Source: Ascidia mentula (taxonomy: Eukaryota > Chordata > Ascidiacea > Phlebobranchia > Ascidiidae). From it: a stretch of 64,000 nucleotides of DNA. Each line of letters opens with the position of its first letter. Position 1 is the first letter of the stretch. Made by a program: the position numbers and the translations under genes. The stretch spans positions 13,025,001 through 13,089,000 of the forward strand of contig OX387205.1 in assembly GCA_947561715.1 (NCBI GenBank), given 5' to 3'. The notes below the pieces were generated by a model. The model made no database searches, was not told the DNA's origin, and worked only from the letters and a program-made list of their open reading frames with translations. Shown one piece after another: positions 1 to 64,000 of the stretch.

Positions 1-804
1 AGCAAAAAACAGATAAAAAGCCTTTTGTAAAAACTCAATTTGAATACTCGTGTTAGGTGGTTCCCCCTCCTTTGCACGAGCACGTGATCGAGCTTTCTGG
101 ATTACCGAGCGCCAAAGCGCCATCGGATCACATCGCACAAGTTGTAGAACTAGCATGGAAAAATGGCGATCCCTGATATTCACATTTCGACGGACTTGCT
201 TTGGTAGGAATATACCATCATTCTAAAACACGTCTTCATAGTTTCAGGAAAGTTTTTTGATCCAGAGATTTTCATTTACAGTTATCGGCTATGGTCGGTT
301 GCCCTCCACGGCGGTGACGTCACTTATACTGACGTAATTCTTGAAAATGATCGATGAGTATATGACTCCCCGATCCAAACCTTTGGAAATGAGAACGGAT
401 TGTCCCGAGTTGTGTTTTGTTGACGTTACAGTTGATATTTAGGACCACAGTACTTTTAAGTTGTCCACGGGTTCTACACCTATCCATTTTAGCGCTGTCA
501 TAATCCTCCCTTTTTGTCCCAAATACAAATATATCACTGGGCTGAATGGCAACCGGTGAATTCCCCCACGAGTTGTTTTTTAACTGCACATTTTTATCTA
601 ACACTACACAGACATATATCCTACAACGAACATTGCGATCATTCTTAACTCGCAATGTTCGTGTCCAGTAACGCACCTGCTTTCAATAAACCCCACGCAA
701 ACCTTGTTTTGACCGGCAGCATCTCGGTGACGGCCTTTTTGTTTTCATTTTTCGATTTCCGCAAGATGTCCCACCCGAGTTGCTGGCGCTTGGTTCGGTT
801 TATA

Positions 805-926
805 TTAGTTGGGCGGGCGATTGGCTGCATTGGTCAAGCGCCCGACCCATATACCAAAAAGAAAACCTGATTGGGATTCGTGCCCAGGACATTCCGGGTT
901 CAAATCTCGGTGTAGTGAAAAAAAAA
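805..926 (+). repeat. tRNA-derived SINE, copy 1 of a head-to-tail dimer
   Basis: The unit carries an A-box-like stretch (TGGCTGCATTGG) and a B-box-like stretch (GGGTTCAAATCTCGG), as in RNA polymerase III promoters of tRNA-derived SINEs, and ends in an A-run. It is followed directly by a second copy. Homologous copies lie at 927-1045, 27157-27284, 42592-42651 (minus) and 50278-50341. Confidence 0.75.
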
Positions 927-1045
927 TTAGTTGGGCGGGTGATTGGCAGCATTGGTCAAACGACCGACCCACATATGAAGATGAAAACCTGATCGGGATT
1001 CGTGCCCAGGATATTGAGGGTTCGAATTCCTGTGTGGTAAAAAAA
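927..1045 (+). repeat. tRNA-derived SINE, copy 2 of the dimer
   Basis: Diverged second unit with the same start (TTAGTTGGGCGGG), the B-box-like GGGTTCGAATTCC and a terminal A-run. The sequence ATATTAG occurs just before copy 1 and just after copy 2 and may be a remnant target-site duplication of the dimer. It partly overlaps the SINE start, so this is weak. Confidence 0.7.
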
Positions 1046-4000
1046 CATATTAGCCAATTGCTTTGTGAAGCCGTATTTCATTCTGCAAGCAACTTCCGGA
1101 GGATTGTGTGGTTGGTATTTTGGTAAGAGTAAAAATGGAATGGTCTTGGTGAAGGTTTCTTGGACTGCCGGACTTAAGCAAATAAAGCACTAATAATGGT
1201 AATCGTCCTACTGCGGTGTTTAATTTGAGTATGGTGAATCAATTGCGGTCCTAAAGTTGCGATTAAGTTCATTACTGTTCTGCTTGTTGGCAAACACAAT
1301 TGCTAATGTTAGTGACCTGCAATATCCCGCCAGACAAACTTTTATTTTGAAACATTTCTTTAGGAATAAATTGCTGCAAAAACCGCGCGTTTAGCTAAGA
1401 TATCTTACCTGTGACCCAACTACAAGGTCTGTTGATATGCAGTCTTCCTTGCCAATGGTGGCGAAAATCAAGTAGGCAAAAGTGCATGTCCCTCTTATTT
1501 TTTTAAGGGTTTCGGAACATGGGGAATACGTCATAGTAACCACCTGCTGCGGTTTTTAGTGTCATTAGCAATGTGAACGAAAGTGCACTGAGTCGTGTTT
1601 ATTTGGTAACAATGCAAGTATTTCGTGACATGGATGGTTGAACAAGAATAATAGAATTGTTCAAATAAAAAACGCGGGAGACTCACCGACTCCCACGTTT
1701 TCTAATGTCAAGGCCACCTTGAGAGAATTAAGCAAACAGGCTACCGATTTTAAGTGGAATTCATGCTGTAGATTATGAATGCAGAAGGCCAGGTTTTCAA
1801 AGCGGAAAATGTTGCAAGAGTATTTATATCTTTCTCCAACATGGTTACTTTTGAAGCTACTGAAAGCTAATCGTCGTAGTTAGATTCATTTGCACTATGT
1901 GGAAGCCATTACATTGATTACCATCGTACTGCCTCTCGCATACAGAAGTGTTACCGTATTGTTATAATGTATGCCGACTGAAGCATCAACGCTGAATTGG
2001 ATTAAACAAACAATTGACGTGGGTACGATTTTCGTGTAAACAATTTGTTACGGCCCATAGAGCAGATATGAGATCACTTTAAGACTGAATTGATTTGACC
2101 TTGGGTCGATTGATCTGCCACTGGCTCTAACGTCACAGTGAAACCCCTGGTTTGTCAGCGGGGACTTAATCCTTACGTGGGCTCCAGAATCAATAGACAT
2201 AACCTAATTTTAAAAGGGTATGTTTAGTGTGCAAGCAATGTATCAGTCGCATTATTTTGATTGTCGCCGCATTAATTTTCCCTTGTTTTTGAAAGAATTT
2301 GTGTACGATCTGTTATGGCCATGACGTCATCACTAGCTAAGCCCCTGATATGGCACTGTCTTTAAACCCACTTTATTTGCAAAAACTCATGATGTCATGC
2401 AGGCGAAAGTTTTTACAATTCAAAAATAAACCAACTGACGGTAATTAGAAACACTTTGTTTCAAACATTAACTGCAATAATTTAGGAACACTAATAACAG
2501 ATTTACTTGATAATTCTGAGAGTAAAGAGATTATATTGACATGTTTTAAACACATATGGGCCAGTCTTATGCAGTAATTTATCCGCGAATAGAAATAAAA
2601 TGCAAATTACTCGATTACATAAGAAACGTTTGTATCACACGTTTAGTTTAGGTATGACGTAAGAGAAATCGAAGTGTTTCGTCATCAAAGGAACATTATG
2701 TGTCTTGAAACAGAACGTAGTTTGATGAGCTGGTCGACCCTTTCCTCAAACCTCTTGTGTACCGACACTTCTTCCTTTTCAAACAAACCGCTTTTCAAGA
2801 GCCCCTGTCTTACAACACAGAAATGCTGCAAAGTTTCATCATTTGGGTTCGAAGCCAATCGCACTGAAACGAATTTCGAGTAAGCGCTGGCAAATAAAAA
2901 ATTATAATGACATAATATCCCCCTTCAACTAAACGGATAGGAAAATGTAACGAAGAAATCAGACAGATTTTTTATGCTTCTTAACATGCTACAAGAGTAA
3001 CTAAATGATGTGATTAACACATTTATGTTTATGGGTCTGGCGTCATCGTATTAAGGTGAAGCGCATTTACGATTTAAATTCCAGTAAGTTGTCGTGTCCA
3101 AAATAAACCCCCAATCGTTCGCACGGCACCGATCAAATTGATTCTGTGACGCACAGCAAAAACATCTTAAAAAATGGCGAGGCCCGTTTAACGACGATAT
3201 TCACGACACCGGCGGGACTGCTGTCACTTTATGTCCTAATTGCCCTCCGTGGCGCAGAGGAATACACCTCTCAAACAGGGGATTCTCCCAGAATTAGCCC
3301 CCTCGTACGTGATTTTTGAGTGAAGTTGGATGGGACATAAGGGTAGCGGCGTTACGATCTGAGCAAATATTCGCGGTGCGTCTATATATTGCGTTGAAAC
3401 GTTTATCAACCGTGCACGTGCGTCATTAAATCGCCGCTCGCGCGTTTAATTCGCAAACAATTTTCCCACCCAGCCAAGGACAGCGTGCCCAAACGTAATG
3501 TCTTCTCGGTTATTTAAAAACACCTGCCTACAGACACTGCAGTAACTTTTTCACTATTAGTTGTTTAAAAAGATGCGGCCCCCATATGCTGTCATAAACA
3601 TTCTTGTGTGCTCTTGCTTTTTCCAGAACAGTGTGGTGCTTAAACGCTTATGTTTCGACTGGTGAATATCAGTGGAAAATAATTCGATGCAATTTTGGAA
3701 ACGTTCAAAGCCTTAGGTGCAAAATACGAATTGGTTTAAATATAAATGTCAAACAGAGGAATTGTTAACTGGGACAGTAATTATGCAAACATTTCAAACG
3801 CAAACTGAACAGGATGAACACGGTTGTGCTTAAAAAATATTTTTTTGTGCTCGTCAGAAATTTAGTTACTTTTTATTTAAATTTAAATTGAAAAGCATTC
3901 TTTTAAAGCTCACAGATATCACAGTTTTGTGAGAAATATTTTTGATAAATAGCCATTATTAAATCGAGTGTAGTTTTGGCTGCCTAAAAACTTGTACAAA

Positions 4001-4077
4001 TCGCAGTTGCGATATGACGTGTGCAATCCCTATTTCACTTGGTATCAACGAATCCAAGAAGTTGTGCAAATGACAAG

Positions 4078-4083
4078 TTTATT
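4078..4083 (-). terminator. Polyadenylation signal AATAAA for the candidate cytokine gene
   Basis: A canonical AATAAA on the minus strand lies about 155 bases after the TAA stop at 4237-4239. It implies a short 3' UTR. Confidence 0.5.
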
Positions 4084-4236
4084 TCGCAAAAGCAGCCAAC
4101 AAAGCATTAAATAAAGCAAATACGAAAAACGTACAAAAGTCGACGTGACAGTGCTGAACACAAAACTTTCGACCACATAAATAGAAAAGGCTCTGGACGC
4201 AGTGCAAAGTATTCTAACTTCAAACCATCACAGTGT

Positions 4237-5546
4237 TTAGCATTGAGAGGGAACAGGAGCGCTGAATAGAAACTTGTTGTACAAGTTGAGGAAATCGCTC
4301 AGGAAGTCGTGAAACTGCATGAGAAAATGGTAGTTGCGAACTTTTTCAAGGGACAAACTGGGAAGGGATGGTTGGATGCAAACTTCACACGGTGGATAAC
4401 TGCTCAGTGGCCGCACGTTTAGACTTCGGCAATACGTTGCTGACATCTGCATGAAAATTTAAATTAAATCAAGGTTAAGTCAGAAATTCTTGTTCCAGTT
4501 TGTTTTTGGTATGAATAAGACTTTGTTACTGTTTTTTATTGCCAAGCGGTTTCTTCATAAAGCTTTGAATATTTTACGCTGCAAAAATGGACTTATGCAG
4601 ATTATATCAAATTGGAACGTCACAAACTGGGCTCTGTACTGGCTTATGATTTAAATCAGAAAGATTTTATTCCACGTTTTGTCCTTGGGTGTGTTTGAAA
4701 ACAAAGATCAGGTCGATTTTTACTTACGTAAGTTTCGAAGTTGTTCATGAACTGGAAGAGCAAATTCGAGACGTCCCGAAGCTGTTCTGTGACGGAATTG
4801 AAGAGACCGCTTTGCTCCGGAATATTCTGTTGGCTGGCGTCAAATTGTGGAGAAGCAAAGACGCTCTGCAGATAATAGTTAAAGTCCTGAAGACCGTTCA
4901 TATTCTTCTGCATGACCGTGTCCCAGTTGTTGTTTTGCTGCAAAAAAGAAACAACGGAATTTGTCTTGTGCAATCGATACTATCAGAGCGATACTATTGT
5001 CGAGAACATATATGTACAATGTAGGTGATTTTGCAGCGCTATTTTTTATACCTTGATGTCGATAACATCTGGAAGGGTCGTGAGACGCAGACTAGTGAGG
5101 TACGTGCGGCATGCTTCCACAGTTGTGCAATCCATTTCGCTTAGAATCTGTGAAAAGCAAATGCACGTCATCACAATGTAATGCAACAAGTCATATAACA
5201 GAAACACCTCGGTCATTTTTTGTTACGTTTTTTCTGAAAAATATGTTTCGCCTACAATTAAGCAGCTCTAATGTAATTCAAATTTGAATGATTTAGGTTA
5301 CTTATCCAAAACAGAGTGCAAAGGCTACAGATGCGCGAGCAAATCAAAATGAATGTAGAAAGTGCTTGAAATACTCACAAATTCGGTAAGAGCCTGATCG
5401 ATTGTGTTTCTCATCGTGGAAAGCTGGACGCGGAGTCTGTTTGAGGCAACAGTGCTTCGGGTGATCTGTTGGTGGAGAGGTATTCCGCAGCAAAGTTTGC
5501 ACATGAGAGCCAGAAGGCACGACGCCAAAGCTACAGTAGAAAGCAT
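4237..5546 (-). CDS. Candidate class I helical cytokine (IL-6/CNTF-like), secreted, 227 aa
   Basis: Spliced CDS complement(join(4237..4446,4728..4937,5052..5147,5379..5546)), 684 nt, 227 residues. Exon 1 starts at the ATG at 5546 and gives a hydrophobic signal peptide of about 21 residues (MLSTVALASCLLALMCKLCC). All three introns are phase 0, with consensus GT-AG ends. The mature part reads as four amphipathic helices: A in exon 1 (about 26-58, containing NRLRVQLSTMRNTID), B at the start of exon 3 (NWDTVMQKNMNGLQDFNYYL), C at its end (LFNSVTEQLRDVSNLLFQFM) and D in exon 4 (LEKVRNYHFLMQFHDFLSDF). Long B-C and C-D linkers carry several cysteines. Helix order, size, signal peptide and all-phase-0 introns are what class I cytokines of the IL-6/LIF/CNTF/G-CSF group show. 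These diverge too far for sequence identity to settle it. It would act outside the cell on a gp130-like receptor. The alternative is an unrelated secreted helical protein. Confidence 0.6.
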
Positions 5547-5646
5547 GCTGATCGTTGAGTAGATTTCTTGACTTTGAATGAAGGGTTATTCTTGATTGTC
5601 GATACGCTGGGATCGCTGAATGTTGTCTGGTAGGCCATGCCACGCA

Positions 5647-5653
5647 TTTTATA
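5647..5653 (-). promoter_or_regulatory. TATA box of the candidate cytokine gene
   Basis: TATAAAA on the minus strand lies about 100 bases upstream of the ATG at 5546. This predicts a start site near 5620 and a 5' UTR of roughly 75 bases. A strong TATA box fits an inducible gene, though that is inference. Confidence 0.55.
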
Positions 5654-5659
5654 CGTTTA

Positions 5660-8600
5660 GCACCCCTAAATTTAAAATCCAAAACCCATTAATTTTACGG
5701 ATGAAATTTCTTTCTTCTACCGCACACGTCATTGTGTGTTGACACAGTTGCATCATTCTTCAGAGCGACCTCACACGGTAGCTGCTCTCTGCGGCAAACG
5801 AGAAAAAAGCGTCGATCCTCTTGAAAGCTACCGTAAGGTTCACATTTAACATGTACCACATTCTGCGTACGTCTAATTAATGAAGCGTTGTTCGTACGTA
5901 GCCTTACGTAAACTATAGCCTTTTTGTGCGTACGAAGGACCCCTTGTATTGAATTTCGCCACCTGGGTATGGGGTCATGTTGAATACAATATGGAAGGTA
6001 AGGCTTGGTTGCTTCTGGGTATTACTAATATACATAAAACTTAATTTAATTTTTTTCTCTTTTGGATACCCGCGGGCACGGAAAATACTACTACACCGGG
6101 CCACAAAGCTTTCGTCAAACTTGATCCACATACAAGTCCGTGTAAATCAGAAATCTGTGCGATTTTCAACGGTTAGGTGTGAACAGGGCAACCACCTGTT
6201 ATTCTTAGTTATATATTTGAATTAAAATACTGCACTAAATTATAGCGTTAATATTCGCACAGATTTCAATGTTATTTTAGCTTATATGTGGATCGAGTTT
6301 GACGAATACATCCCTGGTGTATATTATCTTCCCCGGGCACTAGTAAAAGTTTTTTACATTACCGTTATACCCACTGCGCGAAAGTGAAGTGGGTGAAAAT
6401 ATGACCGTAATCTCTTGTTGTGCAAAGAAACTCTGGTGGAGTTTCGTTCTACGAAATCGCTTTGTTTACACCTCGCCCTATTACAAAGGGCTCCATTTCG
6501 TTGACCTGATTTCCCGCTATTGTTTATCCAGGGCCTAATCCTCACGCTCAAAACTCGCTCGGTCCAACGAACAAACAACACAATCGGCGAGAATAGTAAA
6601 ATTCGCCGAGGAATCCGGGACTAAAAGCCCGTTTTGTTGCCACGAGAAAGTAGTTTTATCTGGTGGTGTGTTGACTTATTCTTAGACTTGAAAACAGGCT
6701 GTGCGCATTTAGGAAGCGTTCTGAAGGGGCAGATTCAAACTAGCTTATATGTCACAAGTAATAATACTAAGCACAACGGATAACAAAACATGTCATATAG
6801 GACGTGATAGCAGCGAAAACCAACATCCAAGATTGACAGGAACAGTTTTTTCGCCGAAATGTTTGCAAATATTGGCTCGTTATATGACCTGAAGGAAATC
6901 TCCCCGAGTAAGGCAGCTTTCCTCGCGAAATATTAAACCAGCTCGAAACCCACGTTTGTCACTTCCACACCCGCGAAAATCCCGGGTTTCGGATTAAATG
7001 AGAATCGCATCTGGCTTCCTGTCCTTGTGCGAATTCCCTCAAAACAAACGAATACGTGAGATACCGACTCCTGCTCCAATCTCATGTTCTAAAAGTAGCG
7101 ACTACGAGTGTTATTGACCTCAGGACAGGGCCGGGTTAAGACATTTAAAAATCCTAAGCCAGTAATCCTTAACCTGTGTCCTTTGAAAGAACCCCCATCT
7201 AATGAAAAATATGTGCAACATATTATGCAACCAAACCTAAAGATTCTGTCCCTTCGCTCCAACTAAGAGCACATCTCGCATCCCTGAATAAGAATCCTTA
7301 GACTGGTGTCCCTTTTATGTGCAATTGAAATTATAAATATAAACCACACAAAATTTTACCCATTAGAATCAAACAAAACTTTATGAAAGAAACAAAATTT
7401 ACTTTTTACCCTATAACAGGAGAGAAATGAATCAAACAAAATGAATCAGCGACCCTTTACCTTGATGCCTTATATATATTTCATTTTGCTCAATGGTTAA
7501 TCTGGTTTACAGCCAACACGCACCACTGTGTTGCAATAAACGTTACGCATGAAGCAATGTACTCAACGACAAATGAGAAGTGTAATGGTGTTCAAATAAC
7601 ACGGACAATTTGCTGTATTTTATGTTTGTTCTACAGTCCGGTTTGTTCCACAGTGTGTTCGAATCAAATATGTAGTTAGTGCTAAAGCTACAGGAATATT
7701 TGGCATACTTTTGGTTTGTGACGTAGCATTATTAATTTACGTTCTTTTAGGAGCACACAGAATGTTGCGTCATTTCAACTTTACGTGTATACACGCCTAA
7801 ATAGTCATGCACTAGAAGCGACAAATCTACCACGCAATGCACAACTTACCCTATGACAGAATGTATAACATACGTCAGCACATTTCGACGGTGTCTGGAT
7901 AAAAATTCCAAGCCAGTGATCCCCATAATCGGTCTCCGGCAAAAATGCCCAAACGCGCGTATGACCGTAAGCAAATAGTGATCGCGTATTTTTACCGGAT
8001 CGCAAGCGAGATGGAAGTGGGATGGGAAGTCTAATTAAAAGTGAATCACGTTCTATTCATACGCCCTGTGTTTGTCGGCTAACGGTTGTTTACGCGGGAA
8101 CGGAACCTCTGACTCGCGCGTGGAATTTGTCCCTAGTCTGGGAAAATTATGATTTTTATGTGGAGCTCCGGACGACCAGTCAAAACACATACAAAGCTTG
8201 TGACCAACCACACATTGCTTGTACATCATTTTTTGTTCTGTAGTTCAAATCACTAGGACTCGGTAAACCAGAGATTCACATACCGTAGCCTTGCAGAACA
8301 ATTGTATGAGCTAGTTGTGTTTTTTACTGCGAAAAAAATCATAATGATTGTTTCTTAAACAAAATACAAATGATCACATTCTGTGTGCCTTCGTCATCGC
8401 AGATTTTAATGGAAAGAAATTTTAAACTAAACAAAAAAATCACACTTTAACACAAAATATGTTGCTTGCGTCGAATGTTATTTTATTATTTTGCCTGAGA
8501 AAGATTCGCAAGCCTTGGATGCATGTGTGACGTGTATCAAATTTACGTTGAGTTTGTGGTGCACGTTGCGGCTGTCTGCTCCAAACCACGCGGCTCGTGT

Positions 8601-9200
8601 TCTGGCCTGGATTATGTCCAACATTTTATTGGAATCGAGAAGGGAACAGCGTCTAATTAGCTGCGTCAACGTGAGAAAAAAATGCTCTCACTATGGAAAA
8701 GTCGGGGAAATGGATATTTTTTTTTACCAATGACGTGGGTGGCGATATTTCGATGAAGATGAAATGACCTTTTGCCGACACATAATCTGTTTTCTCTACG
8801 AATTTGCCTGATCTCATTGTAACCCAATGGTAGCTATTTTCAATTACTTATATGTTGTATTCGGGGACTTTTTACCGGATCTGTACGTGGACACCATTCT
8901 CCTCTTCTATAAACACAAGAGTATTTCGAACACAACATCGCATCACAGCGACACGTATTCTTGTAGGGATGTAAAAAACAGTTCTTATTGGGGCACGATT
9001 TATGAACCTTAAATTTTTTTGGAACCCGACATATTCCAAATAATGATAAACTTGACAGTTTAAATCTAATTCGATGTGTTAAGTCATGTGATTTGTTATA
9101 ACACCAGAACAAGAGTAACTTGTCAAACTTTTGAGATGACTCAAATGAAAGCGTAAAATTAGTTTTTCGCGAAACATAAAACTGGGCAAGATCGGTCAGA
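5660..9200. other. Intergenic stretch with a foldback repeat and weak coding-like patches
   Basis: No gene can be assembled here. A foldback repeat occupies about 6060-6350. Plus-strand frames at about 8491-8671 (ending at a possible GTGAGA donor) and 8827-9012 have coding-like composition, but I could not join them to a start, a stop or each other. The overlapping minus frame 8840-9238 is cysteine-rich at its end. None matches a family I know. Confidence 0.4.
6060..6350. repeat. Foldback (MITE-like) element
   Basis: Two imperfect inverted arms, about 6060-6170 and 6243-6350. For example CGTCAAACTTGATCCACATA near 6112 pairs with the complement of TATGTGGATCGAGTTTGACG near 6285, and AGAAATCTGTGCGAT near 6150 pairs with the complement of ATTCGCACAGATTTC near 6250. 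The loop is short and there is no coding capacity, as in a non-autonomous foldback transposon. Confidence 0.6.
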
Positions 9201-9245
9201 TTTGTCGCCGTCACTGGTTGACACCTTGAAACTCTCACAATTCAG

Positions 9246-9450
9246 TATCACGGTCCACCACTTTAAAGGAGAAATTGTACAAAACTGTATGATGTTCATG
9301 CAAGCACCGACCAAATGTTTCAAATCAGACATCAGCATGATGACGTTGGTGGAAAATCAGACTCTTTTTTGCTCGTCATCCAACCCACTGCTTAGCGCGT
9401 ATTCGACCGACACTAATATCGACTCAGGTTGCGCAACGTGCGTGTTTTAG
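9246..9450 (+). CDS. Possible orphan terminal exon, cysteine-containing, function unknown
   Basis: An open frame of 68 codons starts after a possible acceptor (CACAATTCAG) and ends at TAG. It encodes five cysteines and an N-glycosylation motif (NQT), in a composition that looks coding (VENQTLFCSSSNPLL). No upstream exon or start could be joined with confidence. It sits just upstream of, and on the same strand as, the GPI-type gene at 9696 and could be the last exon of a related secreted protein. I do not recognise it, and it may be chance. Confidence 0.25.
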
Positions 9451-9695
9451 GCATCGTTTAAACGGAAAACATACTGCATTCACGTTGTTTCCACTTGTTG
9501 CTAACGTTACCAACTCACATATTTTAAGGTCCACAGAATGCGCAGTAAACAGTCGTACTGATGGGCGCTTGGTGGTGGAAGCATGTCGGTCTTAAATTAC
9601 GTTCTCTAAACCATAAAATCCTGCTATAATAGGAGGTTAATTATATTTTTATTGTTCAGATAAGTTTGCAAAACTTAATCATTTTGACTCTCATT

Positions 9696-10823
9696 ATGAC
9701 GTTCTTGTGGAAAAAGTTTGCCCTGTTGATTTTCTTCTTGCGGAATGCTTGTTCTGAGCGACAAATTTTCACTTGTGGCCGTATAGGACTGGACGCCATG
9801 CATTGCAACATGACCACGGCTTTCGAGCAAAATTGCCGGGATTCTCGTTTGGATGATGGTACGTGTTGTTTTAACAAAATTAACGCAAAAGAAAAAAATA
9901 TCTAACAGAAGTTAACACTGTCACAAGCTAAGCGACTAATTATGATTAATAAGTATGATTTGTTAAATATTATGGTAAATAATCTTGTACTGCTTGGCAG
10001 GTGGATATCTTACTTGCGGTTCCACAGAGATATCATTACTTCCGACGACGTTATATTGTATTGCCGGACATTTTACGCTGAATAGGTGAGTCTTTTTTTC
10101 CTGGCGAGTTTTGAATTATATTTACGTGCTTTTGTTTCAAACCAGATACGTTTTGCAAAAAAAACATTTTGTCAACACATCAGCCACACAATATATAGTT
10201 TTGTGTGTTATGAAATTGGTAAAAATATCGTATCGTTTTGAATTGGGGCGTAATTCCGGCGTAAACTTATTGTCAAATGCCAATGTTTTAGTTATTGCTG
10301 CTGGGAGGGCAAGTGCCCTCAGCACAATGCAACAAACCATCCTGGTGATATTTTGACGATTGGTACAAGCAGCAAATCCGTCAGAACCTCTCCTCCTGCA
10401 ACCCTCTCTTCTGTCATCAAATCAACACGAGCATCGTCTGGTGGCAATAAAATTACCGTAAAGGGCTATAGTTATAGTACAGGTGGTGGTAAAGGCATTG
10501 CAATCACTGTGAAGGGTGGTACTCATAATATAGTTGGTGGTAATGGCGTAACTGATGCAGTGATGGGTGGTAGTGATGGTAGAGCTGGCGGCAATGCAAC
10601 TGCAAACGCAATTATGATTGGTAGTAATGGTGTGGCTGGTGTTGGTGGTACTGCAATACCACAAGGCAATAAAGCCACGGTAGCACACACTGTGGGTAAT
10701 ACCGCCAATATGGGTGATACCCCCACTTCTGCAGCTCCTAAATTTGCTTTGGGTGGAGGTTTAAGCCGTTTGGTGATTTGGGCCGGTTTGTTTGGCATGG
10801 CTTTCGCCCTTTGGAACAACTAA
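9696..10823 (+). CDS. Secreted cysteine-rich, glycine-rich protein, probably GPI-anchored, 259 aa
   Basis: Spliced CDS join(9696..9858,10001..10085,10292..10823), 780 nt, phases 1 then 2, acceptors GGCAG and TTTTAG. Residues 1-20 form a signal peptide (MTFLWKKFALLIFFLRNACS). Residues about 21-105 contain a domain with about eight cysteines and N-glycosylation motifs, ending in a CC..GKC element (YCCWEGKCPQHN) somewhat like the end of Ly6/uPAR three-finger domains. Residues about 110-225 are a Ser/Thr- then Gly/Asn-rich stalk with loose 'GG-N-G' repeats (IVGGNGVTDAVMGGSDGR). The C-terminus is a hydrophobic segment (LVIWAGLFGMAFALWNN) after a small-residue stretch, as in GPI-anchor signals. It therefore probably sits on the outer cell surface. 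I do not recognise the family; the Ly6-like assignment is tentative. Confidence 0.6.
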
Positions 10824-10827
10824 GCAC

Positions 10828-10833
10828 AATAAA
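10828..10833 (+). terminator. Polyadenylation signal AATAAA of the GPI-type gene
   Basis: AATAAA starts five bases after the TAA stop of the gene ending at 10823. A second AATAAA lies near 10918. The very short 3' UTR is consistent with a compact genome. Confidence 0.5.
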
Positions 10834-11298
10834 GTTGCAGACAACCAACTTGGACACAGTTTGTTAAGTTTTATATATGTGGTAGTTTTGCCCATATGAA
10901 AGTCACCCCATAGCAAAAATAAAATTAAGGCATGCCTTTTGTTATTGTTCGTTGACAACACTTTAGATTGTACATTTCTTATTTGTTTTTGTATCTGCAG
11001 TGTTAATATGTATTGTCATCGTTTCCAAAGAACGTTTATCTTCCTTCCCGAAATAAATAGTTAAAAAAAATATTTTTGTCTGTAGTTGCACTTTCGTCGG
11101 CTCGCAAAAAAATCTTATCTTGTAAACGGTTCTTTTTTCATGACACAATTCACAACTTGAAAATAAACGTGTGTGAAAGAGTTTTCATATCTTTCGTGAA
11201 GTGTTGAAAGTTTTTGATGTTTTATCTGGTTGGTGCAGACACCTTGATTTATTTGAAGGTAACATACAGGTTTCACTACAGCGCTTTGTCTCCCTCAG

Positions 11299-11499
11299 GC
11301 GGATCGTCTCGTTCTGACTGAAATGCCCATTGCTGGGTGGGGTTTTAATAATGCATTGCGGCCTTGGGCTAATACCTCAAAAAGTTGGGAAGTTAGGGCT
11401 ACTGTGACCACTGCAGGAGCCACGTATGAATTTTCCACTATCCCGTACATGGATTTTTCCACACTAAAGTTTGATGCGACAACACAAGAGTTCAAATGA
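11299..11499 (+). CDS. Possible orphan terminal exon, function unknown
   Basis: An open frame of 66 codons follows an acceptor-like TCTCCCTCAG and ends at TGA. It has coding-like composition (FSTIPYMDFSTLKFDATTQ) and is followed by AATAAA near 11687. Alternative acceptors exist at about 11269 and 11281. I could not find a confident upstream exon: splicing from the 9696 gene does not keep frame. No family was recognised. It may be the 3' end of a gene with distant exons or a relic. Confidence 0.3.
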   Translation, partial: ADRLVLTEMPIAGWGFNNALRPWANTSKSWEVRATVTTAGATYEFSTIPYMDFSTLKFDATTQEFK

Positions 11500-11759
11500 T
11501 GAATTCCGAAACGCTACTGTTACTTTTTGAAAGAAGGTCTACATTTTTTGAAGTGGCCATCAAAGACGTTTTACCGAATGTAATCAAACTACAAATTGAG
11601 AGTTAATACTTTCGTGTGTCTGAAATGATGGTTTCGTAACATGTGACTATTGTGGGAGTAACAATCGATTAAAAAACTTATTACAATAAAGTTGTCAAAC
11701 GCACAATATGATCTGCATATCTTTTGCTTGCTACATTTTGCCAGAGAAACAAAATTATA

Positions 11760-11765
11760 TTTATT
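11760..11765 (-). terminator. Possible polyadenylation signal of SLC15 gene A
   Basis: AATAAA on the minus strand lies about 380 bases after the stop codon of gene A (12146-12148). It is the first canonical signal I noticed downstream of that stop. Only the motif supports it. Confidence 0.35.
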
Positions 11766-11954
11766 TTGGTGCAGGATAAACAGATAAAAATGCTTTAAAG
11801 TTACTTTTTACTCGACCTGCAATTAGCAGATAGTGTAATATTTTGATAGGAATGTATTACTTTTGGGTCCCAGAGTTTTTTGTACACATACAGGAGCTTA
11901 AACATTCAGGTATTGTTACATAGAACATTTTGTATACTGGTAGTTACTAAACAG

Positions 11955-12077
11955 TTGCCCAAACCGCTCTATGTAGACTTTACACAACGTAAAATATCTG
12001 AAGTAGGAAACGAATTAATGGAGGACGTGGAAACAAATTTAAAACCTCCACCTAAAATAATACAAAGTCCCAATTGA
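11955..12077 (+). CDS. Possible small terminal exon, antisense to the 3' end of gene A
   Basis: After an acceptor-like TTACTAAACAG, 40 codons run to TGA with charged, coding-like composition (FTQRKISEVGNELMEDVETN). It lies opposite the likely 3' UTR of SLC15 gene A and has no clear upstream partner or polyadenylation signal. Probably chance or a relic; noted for completeness. Confidence 0.2.
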   Translation: MPKPLYVDFTQRKISEVGNELMEDVETNLKPPPKIIQSPN

Positions 12078-12145
12078 CAATAGTTATTGGTGCAATAACA
12101 AGACGAAAGCAGAGAAAGACAAACAACAAATTCTAAACCCTTGCT

Positions 12146-15100
12146 TTACAGTTGAGTCTGCTGCTTGTATGTTTCGTCTGGTTTATGCGGATGCTCCACA
12201 GTGACGTCACAAGCGAGATTGTCGGCGCCACCGATTTTCTCGGGCGGATCGTAGTTGTTTAGGGGAACTTCCGGACCCATTCCCATCTTTTTTAAGCGGT
12301 ACTCTTCCGCCCTCTGGCGGGCTTTTTCCTGCTCGAGAAGGATTTCCTCAGCGAATTCGTTCTCGTCTACGGGGATGTACCTAAACGACAAACCGCGATT
12401 TAAAATCCCGAAATCATTAGTTTCGGTTGCTTTTAAGATATATAAGGGGTTCGTTCTTTCGGTTCGTTCATTCCAAAATTCCAATATCTATTTATCGTTG
12501 AGAAAGCGTCCCACTCACCTGTAAGCCAGTATCGTAAACAGGATTGCGGCGACAAAGATTAAACCGGCAAAGAAAAAGAACTCGTCCGACGCCTTTTCAA
12601 ATCCCTGCGCCTCGGCCACAATCAGAACGATTATGTTGCCAAGGGAAACGGTAAAAAGCCAGATGCTGGTCAGCACCGACTTCATGCTTGGGGGAGCCTG
12701 AGGAGTGATGTAAAATTTGTTTTTTGGTGCTTGTTGCAAAACCATTGAAACCTAGTTCTGAAGGTCAGCTTCTTTTAAAAAAAAATTGCTATGTAAATTA
12801 TAGAGAAAGAAAAGCGTGTCCCTTTTTCCTGTTTGTGCTTTTGAATGTTATGTGGTTTACGTTGAAATTGTGATACTAAACCCTGATAAAATCTTGCTTT
12901 ATGGCAGACGAAATGTCGGAAGAATAAAGCACGTTAATTTATGCCAGAAGAGCATCATTCCTGTTTTAAAAGCATAATGTGATCACTATGGACGTGAGCA
13001 GATGGATGGATGAATTTTGTGCAAGTTTCGACGACCGTCCTGATCATTTAAAGTTGGGTTCTTACCTGAGTGTAGGAGAACTCCAGGCCAGTAATTGAAA
13101 GGAAGACTTCACCAATCGTGATGAGCAGAAATTGTGGGACCATCCAAGCTACGCTGATCACACTCGGGTTTAGGTCCAGCAACTAAAAGTATAACAGAGC
13201 ATGTTGGTCTTTATCATTGTTTCCCTACCGGTGGTACGAAACCACAAAAAGGTTGGGAATCACGGGCCTACACGGTGCTTCATAAACCTTTTTTTAAAGT
13301 CTTTTAAAAAGTGTTTAATTCAGGGTTTTTTAACCGCCGCCCTCAACTGCCATTACTGTGACTCACATTTGCCCACCGTTAAAATCATCAACGATTCCGA
13401 CGATATCACAGCCATAAATTGCCATTTTAACGAAATATTTTATGTTTTAAATCGTTTGTTTGGCTGCTTCCTTGTGATTATTTATTTATGCGGTCATTCA
13501 CAAACTTGAGGTTACGCTTTTGAATTTTACACTGAACATGGTTAAAAGCCACTGGTTTAAATTACCTCATGAATTTAAGTTTAACCTGAAGGAATTTATT
13601 CGTTTCCAATTGTAGGTTATGAACACAGTAACAGTAACTACTTGACCACTTACGTCGAACGTGTCTGCCTCCGTGTCCTTCAGTACAATGCTGTAAACTC
13701 CGCCAACATCAAGATTGATTGGGTACTTCAGTATGTTGCCGTCCGCAAACTGTATGATTGCCACCGCTCTGTGTAAGAGGAAGTAGCACAGGTTAGCCCG
13801 AAAAGTACTTGTTTTGCTACGTTTGCTTGAGTGTTCATGCAACTTTTACGTTAATATACAGGTGAGTGGAATTCTTGGAGAATCTACAGAAGTCACCATG
13901 TGGTGGGTGGTGGTGACCGACGCATCTTACGTGCCAGTATGCAAACATCACAAACAGTGACAGAAGGCTTATATGAGTACCATTTAGTATGTATGCATAA
14001 TATTCAAAGCAAGTATACTGCATTTGGACAAGGGCGGACCACTTTGTTAATTGAAACTGATACTTCCATTTTATCAAGAAAAAGCTGATTTTGTAGCCTT
14101 TTGTTAAACTTCTACGTATCAATACATGCGGACAAACAAGTCTGTGATTTGTGCAACATTAAAGAAGTTTAATACAAAACATATAAACTTTAACGTACTC
14201 TCCATACGGTACGTCCATTGGTTCCGATCTTTCGCCAGGATCAACTTCAACGGGTCTTTCTGTGAAAAATGTTCGGCCTCCGCCGGCCTCAGCAGTCACG
14301 CTGACGTTTTGTGAAGCGAGGTTGAGAATGCTGAATCTGCCGCCCCCGTCTTCTGTCTTGTGTGTTATCATGTTGGTCTGTAAAGTCGGCATATCTGGGT
14401 GAATATTGGAATAAAATCTAAATAATAACATAGAAACGACACAAATGGCCTTAAAATTAGAAAATAATAGCATTTATTATTTCCATGTTCATAGTTGCTT
14501 TGTATGATACGTAAGTAACTGTTTCTTGACCAATTTAACCAAACTGAGTAAACCCATATAAATTCCGGCGCTAATATATAAATATTGACACATTTCAAAG
14601 GAAAAAAAACACTAATGCGCAATACTGAACCTATCACATACTTTGTAATGGTAGTACAATAAGAACTCACAGTCTACGTCAGAGTAAACCATTACACCAC
14701 GAAAGTTTCAAAATTTGCGAATATTCCTCAAATACTTTGGAAATAGCACTCTGAAAGAGAAAATCTCCGCGAATTATGCCTCGACCAATCGATATCCACG
14801 CAGGTTTTATTTGAGCAGGTTAACTCTTAATGCAAACTAGTATGGGGACTTGTTGAAGCGTCTCTAAAGTTGTTCCAATTTTAGATTTTTTGCGGTTTTA
14901 TTACTTTTAGGAGAATTGCGAAACACTCTGTGGTTGTTGACTCAGTTTATTACCTCAATCGGGGTTCCTGGATTACCGGCGAATGTGTATTCAATTACAT
15001 CCTCCTTCTTCGCCGGGCTTGGTACGTTCACGGTCATGGTTGTACCAGTTGTCCCGTCACACGCATATTCGATTTGCGTGTCTGTTTTAAATTTAAAGAA

Positions 15101-18100
15101 ATCCAATTCGCCCGCCTGAAAAGTAATATTATTATATGTGCAAAAAAGCCATATTATTGCAAAGCTGCAGACAGGGTGTGTACACGCACTGTTTCGACCT
15201 GTAAGGTCTCATCAGTGCAGCTGTTGAGTGGCACTGCGTGTACACACCCTGTCTGCAGCTTTGCAATAATATTATTATATCAGCTTAAAACGCTACAGAA
15301 AGAAGGAGGTTTTGTGTTTTTTTTGCTGCTTTTGAGGGCGATATTGAACGTTATGCATGAAGCTGTTAAAAAAAGAGTTTATTGGGGCTTACACAGTTGT
15401 ATACATGTATTTTTACATTGGTTTACAAGCGCTTTTAAACAAAGTTTGTGTATCTTTTTACATTGGTTTATTAGAAGGTTATTGTGATTTGTATTAGGTT
15501 TAATTTAATAAACCTAAAACCAGGGGCCTTTGGTTTTTTTGATCCAGATTTGATTTACTAATCACATAGGTTTAATTTAATGTATCTTTCTTCGGAAATA
15601 TAACAAATACATCAGGTTGTACTCACTGATTTCATTGGTAGGATTATGTTGGGCGCTCCTCCGACAGATAGGGAAAGATCGCAGTCTGCTGCATTGATAA
15701 GTCGAACCCCATATTGTCCACTAGCTGGCAGGGGTGTGAGTGTTTTCTGTTCAATTAAACGTTGTTGTCAAATTTTTTTGCGAAATTTGTGAAAAATGTA
15801 ACTGAGTATGTTGCTGCGGGAATAACTTTGCTTCTACGTTACGCTTGTTTCGATTAAAACAGGGTCGAGACTTTTAGACTTTGACTTGCAGTTCAACAGA
15901 ATGCAGACAAGGCTTATTGTCCTTGGTAGAAACAGTGGCAGTGTCTGCAGCTCGCTAAAAACCCTGAAAAAGTTTTTCAATAAAGTATCACAACAACTCC
16001 CCTTGTGTCACGATTGATCACTACCAACATTAACAAAAGTCCATAAAGCCTGTTCTTACTTGCATCATCGTACTTAGTCGTACCTAATCGTACTTAACCG
16101 TACTCAATCGTACTTAGTCGCACCAAATCATATTAGCATTTATAATCGTACTTGGTTGATCACCAATGGCACAAACAACTCACATCAATTTCTATCTGCA
16201 AAATAGCAGCCGCAATAAATGATGTCCCAGCCAGAACGAGTCCGACGGTCATACGGCGAAGTGGTGGATATGGAATGTTGAAGTGACGCAGGAAGGGGTA
16301 GAGCGTTGCCTCAAACAGCGGGATCAATATCACAATGAACAATGGGTTTAGAACTTCCACTTGGTCTGGTTTGATCAGTATGGTACCCTGTATATCGAAA
16401 GATAAACTTATTATAATGTTGAAACTCCCTGAGGCTCAGAATTTGCATTTTTGTGGGTGACTGTAGTTATGACGTGGAACAGGGGACGACAACCCATGGC
16501 TCTAAAGCGCATGTGATTCTGTCAACCTATATGGTGTTGTTCAGACTGAAAAAAGTGTAACTTGCTCTTTGCATGCTAAAGATAGCCGACCCTTGACGTT
16601 GAGATTTCGTTTTAAAAAGATTTCGTACCAAATGTCCGTTGGTTTGAATCGCTTGAAGCGTCCATCTTGATCCTTGCTGGTCAAAGAGGGCCCAGAAAAA
16701 CGGCAAGGGAATAAAGAGGACCATGACGCGAAATACGTACTTCGTATCTCGTATTAACTTTTTCTGCGCGATACAAAATGAATACGTTAAAAAACATGCC
16801 TTACCGAAAGCTCAATAATTTCAAAAGTTTTAAAAAATGTCCAAAATTTCTTTGTTGAATATATTGACTATGGGTTCAAGTTCATGAACCGCATTAAAAC
16901 AGATTATTGTTTCCATGGCTTACACAATGACTATAGATATTTTGGAAGTCAATATTTCTTTCCTGTTACAGAGTGTGATCGGTTTAATTTGATTCTTCAC
17001 AGTTTCAAATCACCAACTTCATTACTTACAGGTGAGTCTGAGTACTCCAACCAATGGTCCTTATTTCTCTCCTCACTTGGGGTATTCCACCGGTTTTGAC
17101 AGGCCGAATACACACACTTACATACACGTGGTACAATGCTACCTTCCGGGGGGTACATGGTGTAATAACGTGTGCCCATCACGAACAAAACTGGTCACAA
17201 AAGTAGAATATTAGTATTAGGATTAGGTTACGCTAGTACGCCGGAATTTTTACTAGTGTTAGACTTAGACCACACTATTAAAATTGTGAAAACCAGATAT
17301 ATCATGCAGGAAAATGGAAATTGAACTTAACTTAAATCAATTTGAAAACAAATGAAATATAACACACATTTTACATCACGTGAGGTGTACTGTCAATACT
17401 TTGAAGAAACTGAAAACGAAACGTTGAACACATATTTAAAATATCGCTGAAAATGAAGATCTATCGTTCACAACTTACTCAAAGCTACGACCATCAAAGC
17501 TCCAGGCACGCCGAACGCAAGCGCGTAACATTCGTCGAAAATTGGATCCGTTTCCCCAGGATAACAATCCACGTCGGCTCGAAAAATCGGAGTTACAAAT
17601 GTGGAGATCAAACTACCGGCGTTGATGGCGAAGTAGAAGAGGGAAAAGAATTGCTTCCTGATATATGTCTACAAATTGTTGCGTTTTTATTTGACCGAGT
17701 GCTTTTTAAAATTGAAAGCACATCAGCAATTCATAATGCTTCCACCAGGAAAATATAACCCATAACAATAGAGCTTCATTTTTGTCCCAAACGTTTCAAG
17801 ACGTGCTGTCTTGGTGTTCTTTTGAAATAGGAAAGTGACGATGGCCATAAGGTAAAATATATTTTTCTAAATGTTACGAGGCTGATCTTGTATTTAACAA
17901 GTGCTTCTTGTGTACTACCATTGTTACTGAATAGGCAGTGATCTCCAGGTTGTCGTTTGCATTTATGATTTGGATCCGAACACACAATGCTACAAGTATT
18001 TTATAATATGATTTGTACCTGAAAGCCAAAGCTAGTATTCTTAACATCATCACTAACTATAACACAGCATAGTTTGAAACGTCTGCTCTATGTCCATAGC

Positions 18101-20151
18101 ATACTAGCATTGGCTTTGTTGTTCAAATCACTCAACTCTAAGTTTTTTGCACCCAAATATTATCTAGTGTTTCCACATATTGTTATTCGTGACAGAAGCA
18201 GATGGACGTCGCAGCTGTGTGTAAAAGGTTGCGGCGACTTTCCTTTCTGTTGCGAACGAACACTCTCTGCTGGTATTAACACCTAACCTGTTTCCACCCA
18301 ACATACCTGTTCTGGTTGGAACTGATCACCGCCAAACGCCGATACGCACGGTTTGATTCCACCCGACCCGACCGCTATCAGAAACAGACCGATCATAGAA
18401 AGGACCCTTTGAATATAAAGTTTGCCTGTGAGCATTTCAAATACACACACGGAGACAACTTTACGCATCAACTTACACATGAGCAACTTGCGATGGGACG
18501 TAGGGTATTGATCCGATTGTTTTTACCAAATGTCCAAGTATGTAAACGACGGACAAATATATGATGGTTTTGTATTTTCCCCAATACGAGTCAGCAATGA
18601 CAGCTCCAGCAAGCGGGAACATGTACACCAACACAGTGAAGGCATGATAAATGGCGGTGGCGGTGTCGTCATCCCAGTGTAGGTAGTTCCGAAAGTACAG
18701 CAACAGCACAGCTGGACATTAAATTAGAGCATATATAGTAGGTTGTATAAATCAATTGTTGGTTGCGCAGTGTTGTATGCCAAGTCAGGACCAGCCCACT
18801 GAAACGGCCTTAACGTGGCGTTTTCGGCTATCAAATGGTAAAAGTAGAGCAACTGCACAGCTGGACATTAAATTAAAGCATAAATTGTACAGGTTAAAAT
18901 TAGTTTCCGCATGCATAGTTACGATCACCAGTTTAAACGGCCTTAAGTAGGCGATCTTAGCTATCACATGGATTATAATGTAATGGTCTGTGGTGGATTT
19001 TTATGTGGCTGTTTACTTGATGGTTTGTAACGATCGAAAAACAGCATTTAAATTTTATGTCAGAACTTAAATGGTCATGGCAGACTTACACCGCATTCCA
19101 TAGTATGAAAACCTTTCGCAGAACTCGTTTCCCACAATCAAGGTCACGTGCTTTGGGTACTGACGCCAGGCTTCCTAAAATAACGTAGAAATCACCACAT
19201 TTGGATGCTGAATTTATTGCTGATCCAGGCATATTCATTACTATAAGACGGCTCTTCCGACAAAAATAGTTGAAAACAAAGAAAGTTTCAATGTTTCGGT
19301 TGCACAGCAGCCTTAATCAGGATCCTAACGTTGACACACAAGACTATTTTTGCGAGAGGAGCCGCCTTGTGGTAATTTTGTTGCTTAAACTTGACTTTTA
19401 TAAAAACCACTGAAACTTCCTTTGATCATTCGCCATGAAATAAGTTAAAGTTGAATTTTACTGCTTGGGAATTTTCAAAACACTCGATTTTCTGCTTTAA
19501 ATCACGTTGCTATGCTCACTTACCGACCACGTCACGCTTTCACTGCCGGATTTCGCATCGTCGTCTTCGGTGCTGGCTTTGAAGTCTGACGCTAAACAGA
19601 ACACAGGGCTGCTGTATTTGGCAGAATATATAAGTTGGAAAATATGACCATTTTATTTCCAGTGGAAATTGGCTCCACATTAGATATCAACTTCATAACA
19701 ATGGCGTAAATTTATTGTCAAAGGTTGATTTTATGTGGAGTGTTTTAAGTGTTTGGAATAAACTGTGGTGGTAACATTGTATGAACTTACCGACAAGATA
19801 TTTTTATATGGGAGTATGCTGAAATCAACATTATACCAGGACGATACCAAAATATTTGGATCGTATTAACTTGAAGAGAAATTCCAAAGCTATGAATTTT
19901 CTGACTAACGTTATGTCACGTTTTAAACAAAACTGTGTTCATCGTCAGTATATGATATACATATAATGTTAGTTGGGAAATTCCTGGCGATGGCATTTTT
20001 TTTCATAAGTACATGTACACACAGGTTTATCAACACTTGACGGCGGTAGAGATCTGTTTATTTGGCATAAATGCAAGAAGTTGTGGGGGAACTCACACGA
20101 AATGTTGCTGTCCGATGATAGCGAGTGTTTCTTCTCGCGTTTATCCTCCAT
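12146..20151 (-). CDS. SLC15A1/2-like: SLC15 gene A: proton-coupled oligopeptide transporter (PEPT1/2 type), 779 aa
   Basis: CDS complement(join(12146..12380,12519..12697,13066..13182,13654..13768,14199..14377,14954..15115,15627..15746,16184..16387,16629..16763,17030..17190,17479..17668,18307..18406,18477..18711,19090..19174,19524..19591,20097..20151)), 2340 nt. This family brings di- and tripeptides into the cell with protons. TM1 carries the ExxER motif (GNEFCERFSYYGMR, E58/E61/R62). Family signatures follow: [30 protein letters not shown] and [16 protein letters not shown]7 holds [15 protein letters not shown]. The extracellular domain spans about 412-603 and TM10-12 about 604-705. A cytoplasmic tail of about 75 residues is charged and helical. 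The N-terminus is two small exons (phase 1 then 0). Compared with B and C it has lost five introns. It is the last gene of a tandem cluster. Substrates are inferred from family only. Confidence 0.92.
15152..15274. repeat. Palindromic MITE in an intron of gene A
   Basis: Near-perfect inverted arms, 15152-15190 and 15233-15274 (ATATTATTGCAAAGCTGCAG on the left; its complement on the right). Between them lies TTTCGACCTGTAAGGTCTCATCAGTGC, a motif shared with the sites near 41405 and 45510. It has no coding capacity and is a young, foldback-type element. Confidence 0.75.
16069..16128. repeat. 10-bp minisatellite, six units
   Basis: Six tandem units of CGTACTTAAT with small changes (CGTACTTAGT, CGTACCTAAT, CGTACTTAAC, CGTACTCAAT and so on), in an intron of gene A. 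A stray unit recurs near 16146. Confidence 0.8.
18694..18975. repeat. Intronic tandem duplication that copied an exon edge of gene A
   Basis: Two copies, about 18694-18838 and 18840-18975. Both contain GCACAGCTGGACATTAAATT, which includes the 3' splice site of the gene A exon 18477-18711 and its first few codons, and both contain a 'CGGCCTTAA..GGCG' stretch. The second copy is a cut-off, decoy exon edge with a usable acceptor on the minus strand. Confidence 0.65.
19244..19368. repeat. Small MITE with terminal inverted repeats
   Basis: AAGACGGCTCTTCCGACAAA at 19245 is the imperfect complement of the right end (TATTTTTGCGAGAGGAGCCG near 19345). The 125-bp element has an internal TTTCGGTTGCACAGCAGCC stretch. 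It lies in an intron of gene A, and no target-site duplication is clear. Confidence 0.6.
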
Positions 20152-23100
20152 AATTGAATATTCACTTTGTGCTATTCATCCGCCGACAGCCACTAAAACC
20201 TGAACACAGATACAAAACGTTGCAGGTCAAGTTCTGCCGTTTATTACATGCAACTATACGAGCCTTATTTCAAAAACTACTCTTGCGGTTCAGTAACCAG
20301 CACGAATAATTTATTCCATGAGACAAAATACAGTGTGGCCTCTTTCTTAATCCTCAATTTGTCTTGTCTATAATCTATTTACCCATGGTGTCAAATGATT
20401 GCATGAACGATTAAAGAAAACTGTGACAAACATGCACGCTCCGTGCTTGCGATAGATAATGTTAAATAACTCTTTGAACATGACTTGAACTTGTTTAAAA
20501 ATAATCTGTGTACTTTTGCGCCAACCAATTTACGGTAAAGTGGTGCGAATTTCCCTTTTTCTCCCGGCAGTATTTCCTTCCCGTTCCCGCGTTTTCCTGT
20601 AAATTTTTCCAATTTTGTTCAACATCTTTCACAAAACTAGTATCGCGGCAATTTAGATGCAATTTAAGATTTAAGCTTGAGGCAATTCAACTTAAACACC
20701 CTCTACATATTCCTTATCCCGAACGCCATGTCGAACATAGTTTTGCCAGATATCTTTAGAATTGCACAGGCGAGCCTAAATGTGCCTCGTTATGACAATA
20801 CCAGGCAACTGGGAGTTGAAAACAGGTTGCGGTAACTTTTATCCATAGTCGGTTACTCGTAAAAGTCGTAAAATGGAGAAGAATAAAAACGTGTGTTTGC
20901 CTGCAAAATCGCGCGTCCGGCATTGTGACGTAAGACTTGCAATTGTTCGGCAGCTTCGGAACAATTGCGTTTGCTTTTCCGCAAACATTGCATTACTAAA
21001 GGGGGCAAATGCACATAACGTATTTAGTTAGGTGTTATCTGTTTGCGCTGTTTTTCTTTTGGACGAAAGCGTTTAAAAATGGTTGATATTTTATTTTGAC
21101 AAATACAGCGAATAGTTCGCATTTCTTTTGGTGAATAATTGTATGCTTGTCTTTAAGGGATTCAAAGAAATGCATTCCATTCATCATATTCCTATGCTTG
21201 TACACACACAGGATTGCGCAATGTCATCGGAATTTCAAACCTGCAAAGTTTCTGAAAACCCAAAGCTATTTTATGACAGACTTGGTAAATAATTGAAGTG
21301 TCTTTGTGTAGAGACTCAATCCCATGACAGAATAAAATTAATTGATCATCTTCTGTTTCAACCGCGGCAGCATCAGTTTCCGCGTTTTCGTAACCACTTC
21401 AAAAGGTCATTGACCTGCACACGTAGCAGTCGAAGTTTGCAATGCAAGCGAAGTGCTCTTTCGCCGACATCGTAAATGCCTGGTGCTGATTAACAGCTTG
21501 TTTGTCCAAGGTGAGTCGTTTGGCATCCGTAATTTAACTCCAAATCAGCCGATGCTTCATGACAAACAAACTGGTAATGATTCATGTATTTTTAGTGCAG
21601 CATAATCGTGACACAAAGCTGTGTGTTTATTTTCGCAAAGGCTTGATCGGGCATGTTGGAACTAAAATGTTGCGGGCTTACTGCGAATTCTGCTTGTCGT
21701 GACTGTGTGGTGAGGAAGATTGAAATACGGATCTCAATGTCTTGCAAAGTTGGCAACTCAGTGTTTATAACTTTCTCAATGTCCAAACACGCCTTTCTAA
21801 TTTTCCAATGTTTTTTATGAATGGGCCTTTTTCCCGAGTTCATCTGACCTTTTTCATAACTTCGCCGCGAAGAACGTGGTCCCTTTTTCCTCAAGGTTGT
21901 AAATCGTGGCGCGCAATACGAGTGGCAAATATTTGCTGTTCGCCAGAAGAGGTCGTTACCACCTCGACAGTTGCGTCCACACTTTAGCAAATCACTGCGA
22001 TCTGTGACAATTATCGCTACCACCTGTTGTTTTATGTGCTGTGGTTATGGCAAGTTGGCAATAAAATTGCGAAATTCAATCGAACCAATTACTTCTGCCT
22101 TTTTTGCGAACATTGGGAAATACAACACATACAGCAAATGCACCAATAAAACTGTAGATGCTTTATCTTTACAATCATGTTTCAGATTTTTTTATTAATC
22201 AAATCATTTCTTTGCCCAAATCAACATACTGCACATGGATTAAAGTACAGAGGTTATCGAGTCAGACTCTAAGATATCGATAATTGCGTCTACCGCTGGA
22301 TGAATAATTAAATTACGAACCCTAGCGCATTGGACGAATTGCGGAACGCGACCTTGGCATGCTGTGTCCCGGATGTACAACGACCGGTGAAATTTATTCG
22401 CAAACCTCATGTTATTTGTTTGCATTTTAGTTGTCTAAATTTCGGTTTCTTAACACCCTCATGTATTTTTGCGGTTCACAACATGAAGATAAAGATTTTT
22501 TTCGTTCATAAATCTGCTATCAAGCCACTCAGACTTCGACCCCATCCAAAACTCGTAGATCACAAGGTTGCATGCCTTAACTATAATGCAAACAGCAGGA
22601 CTTTATAGCGGCATTTCCGTATGTGCTTTACGTGCAAGTGGGAACTCAGCACCCGCAATTAAACATTAACCGACTCCGGGTAAACTGCAGGGAACGCTGT
22701 TCGAAAATATTTGCACGCTATGTCGCAAGGCACTTGTTATTGAATTAGTGCAACCTCCTAAAACGACGACCTGTGGTCCCACAGGCCTGGGCTACAGTTT
22801 TATTGTTATTTGACGCAGTTCCTGGTCTGTTTTGCGCAATTGCTAAGAGTTGGGAATTGTCCTGTTCTTGGTACTTTACTGATTTGATGAACCAAAGTTA
22901 ATATTTGAGTGTTTTCTTTTTACAAATCAAAAAGTCGAAACTCAGTTGTATTTTTTCAACACGAACATGAAACCAAACTTCAAAACTTCGTTGTTTTTCG
23001 AATGTGAAATAAACATGAGGGCAATATTTACAGAAGGAGAACCAGCCTTAGACCTCACAAAAATGTCTAAAACGACGGTAAAAACAGCCAATAAAAACCA

Positions 23101-23519
23101 ACAAAGCAAGCTGTTTCATATTCCTAATTGGTTGTAACTTGACTTGTTCTTAGTACGTTATACGGTAAATACCCCTGCTCAGCACAAATACACTATCGGT
23201 AAGGTACTGTATATCGCGACGACGCACCAGACCTTAACCACAGATGCTTGTGGCAAGCATGAGGATTCACTTCATGCGTCGAAGACATAACTTTCAAAAA
23301 CAAAATTGAAACGATTAAACAAGAGCAATACGCAGGGATGCACAGAATTTTGATTGCTGGATGACTTCACATAAAATATCGACAAGTTGCGACACTAACT
23401 ATGACGTGACATGAGTGACGTAGAATAATACGTGCATTTAATGTACAGCACGGTATCTTTAATTATGTCAGTCGTCACAGAACTTTGCTCGTAACTATGC
23501 AATAAGTGATGTTTTTGGT
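20152..23519. other. Intergenic region between SLC15 genes A and B
   Basis: Holds the promoter side of gene A (left end) and the 3' side of gene B (right end). The longest frame, 21592-22023 minus (143 codons), has no recognisable motif or splice context, so I do not annotate it. No RNA gene or repeat stood out. ATTAAA variants on the minus strand near 23437 and 23458 may serve as gene B polyadenylation signals. Confidence 0.5.
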
Positions 23520-26500
23520 TTAGAAACCCTCTTCCTCCTCAAAACCTTCGTTTTCTTTCGCTTTACCGTTTGAAGTTTCACTTGTCTTGTCAAAGTCGGT
23601 CTTTTCGTTGAAGGAATGTTCGGCGGGAGCCAATTGATCCTCGTCCTCATCAGCGAATTCGGACTCGTCGACGTATTCGTAACGCATTGAGAGAAATATA
23701 AACGCGATAGCGGCGATGCCGATAAGTCCAGCGAACAAGAAGTATTCGTCAGCCTAGAAATACACACAGGAATGTTAAAAAAACGGTACCAGTTGTTGTT
23801 TTGTTAGCAACTGCTACTCATCAGCGAGGATGAAAGATATAATATATAAAAAACGTTGTGACTTGGTTTGCTTCTGTGGGACTGCTGCTTGTTTTAATTA
23901 GGTCTACAACTCTAACGCTTTGTGTGCTGTACAACTTACAAGTGCTTACTTACTTGCAATGCTTTTATTTTATTTATCGCTTGTTATTTGCAGATGAAAG
24001 ATGAAATTATAAAAACCGTTGTAAATTGTTTAAACTGACGTTTGAAGGTGCTTGGCTAACTTGGGGGATTGTGGTAATATTTAGGCATATTTATCACTGG
24101 CGAATTTGCTCTATATCGTTGTGGTCGCTCATTAACCGCGCGAGTACGCGGGACAAGCCATTGTCTATCGCTTTACGTCTTGTGTGCTTTACCTACGGTT
24201 AACAGACAAGTTGAGGCAAAACCGACTGTTTGAGAGTTCGTTTTGTAACTAATCAGAGATTGAGGTTCGGCATAAAAACGTTACTTGCAATGGGTAACTT
24301 CTGAGTGCCACTGTGACATGCAAATGATTATGTCATTGCAAAAGACTGATGGAAGCTGTATGGTCACCTTAATGTATTAAAAGGGCAGGCCTTTTTAGGG
24401 GGGTTAAAAACATATCAAAATACATTCATTTCATTGCTGCGCAAACACTGCTGGGTGACAAAACTCTGAACACTGAACGAAATATTGCGGTATTGCCTCA
24501 CAAGATGCGTGTGGCTAGGGTAGATTGGTTGCACCAGCAAAGGCGTTCGACGCACATATTATTAAACTATGTTGTCGGGCAAATTGATGAGTCACTGACC
24601 TGGTTTGGAATGAGCTTTGCTTCGGCAATGATCAATACAATGATGTTGCCAATGGAAACAGTAAGTAGCCACAGTGATTGGAGGATTGACTTCATGCTTG
24701 GTGGGGCCTAAAACAAAACGTAACTTCCGTTTTTGCTGTTTTTTTGCGATGGAAATTTGAGTCACGTCAACTTATACGATTATCTCGTGAATCTTCTGTA
24801 TTGCATTCACGTGAAGATAAAGAACCAATCAAAATGGATAAAAAATCATGTCTGCAAGTTTCCTTACCTGTGAATATGAAAACTCCAGACCTGTCACAGA
24901 CAAGAAAACCTCTCCAAGGGTGATTATGAAATACTGAGGAATCATCCAAAATATGTTCACGTCGTTTTGATAGACGTCGGTGTAGAAGTCCATTGTTATG
25001 TCGCCAGGCTGTTAAAAAACCATGTTGTATGGTTAAATTTTCTAGACACAAATATCGTGAAGCAAAGCTTTTTCTTAATCCTTCATCCACAAGGTGGTTT
25101 GTTAGGTTTTGCAAGTATTAAAACGACCAATGCAAAAACCAATCACGTCCTAATGTGACTGGCTGCGATCCTACGGTAGACAGTGATTCTCTGTGAGAAA
25201 TAACCGTCACATGGGCGCCTGACTCAATAACCTTATTGGTTTTCATTGGTGCCAATGCCGTTTTAAGTTCCACGTTTAGTTTTATGTACGTGGTAACTAT
25301 TTGAGCAAAATAAAATTGATTCATTTTGAATTAACAAAACTATTCGGATTTTTTTTAATCTGACTGTTTGAATTGTGGGTCACTTACCAATGTTACAGCT
25401 TTTGTTGGGTCGAACTGCCTGAGGACGGCTGTGTACAAACCACCAGTTCCAACTGTGTAGCTGAACGTGGTTTGTATGACTCCTTTTTGTACCTTCAGTT
25501 CATGCCTACAAATGAAAGCGAAAATTAACACCATTTATTAATGAAAACAATTCGCACAGTTTACAATTTAGTCAAGTCTGCTGCATAACTACCGAAACAT
25601 TGATATTTAAGTTGCACCAATATAATAAAGTATTGCCAGATTTTAGATCCACACACACGATACCAGAAGTCATGTCTTTTTCGTCCGCTACAACAGTATT
25701 TTGTGCATCAACCTACTGGTGAACGCAATTTTAATCTCATGTAATCAAAATGTATGGCCTCGGTCTTTTAGTATCTTCAGTAATTACTGCACAAAAACTT
25801 TGATCTTTCCAAATCATAATTTTCGCTTTAGGTTTATATGCTTTTCTAAATGCAATTATGCCCATTTCTCTTAATCCGTGAGCTGCATACAAATAGCCAC
25901 TGTTTGTGCCAAGGCCTCGTCATTGCAGTTTGGTGTGGCTGACGGACGATCTTGCCGGCCTTATAGATAGAAACAGTAGCCGTCTGTATGCAGCTTAATT
26001 AATTCACAGTGCTCGGTCAATGGTTATATGTACTTCTCTTACAATCCTCTGTTCTTTTGTGCGAGCTCGTATCGATCTCCTGGGTTCAGTGTGACTGGGA
26101 CGAAACTCGTGTGATCCTCAGGATCCACAAATATTTCAATATCCTCATTCAATGCGTTGAAAACTCTACGCCCCAAAATAATGATTTTTTGTTAACTTGG
26201 TGAAGTAGCCGAAGATATTTTGATAAAAGGCGGACTTGGTGCTACAATTACTGCTTAGTGCGATTAAAAATTGCGTAAATTTCAACTGTGGTTGGAGGAA
26301 TGGATTATAACGGTGTGGGGACTTACCCTATTATAGCTTTGCCGCTGTCAGATTTCTCGGTCGGATGAGAGCCCTGCAAATTGTCAGTTAGGGCGATCAG
26401 TTTTACTTATATACAATTGAGCTACTTCAATGCATTATTAAAACACTCCAGACTTCAAACATTTTGACCCAAAAATCCGGAAATCCTTCTATTGGATACG

Positions 26501-29500
26501 AATCATTCCGAAACGGATTTCTGCTCCTGTATTTTCTTCTATCATATTATATCGGTATCATATTATGACTTACCAAGACACTCTTGAATTCTGAGTATTG
26601 GTTTTTGCTGAGGTATAAGTCCATTGCTTCTTTACCCACTAAATTAACCGTTTCGGTGTTTCCCTGGAGTGGGTTCTCGCCGCAGAAATATTCAATTTCG
26701 TAAGCTCCAGGCTTTACGATTTGTTCCTTGGTGTCGGTCGCCTGCAAATATTTCATACACCTTACAACAGGACCCAAATTTCAACATATCTTCCGGCAAG
26801 AAGTGTTTCGTGTAATCGCATAGCAGGCATGATCGCTTTTTTACTGTCTGATATTAATTAAGTTTGTTTTTTATGTGTCTTTTTGGTAAATATTCCGGCC
26901 AATTGCGTGCAAACCATTTTGCCAAATTTAAGCGAATTATTGTAAAAAGTAAATACAATAATGAAGTTGCTGAAAGAATGGCAAAAGGAATGCGTGGTTG
27001 ATTGGCTTTAGGCAATTGTTGAAATAAGTTTGTTGCGTATTTCAACAAAGCCAAGCAGAACTTATACTTGTTTTTTGTTTCAATCGACAAGACTTTCTCC
27101 GCTAGACTGCACTACATTGCAGTTTGAATTCGAGGTATTTTAAGATCACTGATGACGGGGCGGGTGATTGGCAGCATTGACCAAGCGCCCGACCTATATA
27201 CCAAGCAAAAAACCTGATCGGGATTCGTGCCCAGGACATCCTGGGTTCAAATACTGGTGTGGTAAAAAAAAAAAAAAAAAAAAAATCACTGATGACATTC
27301 CAATGTCACCATTTTACAGCTGCATGTTCGCGTAACACATTGAGCATGGTACAGAGACGAAAAGCGTGTTCCGAAAAGCTATTGACATGTTTATACATGG
27401 CATGTGCGTTGTATCTTACGTTGCCTGGTAGAATAACAATTCCACCGCTTCCTTCTTCGGAATAATCCTGGCCCATGAAAGTTGGTAGGAACACTGTGCA
27501 GTCAGCGGCATTGATGACGCGCAAGCTGGACTGTTGGTTGGAGTCAGGGATCTCGGTCAGATTAATCTGGGTTTGGAAATAAGTATACGTATGACCAGGT
27601 GTGTGATGTTTGAAAAGTTTTGGCGGAAAAACACTCACGTCTATCTTCATTTGAATAAGAGCGGCAACAACGAAGGACAATCCAGCCAGGATCATTCCTA
27701 GTGTCATACGGCGCAGGGGACTGCATATAAAAATTAGCAAGGTCACAGGTTGTCGGAATTTGTTGATAACAAAGTTACATGGTTTAAATAAAGGTTTGTG
27801 GTTTTGTCAACTTATGTCAAAGAGCAACGTTGCTAGGCCTTTTTCCTCGTCGTCATTCGCTAGAAATCATCAACCAGTTCACATGCTATGGTAATCAAGT
27901 ACTTAATTATTAGCGTAACCAAATCCCGTTATTCCGCAGCCCCTACACGCCCTACATGCAGATCTCGAACCTTTGGTTAAATTCCCCTTAGTTTTGGATG
28001 AAATCCAATAAGGCCAACTCAGGTAATCAGCAAAATAAACGCCCACCGTGCAATTGTAGGAAAACTGCAAACACGCACCTGAAGTTGATGTTGAAGTGAC
28101 GTAAGCAGGGGTAGAGAGTGACCTCAAATAATGGAATGAGGCAAACGATGAAAAGGGGATTGCACAGTTGCATTTGGTCGGGCAAGATCCTCAGACTTCC
28201 CTGTGAACCAATGAAGTGATTTATGTTTATAACCATGGTGGTTTATTTTATTTATGGCATATTATTTCAATGTTACAAAGAAGTAATGGAATTTTGTTTG
28301 TCTGCTTAATGTAAAAACTGGGCACCACACAAACCGCATGTTAACTTACGAACAATCACATACCACATAACCGTCCATTCTGACGGCTTGGAGAGTCCAA
28401 CGTGATCCTTGTTGATCAAAAAGCGTCCAGAATAGGGGGAGGGGAATGTACAAAATAAGGATTCGAAGAACGTATTTGATGTCACGAATCAGTTTTGCCT
28501 GAAAAAATGAGTAAGAAACCTTTAAGTTTGCTTTATTTCAAAATTAAATAAAATGACATCTCGAAAAATGGTTGCTTCATAAAGAAATAAAAATAAACAT
28601 GGTTCAGTGCGCAGTATTTTATACAAAAATCTTTTACGTTTGTTCCATCGTCGGCGTAATCCATCCAGTGATCTTTACTTCTTTGTTTTCTTGGAGTGTT
28701 CCAGCGATTCTTCCACGCGTGCTGAACAAAATTAATGTGTTACCCATCGAATGTTTAACGACGCACGCAGTGTAGGAACTAAGGGAAATACTGAAAAAAC
28801 GAATTTGTTTCTCGGTTGATTTTCAATCCCAAGTCGGCAAGTGTTTTGACAAATTTACACCACTGGTTTGCAAATACGGAAACAGGCCCGTGTGTTTATG
28901 CTATAGGAGCTACTTTTCCGAGGTGTACCGCCCTCAGTTGATCCCATTACCGAGAAAAGAGTTATGGAAGTGCTAAATACAAAAGTTTTCTTACCCAAAC
29001 GCAGACCGAAGCTCTCAAGAAAATTCTGTCCGATGGCATGGTTCGTTTGTAGTATTTTGTACCAAGTAGGAAGAGCACTAAACACATTAAAACCCTGGTA
29101 AATTTGGTCATAGTTTTATGTGTATCATAAATTGAACTAATCTTTTGGAATAAATTTGAGAAAATATGTTTCGGTGTGTTAAACGGAAGTGTTAAACGGA
29201 ATTATTCGGAATTTTTATCTTAACTTTGCAATGAACATTACCACGAATATCTTTGTTTTCTTTATTCTACACCTATTTAACCTGTTGATTTACTTACATA
29301 TGGCAACAACCATAAGGATAGCGGGAATTCCAAATGCCAGAGCGTAGCAATCATCTCCAAAGCACTGCACTTCATCTGTGTTCAAATATGGGGTTAAGGA
29401 CTCAATTCAACACGTCTTTGTCTACAATTACACCACATAAAATCACACAGTCCACCATTACACCACATACACATACCATAATCTCACTAATTATTTACAA

Positions 29501-32395
29501 ATACATACCACGAATAAGGGGAGAGACGAACGTGGATATCAGACTTCCAGCGTTGATGGCAAAATAGAAGAGAGAAAAGAAACGACGACGGTAGTTTTCC
29601 TGAAAACATGCAACTGCTGTCAGTCGATTGCCTCCATATCAGTATGCCACACATCATTAACTCAAACAACACATTTTGCGAGAAATTTGATGAGAACATG
29701 ACAATACGGGGAACCCGTATATCGTTTGACAATTTTGATCAAACTGACGGTTTCCTCAGTACTCTATCTAACACATACGACTTTGATACATCCAAAATTG
29801 ATTTTAAAAGTTTAGCGGTCACGCAACCAAAACTGAAATAATTATTACTATAGTTTGTGTTAATGTTTCCGAACTAAGGTTTACCTGATCTGCGTCAAAT
29901 TGATCGCCACCGAATGCTGATACACACGGTTTTATTCCGCCTGTCCCGATGGCTATAACAAGTAAACCAGCAGAGGATAGAACACTGGAAATCAACATTA
30001 AATCATGATTTTGTTATAAACAGTTTGATGTTTGGGTGCAATGAAAATTCAAGCATATTATCGCTTGATTTGCCTGGACTGGAAGATTACGTTGTAGAAC
30101 GATGGCTGGTTTACTACAAATTCTACAGAATATTCACGCAACAAAATGAAAGTGCTACTCACGCGTGCGTAGTGAGATTTCCTATCGGTCCAACAGCTCC
30201 AAGGGTGTTCAGCACCATTCCAATAGCGTACACTATAGAAAGCCATAGAATCGTCCTGTGAAAAAAACGCTAGTTTAATGCGAAAGTTTTAAACAGTTCC
30301 TGTCAGTTGATTTAATAACTTGTCAAATAGGCAAAGAACAACCACATAGCAGGAAAGGCTGAAGCATCACTGCTGCTAAGCATAATTTTATCGTTTACGT
30401 GACCTACTTCCATCATCCATAACACGTAAATACGTCTGGGTAAATCCACAAATCGAAGGAGGCATCTTATAAGTTTAATTGATTTTATGAAATGTTGCTT
30501 CTTTGCACGCCTAGGAAAGGTCTATTTAGGGCCATTGCCCGCCCAAGTATCTAAGTTTAAAATTTGTGTATTTGGGTTTATCGCATTGTGGCTGAACTTT
30601 CTTGAAATATTAGCAATTAGTCACGTTTAGTCGTTTTCTGCTTCAAGGGGAATGTTTCAAACCTAAATCTTTATTTAATAGAATATTTAGCAACCACAAA
30701 AATTAAGGGCCTGCAACAGCACCGCTCCGAGGTTGCCGAGGTTTCTTGGTAATTTTGTTCACTTACCGGTATTTACCCCACCAAGTGTCAGCAACTACAG
30801 CGCCCAACAACGGAAACAGATAGGCAAGCACAGTGAAGGCGTGATACACGGCAGTCGCGGTGTCGTCATCCCACTTTAAGTAGTACTTTAGGTACAACAC
30901 CAGAATAGCTGAAAGACGTTTGCACGTAATTCTTAATGTACAGGAAATGCGGCGTCTGTGACTCCGATTAAAACCGTATACTACATGTGGTTTACTGAAT
31001 GTGGGTCGCACTTACTTCTCATGCCATAGTAGGAATAGCGTTCGCAAAACTCGTTGCCAAGAATGAAGAAGATACATCTGGGAAATCCTTTCTGCGAACA
31101 CAGTAGAAATGTTACTCAAAAACTCACTTTCAAGTTGCCAAATGTGAACTATGAGTTGAAGTACAAAAGTATTCAGTGTGCGTTTTTGTACAAAAGGTTG
31201 ACGGAAAATCTTTACTTTAATGTCAATCTATTGGACTCCACCAGGAATTAATGGTTTCTAAATTATTGATTCTGCAGCTTAATGTTGATGCGCAGGGAAC
31301 TGTCACATTATCAAACCAGTCACATCAGCGTTATGGCCACATTTCCTCGAATCAAACCTCCGTGTACTGAGGAAGTGGTTTCAAAACGTATGAATTGTTT
31401 CTTACGTGGCTATGTTAACCTTTCTGCCAAACCATATAGTCCTAAGGCTTAAACGGTCAACTCCAATATATTCTTTTAAATAGGATTTTCGATTTAAAAC
31501 ATGACAGCAAATTTGTGTTTGTATTAAAATGCGTTGAAATGTGTGGTTTAAACGTATGCAAGCAAGTCCCAATTCTCGGTATTTTTCTGTTTAGAGCTGT
31601 GACTCTGAAAGTGGGGGCGTGGCAGAACTTTGATGGGGCGTAACAGTTTGGTGGGGCGTGTGATTTCGAGACTTAATGAACCACAAGCATTTTGAGCACA
31701 AATGTTTTGAGCACAGTCTGATGTAAACTGGGAACCTCGGGTTTAAAAAGTTTCCTATTATTCATAAAGACTAAACCTACAATACCCAAAAACGCACATA
31801 GAGATCACGTTTGTTTCGCCTGAGTTATCGCACGATGGTGTGTCAAGTGTCTCGACAACTGCCGAGTGCAATGAATTGGTCGGGATGTTGTGATTGATAC
31901 TAAGCCAATGCTCCTGTTTGCAAGCAACCTATGGTAAATGCTGCTGTTGCCCCCTTGAACCTCAACAGTGTTGGTGATTTGCATGTATTTACATCACAGA
32001 CTGCTTAGCGTAGTGTCGGAGAATATATTACAAGCTAGGCACGGAACATAATTAACTTATAGTGCGATAAATTTAAACAGTATGAGGTTATTGGACAACT
32101 ATAAGCGCGTATTTGCAAAGGGATGGACAGTGACTGAGTAACATAACTTTTAACGTTTTCCGCACCACTTACTGTCGACTTACTCAACCGGGCGAAAAGT
32201 TTAAATCAACAGCATCTAATGCTTCAGATAAAGTTCCACAAGCAAAATATTTCTTTCCTTTACCGGTTTCCTTTCTTCAAAGCGATACTTTTTAAGCTGT
32301 AGATCGTTTGCAGTCTCTCTGTCTTCACCATTCAGCAACGGCTTATTTTCTTCGCCTTTTCTGTTGATAGCTCCGTTGTAGCCATGTTTACTCAT
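23520..32395 (-). CDS. SLC15A1/2-like: SLC15 gene B: proton-coupled oligopeptide transporter, 767 aa
   Basis: CDS complement(join(23520..23753,24600..24707,24868..25008,25388..25505,26043..26165,26327..26373,26574..26741,27420..27566,27639..27720,28079..28200,28364..28498,28638..28721,28995..29077,29298..29375,29509..29599,29885..29984,30163..30255,30767..30908,31016..31091,32264..32395)), 2304 nt, frame intact. ExxER motif intact ([15 protein letters not shown]58/E61/R62). Signatures: [59 protein letters not shown]. The extracellular domain is built from five exons (27566 down to 25388, about 201 residues, two-lobed pattern with a paired-cysteine lobe). TM10-12 follow, then an acidic tail (about 60 residues, ending EGFEEEEGF). 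It should move di- and tripeptides with protons at the plasma membrane. A second pair of first exons at 33145-33745 gives another N-terminus. It is most like gene C. Confidence 0.92.
27145..27296 (+). repeat. Full-length SINE with a 12-bp target-site duplication
   Basis: The SINE body (27157 to about 27262) and A-run (to 27284) are flanked by the direct repeat ATCACTGATGAC at 27145-27156 and 27285-27296. The A- and B-box-like stretches match the dimer at 805. The exact duplication and long A-run show a recent insertion by reverse transcription. It lies in the gene B intron between 26742 and 27419, in the opposite direction to the gene. Confidence 0.9.
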
Positions 32396-33144
32396 GTCAT
32401 AAAGCTCTGTAGCTACTTCATGTCACGGTTTGCTTGTGATCTATAGAAGACTGACGTCTACGTCTAAGCTTCTGCGAGGCCTTTTTAATACTGGCGATAG
32501 TCTGAAACGCAAGCTGAACAACGACACGGTTGGATTGTTTTCCCTCTGGCTAAGACAGCCGACATTTCCATGAAAGCCTTTCTCTTGCTTTCTAACTGCT
32601 TGTAGTAAAATATTTTTTGCAAGAAGTGCAAAATATTCGTACAGGCACAGTCTAAACCATAGTTGATGTTACAAGATGCATAAAATGTTTTCCTCGACAA
32701 TTGAAGCAGACCTTGCGTACAATATCTTTTACTTTGCTTTTATTTTCTGCGCTTTGTACTTTCACTCTGTATTGGGCGGCACCTTACTAATTAATTATGT
32801 CCTTGACTTCGTCTATCTCTTTCAACATACGTGTTTGCCTTACTTTTAATATCCACATATACAACGCACCAAAACAGAACAAGAACCTACAAAAACGAAT
32901 TCGCGTACACGTTCAGACCGTGGTGCGTATTATAGAGTACCGGGGTGGTTTAAAGTATGCAGCAGGAAAACGTCGGAAAAACCTGTTTGCGCAGTTTATG
33001 GTTTCAGTCCTAACACTATATCATCGGCAGCTTAATTAGGCGTAGTAAGTCTTCGTGTGCGCACAGGCATTTGCGCGCATTTAAACGGTGTTTATGGAGT
33101 GTAATATCGGTCGTAGAAGCACAACATGCTTCAAAAGAACTTAC

Positions 33145-33745
33145 CGACGGAATATATTCTTCCAGCTGTGAAATCCGGCTACTGCGTCTCTCATTCTCTG
33201 CAATGGTAAACAAAGTGTTAAGGTTTAGGGCGAAGAATCTGCGACATCAGTTTATTTTGTAATTATGTTCCTATCGTGTATAAGTAAGGCAGCGTTTCTC
33301 CACTGTCAATATCTGGCCAATGCTTTGTCACGTATCCGTGTTTGACAATTGCGGAGAGCGGATTGTGAATGTGATGTACATGCGATAACAAAACACATAT
33401 TTTATATGATGATGTGATTTCCCACATAGATAAACAACAAGTTTTCAGCGACAGTAAATGCTTCTTAGATGCTGTCGGAATTAAACTTATGCAGATTTGA
33501 AAACGCGGGTAAATCCCAAATTTCGTCGATATACTTCCGCAAAACCACGCAGTTTCTTAACCATGCTTTATCATGTATCTGTGTTTGACCATTAAGGAGA
33601 GCGGAGTGTGAATGTGATGTACATGCGATAACAAAATCAACAAAGCTCGTGTGAACAGGCTTCGCTTTAACAATGGAGGCATTTGTTTGAAACACAACAT
33701 AGAAATCTTACCCCGCTCCTCGGAATCTTTTTCCTTTTCCGACAT
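33145..33745 (-). CDS. SLC15A1/2-like: Alternative two-exon N-terminus of SLC15 gene B
   Basis: Exons complement(33712..33745) (ATG, 11 codons plus one base) and complement(33145..33197) (ending phase 0) give 29 residues (MSEKEKDSEERENERRSSRI onward), with consensus sites at both ends. The last phase matches the acceptor of the gene B exon 31016-31091, so it can replace the single first exon 32264-32395. Genes A and D also start with two small exons split at phase 1, so this form is probably ancestral and the 32264-32395 exon a later, second promoter. Both N-termini are cytosolic and charged. A separate small gene is less likely. Confidence 0.55.
33322..33636 (+). repeat. Direct repeat pair in the upstream region of gene B
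   Basis: A segment of about 70 bp, 33322-33393, recurs at 33561-33636 (GTGAATGTGATGTACATGCG identical in both). It lies within the intron between the two alternative first exons of gene B. No coding capacity. Confidence 0.65.
33418..33553 (+). repeat. Dispersed repeat, copy 1
   Basis: About 135 bp starting TTTCCCACATAGATAAACAA is repeated at 35041-35175, with shared words such as AAATGCTTCTTAGA and GCTGTCGG. It looks like a pair of diverged copies of one unclassified interspersed element. Confidence 0.6.
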
Positions 33746-35727
33746 TTTCGTTTTCGCTCAAATGTCGCGCGCGGTTTCTATCTGTGCTTTCCAGCAAAGT
33801 TTTTAGTTTTTAAGCAATCCTGTAAATGTCGAAAGAAAAGTAGTCACAAATATGTTAAATTAAAAAGACAGGATCGCCTTTGTATGTCTTCGTAAGCTAT
33901 TTTGATCCTGTAAAAAGTAATTTTTCGAATTCGCCAAATTATAATGACGTGACTTTTAGTACTTCAAGAAAAAATGCGCCTGCTGACTATAGGAGTTTTT
34001 CTGTAAAAGTATGGCTTTAAAACCAGGTATTATCATCCCAACAAAAAAAGTTATTTAATCTGGCCAACTTTATATCTTACACAGTATTTGTTTTGAAATA
34101 CTAAAGACCACATTTTGTAATTTGGCGCATTCTGGCGCTGCCACACAAAACATTTGCAAACGAGATGCAACAAAAACGAAATTTTACGTAAAATCCATGG
34201 CGACGACGCCACTACCTCGAATTGTCCATGACTAACGCGTATTGCGTTGTGTATCAACACTATATACGTTTTGTTTTGTGGCGGTTAGGCCGATAAAACC
34301 TCCCTGGTTATATATAGAGTCGTTGTTATTGTGATTAATTTTATGAAATACCGCAAATCATCTCGTCCATGCACTGTTTTAACCAAAAGTGTAGCTGAAA
34401 TCCTCACAAAATTTAAAAATTTACCGAACTATTCCTCAAAAATGCACAAAACTTTGACCAGATGCGTGCGCGACGCGGGTTACCGCGGTTGTAAGTTGAA
34501 GGTGCGCGGCCGAATGGAAAATTTTTGTCGGAAGTTTTTAATTTATAGAAGATTGACGAAAGGTGTTTGCCCGCGATAAGGTTTGGGAGCTCGACGGGAA
34601 GAAGAAATCAAAGCGACCTTTGTTATTTGTGACTCGCTTAATTAGTAGCTTAATCTTATCGGGTCGGTGCAAACAAAAGGAGAGGCTCGCGCTAGTGTGG
34701 AGTATTTGCACTCCCCGTTGCGTTTAAAAATATTGAAAGAAGTAGTGACGGATCGTTGTGAACGTACAGTAAATCTGCAATTGTAAATCACATGATCATG
34801 CGTTGTTCTTGTCTGATGTTGATTTCAGAGCAAACAGTTCTTATGCCTGCGCTGAGGTCCTCCTTTGATTAATCATTGCATACTGTGGTTGTGACGCATT
34901 GTTGTGCTCGATATGGAAACCTTTAAAACCGTTTAATGTTCCGCATCTACCGCATTAGGGCTATGTGCTCGTTGTTGTTTTGTCTACCGTTTCACTGGTC
35001 AAAATTTAAATAAGTTTCTGGCATATTGAAACAAATGCGATTTCCCACAAGGATAAATAAACAATTTTCAGCAACAATAAATGCTTCTTAGACGCTGTCG
35101 GATTTTAAACTTATCCAGATTCGAAAATGCGTGTAATTCTCAATTTTCGTTAATTTTCTGTCGCAAAACCAAGCAGGTTTTCACCGATAACATTTTCGGG
35201 AACGAATCTTAAACTTTTCGTGCAATATGTGGTGGTTGAGCGGTTTCTTTCAGATTGCTTCGGAGTTCAAAACGAGTCGGGCACCCAAACTTAAATGGCT
35301 TAACTTAGTTCAAAGATCCTTAACCGATCCTTGTCATCGACTACCCTACGTATCTTCTCTACTATTAATATTTGAAGGAGACTGGGGTCGAAAAATGGTT
35401 GTAATGCATACAGATTCATATCAAGTTTACACTATCAGTATAGGCTGAGCCTTTCTACCAGCCTGACGTTTTTCACGTGTTATCTTCTTGCGCCACCGTG
35501 CGGTTACAATTTTTGCATTGTTTGTCTAAATTTTCACTTTGCCTATATGTAAAGAGCGCAAGCGTTCTATCAATGTAATCACGAGCAAATTAAACCGTGG
35601 CCACACACGCAATACTGCTTCAACCGAACATGCAAGATAACCAGGCTCACACAGGGCTATGCAACATGCTTCTGTCATAATATCTGAGGTTTGCTCATAA
35701 AAAAATACGAGTTAAAAACAGAAAAAA
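33746..35727. other. Intergenic region between genes B and C
   Basis: Apart from the dispersed repeat at 35041-35175, I see no gene. The stretch holds the promoter side of gene B (distal start) and the 3' side of gene C. Confidence 0.5.
35041..35175 (+). repeat. Dispersed repeat, copy 2
   Basis: Homologue of 33418-33553 in the same direction, about 1.6 kb away, clearly similar but diverged. No flanking duplication is obvious. Confidence 0.6.
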
Positions 35728-38700
35728 CTACGACGCCAAAAAATCGGGATCTTCCGCATTTTCGCTAATAAACCCGTCAGTTTTGTGTTCGGACAATTGA
35801 TCTTCGTCGACTTCAGCAAACTTGGTCTCATCCACGTACTCGTACCGCACGGAGAGAAATATAAAGAGGACAGATGCGATGGCGATAAGTCCAGCGAACA
35901 AGAAATACTCGTCGGCCTGCAAGGAGACGAATTGTTTCAGAAAATCTAATAAAGTCACTTTTATTTTGCACGCAAGTTACTGCGCACATGAACAATTAAC
36001 GTTATCCCACGAAGCGTGATTCTTTGCGAAGAAATTACCATCACGTGGACGCCAGAGTCGATAACCTATGAGGTTTTATCGGTGTCCATGCTATATTTCG
36101 TAATGGATTGTGAGACATTTTGTGAGACCAACCTGATTTGGAATTAGCCTTGCTTCAGCAACGATCAAAACAACGACGTCACCAAGGGAAACAGTTAACA
36201 ACCAGAAGGCTTGCAGGATTGACTTCATGCTCGGCGGGGCCTAAACAAATATGTATCACTGTATTGTATTCCATTTCCAACGTGCACCTTATTTACGTTA
36301 TTTGAGCTAAAATACATTGAGAATAAGGACGCCTGTGGCTAAAACAGTTTACGAGGCCCTAAATAAGGAAGCCTAGTATTTCTACGACGTCCACTTAAAA
36401 ATAAAACAAATATGTGCTCAGTATATGCCCTATGGCCACCTTGGTTAATAAATGACAATAAAATGTTGACCTAAAAAGCAAGATACATCTAATTTAGCTT
36501 GAACAAGCATTTTGCTTTAAGAGACATACATGTTTGTTGTCACAGAATAAAACACAATGGCTAACCGAGGACCAGAATCTCGTACAGCTAATGAGCAAGT
36601 ATTAAACTACAAAGTTTTTTATTTCTGGATATAAAAAACTGGATATTGTCTTTAGACAAGGGGAATATATAACTTGCTAACGCTACAATACATAATAGTT
36701 ATTGAGTCAATCATAGTATTCAGGCAAAAATTGACTAAGGGGAATTTATAAAACACTGATCTTACCTGTGAATACGAGAACTCCAGACCAGTTACGGATA
36801 AGAAAACTTCTCCCACGGTGATAATGAAATACTGTGGAATCATCCAAAATATGCTCACGTCGTTTTGATAAATGTCGGTATAGAAGTCCATTGTTATGTC
36901 GCTTTTCTGTGAATAAATTTAAAAAAATGATGTAAGTCTGTCATGCATGCGTATATACAGCAAGCGTAATTTAAAACTCCCTGGCATTTTGCGACAGTTT
37001 TTATTATTCCAAAAAATTCTTGGTTATGAAGGATATGGTGCTCTTCTTGCTACCAGGCTTTGTATTTTTAAAGAATTGTTCTTCTGGCATAAAGTTACGA
37101 GATTTTTATTGCGTGATATTTGTAAAAAAAATCTTACATTTTTACACCGTTTGGTGTAGAATGCGCCCACTTACCTGCGTTATATGTTTTACCGGATCGA
37201 TCTGCCTGAGGACGATTGTGTACAAACCTCCTGTGCCAACTTTGTACTTGAACTTCCATTCTACAGCGCCCTTTCTCACCAACAGCTGATGCCTATTTGA
37301 AGCACAAATTTTCTTTCACGATACAGGTCATATTTTTTTTAATAGTTTGCATTTGTTGCAAGCAAGCTGTGCATTGGAACTCCTTGAAAACACTACTTCA
37401 CATATAGTATAAGATTTCTATAATAAGCAGGGGTGCAGCCCAACATTTGTGGAAACATTAGACCCCGAAACAAAATGTGCTAATCCTCGGATACAAAAGC
37501 TGGAAACGTTTAATTCGGTACTGAAAGGTTTACTGCGTTTTGTCAAGTGAAGAAAAAAAGGAAACATCGCTTACGATCCCTTAACGATTGCTGTGAGTTT
37601 TAATCGTTCTCCTCTTTGTACAGTCGTGTATATTCCTTTGTCTTTCAAGTAAATTTCTATATCCTCATTCAGTGCGTTAAACACTCTATATCCAAAGGTA
37701 ACATCATTAAAAAGTCATGTTCAATAAGAAAGTACCACACGTGGTTTTTACGTGTTGGTCATGTCTATTGATATGGGAGGGACTTACCCTATCCATGCCA
37801 AGCCGCCGGAAGATTTTTTCGTTGGATGAGAGCTCTGTTAAAAAGTTTATTGTGAAAATGGAGGTTTGCTATTTACATTGGTGTTTCGGTGCTGTATGTT
37901 AAATTTACAATCGTTTGTTACTATTGCACCATTACTCCAACATTGCTAGTTCGAATATGTGAAACCTTATCCAAAATTACTATTATTATAAAAAATAAAG
38001 AGTGGTTGATGATCAGCATCAGTGCGATCTTGTATCTTAAAATATCACTTTTGTGAGTTATTTTGGATACCTGACAAAATAGGACAGATCCGTTGGTACC
38101 ATCAAGCAAAATCTACTTTCTAAATGGCATTTCTCCTAATATGAAAACGTACTTATCTTTTGTGACGTACCAGGTAACCGTGAAAAGATGACGACGAATT
38201 TTTGGTGACGTAATAATCCATTGCTTCTTTACCAAGCAGATCGACCGACTGGTTGCTTACTTTAGTTGGGTCGTCATTACAATAATACGAAAGTTGGTAA
38301 TTCCCAGGTCTCATAATTTGTTCTTTGGTGTTGGTCGCCTGTAGAAGAGGTGCAGAATGAACGAGAATGTTATGCATTTTACCTATTAAACGTTATGTAC
38401 AGGAAATTTTAATGTGGTTTGAATAGCGAAAGAAACTAAACCTTGGTTGCAGAAATAAAAAGTTGACTATTGGAAGAAGTTTTCAAAGTAGAGCAAAACA
38501 AATGAAATGTATCAATCTGGAGACAATTTTGACGTTTTAATCAAATTTATGTTACCGGTTTTGTTTTTCGATAATTCTTCAAAGATTAGAACTTATTTCA
38601 ATTCACATCAAGCAACACAACCAACTGAGAATCAAAATCCCCTCCTTACGTTTCCGGGTGGAATAATAAGTTCGTTGCTGCTTCCCTTGAGGACATGATT

Positions 38701-41700
38701 CCAATGCAAGTCTGTTGTGAGTGAGACTGTACAGTTGCAGGCATTGATGACACGCAAGCTAGTCTGTTGGGCGTTATCGGGGTATTGTGTCAAGTTGACC
38801 TGGTAAAATATTACAATATGTATTTTTGGGCAACGACTGCAACGACTACAACGTCACCGCAGAGTCGAATAGTCTGAGACTGGTACGTTAGCCGAGAAGA
38901 CCGACGTCAGTCACAAGCTGCACTGGTGAAACTTAATTAGGTCTGAATTACTAAACAGTGAGCACAAGTGTCTACAACGCGGAAGTGTTTCAGGCAATCT
39001 CATGACAAGGCAGAATCGCACTACTGTGCAGGTCCTTACTTGGAGATTTTAGCTATCTTTTCTGGATCATAAGGATTTATGAAATTGGAGGGAGTGCTAT
39101 ATAGGGTTGAAAAGAAAAACATCAAAATCCAGTAACTTACGTTTATCTTCATTTGAACAAGGGCAGCGACAACGAATGATAATCCAGCCAGGATCATTCC
39201 TAATGCCATTCGACGTAGTTGGCTGTAAACGTAAAAAAAGATATTTTATCGTTTATTTATCGATTCAGTAACAACACCATTGTTTTGAATCACATTGAAG
39301 TTTTCTCAGTATTTTTGCATGCAATTATATTTATAGCAACTACGCCAACACATTGTAGGGATTTCCAGCTTATGGCAGTCGTCGTGATTTTGGCTTTTGG
39401 ATCATTGGATCGCACTCAATGATAAATAAAAACGTGACAAACTCGGAACAAACTTGGCCCAGCTTTTCGACGGGTGGTAATGACCGACGTCCATTAATAC
39501 AACTAAAAAATTTGGGTACGAACGTGAAGTTGAAGTTCAAGTGACGTAAGCAGGGGTAGAGAGTGACCTCAAACAATGGAATGAGAGTGACGATAAACAA
39601 CGGGTTGCACAGTTGCATTTGGTCGGGCAAGATCCATAGACTTCCCTGTGACGAAAGATGAAGAAGGCATCACAACAAATCGATATGAATTTATCGCATT
39701 GGATCGCCTTGAATAACATATACTTTTACTGTTATAGTAAACCAGTTTTTCAAAAATTTGTATGACAAGAAATGCTGGAAATTATGCAGTCAAGACACCA
39801 GAAATTGTTACCAGGTATACTGCAACAAAAACTTTGCAAAACCTTTGATTGAAGTACAACCAATGCCTTTTGAAAGTACAATACATTAAAGCAAAAAATC
39901 AACCGTTAACTAAGTAACAATCACATACCACATAACCGTCCATTCTGACGGCTTGGAGAGTCCAACGTGATCCTTGTTGATCAAAAAGCGTCCAGAATAG
40001 GGGTAGGGGAATGTACAAAATAAGGATTCGAAGAACGTATTTGATGTCACGAATCAATCGTGTTTGGGCCTGGCAAAGTGAACAGTTACTAAAGTCTAAC
40101 CAGTCTATTTGAAAAGGTAACCGTGGTTATATATGGGCAAAATATATTCTCCCAAATTATTCCAGGCTGATCCTGTTTTAAAAACATGGAAAGGACAGTG
40201 TTTCTTAGGCCCTCACATTCAATACCAGAAGTGTAGGCCTAACCAATTTTCAAAATCAAAAAGCTTTGGAGATTACACTCCATCTCAATATATGCGTTAC
40301 AAACTTTTCCGTAAATTTCAATAAATTTGTTCTACTGTCACTATTAAACGTTTACTTTGATTAACCGCCAGTCGTTGAATAGCAGGCAAACGTCGGTGAA
40401 TAAAGTATAGCTTACGTTTAATTGTGCCAGAAGAACAAACTAATAGAAATGCAAAACGCCTGACAGCAACACAATATTTACGTATGTTCCATCGTTAGCG
40501 TAATCCATCCAGTGATCTCTGTTTCGTTCATTCCTTGGCGTGTTCCACCGATTCTTCCACGCGTGCTAAGCAAATAGGTTGTTATTGCCCCGGTTTCATA
40601 CTTATCATTTCTACTAATACGCTGATAGCAGCAAGTAAAAATGATGTAGGTAATTGAAATTTCAAGGATTAGGTTTCCTATTGGCCTGAATGTTTTTAAT
40701 GGTCAAGCTAGCTTTGACGTCATGGCAAGTAGTTTAGTTTCCTCACCCAAACGCAGACTGCAGCTCGCAAAAATATTCTGTCGGAAGGCATGACTCGTCT
40801 GTAGTATCTCGTACCGAGTACAAAGAAAACTGAAAACGGATATTTACCGGTTATATATTGCACTAATTATATACTCTCAATATGATTGAGCTAATTATTC
40901 TCAAATACTCGTTTGGTGCAATCTCCCAAGCGTTTGCGTGGATAGACAACTCTCAAAAACGAACAAATAATCTACATCGGGTGCAAAAGATACATAGATT
41001 TTATTGTAACCGACTCTTCGCCTACCATGCGACAAGAATTCTTTAGCAGCAATTCACCATATACACACAACCTTGTGAATTACTGCCTTTAGAACCCTAA
41101 AGAGGTCTCGTCAGATAGCCGACGAAAAGCCGGTTACTATAAAACCTACGTAACTTTCATGCCCGGAGAACAGTTCTTTTACATTTACAATACCTCTGGT
41201 AACAACATTAGTACTAAATCTTTACTTACGAATGGCAACTGCCATCAGGACAGCAGGAATCCCGAATGCCAGAGAGTAGCAGTCATAACCGAAACATTTC
41301 ACTTGCTCTGTGACCAAAACATGTTGAGGTGAATGGTTGAAAAGCGTATATTGCCAACTACTTGTAACGATTTGTAAATTATTTCGTAAAATAACTGTTA
41401 TTCTAAGTGAGATGCAGACAGTGCACACTTTTTCGACCTTTAAGGTATCATCAGTGCGGGTTGTGACTGTGGCTCTGGACTAGCTTGCAAATTGTCATTT
41501 TAACAGAGATAATTACCACGAATGAGGGGGGAGGCGAACGTGGAAATCAGACTTCCAGCGTTGATGGCAAAATAGAAGAGAGAAAAGAAACGACGACGGT
41601 AGTTTTCCTGAAAACATGCAACTGCTGTCAGTCGATTGCCTCCATATCAATATGCCACACATCATTAACCAAAACAAAACGACACTATGCGTGAATTTTA

Positions 41701-43274
41701 ATGAGAACATGACAATACGTGGATTGCAACCCGTATATCGTTCGACAGTTTTGGTCAGACTGACTGCTGGTTAAGTGCAAATATCCAATTTGGTGTTAAG
41801 GAGTACGCATTTTTAGAAATTATTTCACAAGCAAATGAAACCAACATATATGTCGGTCTCTATGCGTATAAAATTCATGCTTTGTGCTGTCGGAGAAAGG
41901 CAAACAATAGTTTTGTCACAAGTTCGTGGTGAAGTTTTACATAGTTTCACCTGATCTGCTTCGAATTGGTCGCCACCGAATGCCGACACACATGGTTTTA
42001 TTCCGCCTGTCCCGATGGCAATAACGACTAAACCGACACAGGATAGAACCCTGGAAACCAAACACAACAAACCCCGATAATTTCGCAAAATCCAACCTTG
42101 CATGTTTTTAAATCCTTTGTTTAACAAAAGGCAAAAGCAAGCGGTTTAACTGTTGGTTTCCTGAGATTGTAAAATTACGTTACAGGACGATATGGCCTGA
42201 CACAGGTTTTGCAAAAAGTTTACATTTATGTCTATAATATCAGAGCAACACAATTCCAGCAAAGCTTACGCGTGTGTTGTATGATCTCCTAAAGGTCCAA
42301 CAGCTCCAAGGGTGTTAAGAACCATTCCAACTGCATACACTACAGAAAGCCATAGAATCGTCCTGTAGAAAACGTAAACAGCTTTAAATTGCGATTTCCT
42401 TAAACTTGACGTCACTAAAAAGTTTGCCAAACATTTTAATTTGAGATTTGGAGTTAAACCACTAACATATGTTTGTTAACCCACAAATATCAGAAAACAA
42501 CGAATTGAAATTCCTGATACATAACTAACTTAGTCTATTTGTTAACCCAGATATTGCTGTTTTGCATTATTCTAAACGGAAACATGTATTGTTTTAACAC
42601 ACCGGGATTCTAACCCAGGATATCCTGACCAGGAATCCCGATCGGGTTTTCAAATAACTCTAACATACCTGTATTTACCCCACCAAGTGTCAGCCAAGAT
42701 TGCGCCCAATAACGGAAAGAAATAAGCGACCACAGTAAACGCATGGTAAATAGCAGTTGAGGTGTTGGCGTCCCAATTCATGTAATACGTCAAGTACAAC
42801 ACCAGAATAGCTGAAAGTGAATATCATATTTAGCTATTTAACAGAAAAAAATACAGGTATTTTGTGTCAATACAGGAAGAAGGTCACGCTTACTTCGCAT
42901 GCCATAGTAGGAATAGCGTTCACAGAATTCGTTTCCAAGAATAAAGACGATGTGTTTCGGAAAACCTTTCTGTAAAATTAGTTAAACGCCATTACATGCA
43001 GTCAACATACGTTCACAATTTGTGTATTGATTGTCGGTTGATCCACCAGACTTAACTACTAACCATATGCACGTCGACTGGATATATGTGAAACATGCAC
43101 ACTACCTATGTCATTCTTTACGAGCTAAGAAAACGGTTTGAAAGTCTAACCAAAGACTATCACATGCAGATTAAATGCGAAACATACCGGCTTTCCTTCA
43201 GTAATTCCACCATTCAGTAATGGCCTCCTTTCACTGTTGCTCTCATTTGCCTCGTCGGTTACATGTTCATTCAT
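35728..43274 (-). CDS. SLC15A1/2-like: SLC15 gene C: proton-coupled oligopeptide transporter, 736 aa
   Basis: CDS complement(join(35728..35916,36133..36240,36766..36906,37175..37292,37575..37685,37788..37834,38171..38338,38650..38799,39141..39222,39524..39645,39929..40069,40482..40565,40747..40829,41230..41307,41517..41607,41951..42050,42270..42362,42669..42810,42894..42969,43188..43274)), 2211 nt, frame intact. ExxER intact ([15 protein letters not shown]43/E46/R47). Signatures: [59 protein letters not shown]. The five-exon extracellular domain is about 198 residues. The loop after TM1 differs from A and B (WDANTSTAIYHAF against [13 protein letters not shown]). The tail is short (about 45 residues). 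The start is the first of two nearby in-frame-looking ATGs in ATGAATGAACATG. Some blocks are almost identical to gene B, including intron bases. Confidence 0.92.
41405..41490. repeat. MITE-family fragment in an intron of gene C
   Basis: Contains GCAGACAGTGCACAC and CGACCTTTAAGGTATCATCA, matching the centre and arm of the palindromic element at 15152-15274. Its right part (CTCTGGACTAGC) recurs near 61740. Confidence 0.5.
42592..42651 (-). repeat. 5'-truncated SINE fragment in an intron of gene C
   Basis: The complement reads AAAACCCGATCGGGATTCCT and then a B-box-like stretch and a short A-run, matching the 3' half of the SINE at 27157. The A-box half is missing. Confidence 0.7.
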
Positions 43275-44584
43275 ATCAAAAACCTGTTGCTATTTCATTT
43301 CCCTTTAGCAAGTATAGCCTATGGAAGACTGTAAAGTGCTTGGAGTTTCAACAAGGCTGGTTTCAATCTGGTGCTGAGACAAAACGCCAGCTTTATAAAC
43401 GCGCGTTTGATTATTTCCCGTTTCACAGGAACAGTTGACGACACTAACCCGGCCTTTCCAGGCCATCTTCATTGTTTATAGTAAAATCGACGTTCCCCGT
43501 GTGCGAATGGTTTTTAAATGTTAATTAGACGTAATTGTTCTTCTACTGAAGCTTATTGCCTTATTATACGGGAATTGTCATCTGGACAAGCCCTGTTAAC
43601 GTTTTCGAAGTTGGCGCTTTAGTCTGCCACTTTTCCGGTGTAAAAATATGCTGGAAATCCCGACATCGGGTTCACGTCATTTGTATGTCTGCGTTCTACA
43701 GCTGTCACTCGTAAGGAATCATTGCGCATCAACAAGAAAGTGACGAAAACAATCACAAGACTAACAGATCACGCGATCATGAAATTCCAGAGTCGTGTTT
43801 TAAGAATTGCTTTTTTCTTCTGCTGAATGTCACAGCGGGTATCTGACGAAATAACGCTGCACCGTCTTATGCGATAGCAGCGTTCTTTGCGTATCGCGCA
43901 GTCGTTGTACGTTTTTCCAATTGGGACCTTGAATTATCCCTTATTTTTCTGCGACAAATACTAATCACTGTTTGGGCATGTTTTGTTCTGTCTCATCTGT
44001 TCAAAGCCTTACCGTTGTTTTTATTGTCAGGTAGTTTTGCAGCATAAATTATGATTTGATCTTAGCGAGAAACATCGATTTGGTGTTCACCACATGGAGT
44101 TTGTAAAACCTTTGCTGCTATAAGTTTATCAAAACTGTCGCTTGCGTCGAATTCGGTTCAAAAATTCGTCATTGCTTGTTCGACATTTTAATTTAAATCA
44201 CGACTGATTCACTTCCACTTGCAAGCAAACGACTCTCCATAAAATTGATGCTTAACAGTGCATTAACAGAATCAATAAATGCAAAAAAAGCAGTATTGTA
44301 ACACAGTTTTACTACAGTGCCGGTTTTTCACAAGGAAAACACAAAGCTTGACTAACACAAGGATTAAATTGCACAATGACAAAGCATACTTTGGTTATAA
44401 AGCTTAATAAAGAAATTACGGCCATACAGACCCAAGCTTAAAATAGAATAACTATGATACCATTGTCTTGGTAGTAAAATGTGCCAACGATGATATGCAT
44501 TTAATTTGAAAGGGTACGAATACACCGTCACATAAAATGCAGTATAGGAGGTATAGTGCTGTTACAAGCCTACTGATGAGACGC
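43275..44584. other. Intergenic region between genes C and D
   Basis: Promoter side of gene C and 3' side of gene D. I see no gene, RNA or clear repeat. Confidence 0.5.
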
Positions 44585-47500
44585 TTAAAGTTGCGTCTCA
44601 TCCCCGTCATTTCTATATGCGGGATTATCATTTCCACCTCGTAATTCTCCGTTGCTGGACGCGTTTAGGCGCAATTGGATTTCCTCTCCGTCCAGCGTTT
44701 CAATCGAATAATCGTATCTCTTGGCAAGCAATATAAACGCAATGACAGATATAAAGACGAGACCAGCCAGAAGAAAAGACTCGCCAGCCTGGTAATGAAG
44801 AAAAAGTTTGTGTATGCATTTAGTTCATGCTGATATTGATTTTTATTACGTACGATGCTTGTCAGAGGTCCATGAGTTTAGTTCATGAAAACTTACACCT
44901 CGCAAAACATGCTTTTCAAATTCTTTAAGCACACACGCAAAAGTTGAGGATTAAACAAACCACGAATGTTCGCCGTCATCATGTTACAACAAGTTATGTA
45001 ATAAAACAACTTTATTTAGTAAAGAATCCGCAATGCATGAGTTTTTCCATTAAAAAAAAAACCTTTTCAATATTTACCTGATATTGGATACGGGTGACGT
45101 CATCCACGGCCCATGTGACCATTTGCCCGATATACATGTTGAAAATCCAAATCGCTTCCACGATCGATTTCATGCTCTTTGGTGCCTTGACGAGATAAAC
45201 TTATTATAACCACCATTAACCATATTATTGTGTTGCCGTTCCTGCCAGGCATGTTGTATTTCAGCTAATTTTACGTTTAGTTAATAGCGGAGAGACATCG
45301 GTGAATAAAAATGTACGTTTAATTGTGCCAGAAGAACAGATTAGTTGAAATTAACCATAATGCTTAACTGAACAAACACTATAACGCACAACATATATTC
45401 TTACTGTTCAAAAATCTCGGAATTTGTTAAATTTAAGACTACTGGAAAGGTGTATGAATATTGTAAAACACCATGTAGCAAATTGTGTAAGCTGCATACA
45501 GATGGCAACCGTTACGATCTATGAGGTCTCATCAGTGCATCATATAGCAAAATTTGCTTACTTGTGAATAAGAAAACTCAAGTCCGAATACGGTAACAAA
45601 GATGTCGCCCAGACTTGAAGGAATGTACTGGGGAATCATCCATAATATGTTTATGGAATATGCAGCTTTGTTCTAAACAAATCGGGTGCAAAAGGGTTGT
45701 CGACTGCATTTGTTTTGTTGACGATTATCCTATTTAGGTTTACTGTACATAAGATGTACCAAATATTTCAACCTGATGAGGGTTTTAAAACACCGGCCAA
45801 TGGATCATGTAAACAGAAAGTGGACAAAGTGTACAGACTTTTATGAAATCTTCAGTGTCATTGCCTCCATGGTCAACATATAGTCCTAATATAATGACCA
45901 GGTGTTCAAAATGCACTCTTACGTCAATTTCCACTTGTACAATGGCAGCAACGAGAAAAGCGAAACCATACAACGTCATCCCGAGACCCAGGCAAAGGAG
46001 TGGACTGCATGTAACACATGTTGAGGTGTCATAAATTTTTATGATGTATTACTTCCTTTGTGTGTAAACCGTACCTGGGTTTGATGCCGCGGCATTGGAA
46101 AAGAGGGTAGAAAAGAAATTCAAGCAACAAACTCAGAAACACTTCGAACATATAGAAAATCATCGTAATTTGGTCTGGATAAATTTGGAAGGAGCCCTTG
46201 GAAGTCCAAAACAATATTATTGTGTGATTGGGAAGTTATTCGAACTTTTCAAGGTTTTTATACTTTCGCTTGTGGATTCTACACTTAGATTGCTAACGAA
46301 AACTATTATAGCACTTCTATATTAATTTAATTCTAAGCAAAGCATTACTGCGCAATTAAACAACATAAATATGAATTTGATGAGGTCCAGTGACGTATCA
46401 GGCCTGGAATATTGGTGGGGGCGGAATAAATTACAGATTTGTGGCGTGCAAAAAGTTTGGGTTTGAATCTTTCGAAAAGATGTGCTTAAATGGAAAATTA
46501 TATCAACAAAATCTAAATCTTAAACATTTAAAAAAAAAACTTACGAGTACTTTAATTCAAAAATTTCTGAGGGGCCACGACGCCTTTGGGCCCTTCCTGG
46601 CTACGCCAGAGGCAAGGGCCACGATGATACTGAGTCGGGCGCCTACTATCACTGAATTGTATTCAGGGTTACCTACCACTTGCCAATCCATTTTATCAGC
46701 TTGTTGATACCAACTGCCACCCAACTGGTAAATTATCACCCAAAAGAGCATGAGCGGAACGTACAACACAAGTATGCTGAACAATCGCTTTACGTCTTTG
46801 ACAGAAGCATCCTACAAAATGATAAATATAAGCTTTCCAGCGATTTTAACTCTCGCTATATTCACATTCGTTCCATCCAAGGCGTAATCCATCCAGTGAT
46901 TCAGGTTTCTTAGGTTTGCTGGAGTTCTACTGCGTTTTCTCAATGCTTTCTACACAGATAAGAAGTAAACGTTATTGGTGCATCTAGGTTTTAATGCACC
47001 ATAAAATAAAAGGTCGCGTAAAGATATAACCGAGCTTATGAATTTTGTATCAATAAAACGCTTATATAAGTTTTGGTAAATGGAGAAACTGATGATGCCG
47101 TTTTAGGCGAAATATATTTTTCTTTCAATAAATCGATCTGAGCTGTCTAAAGATCGCTGTGTTGGGATTTTAATACATTATGAAAACGCTTATTTTAGGA
47201 ACTTTATCGGGTAAAATTTAAATATGCAAAACATGTCTCACCCATATATAAACTGGTGTTTTTAACGGTGTATTGTTTCTTTCAACCGTCAGCATAACGT
47301 AAGCCGGAAACCCGCAAACAGCAAGAACTGCAAAGGATTTATAGATGGCAACACTGCGAATAAATTATATTAATCCCATAGACATGGAAGTTACCCAATG
47401 CAAAAATCATTGAAATAGAAATAATCCCGTACAGCAAAGCGTAACAATCATCACCAAAACACATCACTTCATCTGCAACAAAAAGATTGTTTAAATTTCG

Positions 47501-49530
47501 TTTAGTTCTACGTAATTCTTTGACAAACGTAATTGCATGTGGGTAAACCACTTTTATTTTAGGTTCAACATTGCAAATGCCGTTTCACTTGCCTGATTTG
47601 ATGTTCATTAGTATGATACAGTCGTTCTTTGCATTGATTTGATCAAATTATAGGTCAAAAGAATGTGAGGCAGAAAAATTGATCACCCACTGTGTTTGTT
47701 TTATTCTTTTACTGGAACCAGCACAGACTCACCTCTGAGAAAAGGCAAAATACTCCAAGCGAGGAACTTTGCTGCTACAGAGACCATGAAGAACAAAGAG
47801 TAAAATCTGCGTCTTTGGTTTGTCTGTGAACAAAAATCAGTTGAAACTGTTATCCTCACAAGGCTGCATGCATGCATTTGATTAGGTATAAGGTTAGATA
47901 GTAGACCCATAATAACTGCATTGCCTATTTTCGTCGCATCGAATATGTTTACGATACCATGCGTGAATATTTAAGTACGGAAATCCTTGCAACCAAAATC
48001 CATCATACTTGCTAATCTTGCATAGCTTTGTAGGAAAGTAATATGCAGCGCAACTCTAAGCAAACAGGTAAATTTAAAACGGTATAAGCCATTGAATTTC
48101 GACATCTGTAAAAATATATCTAATGGCGAGATTTATATCGAATAATTGCTGGTGGAAAGCAATGCCAAAAACAGACCTGTACACAATATAATGGGTGTAT
48201 TGTCTGCATATAAGTACAAGAATAATTTTCAGCCAAAAACGCTTAAATTTGAATTCATGTAAAGCATAGAACAAACGTGGATCGAACCTCGTTAATTGGG
48301 AATTGGTCACCTCCAAGAGCCAGTATACACGCGCTCGCCCCGCCATATCCAATTGCTATTAGTGCTATACCTGTACCCGATAGCCCTCTGGAAAACGAGA
48401 TGCAATTATTACCATTTTGCAACATATATGCCTGGCACATCGGCCGGTTCTGACTTGTATTTAGTGTTAACAACTCACATAAAAATACATGGAGTTTCAC
48501 CCTATAGTTTTGCAGTGGTTCTATTTGAATAATACTAAAACTACGATGCCAATGGGCGAAATTATCATCTCTGTTAAAAAATAAAGTTCATACACTGGCG
48601 CTGATAATCCTTTACTCCTTTTGGAGTCTCAGGAATATATTACATTGATTCGAAAAGACAGATCCGCCGGTCACCGCCCTGCACAAGCTGATTTCTGTAG
48701 TCATTTTTGACATTTTCTCTGGTATAATCTTGCAGTGTTTAGATATACAAGACGCGCAAATTACATCAAAATTGAATTACGGCTTCACTGTTCTTGACTT
48801 ACCCATGCACATGTATATTTCCAATAGGTGAAATGGCCCCCAAGGTGTTCAATACAAAGCCTATTGTAGTCACAAGTGAAAAAAGGACGAAAGTTCTGGA
48901 AAAAAATTTTAAAACTTATAAATATGTTTCACACTGAACAATAATACTTGTGGCTTTTTGATGATCACAAACTTAGCAAATTGACAAGTTCTGTTCAAAA
49001 ATACCCACTTTGGTTTCTCAAGCCAGTTATCGGCGATTTCAGCACCAAGCAACACACATACGAAACCAACCACATGAAGTGCGTAGTAAACCGACGTACC
49101 ATTACTCCAAAGTAAATAATAGCGAAAGTATAAGATCAGATCGGCTGAAATACAATTATAAACAATAAGCATTTCATTTATGTGTGAAGATAGGATAGAC
49201 GTACAGTGTACTCCACTGGAAGCAAAACTTTGGAAGAAAGCGCAACCCAGAAGTAAGTAACACACCGGTGGGAAGCCACTCTGCAGCAGAAAACAAATGT
49301 TTTGTAAGTCCCACATGTGCACATGTAGCAGTTCAGTTAAAGTATGTATTGTGGCTTTGCATCCAGCTTACCATGGACACGTATTTGAAAAAAGGGCTAC
49401 CCCGGGTTGTAGTTTGTGAGGACCGTCTCGACGATTCAATGTTAACTACATGAAGGACAAAATGCGTGTTTTACCCACAGTAAAATATAATTACATAAGT
49501 CGAATGCTTACCTGCGTTACCATCTTCCAT
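44585..49530 (-). CDS. SLC15 gene D: degenerate paralogue lacking the extracellular domain and ExxER motif, 532 aa
   Basis: CDS complement(join(44585..44788,45078..45185,45562..45672,45923..46004,46075..46196,46677..46811,46866..46949,47242..47327,47395..47472,47733..47823,48288..48387,48803..48895,49009..49144,49205..49280,49372..49445,49512..49530)), 1599 nt, no stop or frameshift. Intron positions match genes B and C, so homology is certain. Differences: the TM1 motif GNEFCER is replaced by [17 protein letters not shown] becomes FFMVSVAAKF; GGIKPC becomes [14 protein letters not shown] becomes YQLGGSWY. The five exons for the extracellular domain are missing, so TM9 (ending VQVEID, residue 392) joins directly to TM10 (NKAAYSINILWMIPQY). 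Loss of the ExxER glutamates and arginine argues against proton-coupled peptide transport as known. Intact frame over 16 exons argues against a dead pseudogene. It may be a receptor-like or regulatory pseudo-transporter. The first two exons are tiny and less certain. Confidence 0.85.
45498..45545. repeat. MITE-family fragment in an intron of gene D
   Basis: CGATCTATGAGGTCTCATCA followed by GTGC matches the central motif of the palindromic element at 15152-15274; the arms are not preserved. Confidence 0.4.
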
Positions 49531-49936
49531 TTTCAATCCAGTTTTTATCGGCTCATCAGAATTTCAATTAACTCATACACGGGCATCAGCGGCCTGTTCT
49601 AATAACGATGAAGCACTAAGATCTTAACGTAAATGTTAAGCTAATGGCTACGGGGGAAGCAGAATTAAGTTGATCAGTAACACACATAGTGGAGATTACC
49701 ACTGCGTTTACCGAACAACGTTTAACATATGATCACAAATCTTTGACCCATGTGCTGCTAAGGAGAAGTGTTTGCTCAAATATGGGGAATGTCTGCAGCA
49801 TTGTAGCTCAAGCCTAGGGTTTGTTTGTACAGTGAGCGTGCATGTGCATTATCGTAAGGACAATATGATTATCCTGGTGAGCGTAGCATGTTCAGACATC
49901 ACAAACCACATAACTATGCAGTTCATGGCGGCGCAT
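49531..49936. other. Intergenic region between gene D and the NUP62 paralogue
   Basis: About 400 bases upstream of gene D and downstream of the NUP62-like gene. I see no coding or RNA feature. Confidence 0.5.
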
Positions 49937-49942
49937 TTTATT
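49937..49942 (-). terminator. Polyadenylation signal of the NUP62-like paralogue
   Basis: AATAAA on the minus strand, in a context (TTTAAATAAAATGCG) also found at the end of the neighbouring NUP62 gene at 55358, so the 3' ends are homologous. Confidence 0.65.
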
Positions 49943-49974
49943 TAAAGAGCCAGTCACAATCGCTCGTTAGCGAT

Positions 49975-52900
49975 TTATAATCTCACAAGCAAGTAAGAAA
50001 TATGTTTTGAGAAAACAACATAAATTTTAGTGTTTTGTGTGGCGATGCCGAAAACAACAATTACCTCAGTGTTTGTACAAAAGAACGCAAGCACTTTGTT
50101 GGAATGAGTATTTCTCTTGTATTTTCCTCGGTCAAAGTCCAGTCTAAGGCGAGTCTCTTGTTCCACTTTGCGTGTTGTAAATTGTTTGGTGAGATCGTCA
50201 AGTTTCCGCTGGAGGGCGAAAAAGTTTGTGTCTAGCCACTGGAGGGAGTCTCCACGCGCTAGTTTGGAGAGATTTTCGGAAAAAAAAACCTGTTCGGGAT
50301 TCGTGGCCAGGATTACCTGGGTCCAAATCTCGACGTAGAAAGACGACATGCGTCTGCTCCTCAATGTGGCTTCGGCTTCACTGACGACACCAATAGAATA
50401 TAAAAGAATCTTCTATTGATTGTTTGGTGCCTATTTTTTAATCATCAAACAAGCTTTAAATCAAAGTTTATTATTATCATTAAAAGCAGCAGGTCACATA
50501 CACAATCGTAAACGGAATGTCCTCAAAAACAGATGCATAAACTATACAAGCTACAGGAATTGCTTTGATCCTCTAAACTACAAGATAATAGGAATATATG
50601 CAAAAATGATGTAAACGGGAAGCCTTAATGATGATCACACACAGGACATCGGCTTGTGTGATACTAGAATTGACATGATCAATAACAGGCAGATTTAGAA
50701 ACTCAAGCTGGTAAGGGTTCGCATAAAAACAACGCACGTTTATAAAAAAACCTTGAAGAATAACAAGAAACCACAAGAACGCGGCAAAATTACAAACAAC
50801 AATCTAATCTAAGACTTTGTACTGCATTTGGATGTTCCATCGGAAAAGACGTTGATGGTTTTCACAGTGGTGATGACTGGGCAAGGCAATTAGTCGAAAA
50901 CATAAGAGCGTGATACTGCGAACCACACATTTCCGGAAATATGACGCAGTTGGTGATGACGATGGCTGCTTCAAGAGTCACGGTTAATAATCACTGATCC
51001 ATTTTCTCAGGTTGTACCTGGAGAAAACAATAATTTTCTGATAAACCCAGCCTACTTCAACAACATCACTAAATTGCAGAAGTGGACAAGGTTAATTTTT
51101 TGTGTTGTCAATGTTTTTTACTATTAAACCTCGATGTTAATGCAAATACAGCGATTTCACTATCCTTTAAAAGCAGCAAAGCTAGTTTAATAAAAGAGAG
51201 TGTTAGATTTATAAATAATAATTATATTACAATTGATGCGGAGGACATCTGTTGTCGCGTTGCCTCCTCCAGTGAAATAAGGATTTCTGCAACCTCCTGC
51301 TGCTGAGCTTTCACATAATCCAGTTCCTGCTTCAATCTATCTTGGTCACACTGAAGTCTTTCAAATTCATTGTTAAGAGATGTTATCTAAATAACAGAAA
51401 AAAAGAAATCATAGTTGACAAAAAGCCTTTCCTTGGTGTAAAATGATTTCCAAGTAATTTGGATTTAATGTTACAACTATGTAGAACTTATTGTAATTCA
51501 CCCTGATTTCCAAGTAATTTGAAGGGAAATGTTGAAATGTTTTTGTTGAAATTAAAATCGAAATTTTTATTTGTGCTTAGTCAGAATAGTATCATGAAAA
51601 AACAGGAAATACTAAACCTATTAGTCATTTTACAAGCAATGGTCATTACCCTGTCTTGGCCCCTTATAGCTTCGTCACAATTTATTACAAGTTAATCACA
51701 AAAAATGTACCTTGTTCACGAGAAACAAATTGCATGTCTTAATTTGTGTAGCTAGTGATGAAAGCAATTTCTGTTGCTGTTGCTGTTGTTGTGATTGTAT
51801 GTGGGTGGCTCCACTTGCACTGGTGATGCTGACAGTAGCTGAGAATTGATAGATGTTAGATTTAATTGAAGACTGTATTAAGCAAAAATAAAACACCAAT
51901 AAAACTTTTCCATACGACGTCGAGTTTTGTTGCCAATATACCATATTGCATTCAAGAACAATAATTCCATTTAAAAAAAAAAATACCCACCAGCTGTAGA
52001 AGCGGCAGTAGTAGCTGATGAAGTTGCTGCCCCAGTGTCCAACTTGAATTCACTTCCAAAAGCAAGGTCTCCTGCCTTGCTTGCACTGCTACTGGCATAT
52101 GTAGTTGCTGTTGGAAGTTTTAAGTCACATGAAATTCCTGTTGCTGCCAAGCATATTGCAATTTAAAATCAGTTATACATGATGAAGTCTTGCTGCATGG
52201 CAGACAAAACATTGAATAAATACAGTACGTACATTTTATGCCAGTTTTAAGGTAATTATAAAAGTTACTGTGCTCGATCTTACCTGTGTCAAATTTAAAT
52301 TCAGATGAAGTGTTGGTGGGTGTTATGATAGCAGGAGCTAAAAATAGAAGATTAAACACCAATTTGTGCCCAAAATTCATGCACACTGCAGTGTGTTACT
52401 ATTAAACACAAAATGCAGAAAAAATACCAATTAGAAAACTATGTGAACAATGTTCACTGTTCACTGAACACCCATAATACAACAAAAAATGTTGGCCTAG
52501 AAACAAGTTTAAGGCCTGTGCCTTGGATCATAGTTTGGTACATGAAAAACCATATTTCCATACTTATTTTGTTTTGATAAATGACCAATTTACCTGTGGT
52601 ATTACCAGTAGCAATAGCAGTAGAACCAAAATAATTTCCTGCAGGCTCGGTCACTTTACGAAATGCTGATGGAGATATGGCTGATTCGCCAAAGGTTAAC
52701 CCTTTGATTGTCTGTTTAACATTTTGCAGCTCCTGTTGATTTTTTAGGAGGGAAAATCCACTTGATTGTTTGGTGGTGGAAGGTAAGGTACCAAATATGC
52801 TGGTTCCAAAACCAAAACCGCCTGTGGAAGCAGCTGGTGTTCCAAAACCAAAAGCAGGTGCTGGTTTTGGAGCTGCCCCAAACCCACTTGCAAGAGCAGT

Positions 52901-55038
52901 AGCAGCAGGTGTAGACGTTCCAAATCCACAACCATTTGGCGCTGTGGTGGCAACTGTTGAAGCAGCCCCAAAAGCTGGAGTTGACTTTGCTGGTGTTCCA
53001 AACCCAAATCCGCTGTTAGTCTGTTGTGGCAGAGCTCCTAAAGTGGAAGAACTGCCCTGAGTGGCTGACGCAGTTGTCTGACCAAATGAGAAACCTGATT
53101 TTTTTGATGATCCAGGTTGGATCGTTGAACTTCCAAAAAACAAACCAGATGCAGCAGGCTGTGTAGTGGTCTGAGCTAGTGAGAAAATAAAATGTGTGTG
53201 TATTTGTGTGTACTATACATGCACTGTACTCCAGAATAATCTATTTTTTAACTGAAGTATATGGTATTTTGTTTTGATAAATGACCAATTTACCTGTGGT
53301 AGTAGCAGTAGAACCAAAATAATTTCCTGCAGGCTCGGTCACTTTATGAAATGCTGATGGAGATTTGGCTAATTCGCCAAAGGTTAACCCTTTCATTGTC
53401 TGCTTAGGATTTTGCAGCACCTGTTCCAGAAGGGAAAATCCCTTTGATTGTGTGGTGGTGGAAGGTAAGGTACCAAATGTGCTGGTTCCAAAAGCAAAAC
53501 CTCCTGAGGCAGTGGAGGTCCCTGCTGTAGCAGCTGGTGTTCCAAAACCAAAGGCAGGTGCTGGTTTTGGAGCTGCCCCAAACCCACTTGCAAGACCAGT
53601 AGCAGCAGGTGTAGATATTCCAAATTCAAGAGCTAGTTTGAAAATAAAATTGTGTGTATATGTGTGTGTATTATAAATGCACAGTACTCCAGAATAGTCT
53701 ATGTTTTAACTGAAGTGTATGGTTTTGTGTCACGGTTTTTCATGTTTACTCATTTTATTTTCTGTTTTATGTAATAACCACAATATGCGAACGTTACGCT
53801 GGTTTAGAACAAAATGAAAAAGTGTGTGGTTCTTGGTTTGTTGAAAAGGTAAATAAGACATGGCGACAATATTATGCTTTTACCGACCTCCAAATTTTGT
53901 AAGCCAGTTTATATGTTTTAAGGGTGTTGAAACACCTGTTTCTGTAGCACCCACACTACCACACTGTAGCAAAGTGGATTAAATGCCTTTTTTGTGACTT
54001 TCCACATGACAAAAATGGACACAGGTCTTTGTTGGAAGAGCAACAGAGCAGTGTTTGCACGTTGATTCAAAACTATTTGTTTTTTGCATTGTTTTCCATG
54101 TTACTGCATATCTGACCACAATTGGTAATGTTACCTGGTTTGGAACCAAATGAAAAGTGTCCAAATGCTGACGACTTTACAACTGGAGTGGTTCCCGGTT
54201 TGTTGACACCTTCATGAAAGAATAATGATGAACAAAAGTTATTGAGACAAGGCTACAATATTGTGATTATTTTAACAAACCTCCAAAGCCTGCTGTTGAT
54301 GGTGCAGATGTTGTGCTGAAAGAAAATGGTGTCCCTGATCCAAATCCTGCACTTGCTGTGGTTTGCGTCGCTCCTAAGAGAAATAATGTGAGCATAAAAT
54401 AAAGGCAGTGCACATAAACTGGCTGAACACCACTGGCCACTGATTTTTTTAACAAGTAGCAATTGCAAATATGTTACAGGCAAGCAAACTTTCAAATGCG
54501 TTATTGAGACAAGATTACAATACTGTGATTGTTGCAACACTACAATAGAAGCCCTTTACAGAGTGAAATATATTTTTCTGCTTTTAAGCATCTTAAGAGC
54601 TGTCTGCAGGATTGACTTTTCAGTTTATACTCAGCAACTATATTTTGATTGTTTTAACAAACCTCCAAAGCCTGTTGTTGATGATGCACATGTTGTGCTA
54701 AAAGAACCAGTACTTTCTGTGGTATGAGTTGCTTCTGTAAGTAATTTAATAAGTATTAAAAGCACACACCGAACACAGACCGGCAACACATAGAAACACT
54801 CATTGCAAATGTTTTTTAAGCAAACAAACCTCCAAATCCCCTGCTTTTCTGATTTGTGGCTTGTTGATTTCCAAAGCAAAAACCTGATTCAGCTGTTGTG
54901 GTTGTTTTAGTGTTTCCAAAACTAAATGGAATTTAGCATGACAAAATGTTATGCTCTAAAAAATGAGTTCTCTGCTGAATTTAAAACTAACCTAAATCCT
55001 TCAGGAGTAGTTTCGTCGCATGAAGAGGAAAAACTCAT
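49975..55038 (-). CDS. Divergent NUP62-like paralogue, FG-rich, damaged coiled coil, about 722 aa
   Basis: CDS complement(join(49975..50289,50639..50707,51231..51386,51711..51838,51991..52137,52284..52337,52594..53175,53294..53632,54135..54209,54281..54373,54663..54734,54830..54921,54992..55038)), 2169 nt. Head-to-tail duplicate of the intact NUP62 at 55589-60428: same exon order and mostly the same phases, same first residues (MSFS). The FG part (about 1-500) is richer in exons: one FG exon and one small exon are doubled. The coiled coil is reduced. The exon 51711-51838 has lost about 20 residues and replaced part with a glutamine run. The next exon stops short at a new donor. The exon 50639-50707 keeps only a remnant (PVIDHVNSS). 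The last exon keeps DSLQWLDTN and ALQRKLDDLTKQ, lacks the old stop and runs on for 51 residues. The last two junctions are uncertain. It could be a new FG protein or an ageing pseudogene still open. Confidence 0.65.
50278..50341 (+). repeat. SINE fragment at the last splice acceptor of the NUP62-like gene
   Basis: AAAAACCTGTTCGGGATTCG and then a B-box-like GGGTCCAAATCTCG match the 3' part of the SINE at 27157. It lies antisense to the gene exactly where the last exon begins; the reference NUP62 has no such insert. Confidence 0.75.
52588..53740 (-). repeat. Tandem duplication of an FG exon with its intron
   Basis: The segment 52588 to about 53270 (exon 52594-53175 plus intron) resembles about 53288-53740 (exon 53294-53632 plus intron). 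Shared words include TGATAAATGACCAATTTACC before both exons and the TG-rich intron with ACTCCAGAATA in both. The second unit is shorter inside the exon. The exons keep phase 1 at both ends, so the duplication preserved the frame. Confidence 0.75.
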
Positions 55039-55357
55039 TTTTGAATCAAGATATATCAACTGTTGCAAATGAAAACGTCGTCTCTCCTCATCCAAAGTTT
55101 TCAAAACGGAGAAATCAGATTTTACAAAACTGAAGTTTGCAACTAGGGAAAATCCCTTTGTTGTTATTTCCTATCACCCGTTGCTTGTGGCAGCTCAAAC
55201 TTCACGATGTTCAAGTTTAACGACCATGGCAAATGAACGATTAGCCTTCTCAGAGAGTGCAAGAGGCGGGAATGTACATTATCTCAGCGGCGAAACTTTC
55301 CACTTTCGTAGCGTTTGGTTGCACACCAAAAGACCATGCGATTTACAGGGGACGCAT
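55039..55357. other. Spacer between the two NUP62-type genes; promoter region of the paralogue
   Basis: Only about 320 bases separate the start codon of the paralogue from the polyadenylation signal of the upstream NUP62. It contains CpG-bearing sequence but no TATA box that I can see. Confidence 0.45.
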
Positions 55358-55363
55358 TTTATT
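55358..55363 (-). terminator. Polyadenylation signal of NUP62
   Basis: AATAAA on the minus strand about 225 bases after the TGA stop at 55589-55591. Confidence 0.65.
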
Positions 55364-55588
55364 TAAAGAACCATTCACAATCGCTCGTCCATAATAAGCA
55401 ACAAAAATGAAAAACGATTTGAAAATAAACAAAAATTCCTTGTTTTGTGCGCCATTGCCGAAAACAACAATTACGTCAGTGTTTGTGAAAACAACACAAG
55501 CATTTGACAACGCAGAAGTGACTTGGCTGCGAAGCCTGTGAACCTTATGACAAGTATTTGACAATGTATTTTTTCTACATCATTTCAG

Positions 55589-58500
55589 TCAGTCAAAAGC
55601 CAGTCTGAGTCGACTCTCTTGTTCCACTTTACGTGCCGTGACTTGCTTGGTGAGGTCGTCAAGTTTCCGCTGGAGGGCAACAGAGTTTGTGTCCAGCCAC
55701 TGGAGGGAGTCCATGTGCGCCGATAGAATTTTGGAGATTTGGTTAACCTGAAAATAATCCCTTTTTTTAATTTTTGAAGACAATTTTCGGTTTCTGCCAA
55801 AATATGATTGTCATTAATTCATAAATGGTTGAATATACTTGAATTGTTAAGTTCTATTAACTTATTACATTCATTGACGGCGTAACTGTACTTTCGAAGA
55901 AAAAATTAAATTATGAATTACTATCGTTTGAAAAATAATACATGTGACAAGAATTTATATGAGTTCTTTAACTACAATATATAAGAAATAAATACATAAA
56001 TAATGTAAACAGGTGTTAGTGGAAAATCACATACAGGGTTGGAGGCATCAGATGGGGTGCTACTGGCATTGACATGATCGATAACTTCTCGCAAATCCTG
56101 AACCATTCGTTTTAACTGGCCATCAACATTCTCGGCAAGGTTGTATCTGTGGAAACACAGTCATATTAAAATTATTACAGGTATCTGAAACAGTTGGAAG
56201 CAATCTGCTGAATCTCACAAGTCTTGAAAGTTTGATAATAGTAATCGTACAAAGGTATTTAAATTTGTAGCTGCGATGAGTTGCAAGATAACTCATATAA
56301 CCACCACAGCAATACTGCAAAAAACGTTTGTAGAATATTATGCTTTTGCAAATACAAAGTGTCCATTTCACTATCCCTTAAAACAGTGGGGTAAAATACA
56401 GGCATTTAGAAATGTTCAATTTAAAACATTTATTACGTTCGCTCTCTTTCCATGTCAGCATGGTGGGTGTGGATCGATGCGGAGGACATCTGTTGTCGCG
56501 TTGCCTCCTCCAGTGGAAGGAGGATTTCTTCAACCTCCTGCTGCTGAGCTTTCACATAATCCAGTTCCTGCTTCAATCTCTCTTGATCGCACTGAACTCT
56601 TTCAAAGTCGTTGTTAAGAGATGTTATCTGAGTTACAAACAAACAAGAAAATCATAGTTTGGGTGCAACAAGTCAAAACGTTTGACATACAAGGTGATTC
56701 ATTGAAGTGATTCACGAATTCATTGTGGACTGAACTTTGAAAAGTACCTACTTGTCCAGAAATTGTTTAAATTTATGCATGAAAATTAATAGCTTGCATA
56801 ATGAAGAGGTTGCAATGCATAGTGGTGATAAGAAAAAATTCACATGTTTTGGTATGCGCATCTCTGTTTACACACCGAACGACCAAATTTGTAAGTCACT
56901 CAGCATTTAAAGGTTGCTGCACTCTGGGGTAAAGTGACTCGCTGGTTAAATTAACCACTTTTCAGTTGTAGACTTCTTGCATAATTTTTATCACATGTGC
57001 AATTTGTTTATGGCCATAACATACAAAAATGTATATACCTTTTCTGAGTTATCAATAAGAAACTTGTTCCATGCATTAACTTGTGTAGCTTGTGTTAAAA
57101 ACAAATGCTCTTGTTGCTGCAGCTCAGAAGTCCACTTGTTTATTTTTGTCTCCAAGTCTTTGTATCGAAGTGATGGAGTCTGGGCAGTTGCACTCGTACT
57201 ACTGATGCTGGTTGTTGCTGGGAATAAACAGACGTTTCTGTATAATTACTTGTAAAAGCAAAATATAATCAACAAACTGCTGAAACAATTAAAAATATTA
57301 CATTCTGGATGGATAATATATGCTATATTGGTGCTAAATTTAAGATTTTTGAATTTATAACAACAATTTCAAGTTTGAATTTTAACGAACACCCACCAGC
57401 TGTAGAAGCGGCAGTAGTAGCCGAAGTTGTTGCTGCTCCAGTGTTTAACTTAAATCCACTTCCAGTAGCAAGATCCCCTGCCTTGCTTCCACTACTACCG
57501 GCAGATGTGGTTGCTGTTGGAAGTTTCAAGGCAGTTGTGGCATTAAGTTGGAACCCAGTCGATGCGGTTGTCTGTGCTGTTGAAGTGCCTGCATAAGTGA
57601 AATAAAACTGCTGACCACACAGAACCACTAGCAAAAATGTTGACATTTATTGAAAAATATCAGAGAAGCCCTACAGTGGAAAGAACAACAAACTTTATCT
57701 AGTTGAACGCAGGGAAGAAAACCAAATCTCACCCAAGGTTGGCAAGCTTGTTGAAGCTGTGGCACTTTGGCTTTGGGAGGGGGCACTTGGTGCAGCAGTT
57801 GGTTTTGCAAGGCTGAATCCACCAGTGGAGGGCGCCAGTGATGTAGCTGTGCTTGTTCCAAATCCTGTGTTTTTGCGATGTTTATAAGTGCATGTAGTAC
57901 AGGAAAATTAACATTTATATGTTTGTAAGCTAAATAAAAAATTAACAGGTTACCTCCCAGCGACGGCAATGCAGTAGTTGCTGACGTCTGAGCGGGAATG
58001 CCAAATGCCTGGGAAGGGGCACCTCCGAGCTTTAATCCTGTGTTAAGTCAGTAAGCATAACGCATTTTTTTGGGAAAATCAGTTTTTATGTCCTGTCTGG
58101 GCTTACCTGTGCCAAGTTTAAATCCAGATGCAGAGGTGGTTGGTGGTGCAGTGCCAGCAGGAGCTAAAAATGTAAATTTGGTTACACCAAACCAAATCCA
58201 CAAGTTGGTGGCAGTGTATGTCACTTTTAAGCATAAACGCACAAAAAACACAGAATACCAACAAGAAAACTATGTTAATACTCACCGGAAGGTGTAGGCA
58301 ATGAACCAAGTTTAAAACCAGTGCCTGTGGCTGGAGTTGAAGTTGGAGCATTCAAACTAAACCCTCCAGGTGCAGCTAAATAGAAATACATTGCATTTAA
58401 TTGTAAATAAATGACAAAAGAGATATTAATTTCATACACAATAAAAACTAGTATTTCTATGTCATACAAAGGGCATAGAAAATAATATAAACTGTACCTA

Positions 58501-60428
58501 TGATCATTGTTTCTTCTCACATACAAATACTATTAGCAATACAGTACATAATTAACAGCTTGTCAGGTTATCTTGGCACTAGCAGATCCAGTTTAGTTTT
58601 GTTATACTGCAATACATACAAAACAAAAAAACATATATTTGTGCATACATCGGTTCAATTTGCTAAACTTCAAATTTACCTGTGGTAGCAGTAGTAGTTG
58701 TCAAACCAAAGCCAAGTCCTGCAGGCTTGCTCACTTGTGCTGGAGTTGCACCAAATGCCGGAGGATTTTTTGCTGGTGCACCAAATCCCAACCCTCCGGT
58801 AGTTGTGGTTTGCCCAAGACCTCCAAATGCTGAAGCTGAAGTTGTTGCAGTCCCTGTTAATGTTCCAGGAAGGGAAAATCCACTTGATTGTGTGGTGGTG
58901 GCAGTTGAAGTGCCAAATGCCAGACCAGCAGGCTTTGTTGTTTGCAGTGGTGTGCTGGTTCCGAAACCAAAACCTCCTGACGCAGTGGAAGCCGCTGTGG
59001 TAGCAGCTGGTGTTCCAAAACCAAAACCAGGTGCTGGCTTTGGAACTGACCCAAACCCACTGGCAAGACCAGTAGCAGCAGGTGTAGACGTTCCAAATCC
59101 AAAACCAGTTGGCGCTGTAGCGGTGGCTGTTGAGGCAGCACCAAAAGCTGGAGTTGGTTTTGCTGGTGTTCCAAACCCGAATCCACTGTTAGTCTGCTGT
59201 GTAGGTGCTCCAAAAGTGGAAGAACTGCCCTGAGTGGCTGCCGCAGTTGTCTGACCAAATGAGAAACCGGATTGTTGCGTTGGTGCAGGTTGGGCCATTG
59301 AACTTCCGAAAGACAATCCTGATGCAGCAGGCTGTGTAGTGGACTGAGCTAATAAAAAAAGGAAATTAATGTAAATTGTATAATTGCCGATGTTGATTTC
59401 TTGTTTAAGCCAGTTTATGTGTTGTGTCATAATGCCCATTTCTGGGGGAGGGGGTTTATGTCACCCCCGCACTACCACATTGCAGCAAAGTGGATTAAAT
59501 GCCCGTTTTATGCTTTTCTCTTGTTGCTTGTTTTGCGTTGGTGTAGGTCTATGTTGAAAATGCAACAAAGCAGTACATCTTTTTCCATTTTTTCCCAAAA
59601 ACTATTAGTTTTTTTTGCAATGTTTTTTATGTTCCTGTGTAGACAACCCATGGCAGATAAAGTTTGTAATTTGCTCGAAGGACGATGAATAAACGGATGA
59701 CAAAGGTTTTTTTTATGTTGTTCATATGTTAATGCTTATTTTTTTGTACGGATTGCTGATAAAATTGTGAAAATTTGATGAATCCTTTGCACATGCCATT
59801 CTTTCCAATCAGGCATACAACCACAGTTGCAAATGTTACCTGGTTTGGAACTAAATGAAAAACCTCCCGGTGCTGACGAGTTTACAACTGGAGTGGTTCC
59901 AGGTTTGTTGAAACCTTCATGAAAGAACAATAATGATAATAAGTTATTGTGACAAGGCTACAATATTGTGATTATTTTAACAAACCTCCAAAGCCTGCTG
60001 TTGATGGTGCAGATGTAGTGCTGAAAGAAAATGGTGTCCCTGATCCAAATCCAGCACTTGCTGTGGTTTGCGTCGCTCCTAAGAGAAATAATGCGAGCAT
60101 ACAATAAAGGCAGTGTACATAAACTGGCTACTGATTTTTAACAAGTAGCGAATGCAAATATGTTAGAGTCAAGCAAACCTCCAAATGGGAAACCACTGCT
60201 CTGCTGGTTTGTGGCTTGTTGATTTCCAAAGTTAAAACCCGATCCAGCGGTTGTGGTTGTCCCTCCCGTGTTTCCAAAACTAAATGGTATATGAAGTTAA
60301 TATTAATATGACCACTGGTCAGTTTGACAAAGTGATATGTGGTATAAAAAAATCTGTTTACAATTATTTCTATCACACACTAACCTAAAGCCTCCGGCAG
60401 TAGTCTTGTTAGAAAACGAAAAACTCAT
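55589..60428 (-). CDS. NUP62: Nucleoporin NUP62 (p62), FG-repeat nucleoporin, 725 aa
   Basis: CDS complement(join(55589..55747,56035..56146,56437..56627,57039..57217,57397..57588,57733..57864,57954..58037,58107..58163,58286..58375,58680..59348,59840..59914,59986..60078,60179..60279,60385..60428)), 2178 nt, frame intact. NUP62 is part of the central channel of the nuclear pore, in the NUP62-NUP58-NUP54 complex; its FG repeats bind import and export receptors. Residues 1-512 are Ser/Thr/Gly/Ala-rich with many FG and GFGFG repeats (for example SGFGFGTPAKPTPAFG), encoded mostly by exons with phase 1 at both ends, which allows frame-safe repeat gain. Residues about 527-725 are the conserved coiled coil (ATQVNAWNKFLI, RLKQELDYVKAQQQEVEEIL, HMDSLQWLDTNSVALQRKLD). 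It is longer than the vertebrate protein because of the FG part. The start MSFSFSNK is followed by FG repeats and lies near the divergent METTL13 gene. Confidence 0.93.
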
Positions 60429-60904
60429 TATTAAAGGTCGGAGTTTCAAAAGCTGTTGCAAAATGAAGACGTCCTTTGCGTGATTTTGCAAGATAAGTAT
60501 ATCTTACAAAGCAAACTTAAAACTGCAACATAAAGATTAGCAACAAGGGAAAATCCCTTTCAAATGGTTTCGCTGTAGCAAAGTCAGCATAGAAGTAACC
60601 ACAAAATATTTTTAATTCAAAGCAGAATTAAGTTTTACATAAATTTAAAAATTTTAGCCGAAATCCTCTTTTTGTTGCACTTACCTATTATAATGTCCGG
60701 GTTGCATGTTTATTTGAAATTAATATACACAACAGGAAAACAGAACATAAGTTGTTTCTTGCAGGCATTCAAGCGTAATGTTTTTCTAACCACGTGCCAA
60801 ACGTTGCAGATGTTAACTATTAGCTGTGACGCAAGAGACGACAATTAGGCAACGAGAATGTTAGAAATGTGACTATTGTAGGGTCAGACACTTTCCACAA
60901 GAAA
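60429..60904. promoter_or_regulatory. Probable bidirectional promoter of NUP62 and METTL13
   Basis: The start codons of two divergent housekeeping-type genes lie 476 bases apart with nothing coding between. No clear TATA box is present. A shared promoter is inferred from this layout. An in-frame ATG at 60869 is an alternative METTL13 start, but the family begins with MNLLP, which favours 60905. Confidence 0.5.
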
Positions 60905-63900
60905 ATGAATTTGCTACCTAAATACCAATCGGACTTCAACACAGCTCAATACTGGGAAAGTTTCTTCACAAAAAGGCTCAGTTCCTTCGAATGGTATGGC
61001 AACTATTACGAACTGTGCGGGATTCTCAGCAGATATGTCAAGTCCAAAGGTACCCTCAAACGTAACTAACTAGTAGAAATGCAAGATAAATGTGTGTAAA
61101 TTGTTACAGATGATATACTGGTTGTTGGGTGCGGGAACTCCACACTCAGTGAGCAGCTGTACGACACAGGATGCACGAAAATAACAAACGTTGATATAAG
61201 CAAAGTTGTTATCAAACAAGTAAGTATTTAATTGCATATTACGTTTCAGAAGAATCTACATAAATATTTGTTTAATGTTACTAACCAGCAGAAAGTCAAC
61301 ATAATTATTTGTATTTTGCCCAAAAAACTGCAAAGCAGATGAACAATAACCACTAAAATGCGATGATATGGGCTCTGACAAAATCATAAAAAATGTTGGA
61401 AAAGTGAAGTAATCAAATAAAGTAAATTGAGTGAACACAAAAATTGTTGTAGAAAATAGATTAATATTTGGGCTAATAATTTTGTTTTCCTGCAGATGCA
61501 AGACCGCAATAAACACAGAGATAATATGCAATGGGTAGAGATGGACATAACCAACATGGAACTGGAGGACAATAGCTTCAGTGCTGTAATTGACAAGGTT
61601 TCAAAATTTGTTTTATGAAATATGTAATGAGAAGTATATGTCATGTGCACTGTTGTTGTGCACTTAAAAGTGCTTTAGATACACAAACAATAATTATTTA
61701 GAGCACACTCTGGTGCTCGTGAGTGCAACTGGTGACTTTAGCTCTGGACTAGCTATCTAAGTAGCAGGCACAGAAATTTCAGTTGTGATACATTTCGGTC
61801 AAAGGGGATCTGCTGTGTACCCAACTAGTTGTTTAAAAACAAGCTTAAAAAACTGCAAACATATTCTCTTCCAACGAGTTATTTCTCACATTTTAGGGAA
61901 CATTGGATGCCATGATGAGCGAGAATGAAGTCGGTGAACAGATTGACAAAATGTTTGGAGAAATTAGTCGGGTTTTGCGTAACGGTGGTAGATACATTTG
62001 TATTTCACTGGCACAAGACCACATCATGAAAAAGATGCTTGCATACTTTCCAAGCAAAAACTGGCTTGTCAGGGTTCACAAGGTAAATGTGTAGAAACAT
62101 TTTGTTTTTGGTGATGATTTCTATGCTATTTTTTGTAGTATGACTGCTTTACATTTTTCAATTCTTAAGAGAAAAAAATTAGCAAAACTTTTTTAACTGG
62201 TGGCATTCTAGGCACATTGCGTTTGGAGGTAAATAAGGTTTGATTCTTCTGATAATATAAAGCGTGTTAATTATGATTTAGGTATGGACTGGTGGAGACA
62301 CTGATGAACCCACTGTAAGAATGCCTGTGTTCGCTTTTATTTTTACAAAGTTCCAACAAATGCCAATGAAGATATTAGAAGTATGCTTAGAGGATTCTGT
62401 GAAACCAACTCGACTACAATCTGAGGTAATCTGAGCTTCAAATTTAAAAATGCTCCACATTCATAAAAATATAGAATATGTGGATGACAAGGATCAATGT
62501 GTGTATTTTTACGTGGTTTACAACAATTTGTTGTAAATGTTGCACTCCTTGTCACATGCTACAAGTAGTACCAACATAATCCTTATCCCTTCTTTCTTGT
62601 GTTTTTGTCACGTTGTGAAAATGTCTCTCTGGATGGCAGACAAAGTGTCATCAATAAATCTACATAACTTTTATACCAAAAGGACAGTTCCTTTAGAAAA
62701 CTTCAATTAATTTATTAAAGCAATGCCCAACAGCTGTTGAGTCTGTTTATTGTGTAGGAAGATGTTATTGACTTTATAAAAGCGCAGCAATACTACTCCA
62801 TGGTCCGGAACTCATTGGCCAAAAATGAGGCCAATATGGATATGCCACCAATTGAACTGTTTACCAGCGGTATGTTAGTTGCCCTTTTGTTCATTCACTA
62901 AAAATTGATCTTAATGTAATATTACATGTTATTGTGCGTCAGACTGGAGGTTAAATTGTTTTCGTTTAAGAACAAGTCAACCTTCCAAGATACAAGATAT
63001 ATGTCATTGACCTGAAAGAATTTAATCCTTCATTGAAATTTGGAATCTTCATTATTCCACATGGGAGGGAAATGGAATGGTTGTTTTCAAATTACAAAGG
63101 CATGTATGATTTACATTTTTTTTTACAGTAAACATTAGGTCAAACATGATATCCTTGTGTCAATTGAATAATCAAAGGTGTAGGCATTATTATGTGGCAC
63201 TGTACTGATTTTGGAAGATAGCATACAATAGTTTGGCACTGTTTAACGAGTTAGCTTTGTCTCTTTTTGTTAGTTTCTATTATGATAAATTTGGTACATG
63301 CGACAAGGTTTTTTCATGGATTGCTTATTTCTGTCACAAGACTTTACTTGGCCACCACTGATTTTAACCATTTTGAAGTTTTGCAACAAAAAAGGGATTT
63401 TTAAACTCATTACATCTTTTTGCATAAAATGCTTTGTAGGACGCCAACAAGTGGCAGAAAGTGCAGGTTTCAAGCGACTTGCCATAGTTGCACTTAGCCG
63501 GGATCACGATTACAGTGAAGGAATGAAAGGAATTCAAAGTGAACTATCATCTCGAGTGATGGAGCTTGCTCCTGCCAAATTACCCGAAGATTATAAAGTA
63601 AGGAAAATCTCATGAGAATTACAAAAGCTTTTGTTTATGAGAGTTTTATAACCCATTGTACTTTTGCATATATACATTTCCTTCAAGTTACTCTTGCCTT
63701 TAAGACTAATTTGTTTATTTATTTGCCTTTAAAAGTAACTGAAGGGCTCATTATAATCAGACATATTTCAATGTCAGTGTGTCCATTGCAACACCAACAT
63801 CACCTGTTGCTAAATATTTCAAGTAATGCTATTTGATTATTATGTGAGACAACTATTTTTGCTAATTAAGTCATGTTTTCAAGTCATATATCTTATCATA

Positions 63901-64000
63901 CACATGTAACATATAGCAGTTCAAGTGTATAGTGTAACATGGCTTACGCTTAAACTGTCAGGTACCGTTCTTGTCGATCGGTGGGGATAACATCGGAGAG
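60905..64000 (+). CDS. METTL13: METTL13 (eEF1A lysine and N-terminal methyltransferase), N-terminal part, cut by window end
   Basis: CDS join(60905..61049,61110..61219,61496..61597,61897..62082,62282..62425,62758..62869,62971..63099,63440..63597,63962..>64000), 375 codons seen. The family has two methyltransferase domains that modify translation factor eEF1A (N-terminus and Lys55) in the cytosol. The window holds the first domain and part of the linker. Visible hallmarks: the MNLLPK start, [12 protein letters not shown], the S-adenosylmethionine motif [30 protein letters not shown], the post-motif DKGTLDAM split across two exons, [11 protein letters not shown], and then [20 protein letters not shown] and [10 protein letters not shown]. 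The intron after 63099 begins with GC (AAAG then GCATGT), a GC-AG intron, because only that choice keeps phase 1. The second domain lies beyond the window. Confidence 0.93.
61690..61760 (+). repeat. MITE-family fragment in a METTL13 intron
   Basis: CTCTGGACTAGCT near 61742 and the preceding GTGCAACTGGTGACTTTAG resemble the right part of the gene C intron fragment at 41405-41490. Low-level similarity only. Confidence 0.35.

Follow-up and report, generated by a model that had tools for sequence, protein, structure and literature searches.

A candidate secreted cytokine of the IL-6/G-CSF type, with a putative gp130-type receptor, encoded in an ascidian genome

IL-6 is presented in a 2026 survey as occurring in vertebrates only, with a receptor that reaches back to molluscs (PMC13203501), and gp130 is described in a 2023 study as seeming to have diverged before IL-6 (PMC9857879). 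Among invertebrates, Drosophila unpaired-3 and domeless are described as a ligand and its gp130-type receptor that work with JAK and STAT, in a paper that also reports an IL6-like protein from the sea star Asterias forbesi, the similarity of which lies below that paper's own BLASTP threshold (PMC8226699). With regard to gene structure, IL-2 genes are described with four coding exons, three phase-0 introns and the same helix-per-exon layout as the gene analyzed here (PMC6070626), and IL-4 and IL-13 genes are described with an equal layout (PMC4905449). None of the open-licence papers listed describes a class I cytokine from a tunicate in its title or abstract opening.

The gene considered here lies in a stretch of 64,000 nt of genomic DNA, the whole of which is referred to below as the window, and had been proposed by a first-pass annotation as a class I helical cytokine gene of a tunicate. 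The tunicate origin was confirmed by COX1, which reads correctly only in the ascidian mitochondrial code: of three mitochondrial codes compared, only the ascidian one (AGR = glycine) puts glycine at the expected positions, which we take to be invariant, the others giving serine or stop. The nearest match among the best 120 of 7,999 is Phallusia (87%), with other ascidians at 76% or below and a few at 77-79%, which places the animal among ascidians close to Phallusia. Judged from sequence, the product is probably a class I helical cytokine, and we regard it as moderately likely to be, more specifically, a secreted four-helix cytokine of the IL-6/G-CSF type that acts on a gp130-type receptor.

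The candidate gene occupies window positions 4237-5546 on the minus strand and encodes a product of 227 aa from four predicted exons, interrupted by three introns that are all, by sequence reading, in phase 0 and of the GT-AG type. The TATA box (TATAAAA at 5653-5647), the four exons joined only by phase-0 introns and the 227 residues of the first-pass annotation were recovered on the minus strand, with the following features (all on the minus strand):

5647..5653, minus: TATA box TATAAAA, beginning 107 nt 5' of the start codon
5547..5623, minus: inferred 5' UTR of 77 nt, from TATA+30 to the ATG (start site inferred)
5379..5546, minus: exon 1, 56 aa, signal peptide (by hydropathy) and helix A region
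5148..5378, minus: intron 1, phase 0, 231 nt, GTGAGT...CACAG, with a dispersed-repeat fragment
5052..5147, minus: exon 2, 32 aa, A-B loop
5109..5129, minus: C63-x5-C69 motif of exon 2 (A-B loop), with the spacing of the invariant C-x5-C of the IL-6 alignment
4938..5051, minus: intron 2, phase 0, 114 nt
4728..4937, minus: exon 3, 70 aa, helices B and C (AlphaFold2 on exon 3)
4854..4934, minus: predicted helix B, residues 90-116, containing GLQDFNYYL (AlphaFold2 on exon 3)
4731..4820, minus: predicted helix C, residues 128-157 (AlphaFold2 on exon 3)
4447..4727, minus: intron 3, phase 0, 281 nt
4237..4446, minus: exon 4, 69 aa and stop, C-D loop and helix D (AlphaFold2 on exon 4)
4264..4350, minus: predicted helix D, residues 191-219 (AlphaFold2 on exon 4)
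4078..4083, minus: AATAAA poly(A) signal, 153 nt 3' of the stop codon

No upstream ATG is present inside the inferred 77-nt 5' UTR, and two ATTTA pentamers lie between the stop codon and the AATAAA signal. GC content is 0.45-0.50 in the exons versus 0.32-0.35 in the introns, with a third-position GC of 0.57. The geometry of the model was compared against 125,379 other placements of the same exon and intron lengths on both strands of the window. All six GT/AG sites were found in none of these placements (0/125,379), all four frames were open in 0.014% of them, and an exon-over-intron GC contrast at least as large as that of the gene was reached by 29. Generic splice matrices place acceptors 1 and 2 among the top 0.5% of the AGs in the window, as strong sites, and rank acceptor 3 and the donors as ordinary (top 4-9%). 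This is a real gene, with an exon/intron geometry that is not due to chance. A non-functional or wrongly joined gene model is extremely improbable in view of a geometry and GC contrast that are exceptional within the window, the intact frames and the presence of TATA and poly(A) signals.

Two further observations concern the same interval. A 124-codon open frame on the plus strand (window 4650-5024), antisense to exon 3, is read as a shadow of that coding exon. Within intron 1, window positions 5179-5292 match five further places in the genome (69-107 bp, 72-80% identity) and correspond to a dispersed repeat. In the 1 kb 5' of the ATG, no NF-kB, AP-1 or ISRE consensus was found; one STAT-type site is located about 0.9 kb 5' of the ATG, together with several loose C/EBP and ETS matches. 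These being raw site counts, and the consensus sequences above being absent, the promoter scan gives no clear sign of inducibility.

Class I helical cytokines have mature chains of about 130-210 aa. The signal peptide noted by the first-pass annotation is visible as a hydrophobic N-terminal segment, which by hydropathy spans approximately residues 1-21 and leaves a mature chain of about 206 aa, so that on this hydropathy basis the product has both the predicted secretion and the mature length of a class I cytokine. Exons 3 and 4 were folded singly with AlphaFold2, a procedure in which helix ends coinciding with exon ends may be artefacts. Exon 3 yielded two helices (mean pLDDT 73.9, pTM 0.42), and exon 4 two short strands in the C-D loop followed by the helix at 191-219 (mean pLDDT 63.8, pTM 0.31), for predicted helix lengths of 27 (B), 30 (C) and 29 (D) residues in these single-exon models. 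The amphipathic moment at 100 degrees is above shuffles for helices B and C, and not above shuffles for A and D, helix D being helical in AlphaFold2 despite a moment within the shuffled range. Of the four amphipathic helices originally proposed, B and C are thus predicted as such and D as a helix, helix A remaining putative and the moments of A and D lying within the range of shuffles.

The predicted linkers comprise about 28-30 (A-B), 11 (B-C) and 33 (C-D) residues. The long C-D linker of the first-pass annotation is thus found at the start of exon 4; its long B-C linker was mistaken, that linker being short and the other long one being A-B, in exon 2. An up-up-down-down bundle requires linkers that are long, short and long, and the predicted pattern of lengths fits such a bundle. 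No cysteines occur between residues 69 and 164. A Foldseek search with the exon 3 hairpin returned 36 matches at E<=10, all weaker than E 0.001 and none of them to a cytokine, the hairpin being an uninformative query.

The resulting layout (signal peptide + A / AB loop / B + C / CD loop + D) has its four parts separated by phase-0 introns, as in class I cytokine genes. The probability of obtaining it by chance is 0.023 for three random introns, or 0.0008-0.003 given three phase-0 introns, figures that are approximate, the helix bounds being partly tied to exon ends. Both exon-to-helix layout and intron phases match those of the IL-2 and IL-4/IL-13 genes, which are short-chain class I; unlike in those genes, exon 3 measures 210 bp, versus 105-177 bp among the sizes given in the papers on them (PMC6070626, PMC4905449), which is consistent with longer helices. 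A class I cytokine for another receptor (e.g. of the CLF-3/CRLF3 type), functionally nearer EPO, GH or IL-2, would account for the four-exon layout, which is the very one of the IL-2 and IL-4/13 genes, and Ciona is reported to have a second class I receptor, CLF-3 (PMC1963337). Helices of 27-30 residues suggest the long-chain type instead, and the IL-6 helix profile described below picks out the candidate and G-CSF rather than EPO, GH or IL-2, so we consider this alternative improbable.

Class II helical cytokines (interferon/IL-10 type) are built on a six-helix plan. The phase-0 introns would suit this class as well, fish type I interferon genes being described with four of them (PMC4929537). 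The three introns and four exons found here depart from the five-exon plan, the two long helices of exon 3 and the lone long helix D after a 33-residue loop are a poor fit, and the ordered-helix signal is of IL-6 type; a class II cytokine is accordingly very improbable, and the class I reading is retained in what follows.

Homology searches, which score only the best candidates from a loose first look, returned nothing above chance. The protein search gave 133 word-sharing candidates from 5.8 billion proteins, tunicate and vertebrate proteins included, and none at E<=10. The PDB sequences gave 27 matches within E 10, all of them weak and the best at 0.3 (MukE, a lipase, Ran), which is chance level, and MukE was rejected as a family for the same reason (Pfam E 0.2, NCBIfam E 0.048, both chance level). 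As to unpaired proteins, the comparison is that of these general Pfam and protein searches. In the genome (195.8 Mb, 79 contigs), the full-length protein and its exons 3 and 4, used as queries, recovered the gene itself and no second copy; an exon 4 match at C70:13241375 (E 0.09) contains in-frame stops and looks like chance. Compared directly with IL-6, the candidate reached a BLASTP E of 1.8. The profile-profile search advised by the first-pass annotation was carried out with hhalign against 20 IL-6 sequences, selected for diversity out of 57 matches ahead of the profile tests, and gave P 0.065 over 97 collinear columns; in three shuffle nulls, a score this high was attained by 23, 30 and 40 of 400, and the match is not significant. 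By Pfam scan and hhalign alike, the candidate does not match the profile of the IL-6 family proper (PF00489).

Absence of any homologue or family match above chance, and of a significant hhalign result, is what would be expected if the gene encoded a lineage-specific secreted helical protein (structural, reproductive or defensive) that resembles cytokines by chance. Evidence bearing on this explanation comes from an ordered test, devised after the helix B match had been noticed, in which the four IL-6 helices are scored in order, ungapped and with free spacing. The decoys (n=1484) are four recuts of one ascidian ORF pool (>=50 codons, all frames, mostly non-coding); hence they are not independent of one another, and their helix content falls short of that of real proteins. 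When helices were scored singly, helix B was reached by 1/371 decoys and 2/1000 shuffles, while A, C and D were reached by 213, 105 and 500 of 1000 shuffles; their unordered sum was reached by 0/371 decoys and 6/1000 shuffles. In the ordered test, the candidate score of 25.9 was reached by 0/1484 decoys, 0/1000 full shuffles, 1/1000 shuffles preserving the hydrophobic pattern, and 0/1000 within-segment shuffles both with and without that pattern kept.

The ordered score was stable to changes in its settings, random variation of helix windows and pseudocounts yielding 0/300 in each of eight trials, a profile from 14 placental-mammal rows 0/500, and one from 6 monotreme, bird and turtle rows 1/500. 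ABCD is the best of the 24 helix orders; reversal of the profile columns lowers the score to 6.3, and permutation within hydrophobic and polar classes reaches the candidate score in 0/1000 cases. Among the controls, G-CSF scores 39.0, EPO -2.6, GH -1.9 and IL-2 2.8, and the control's own shuffles reach its score in 2-7% of cases for EPO and IL-2, 14-32% for GH and 0/1000 in either null for G-CSF. The test therefore separates G-CSF from EPO, GH and IL-2, and the candidate groups with G-CSF. An IL-6/G-CSF-type helix signature in the order A-B-C-D is thus present by this test. Broken down by part, helix B alone was reached by 1/1000 shuffles, A+C+D by 35/1000 and C+D by 292/1000: the ordered signal comes mostly from helix B, then from C, and D contributes nothing.

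Read in reverse, the candidate still scores 13.8, a value reached by 2/1484 decoys and by 10/1000 pattern shuffles, and part of the contrast with decoys consequently reflects generic helix bias. This fairly high score and the uninformative helix D add to what speaks for chance resemblance. Against it, segment shuffles that preserve hydrophobicity never reach the IL-6 score (0/1000), the correct helix order is the best of 24, and the gene has the exon/phase layout of a cytokine; on balance a chance resemblance is unlikely, although it is the alternative to which we give most weight, and a cytokine of the IL-6/G-CSF type remains the preferred reading.

The candidate resembles IL-6 and G-CSF in its predicted secretion, similar length and ordered A-B-C-D helix similarity. 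As regards IL-6 in particular, helix B (GLQDFNYYL) agrees with it at G, L, F, Y and L, five positions that are invariant or nearly so in the IL-6 alignment, and a C-x5-C (C63, C69) is found near the end of helix A, in the A-B exon. Conserved cysteines in the A-B region of IL-6 pair as disulfides. Unlike in IL-6, alignments place the first C-x5-C cysteine of IL-6 on C69, not C63, the second pair (C-x9-C, C103 and C113, invariant in the IL-6 alignment) is missing, so that the two conserved cysteine pairs of the IL-6 family are not both found, and the helix D similarity is not above chance. IL-2 differs from the candidate in not being picked out by the IL-6 helix profile. Since both the profile match and the second cysteine pair fail, the candidate was not placed in PF00489 and is filed outside the IL-6 family proper, as a protein that would work like an IL-6/G-CSF cytokine. 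It is provisionally assigned to the superfamily of class I helical cytokines: for the class originally proposed, layout, ordered-helix signal and the receptor, JAK and STAT genes described next are favourable, while hhalign was not significant and Pfam offered only the chance match to MukE.

The genome was searched for a receptor using human gp130 D2-D3 (identical to 1bqu) as query, and 44 matches were listed. Fn3-like matches clustered on C1 and C73 (best E 3.4e-6) scored better than two gp130-matching exons on C1, with E values of 0.005 and 0.009; the locus of the latter was chosen because its two exons are in order and 1.6 kb apart, a WSDWS exon being then found alongside, and a local tblastn at this locus gave E 4e-7. 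A 220-kb stretch at G000:C1, about 401,000-624,000, contains many short exons with fn3-like matches to gp130 D3. Two places on C71 that were retrieved alongside show no receptor-like WSXWS exon by eye. The one match to PF09240 fell below the cut-off and belongs to a gene, which we take to be PTK7-like, that has Ig as well as kinase exons, and this was rejected as a receptor; PF06875 found nothing in the genome, and the control genomes were also blank, which makes that result uninformative. The loci concerned are:

G000:C1, about 8,001,500-8,009,600: gp130-type receptor locus (L029/L032)
L035:632-4096 and 5685-9005 (G000:C71): JAK-like frames of 1155 and 1107 codons, uninterrupted

The exons of the receptor locus encode Ig-like, cytokine-receptor module, fibronectin-like and transmembrane segments, domains beyond the gp130 D2-D3 match having been assigned by eye and on exons only. 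The cytokine module carries CETNGHLTLMTCCWQGGRETHLNTSY (human MRCEWDGGRETHLETNF) and NGYWSDWSEV, and a proline-rich box1-like LWPPIPEP is located just inside the membrane. The putative topology can be read as Ig-CHD-FN3-TM-box1, and equal topology is reported for a Ciona gp130-like class I receptor described in 2007 (PMC1963337). Open stretches containing tyrosines are also present 3' of the receptor exons, in L032. The two neighbouring JAK-like genes each have a FERM and two kinase stretches, and one has a recognised SH2 domain. They are apparently intronless and lie side by side, an arrangement of JAK genes believed to be unusual. At least one STAT gene is present, and receptor, JAK and STAT are accordingly found in one genome.

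With these components at hand, we lean towards the candidate being a gp130 ligand. In the mechanism proposed, the protein would be cleaved after about residue 21 and exported, the mature chain would fold as an up-up-down-down bundle with cysteines tying the long A-B and C-D crossover loops, and the cytokine would bind the gp130-type receptor of this ascidian genome, with receptor clustering then activating a box1-bound JAK and subsequently a STAT. It has been suggested that tunicate gp130, lacking partner chains, functions as a homodimer (PMC9857879), in which case a single ligand would fit. The proposal is alike, by description, to Drosophila unpaired and Domeless, namely an invertebrate ligand for a gp130-type receptor with JAK and STAT.

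We regard as evenly poised the further proposition that this is an ancestral-type tunicate gp130 ligand, i.e. an IL-6/G-CSF-type cytokine that predates vertebrates and was hidden by sequence divergence. If true, tunicates and vertebrates would have inherited the gp130-JAK-STAT axis from their common ancestor with ligand and receptor both in place, the IL-6/G-CSF branch would be dated before vertebrates, and the gap left by an ascidian gp130-type receptor without a known ligand would be filled. The candidate would likely be, as far as its sequence indicates, the first IL-6-type cytokine in ascidians, and would provide a simple chordate ligand-receptor system for work on blood cells, regeneration and inflammation. 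The combination of exon/phase layout and ordered-helix test can be used to seek other hidden invertebrate cytokines.

Other features were recorded elsewhere in the window, in which Rfam found nothing. Positions 804-1053 hold two tandem 122-bp units, whose consensus includes GGTTCAAATCCCGGTGTAG and recalls, by eye, a tRNA-derived repeat. Two FG-repeat nucleoporin-like frames, below the Pfam cut-off, are located about 5.5 kb apart on the minus strand (52457-53212 and 58666-59460), their pairing suggesting a local duplication. Finally, two exon matches to the POT peptide transporter family PTR2 lie on the minus strand at 27309-27806 and 41828-42145.
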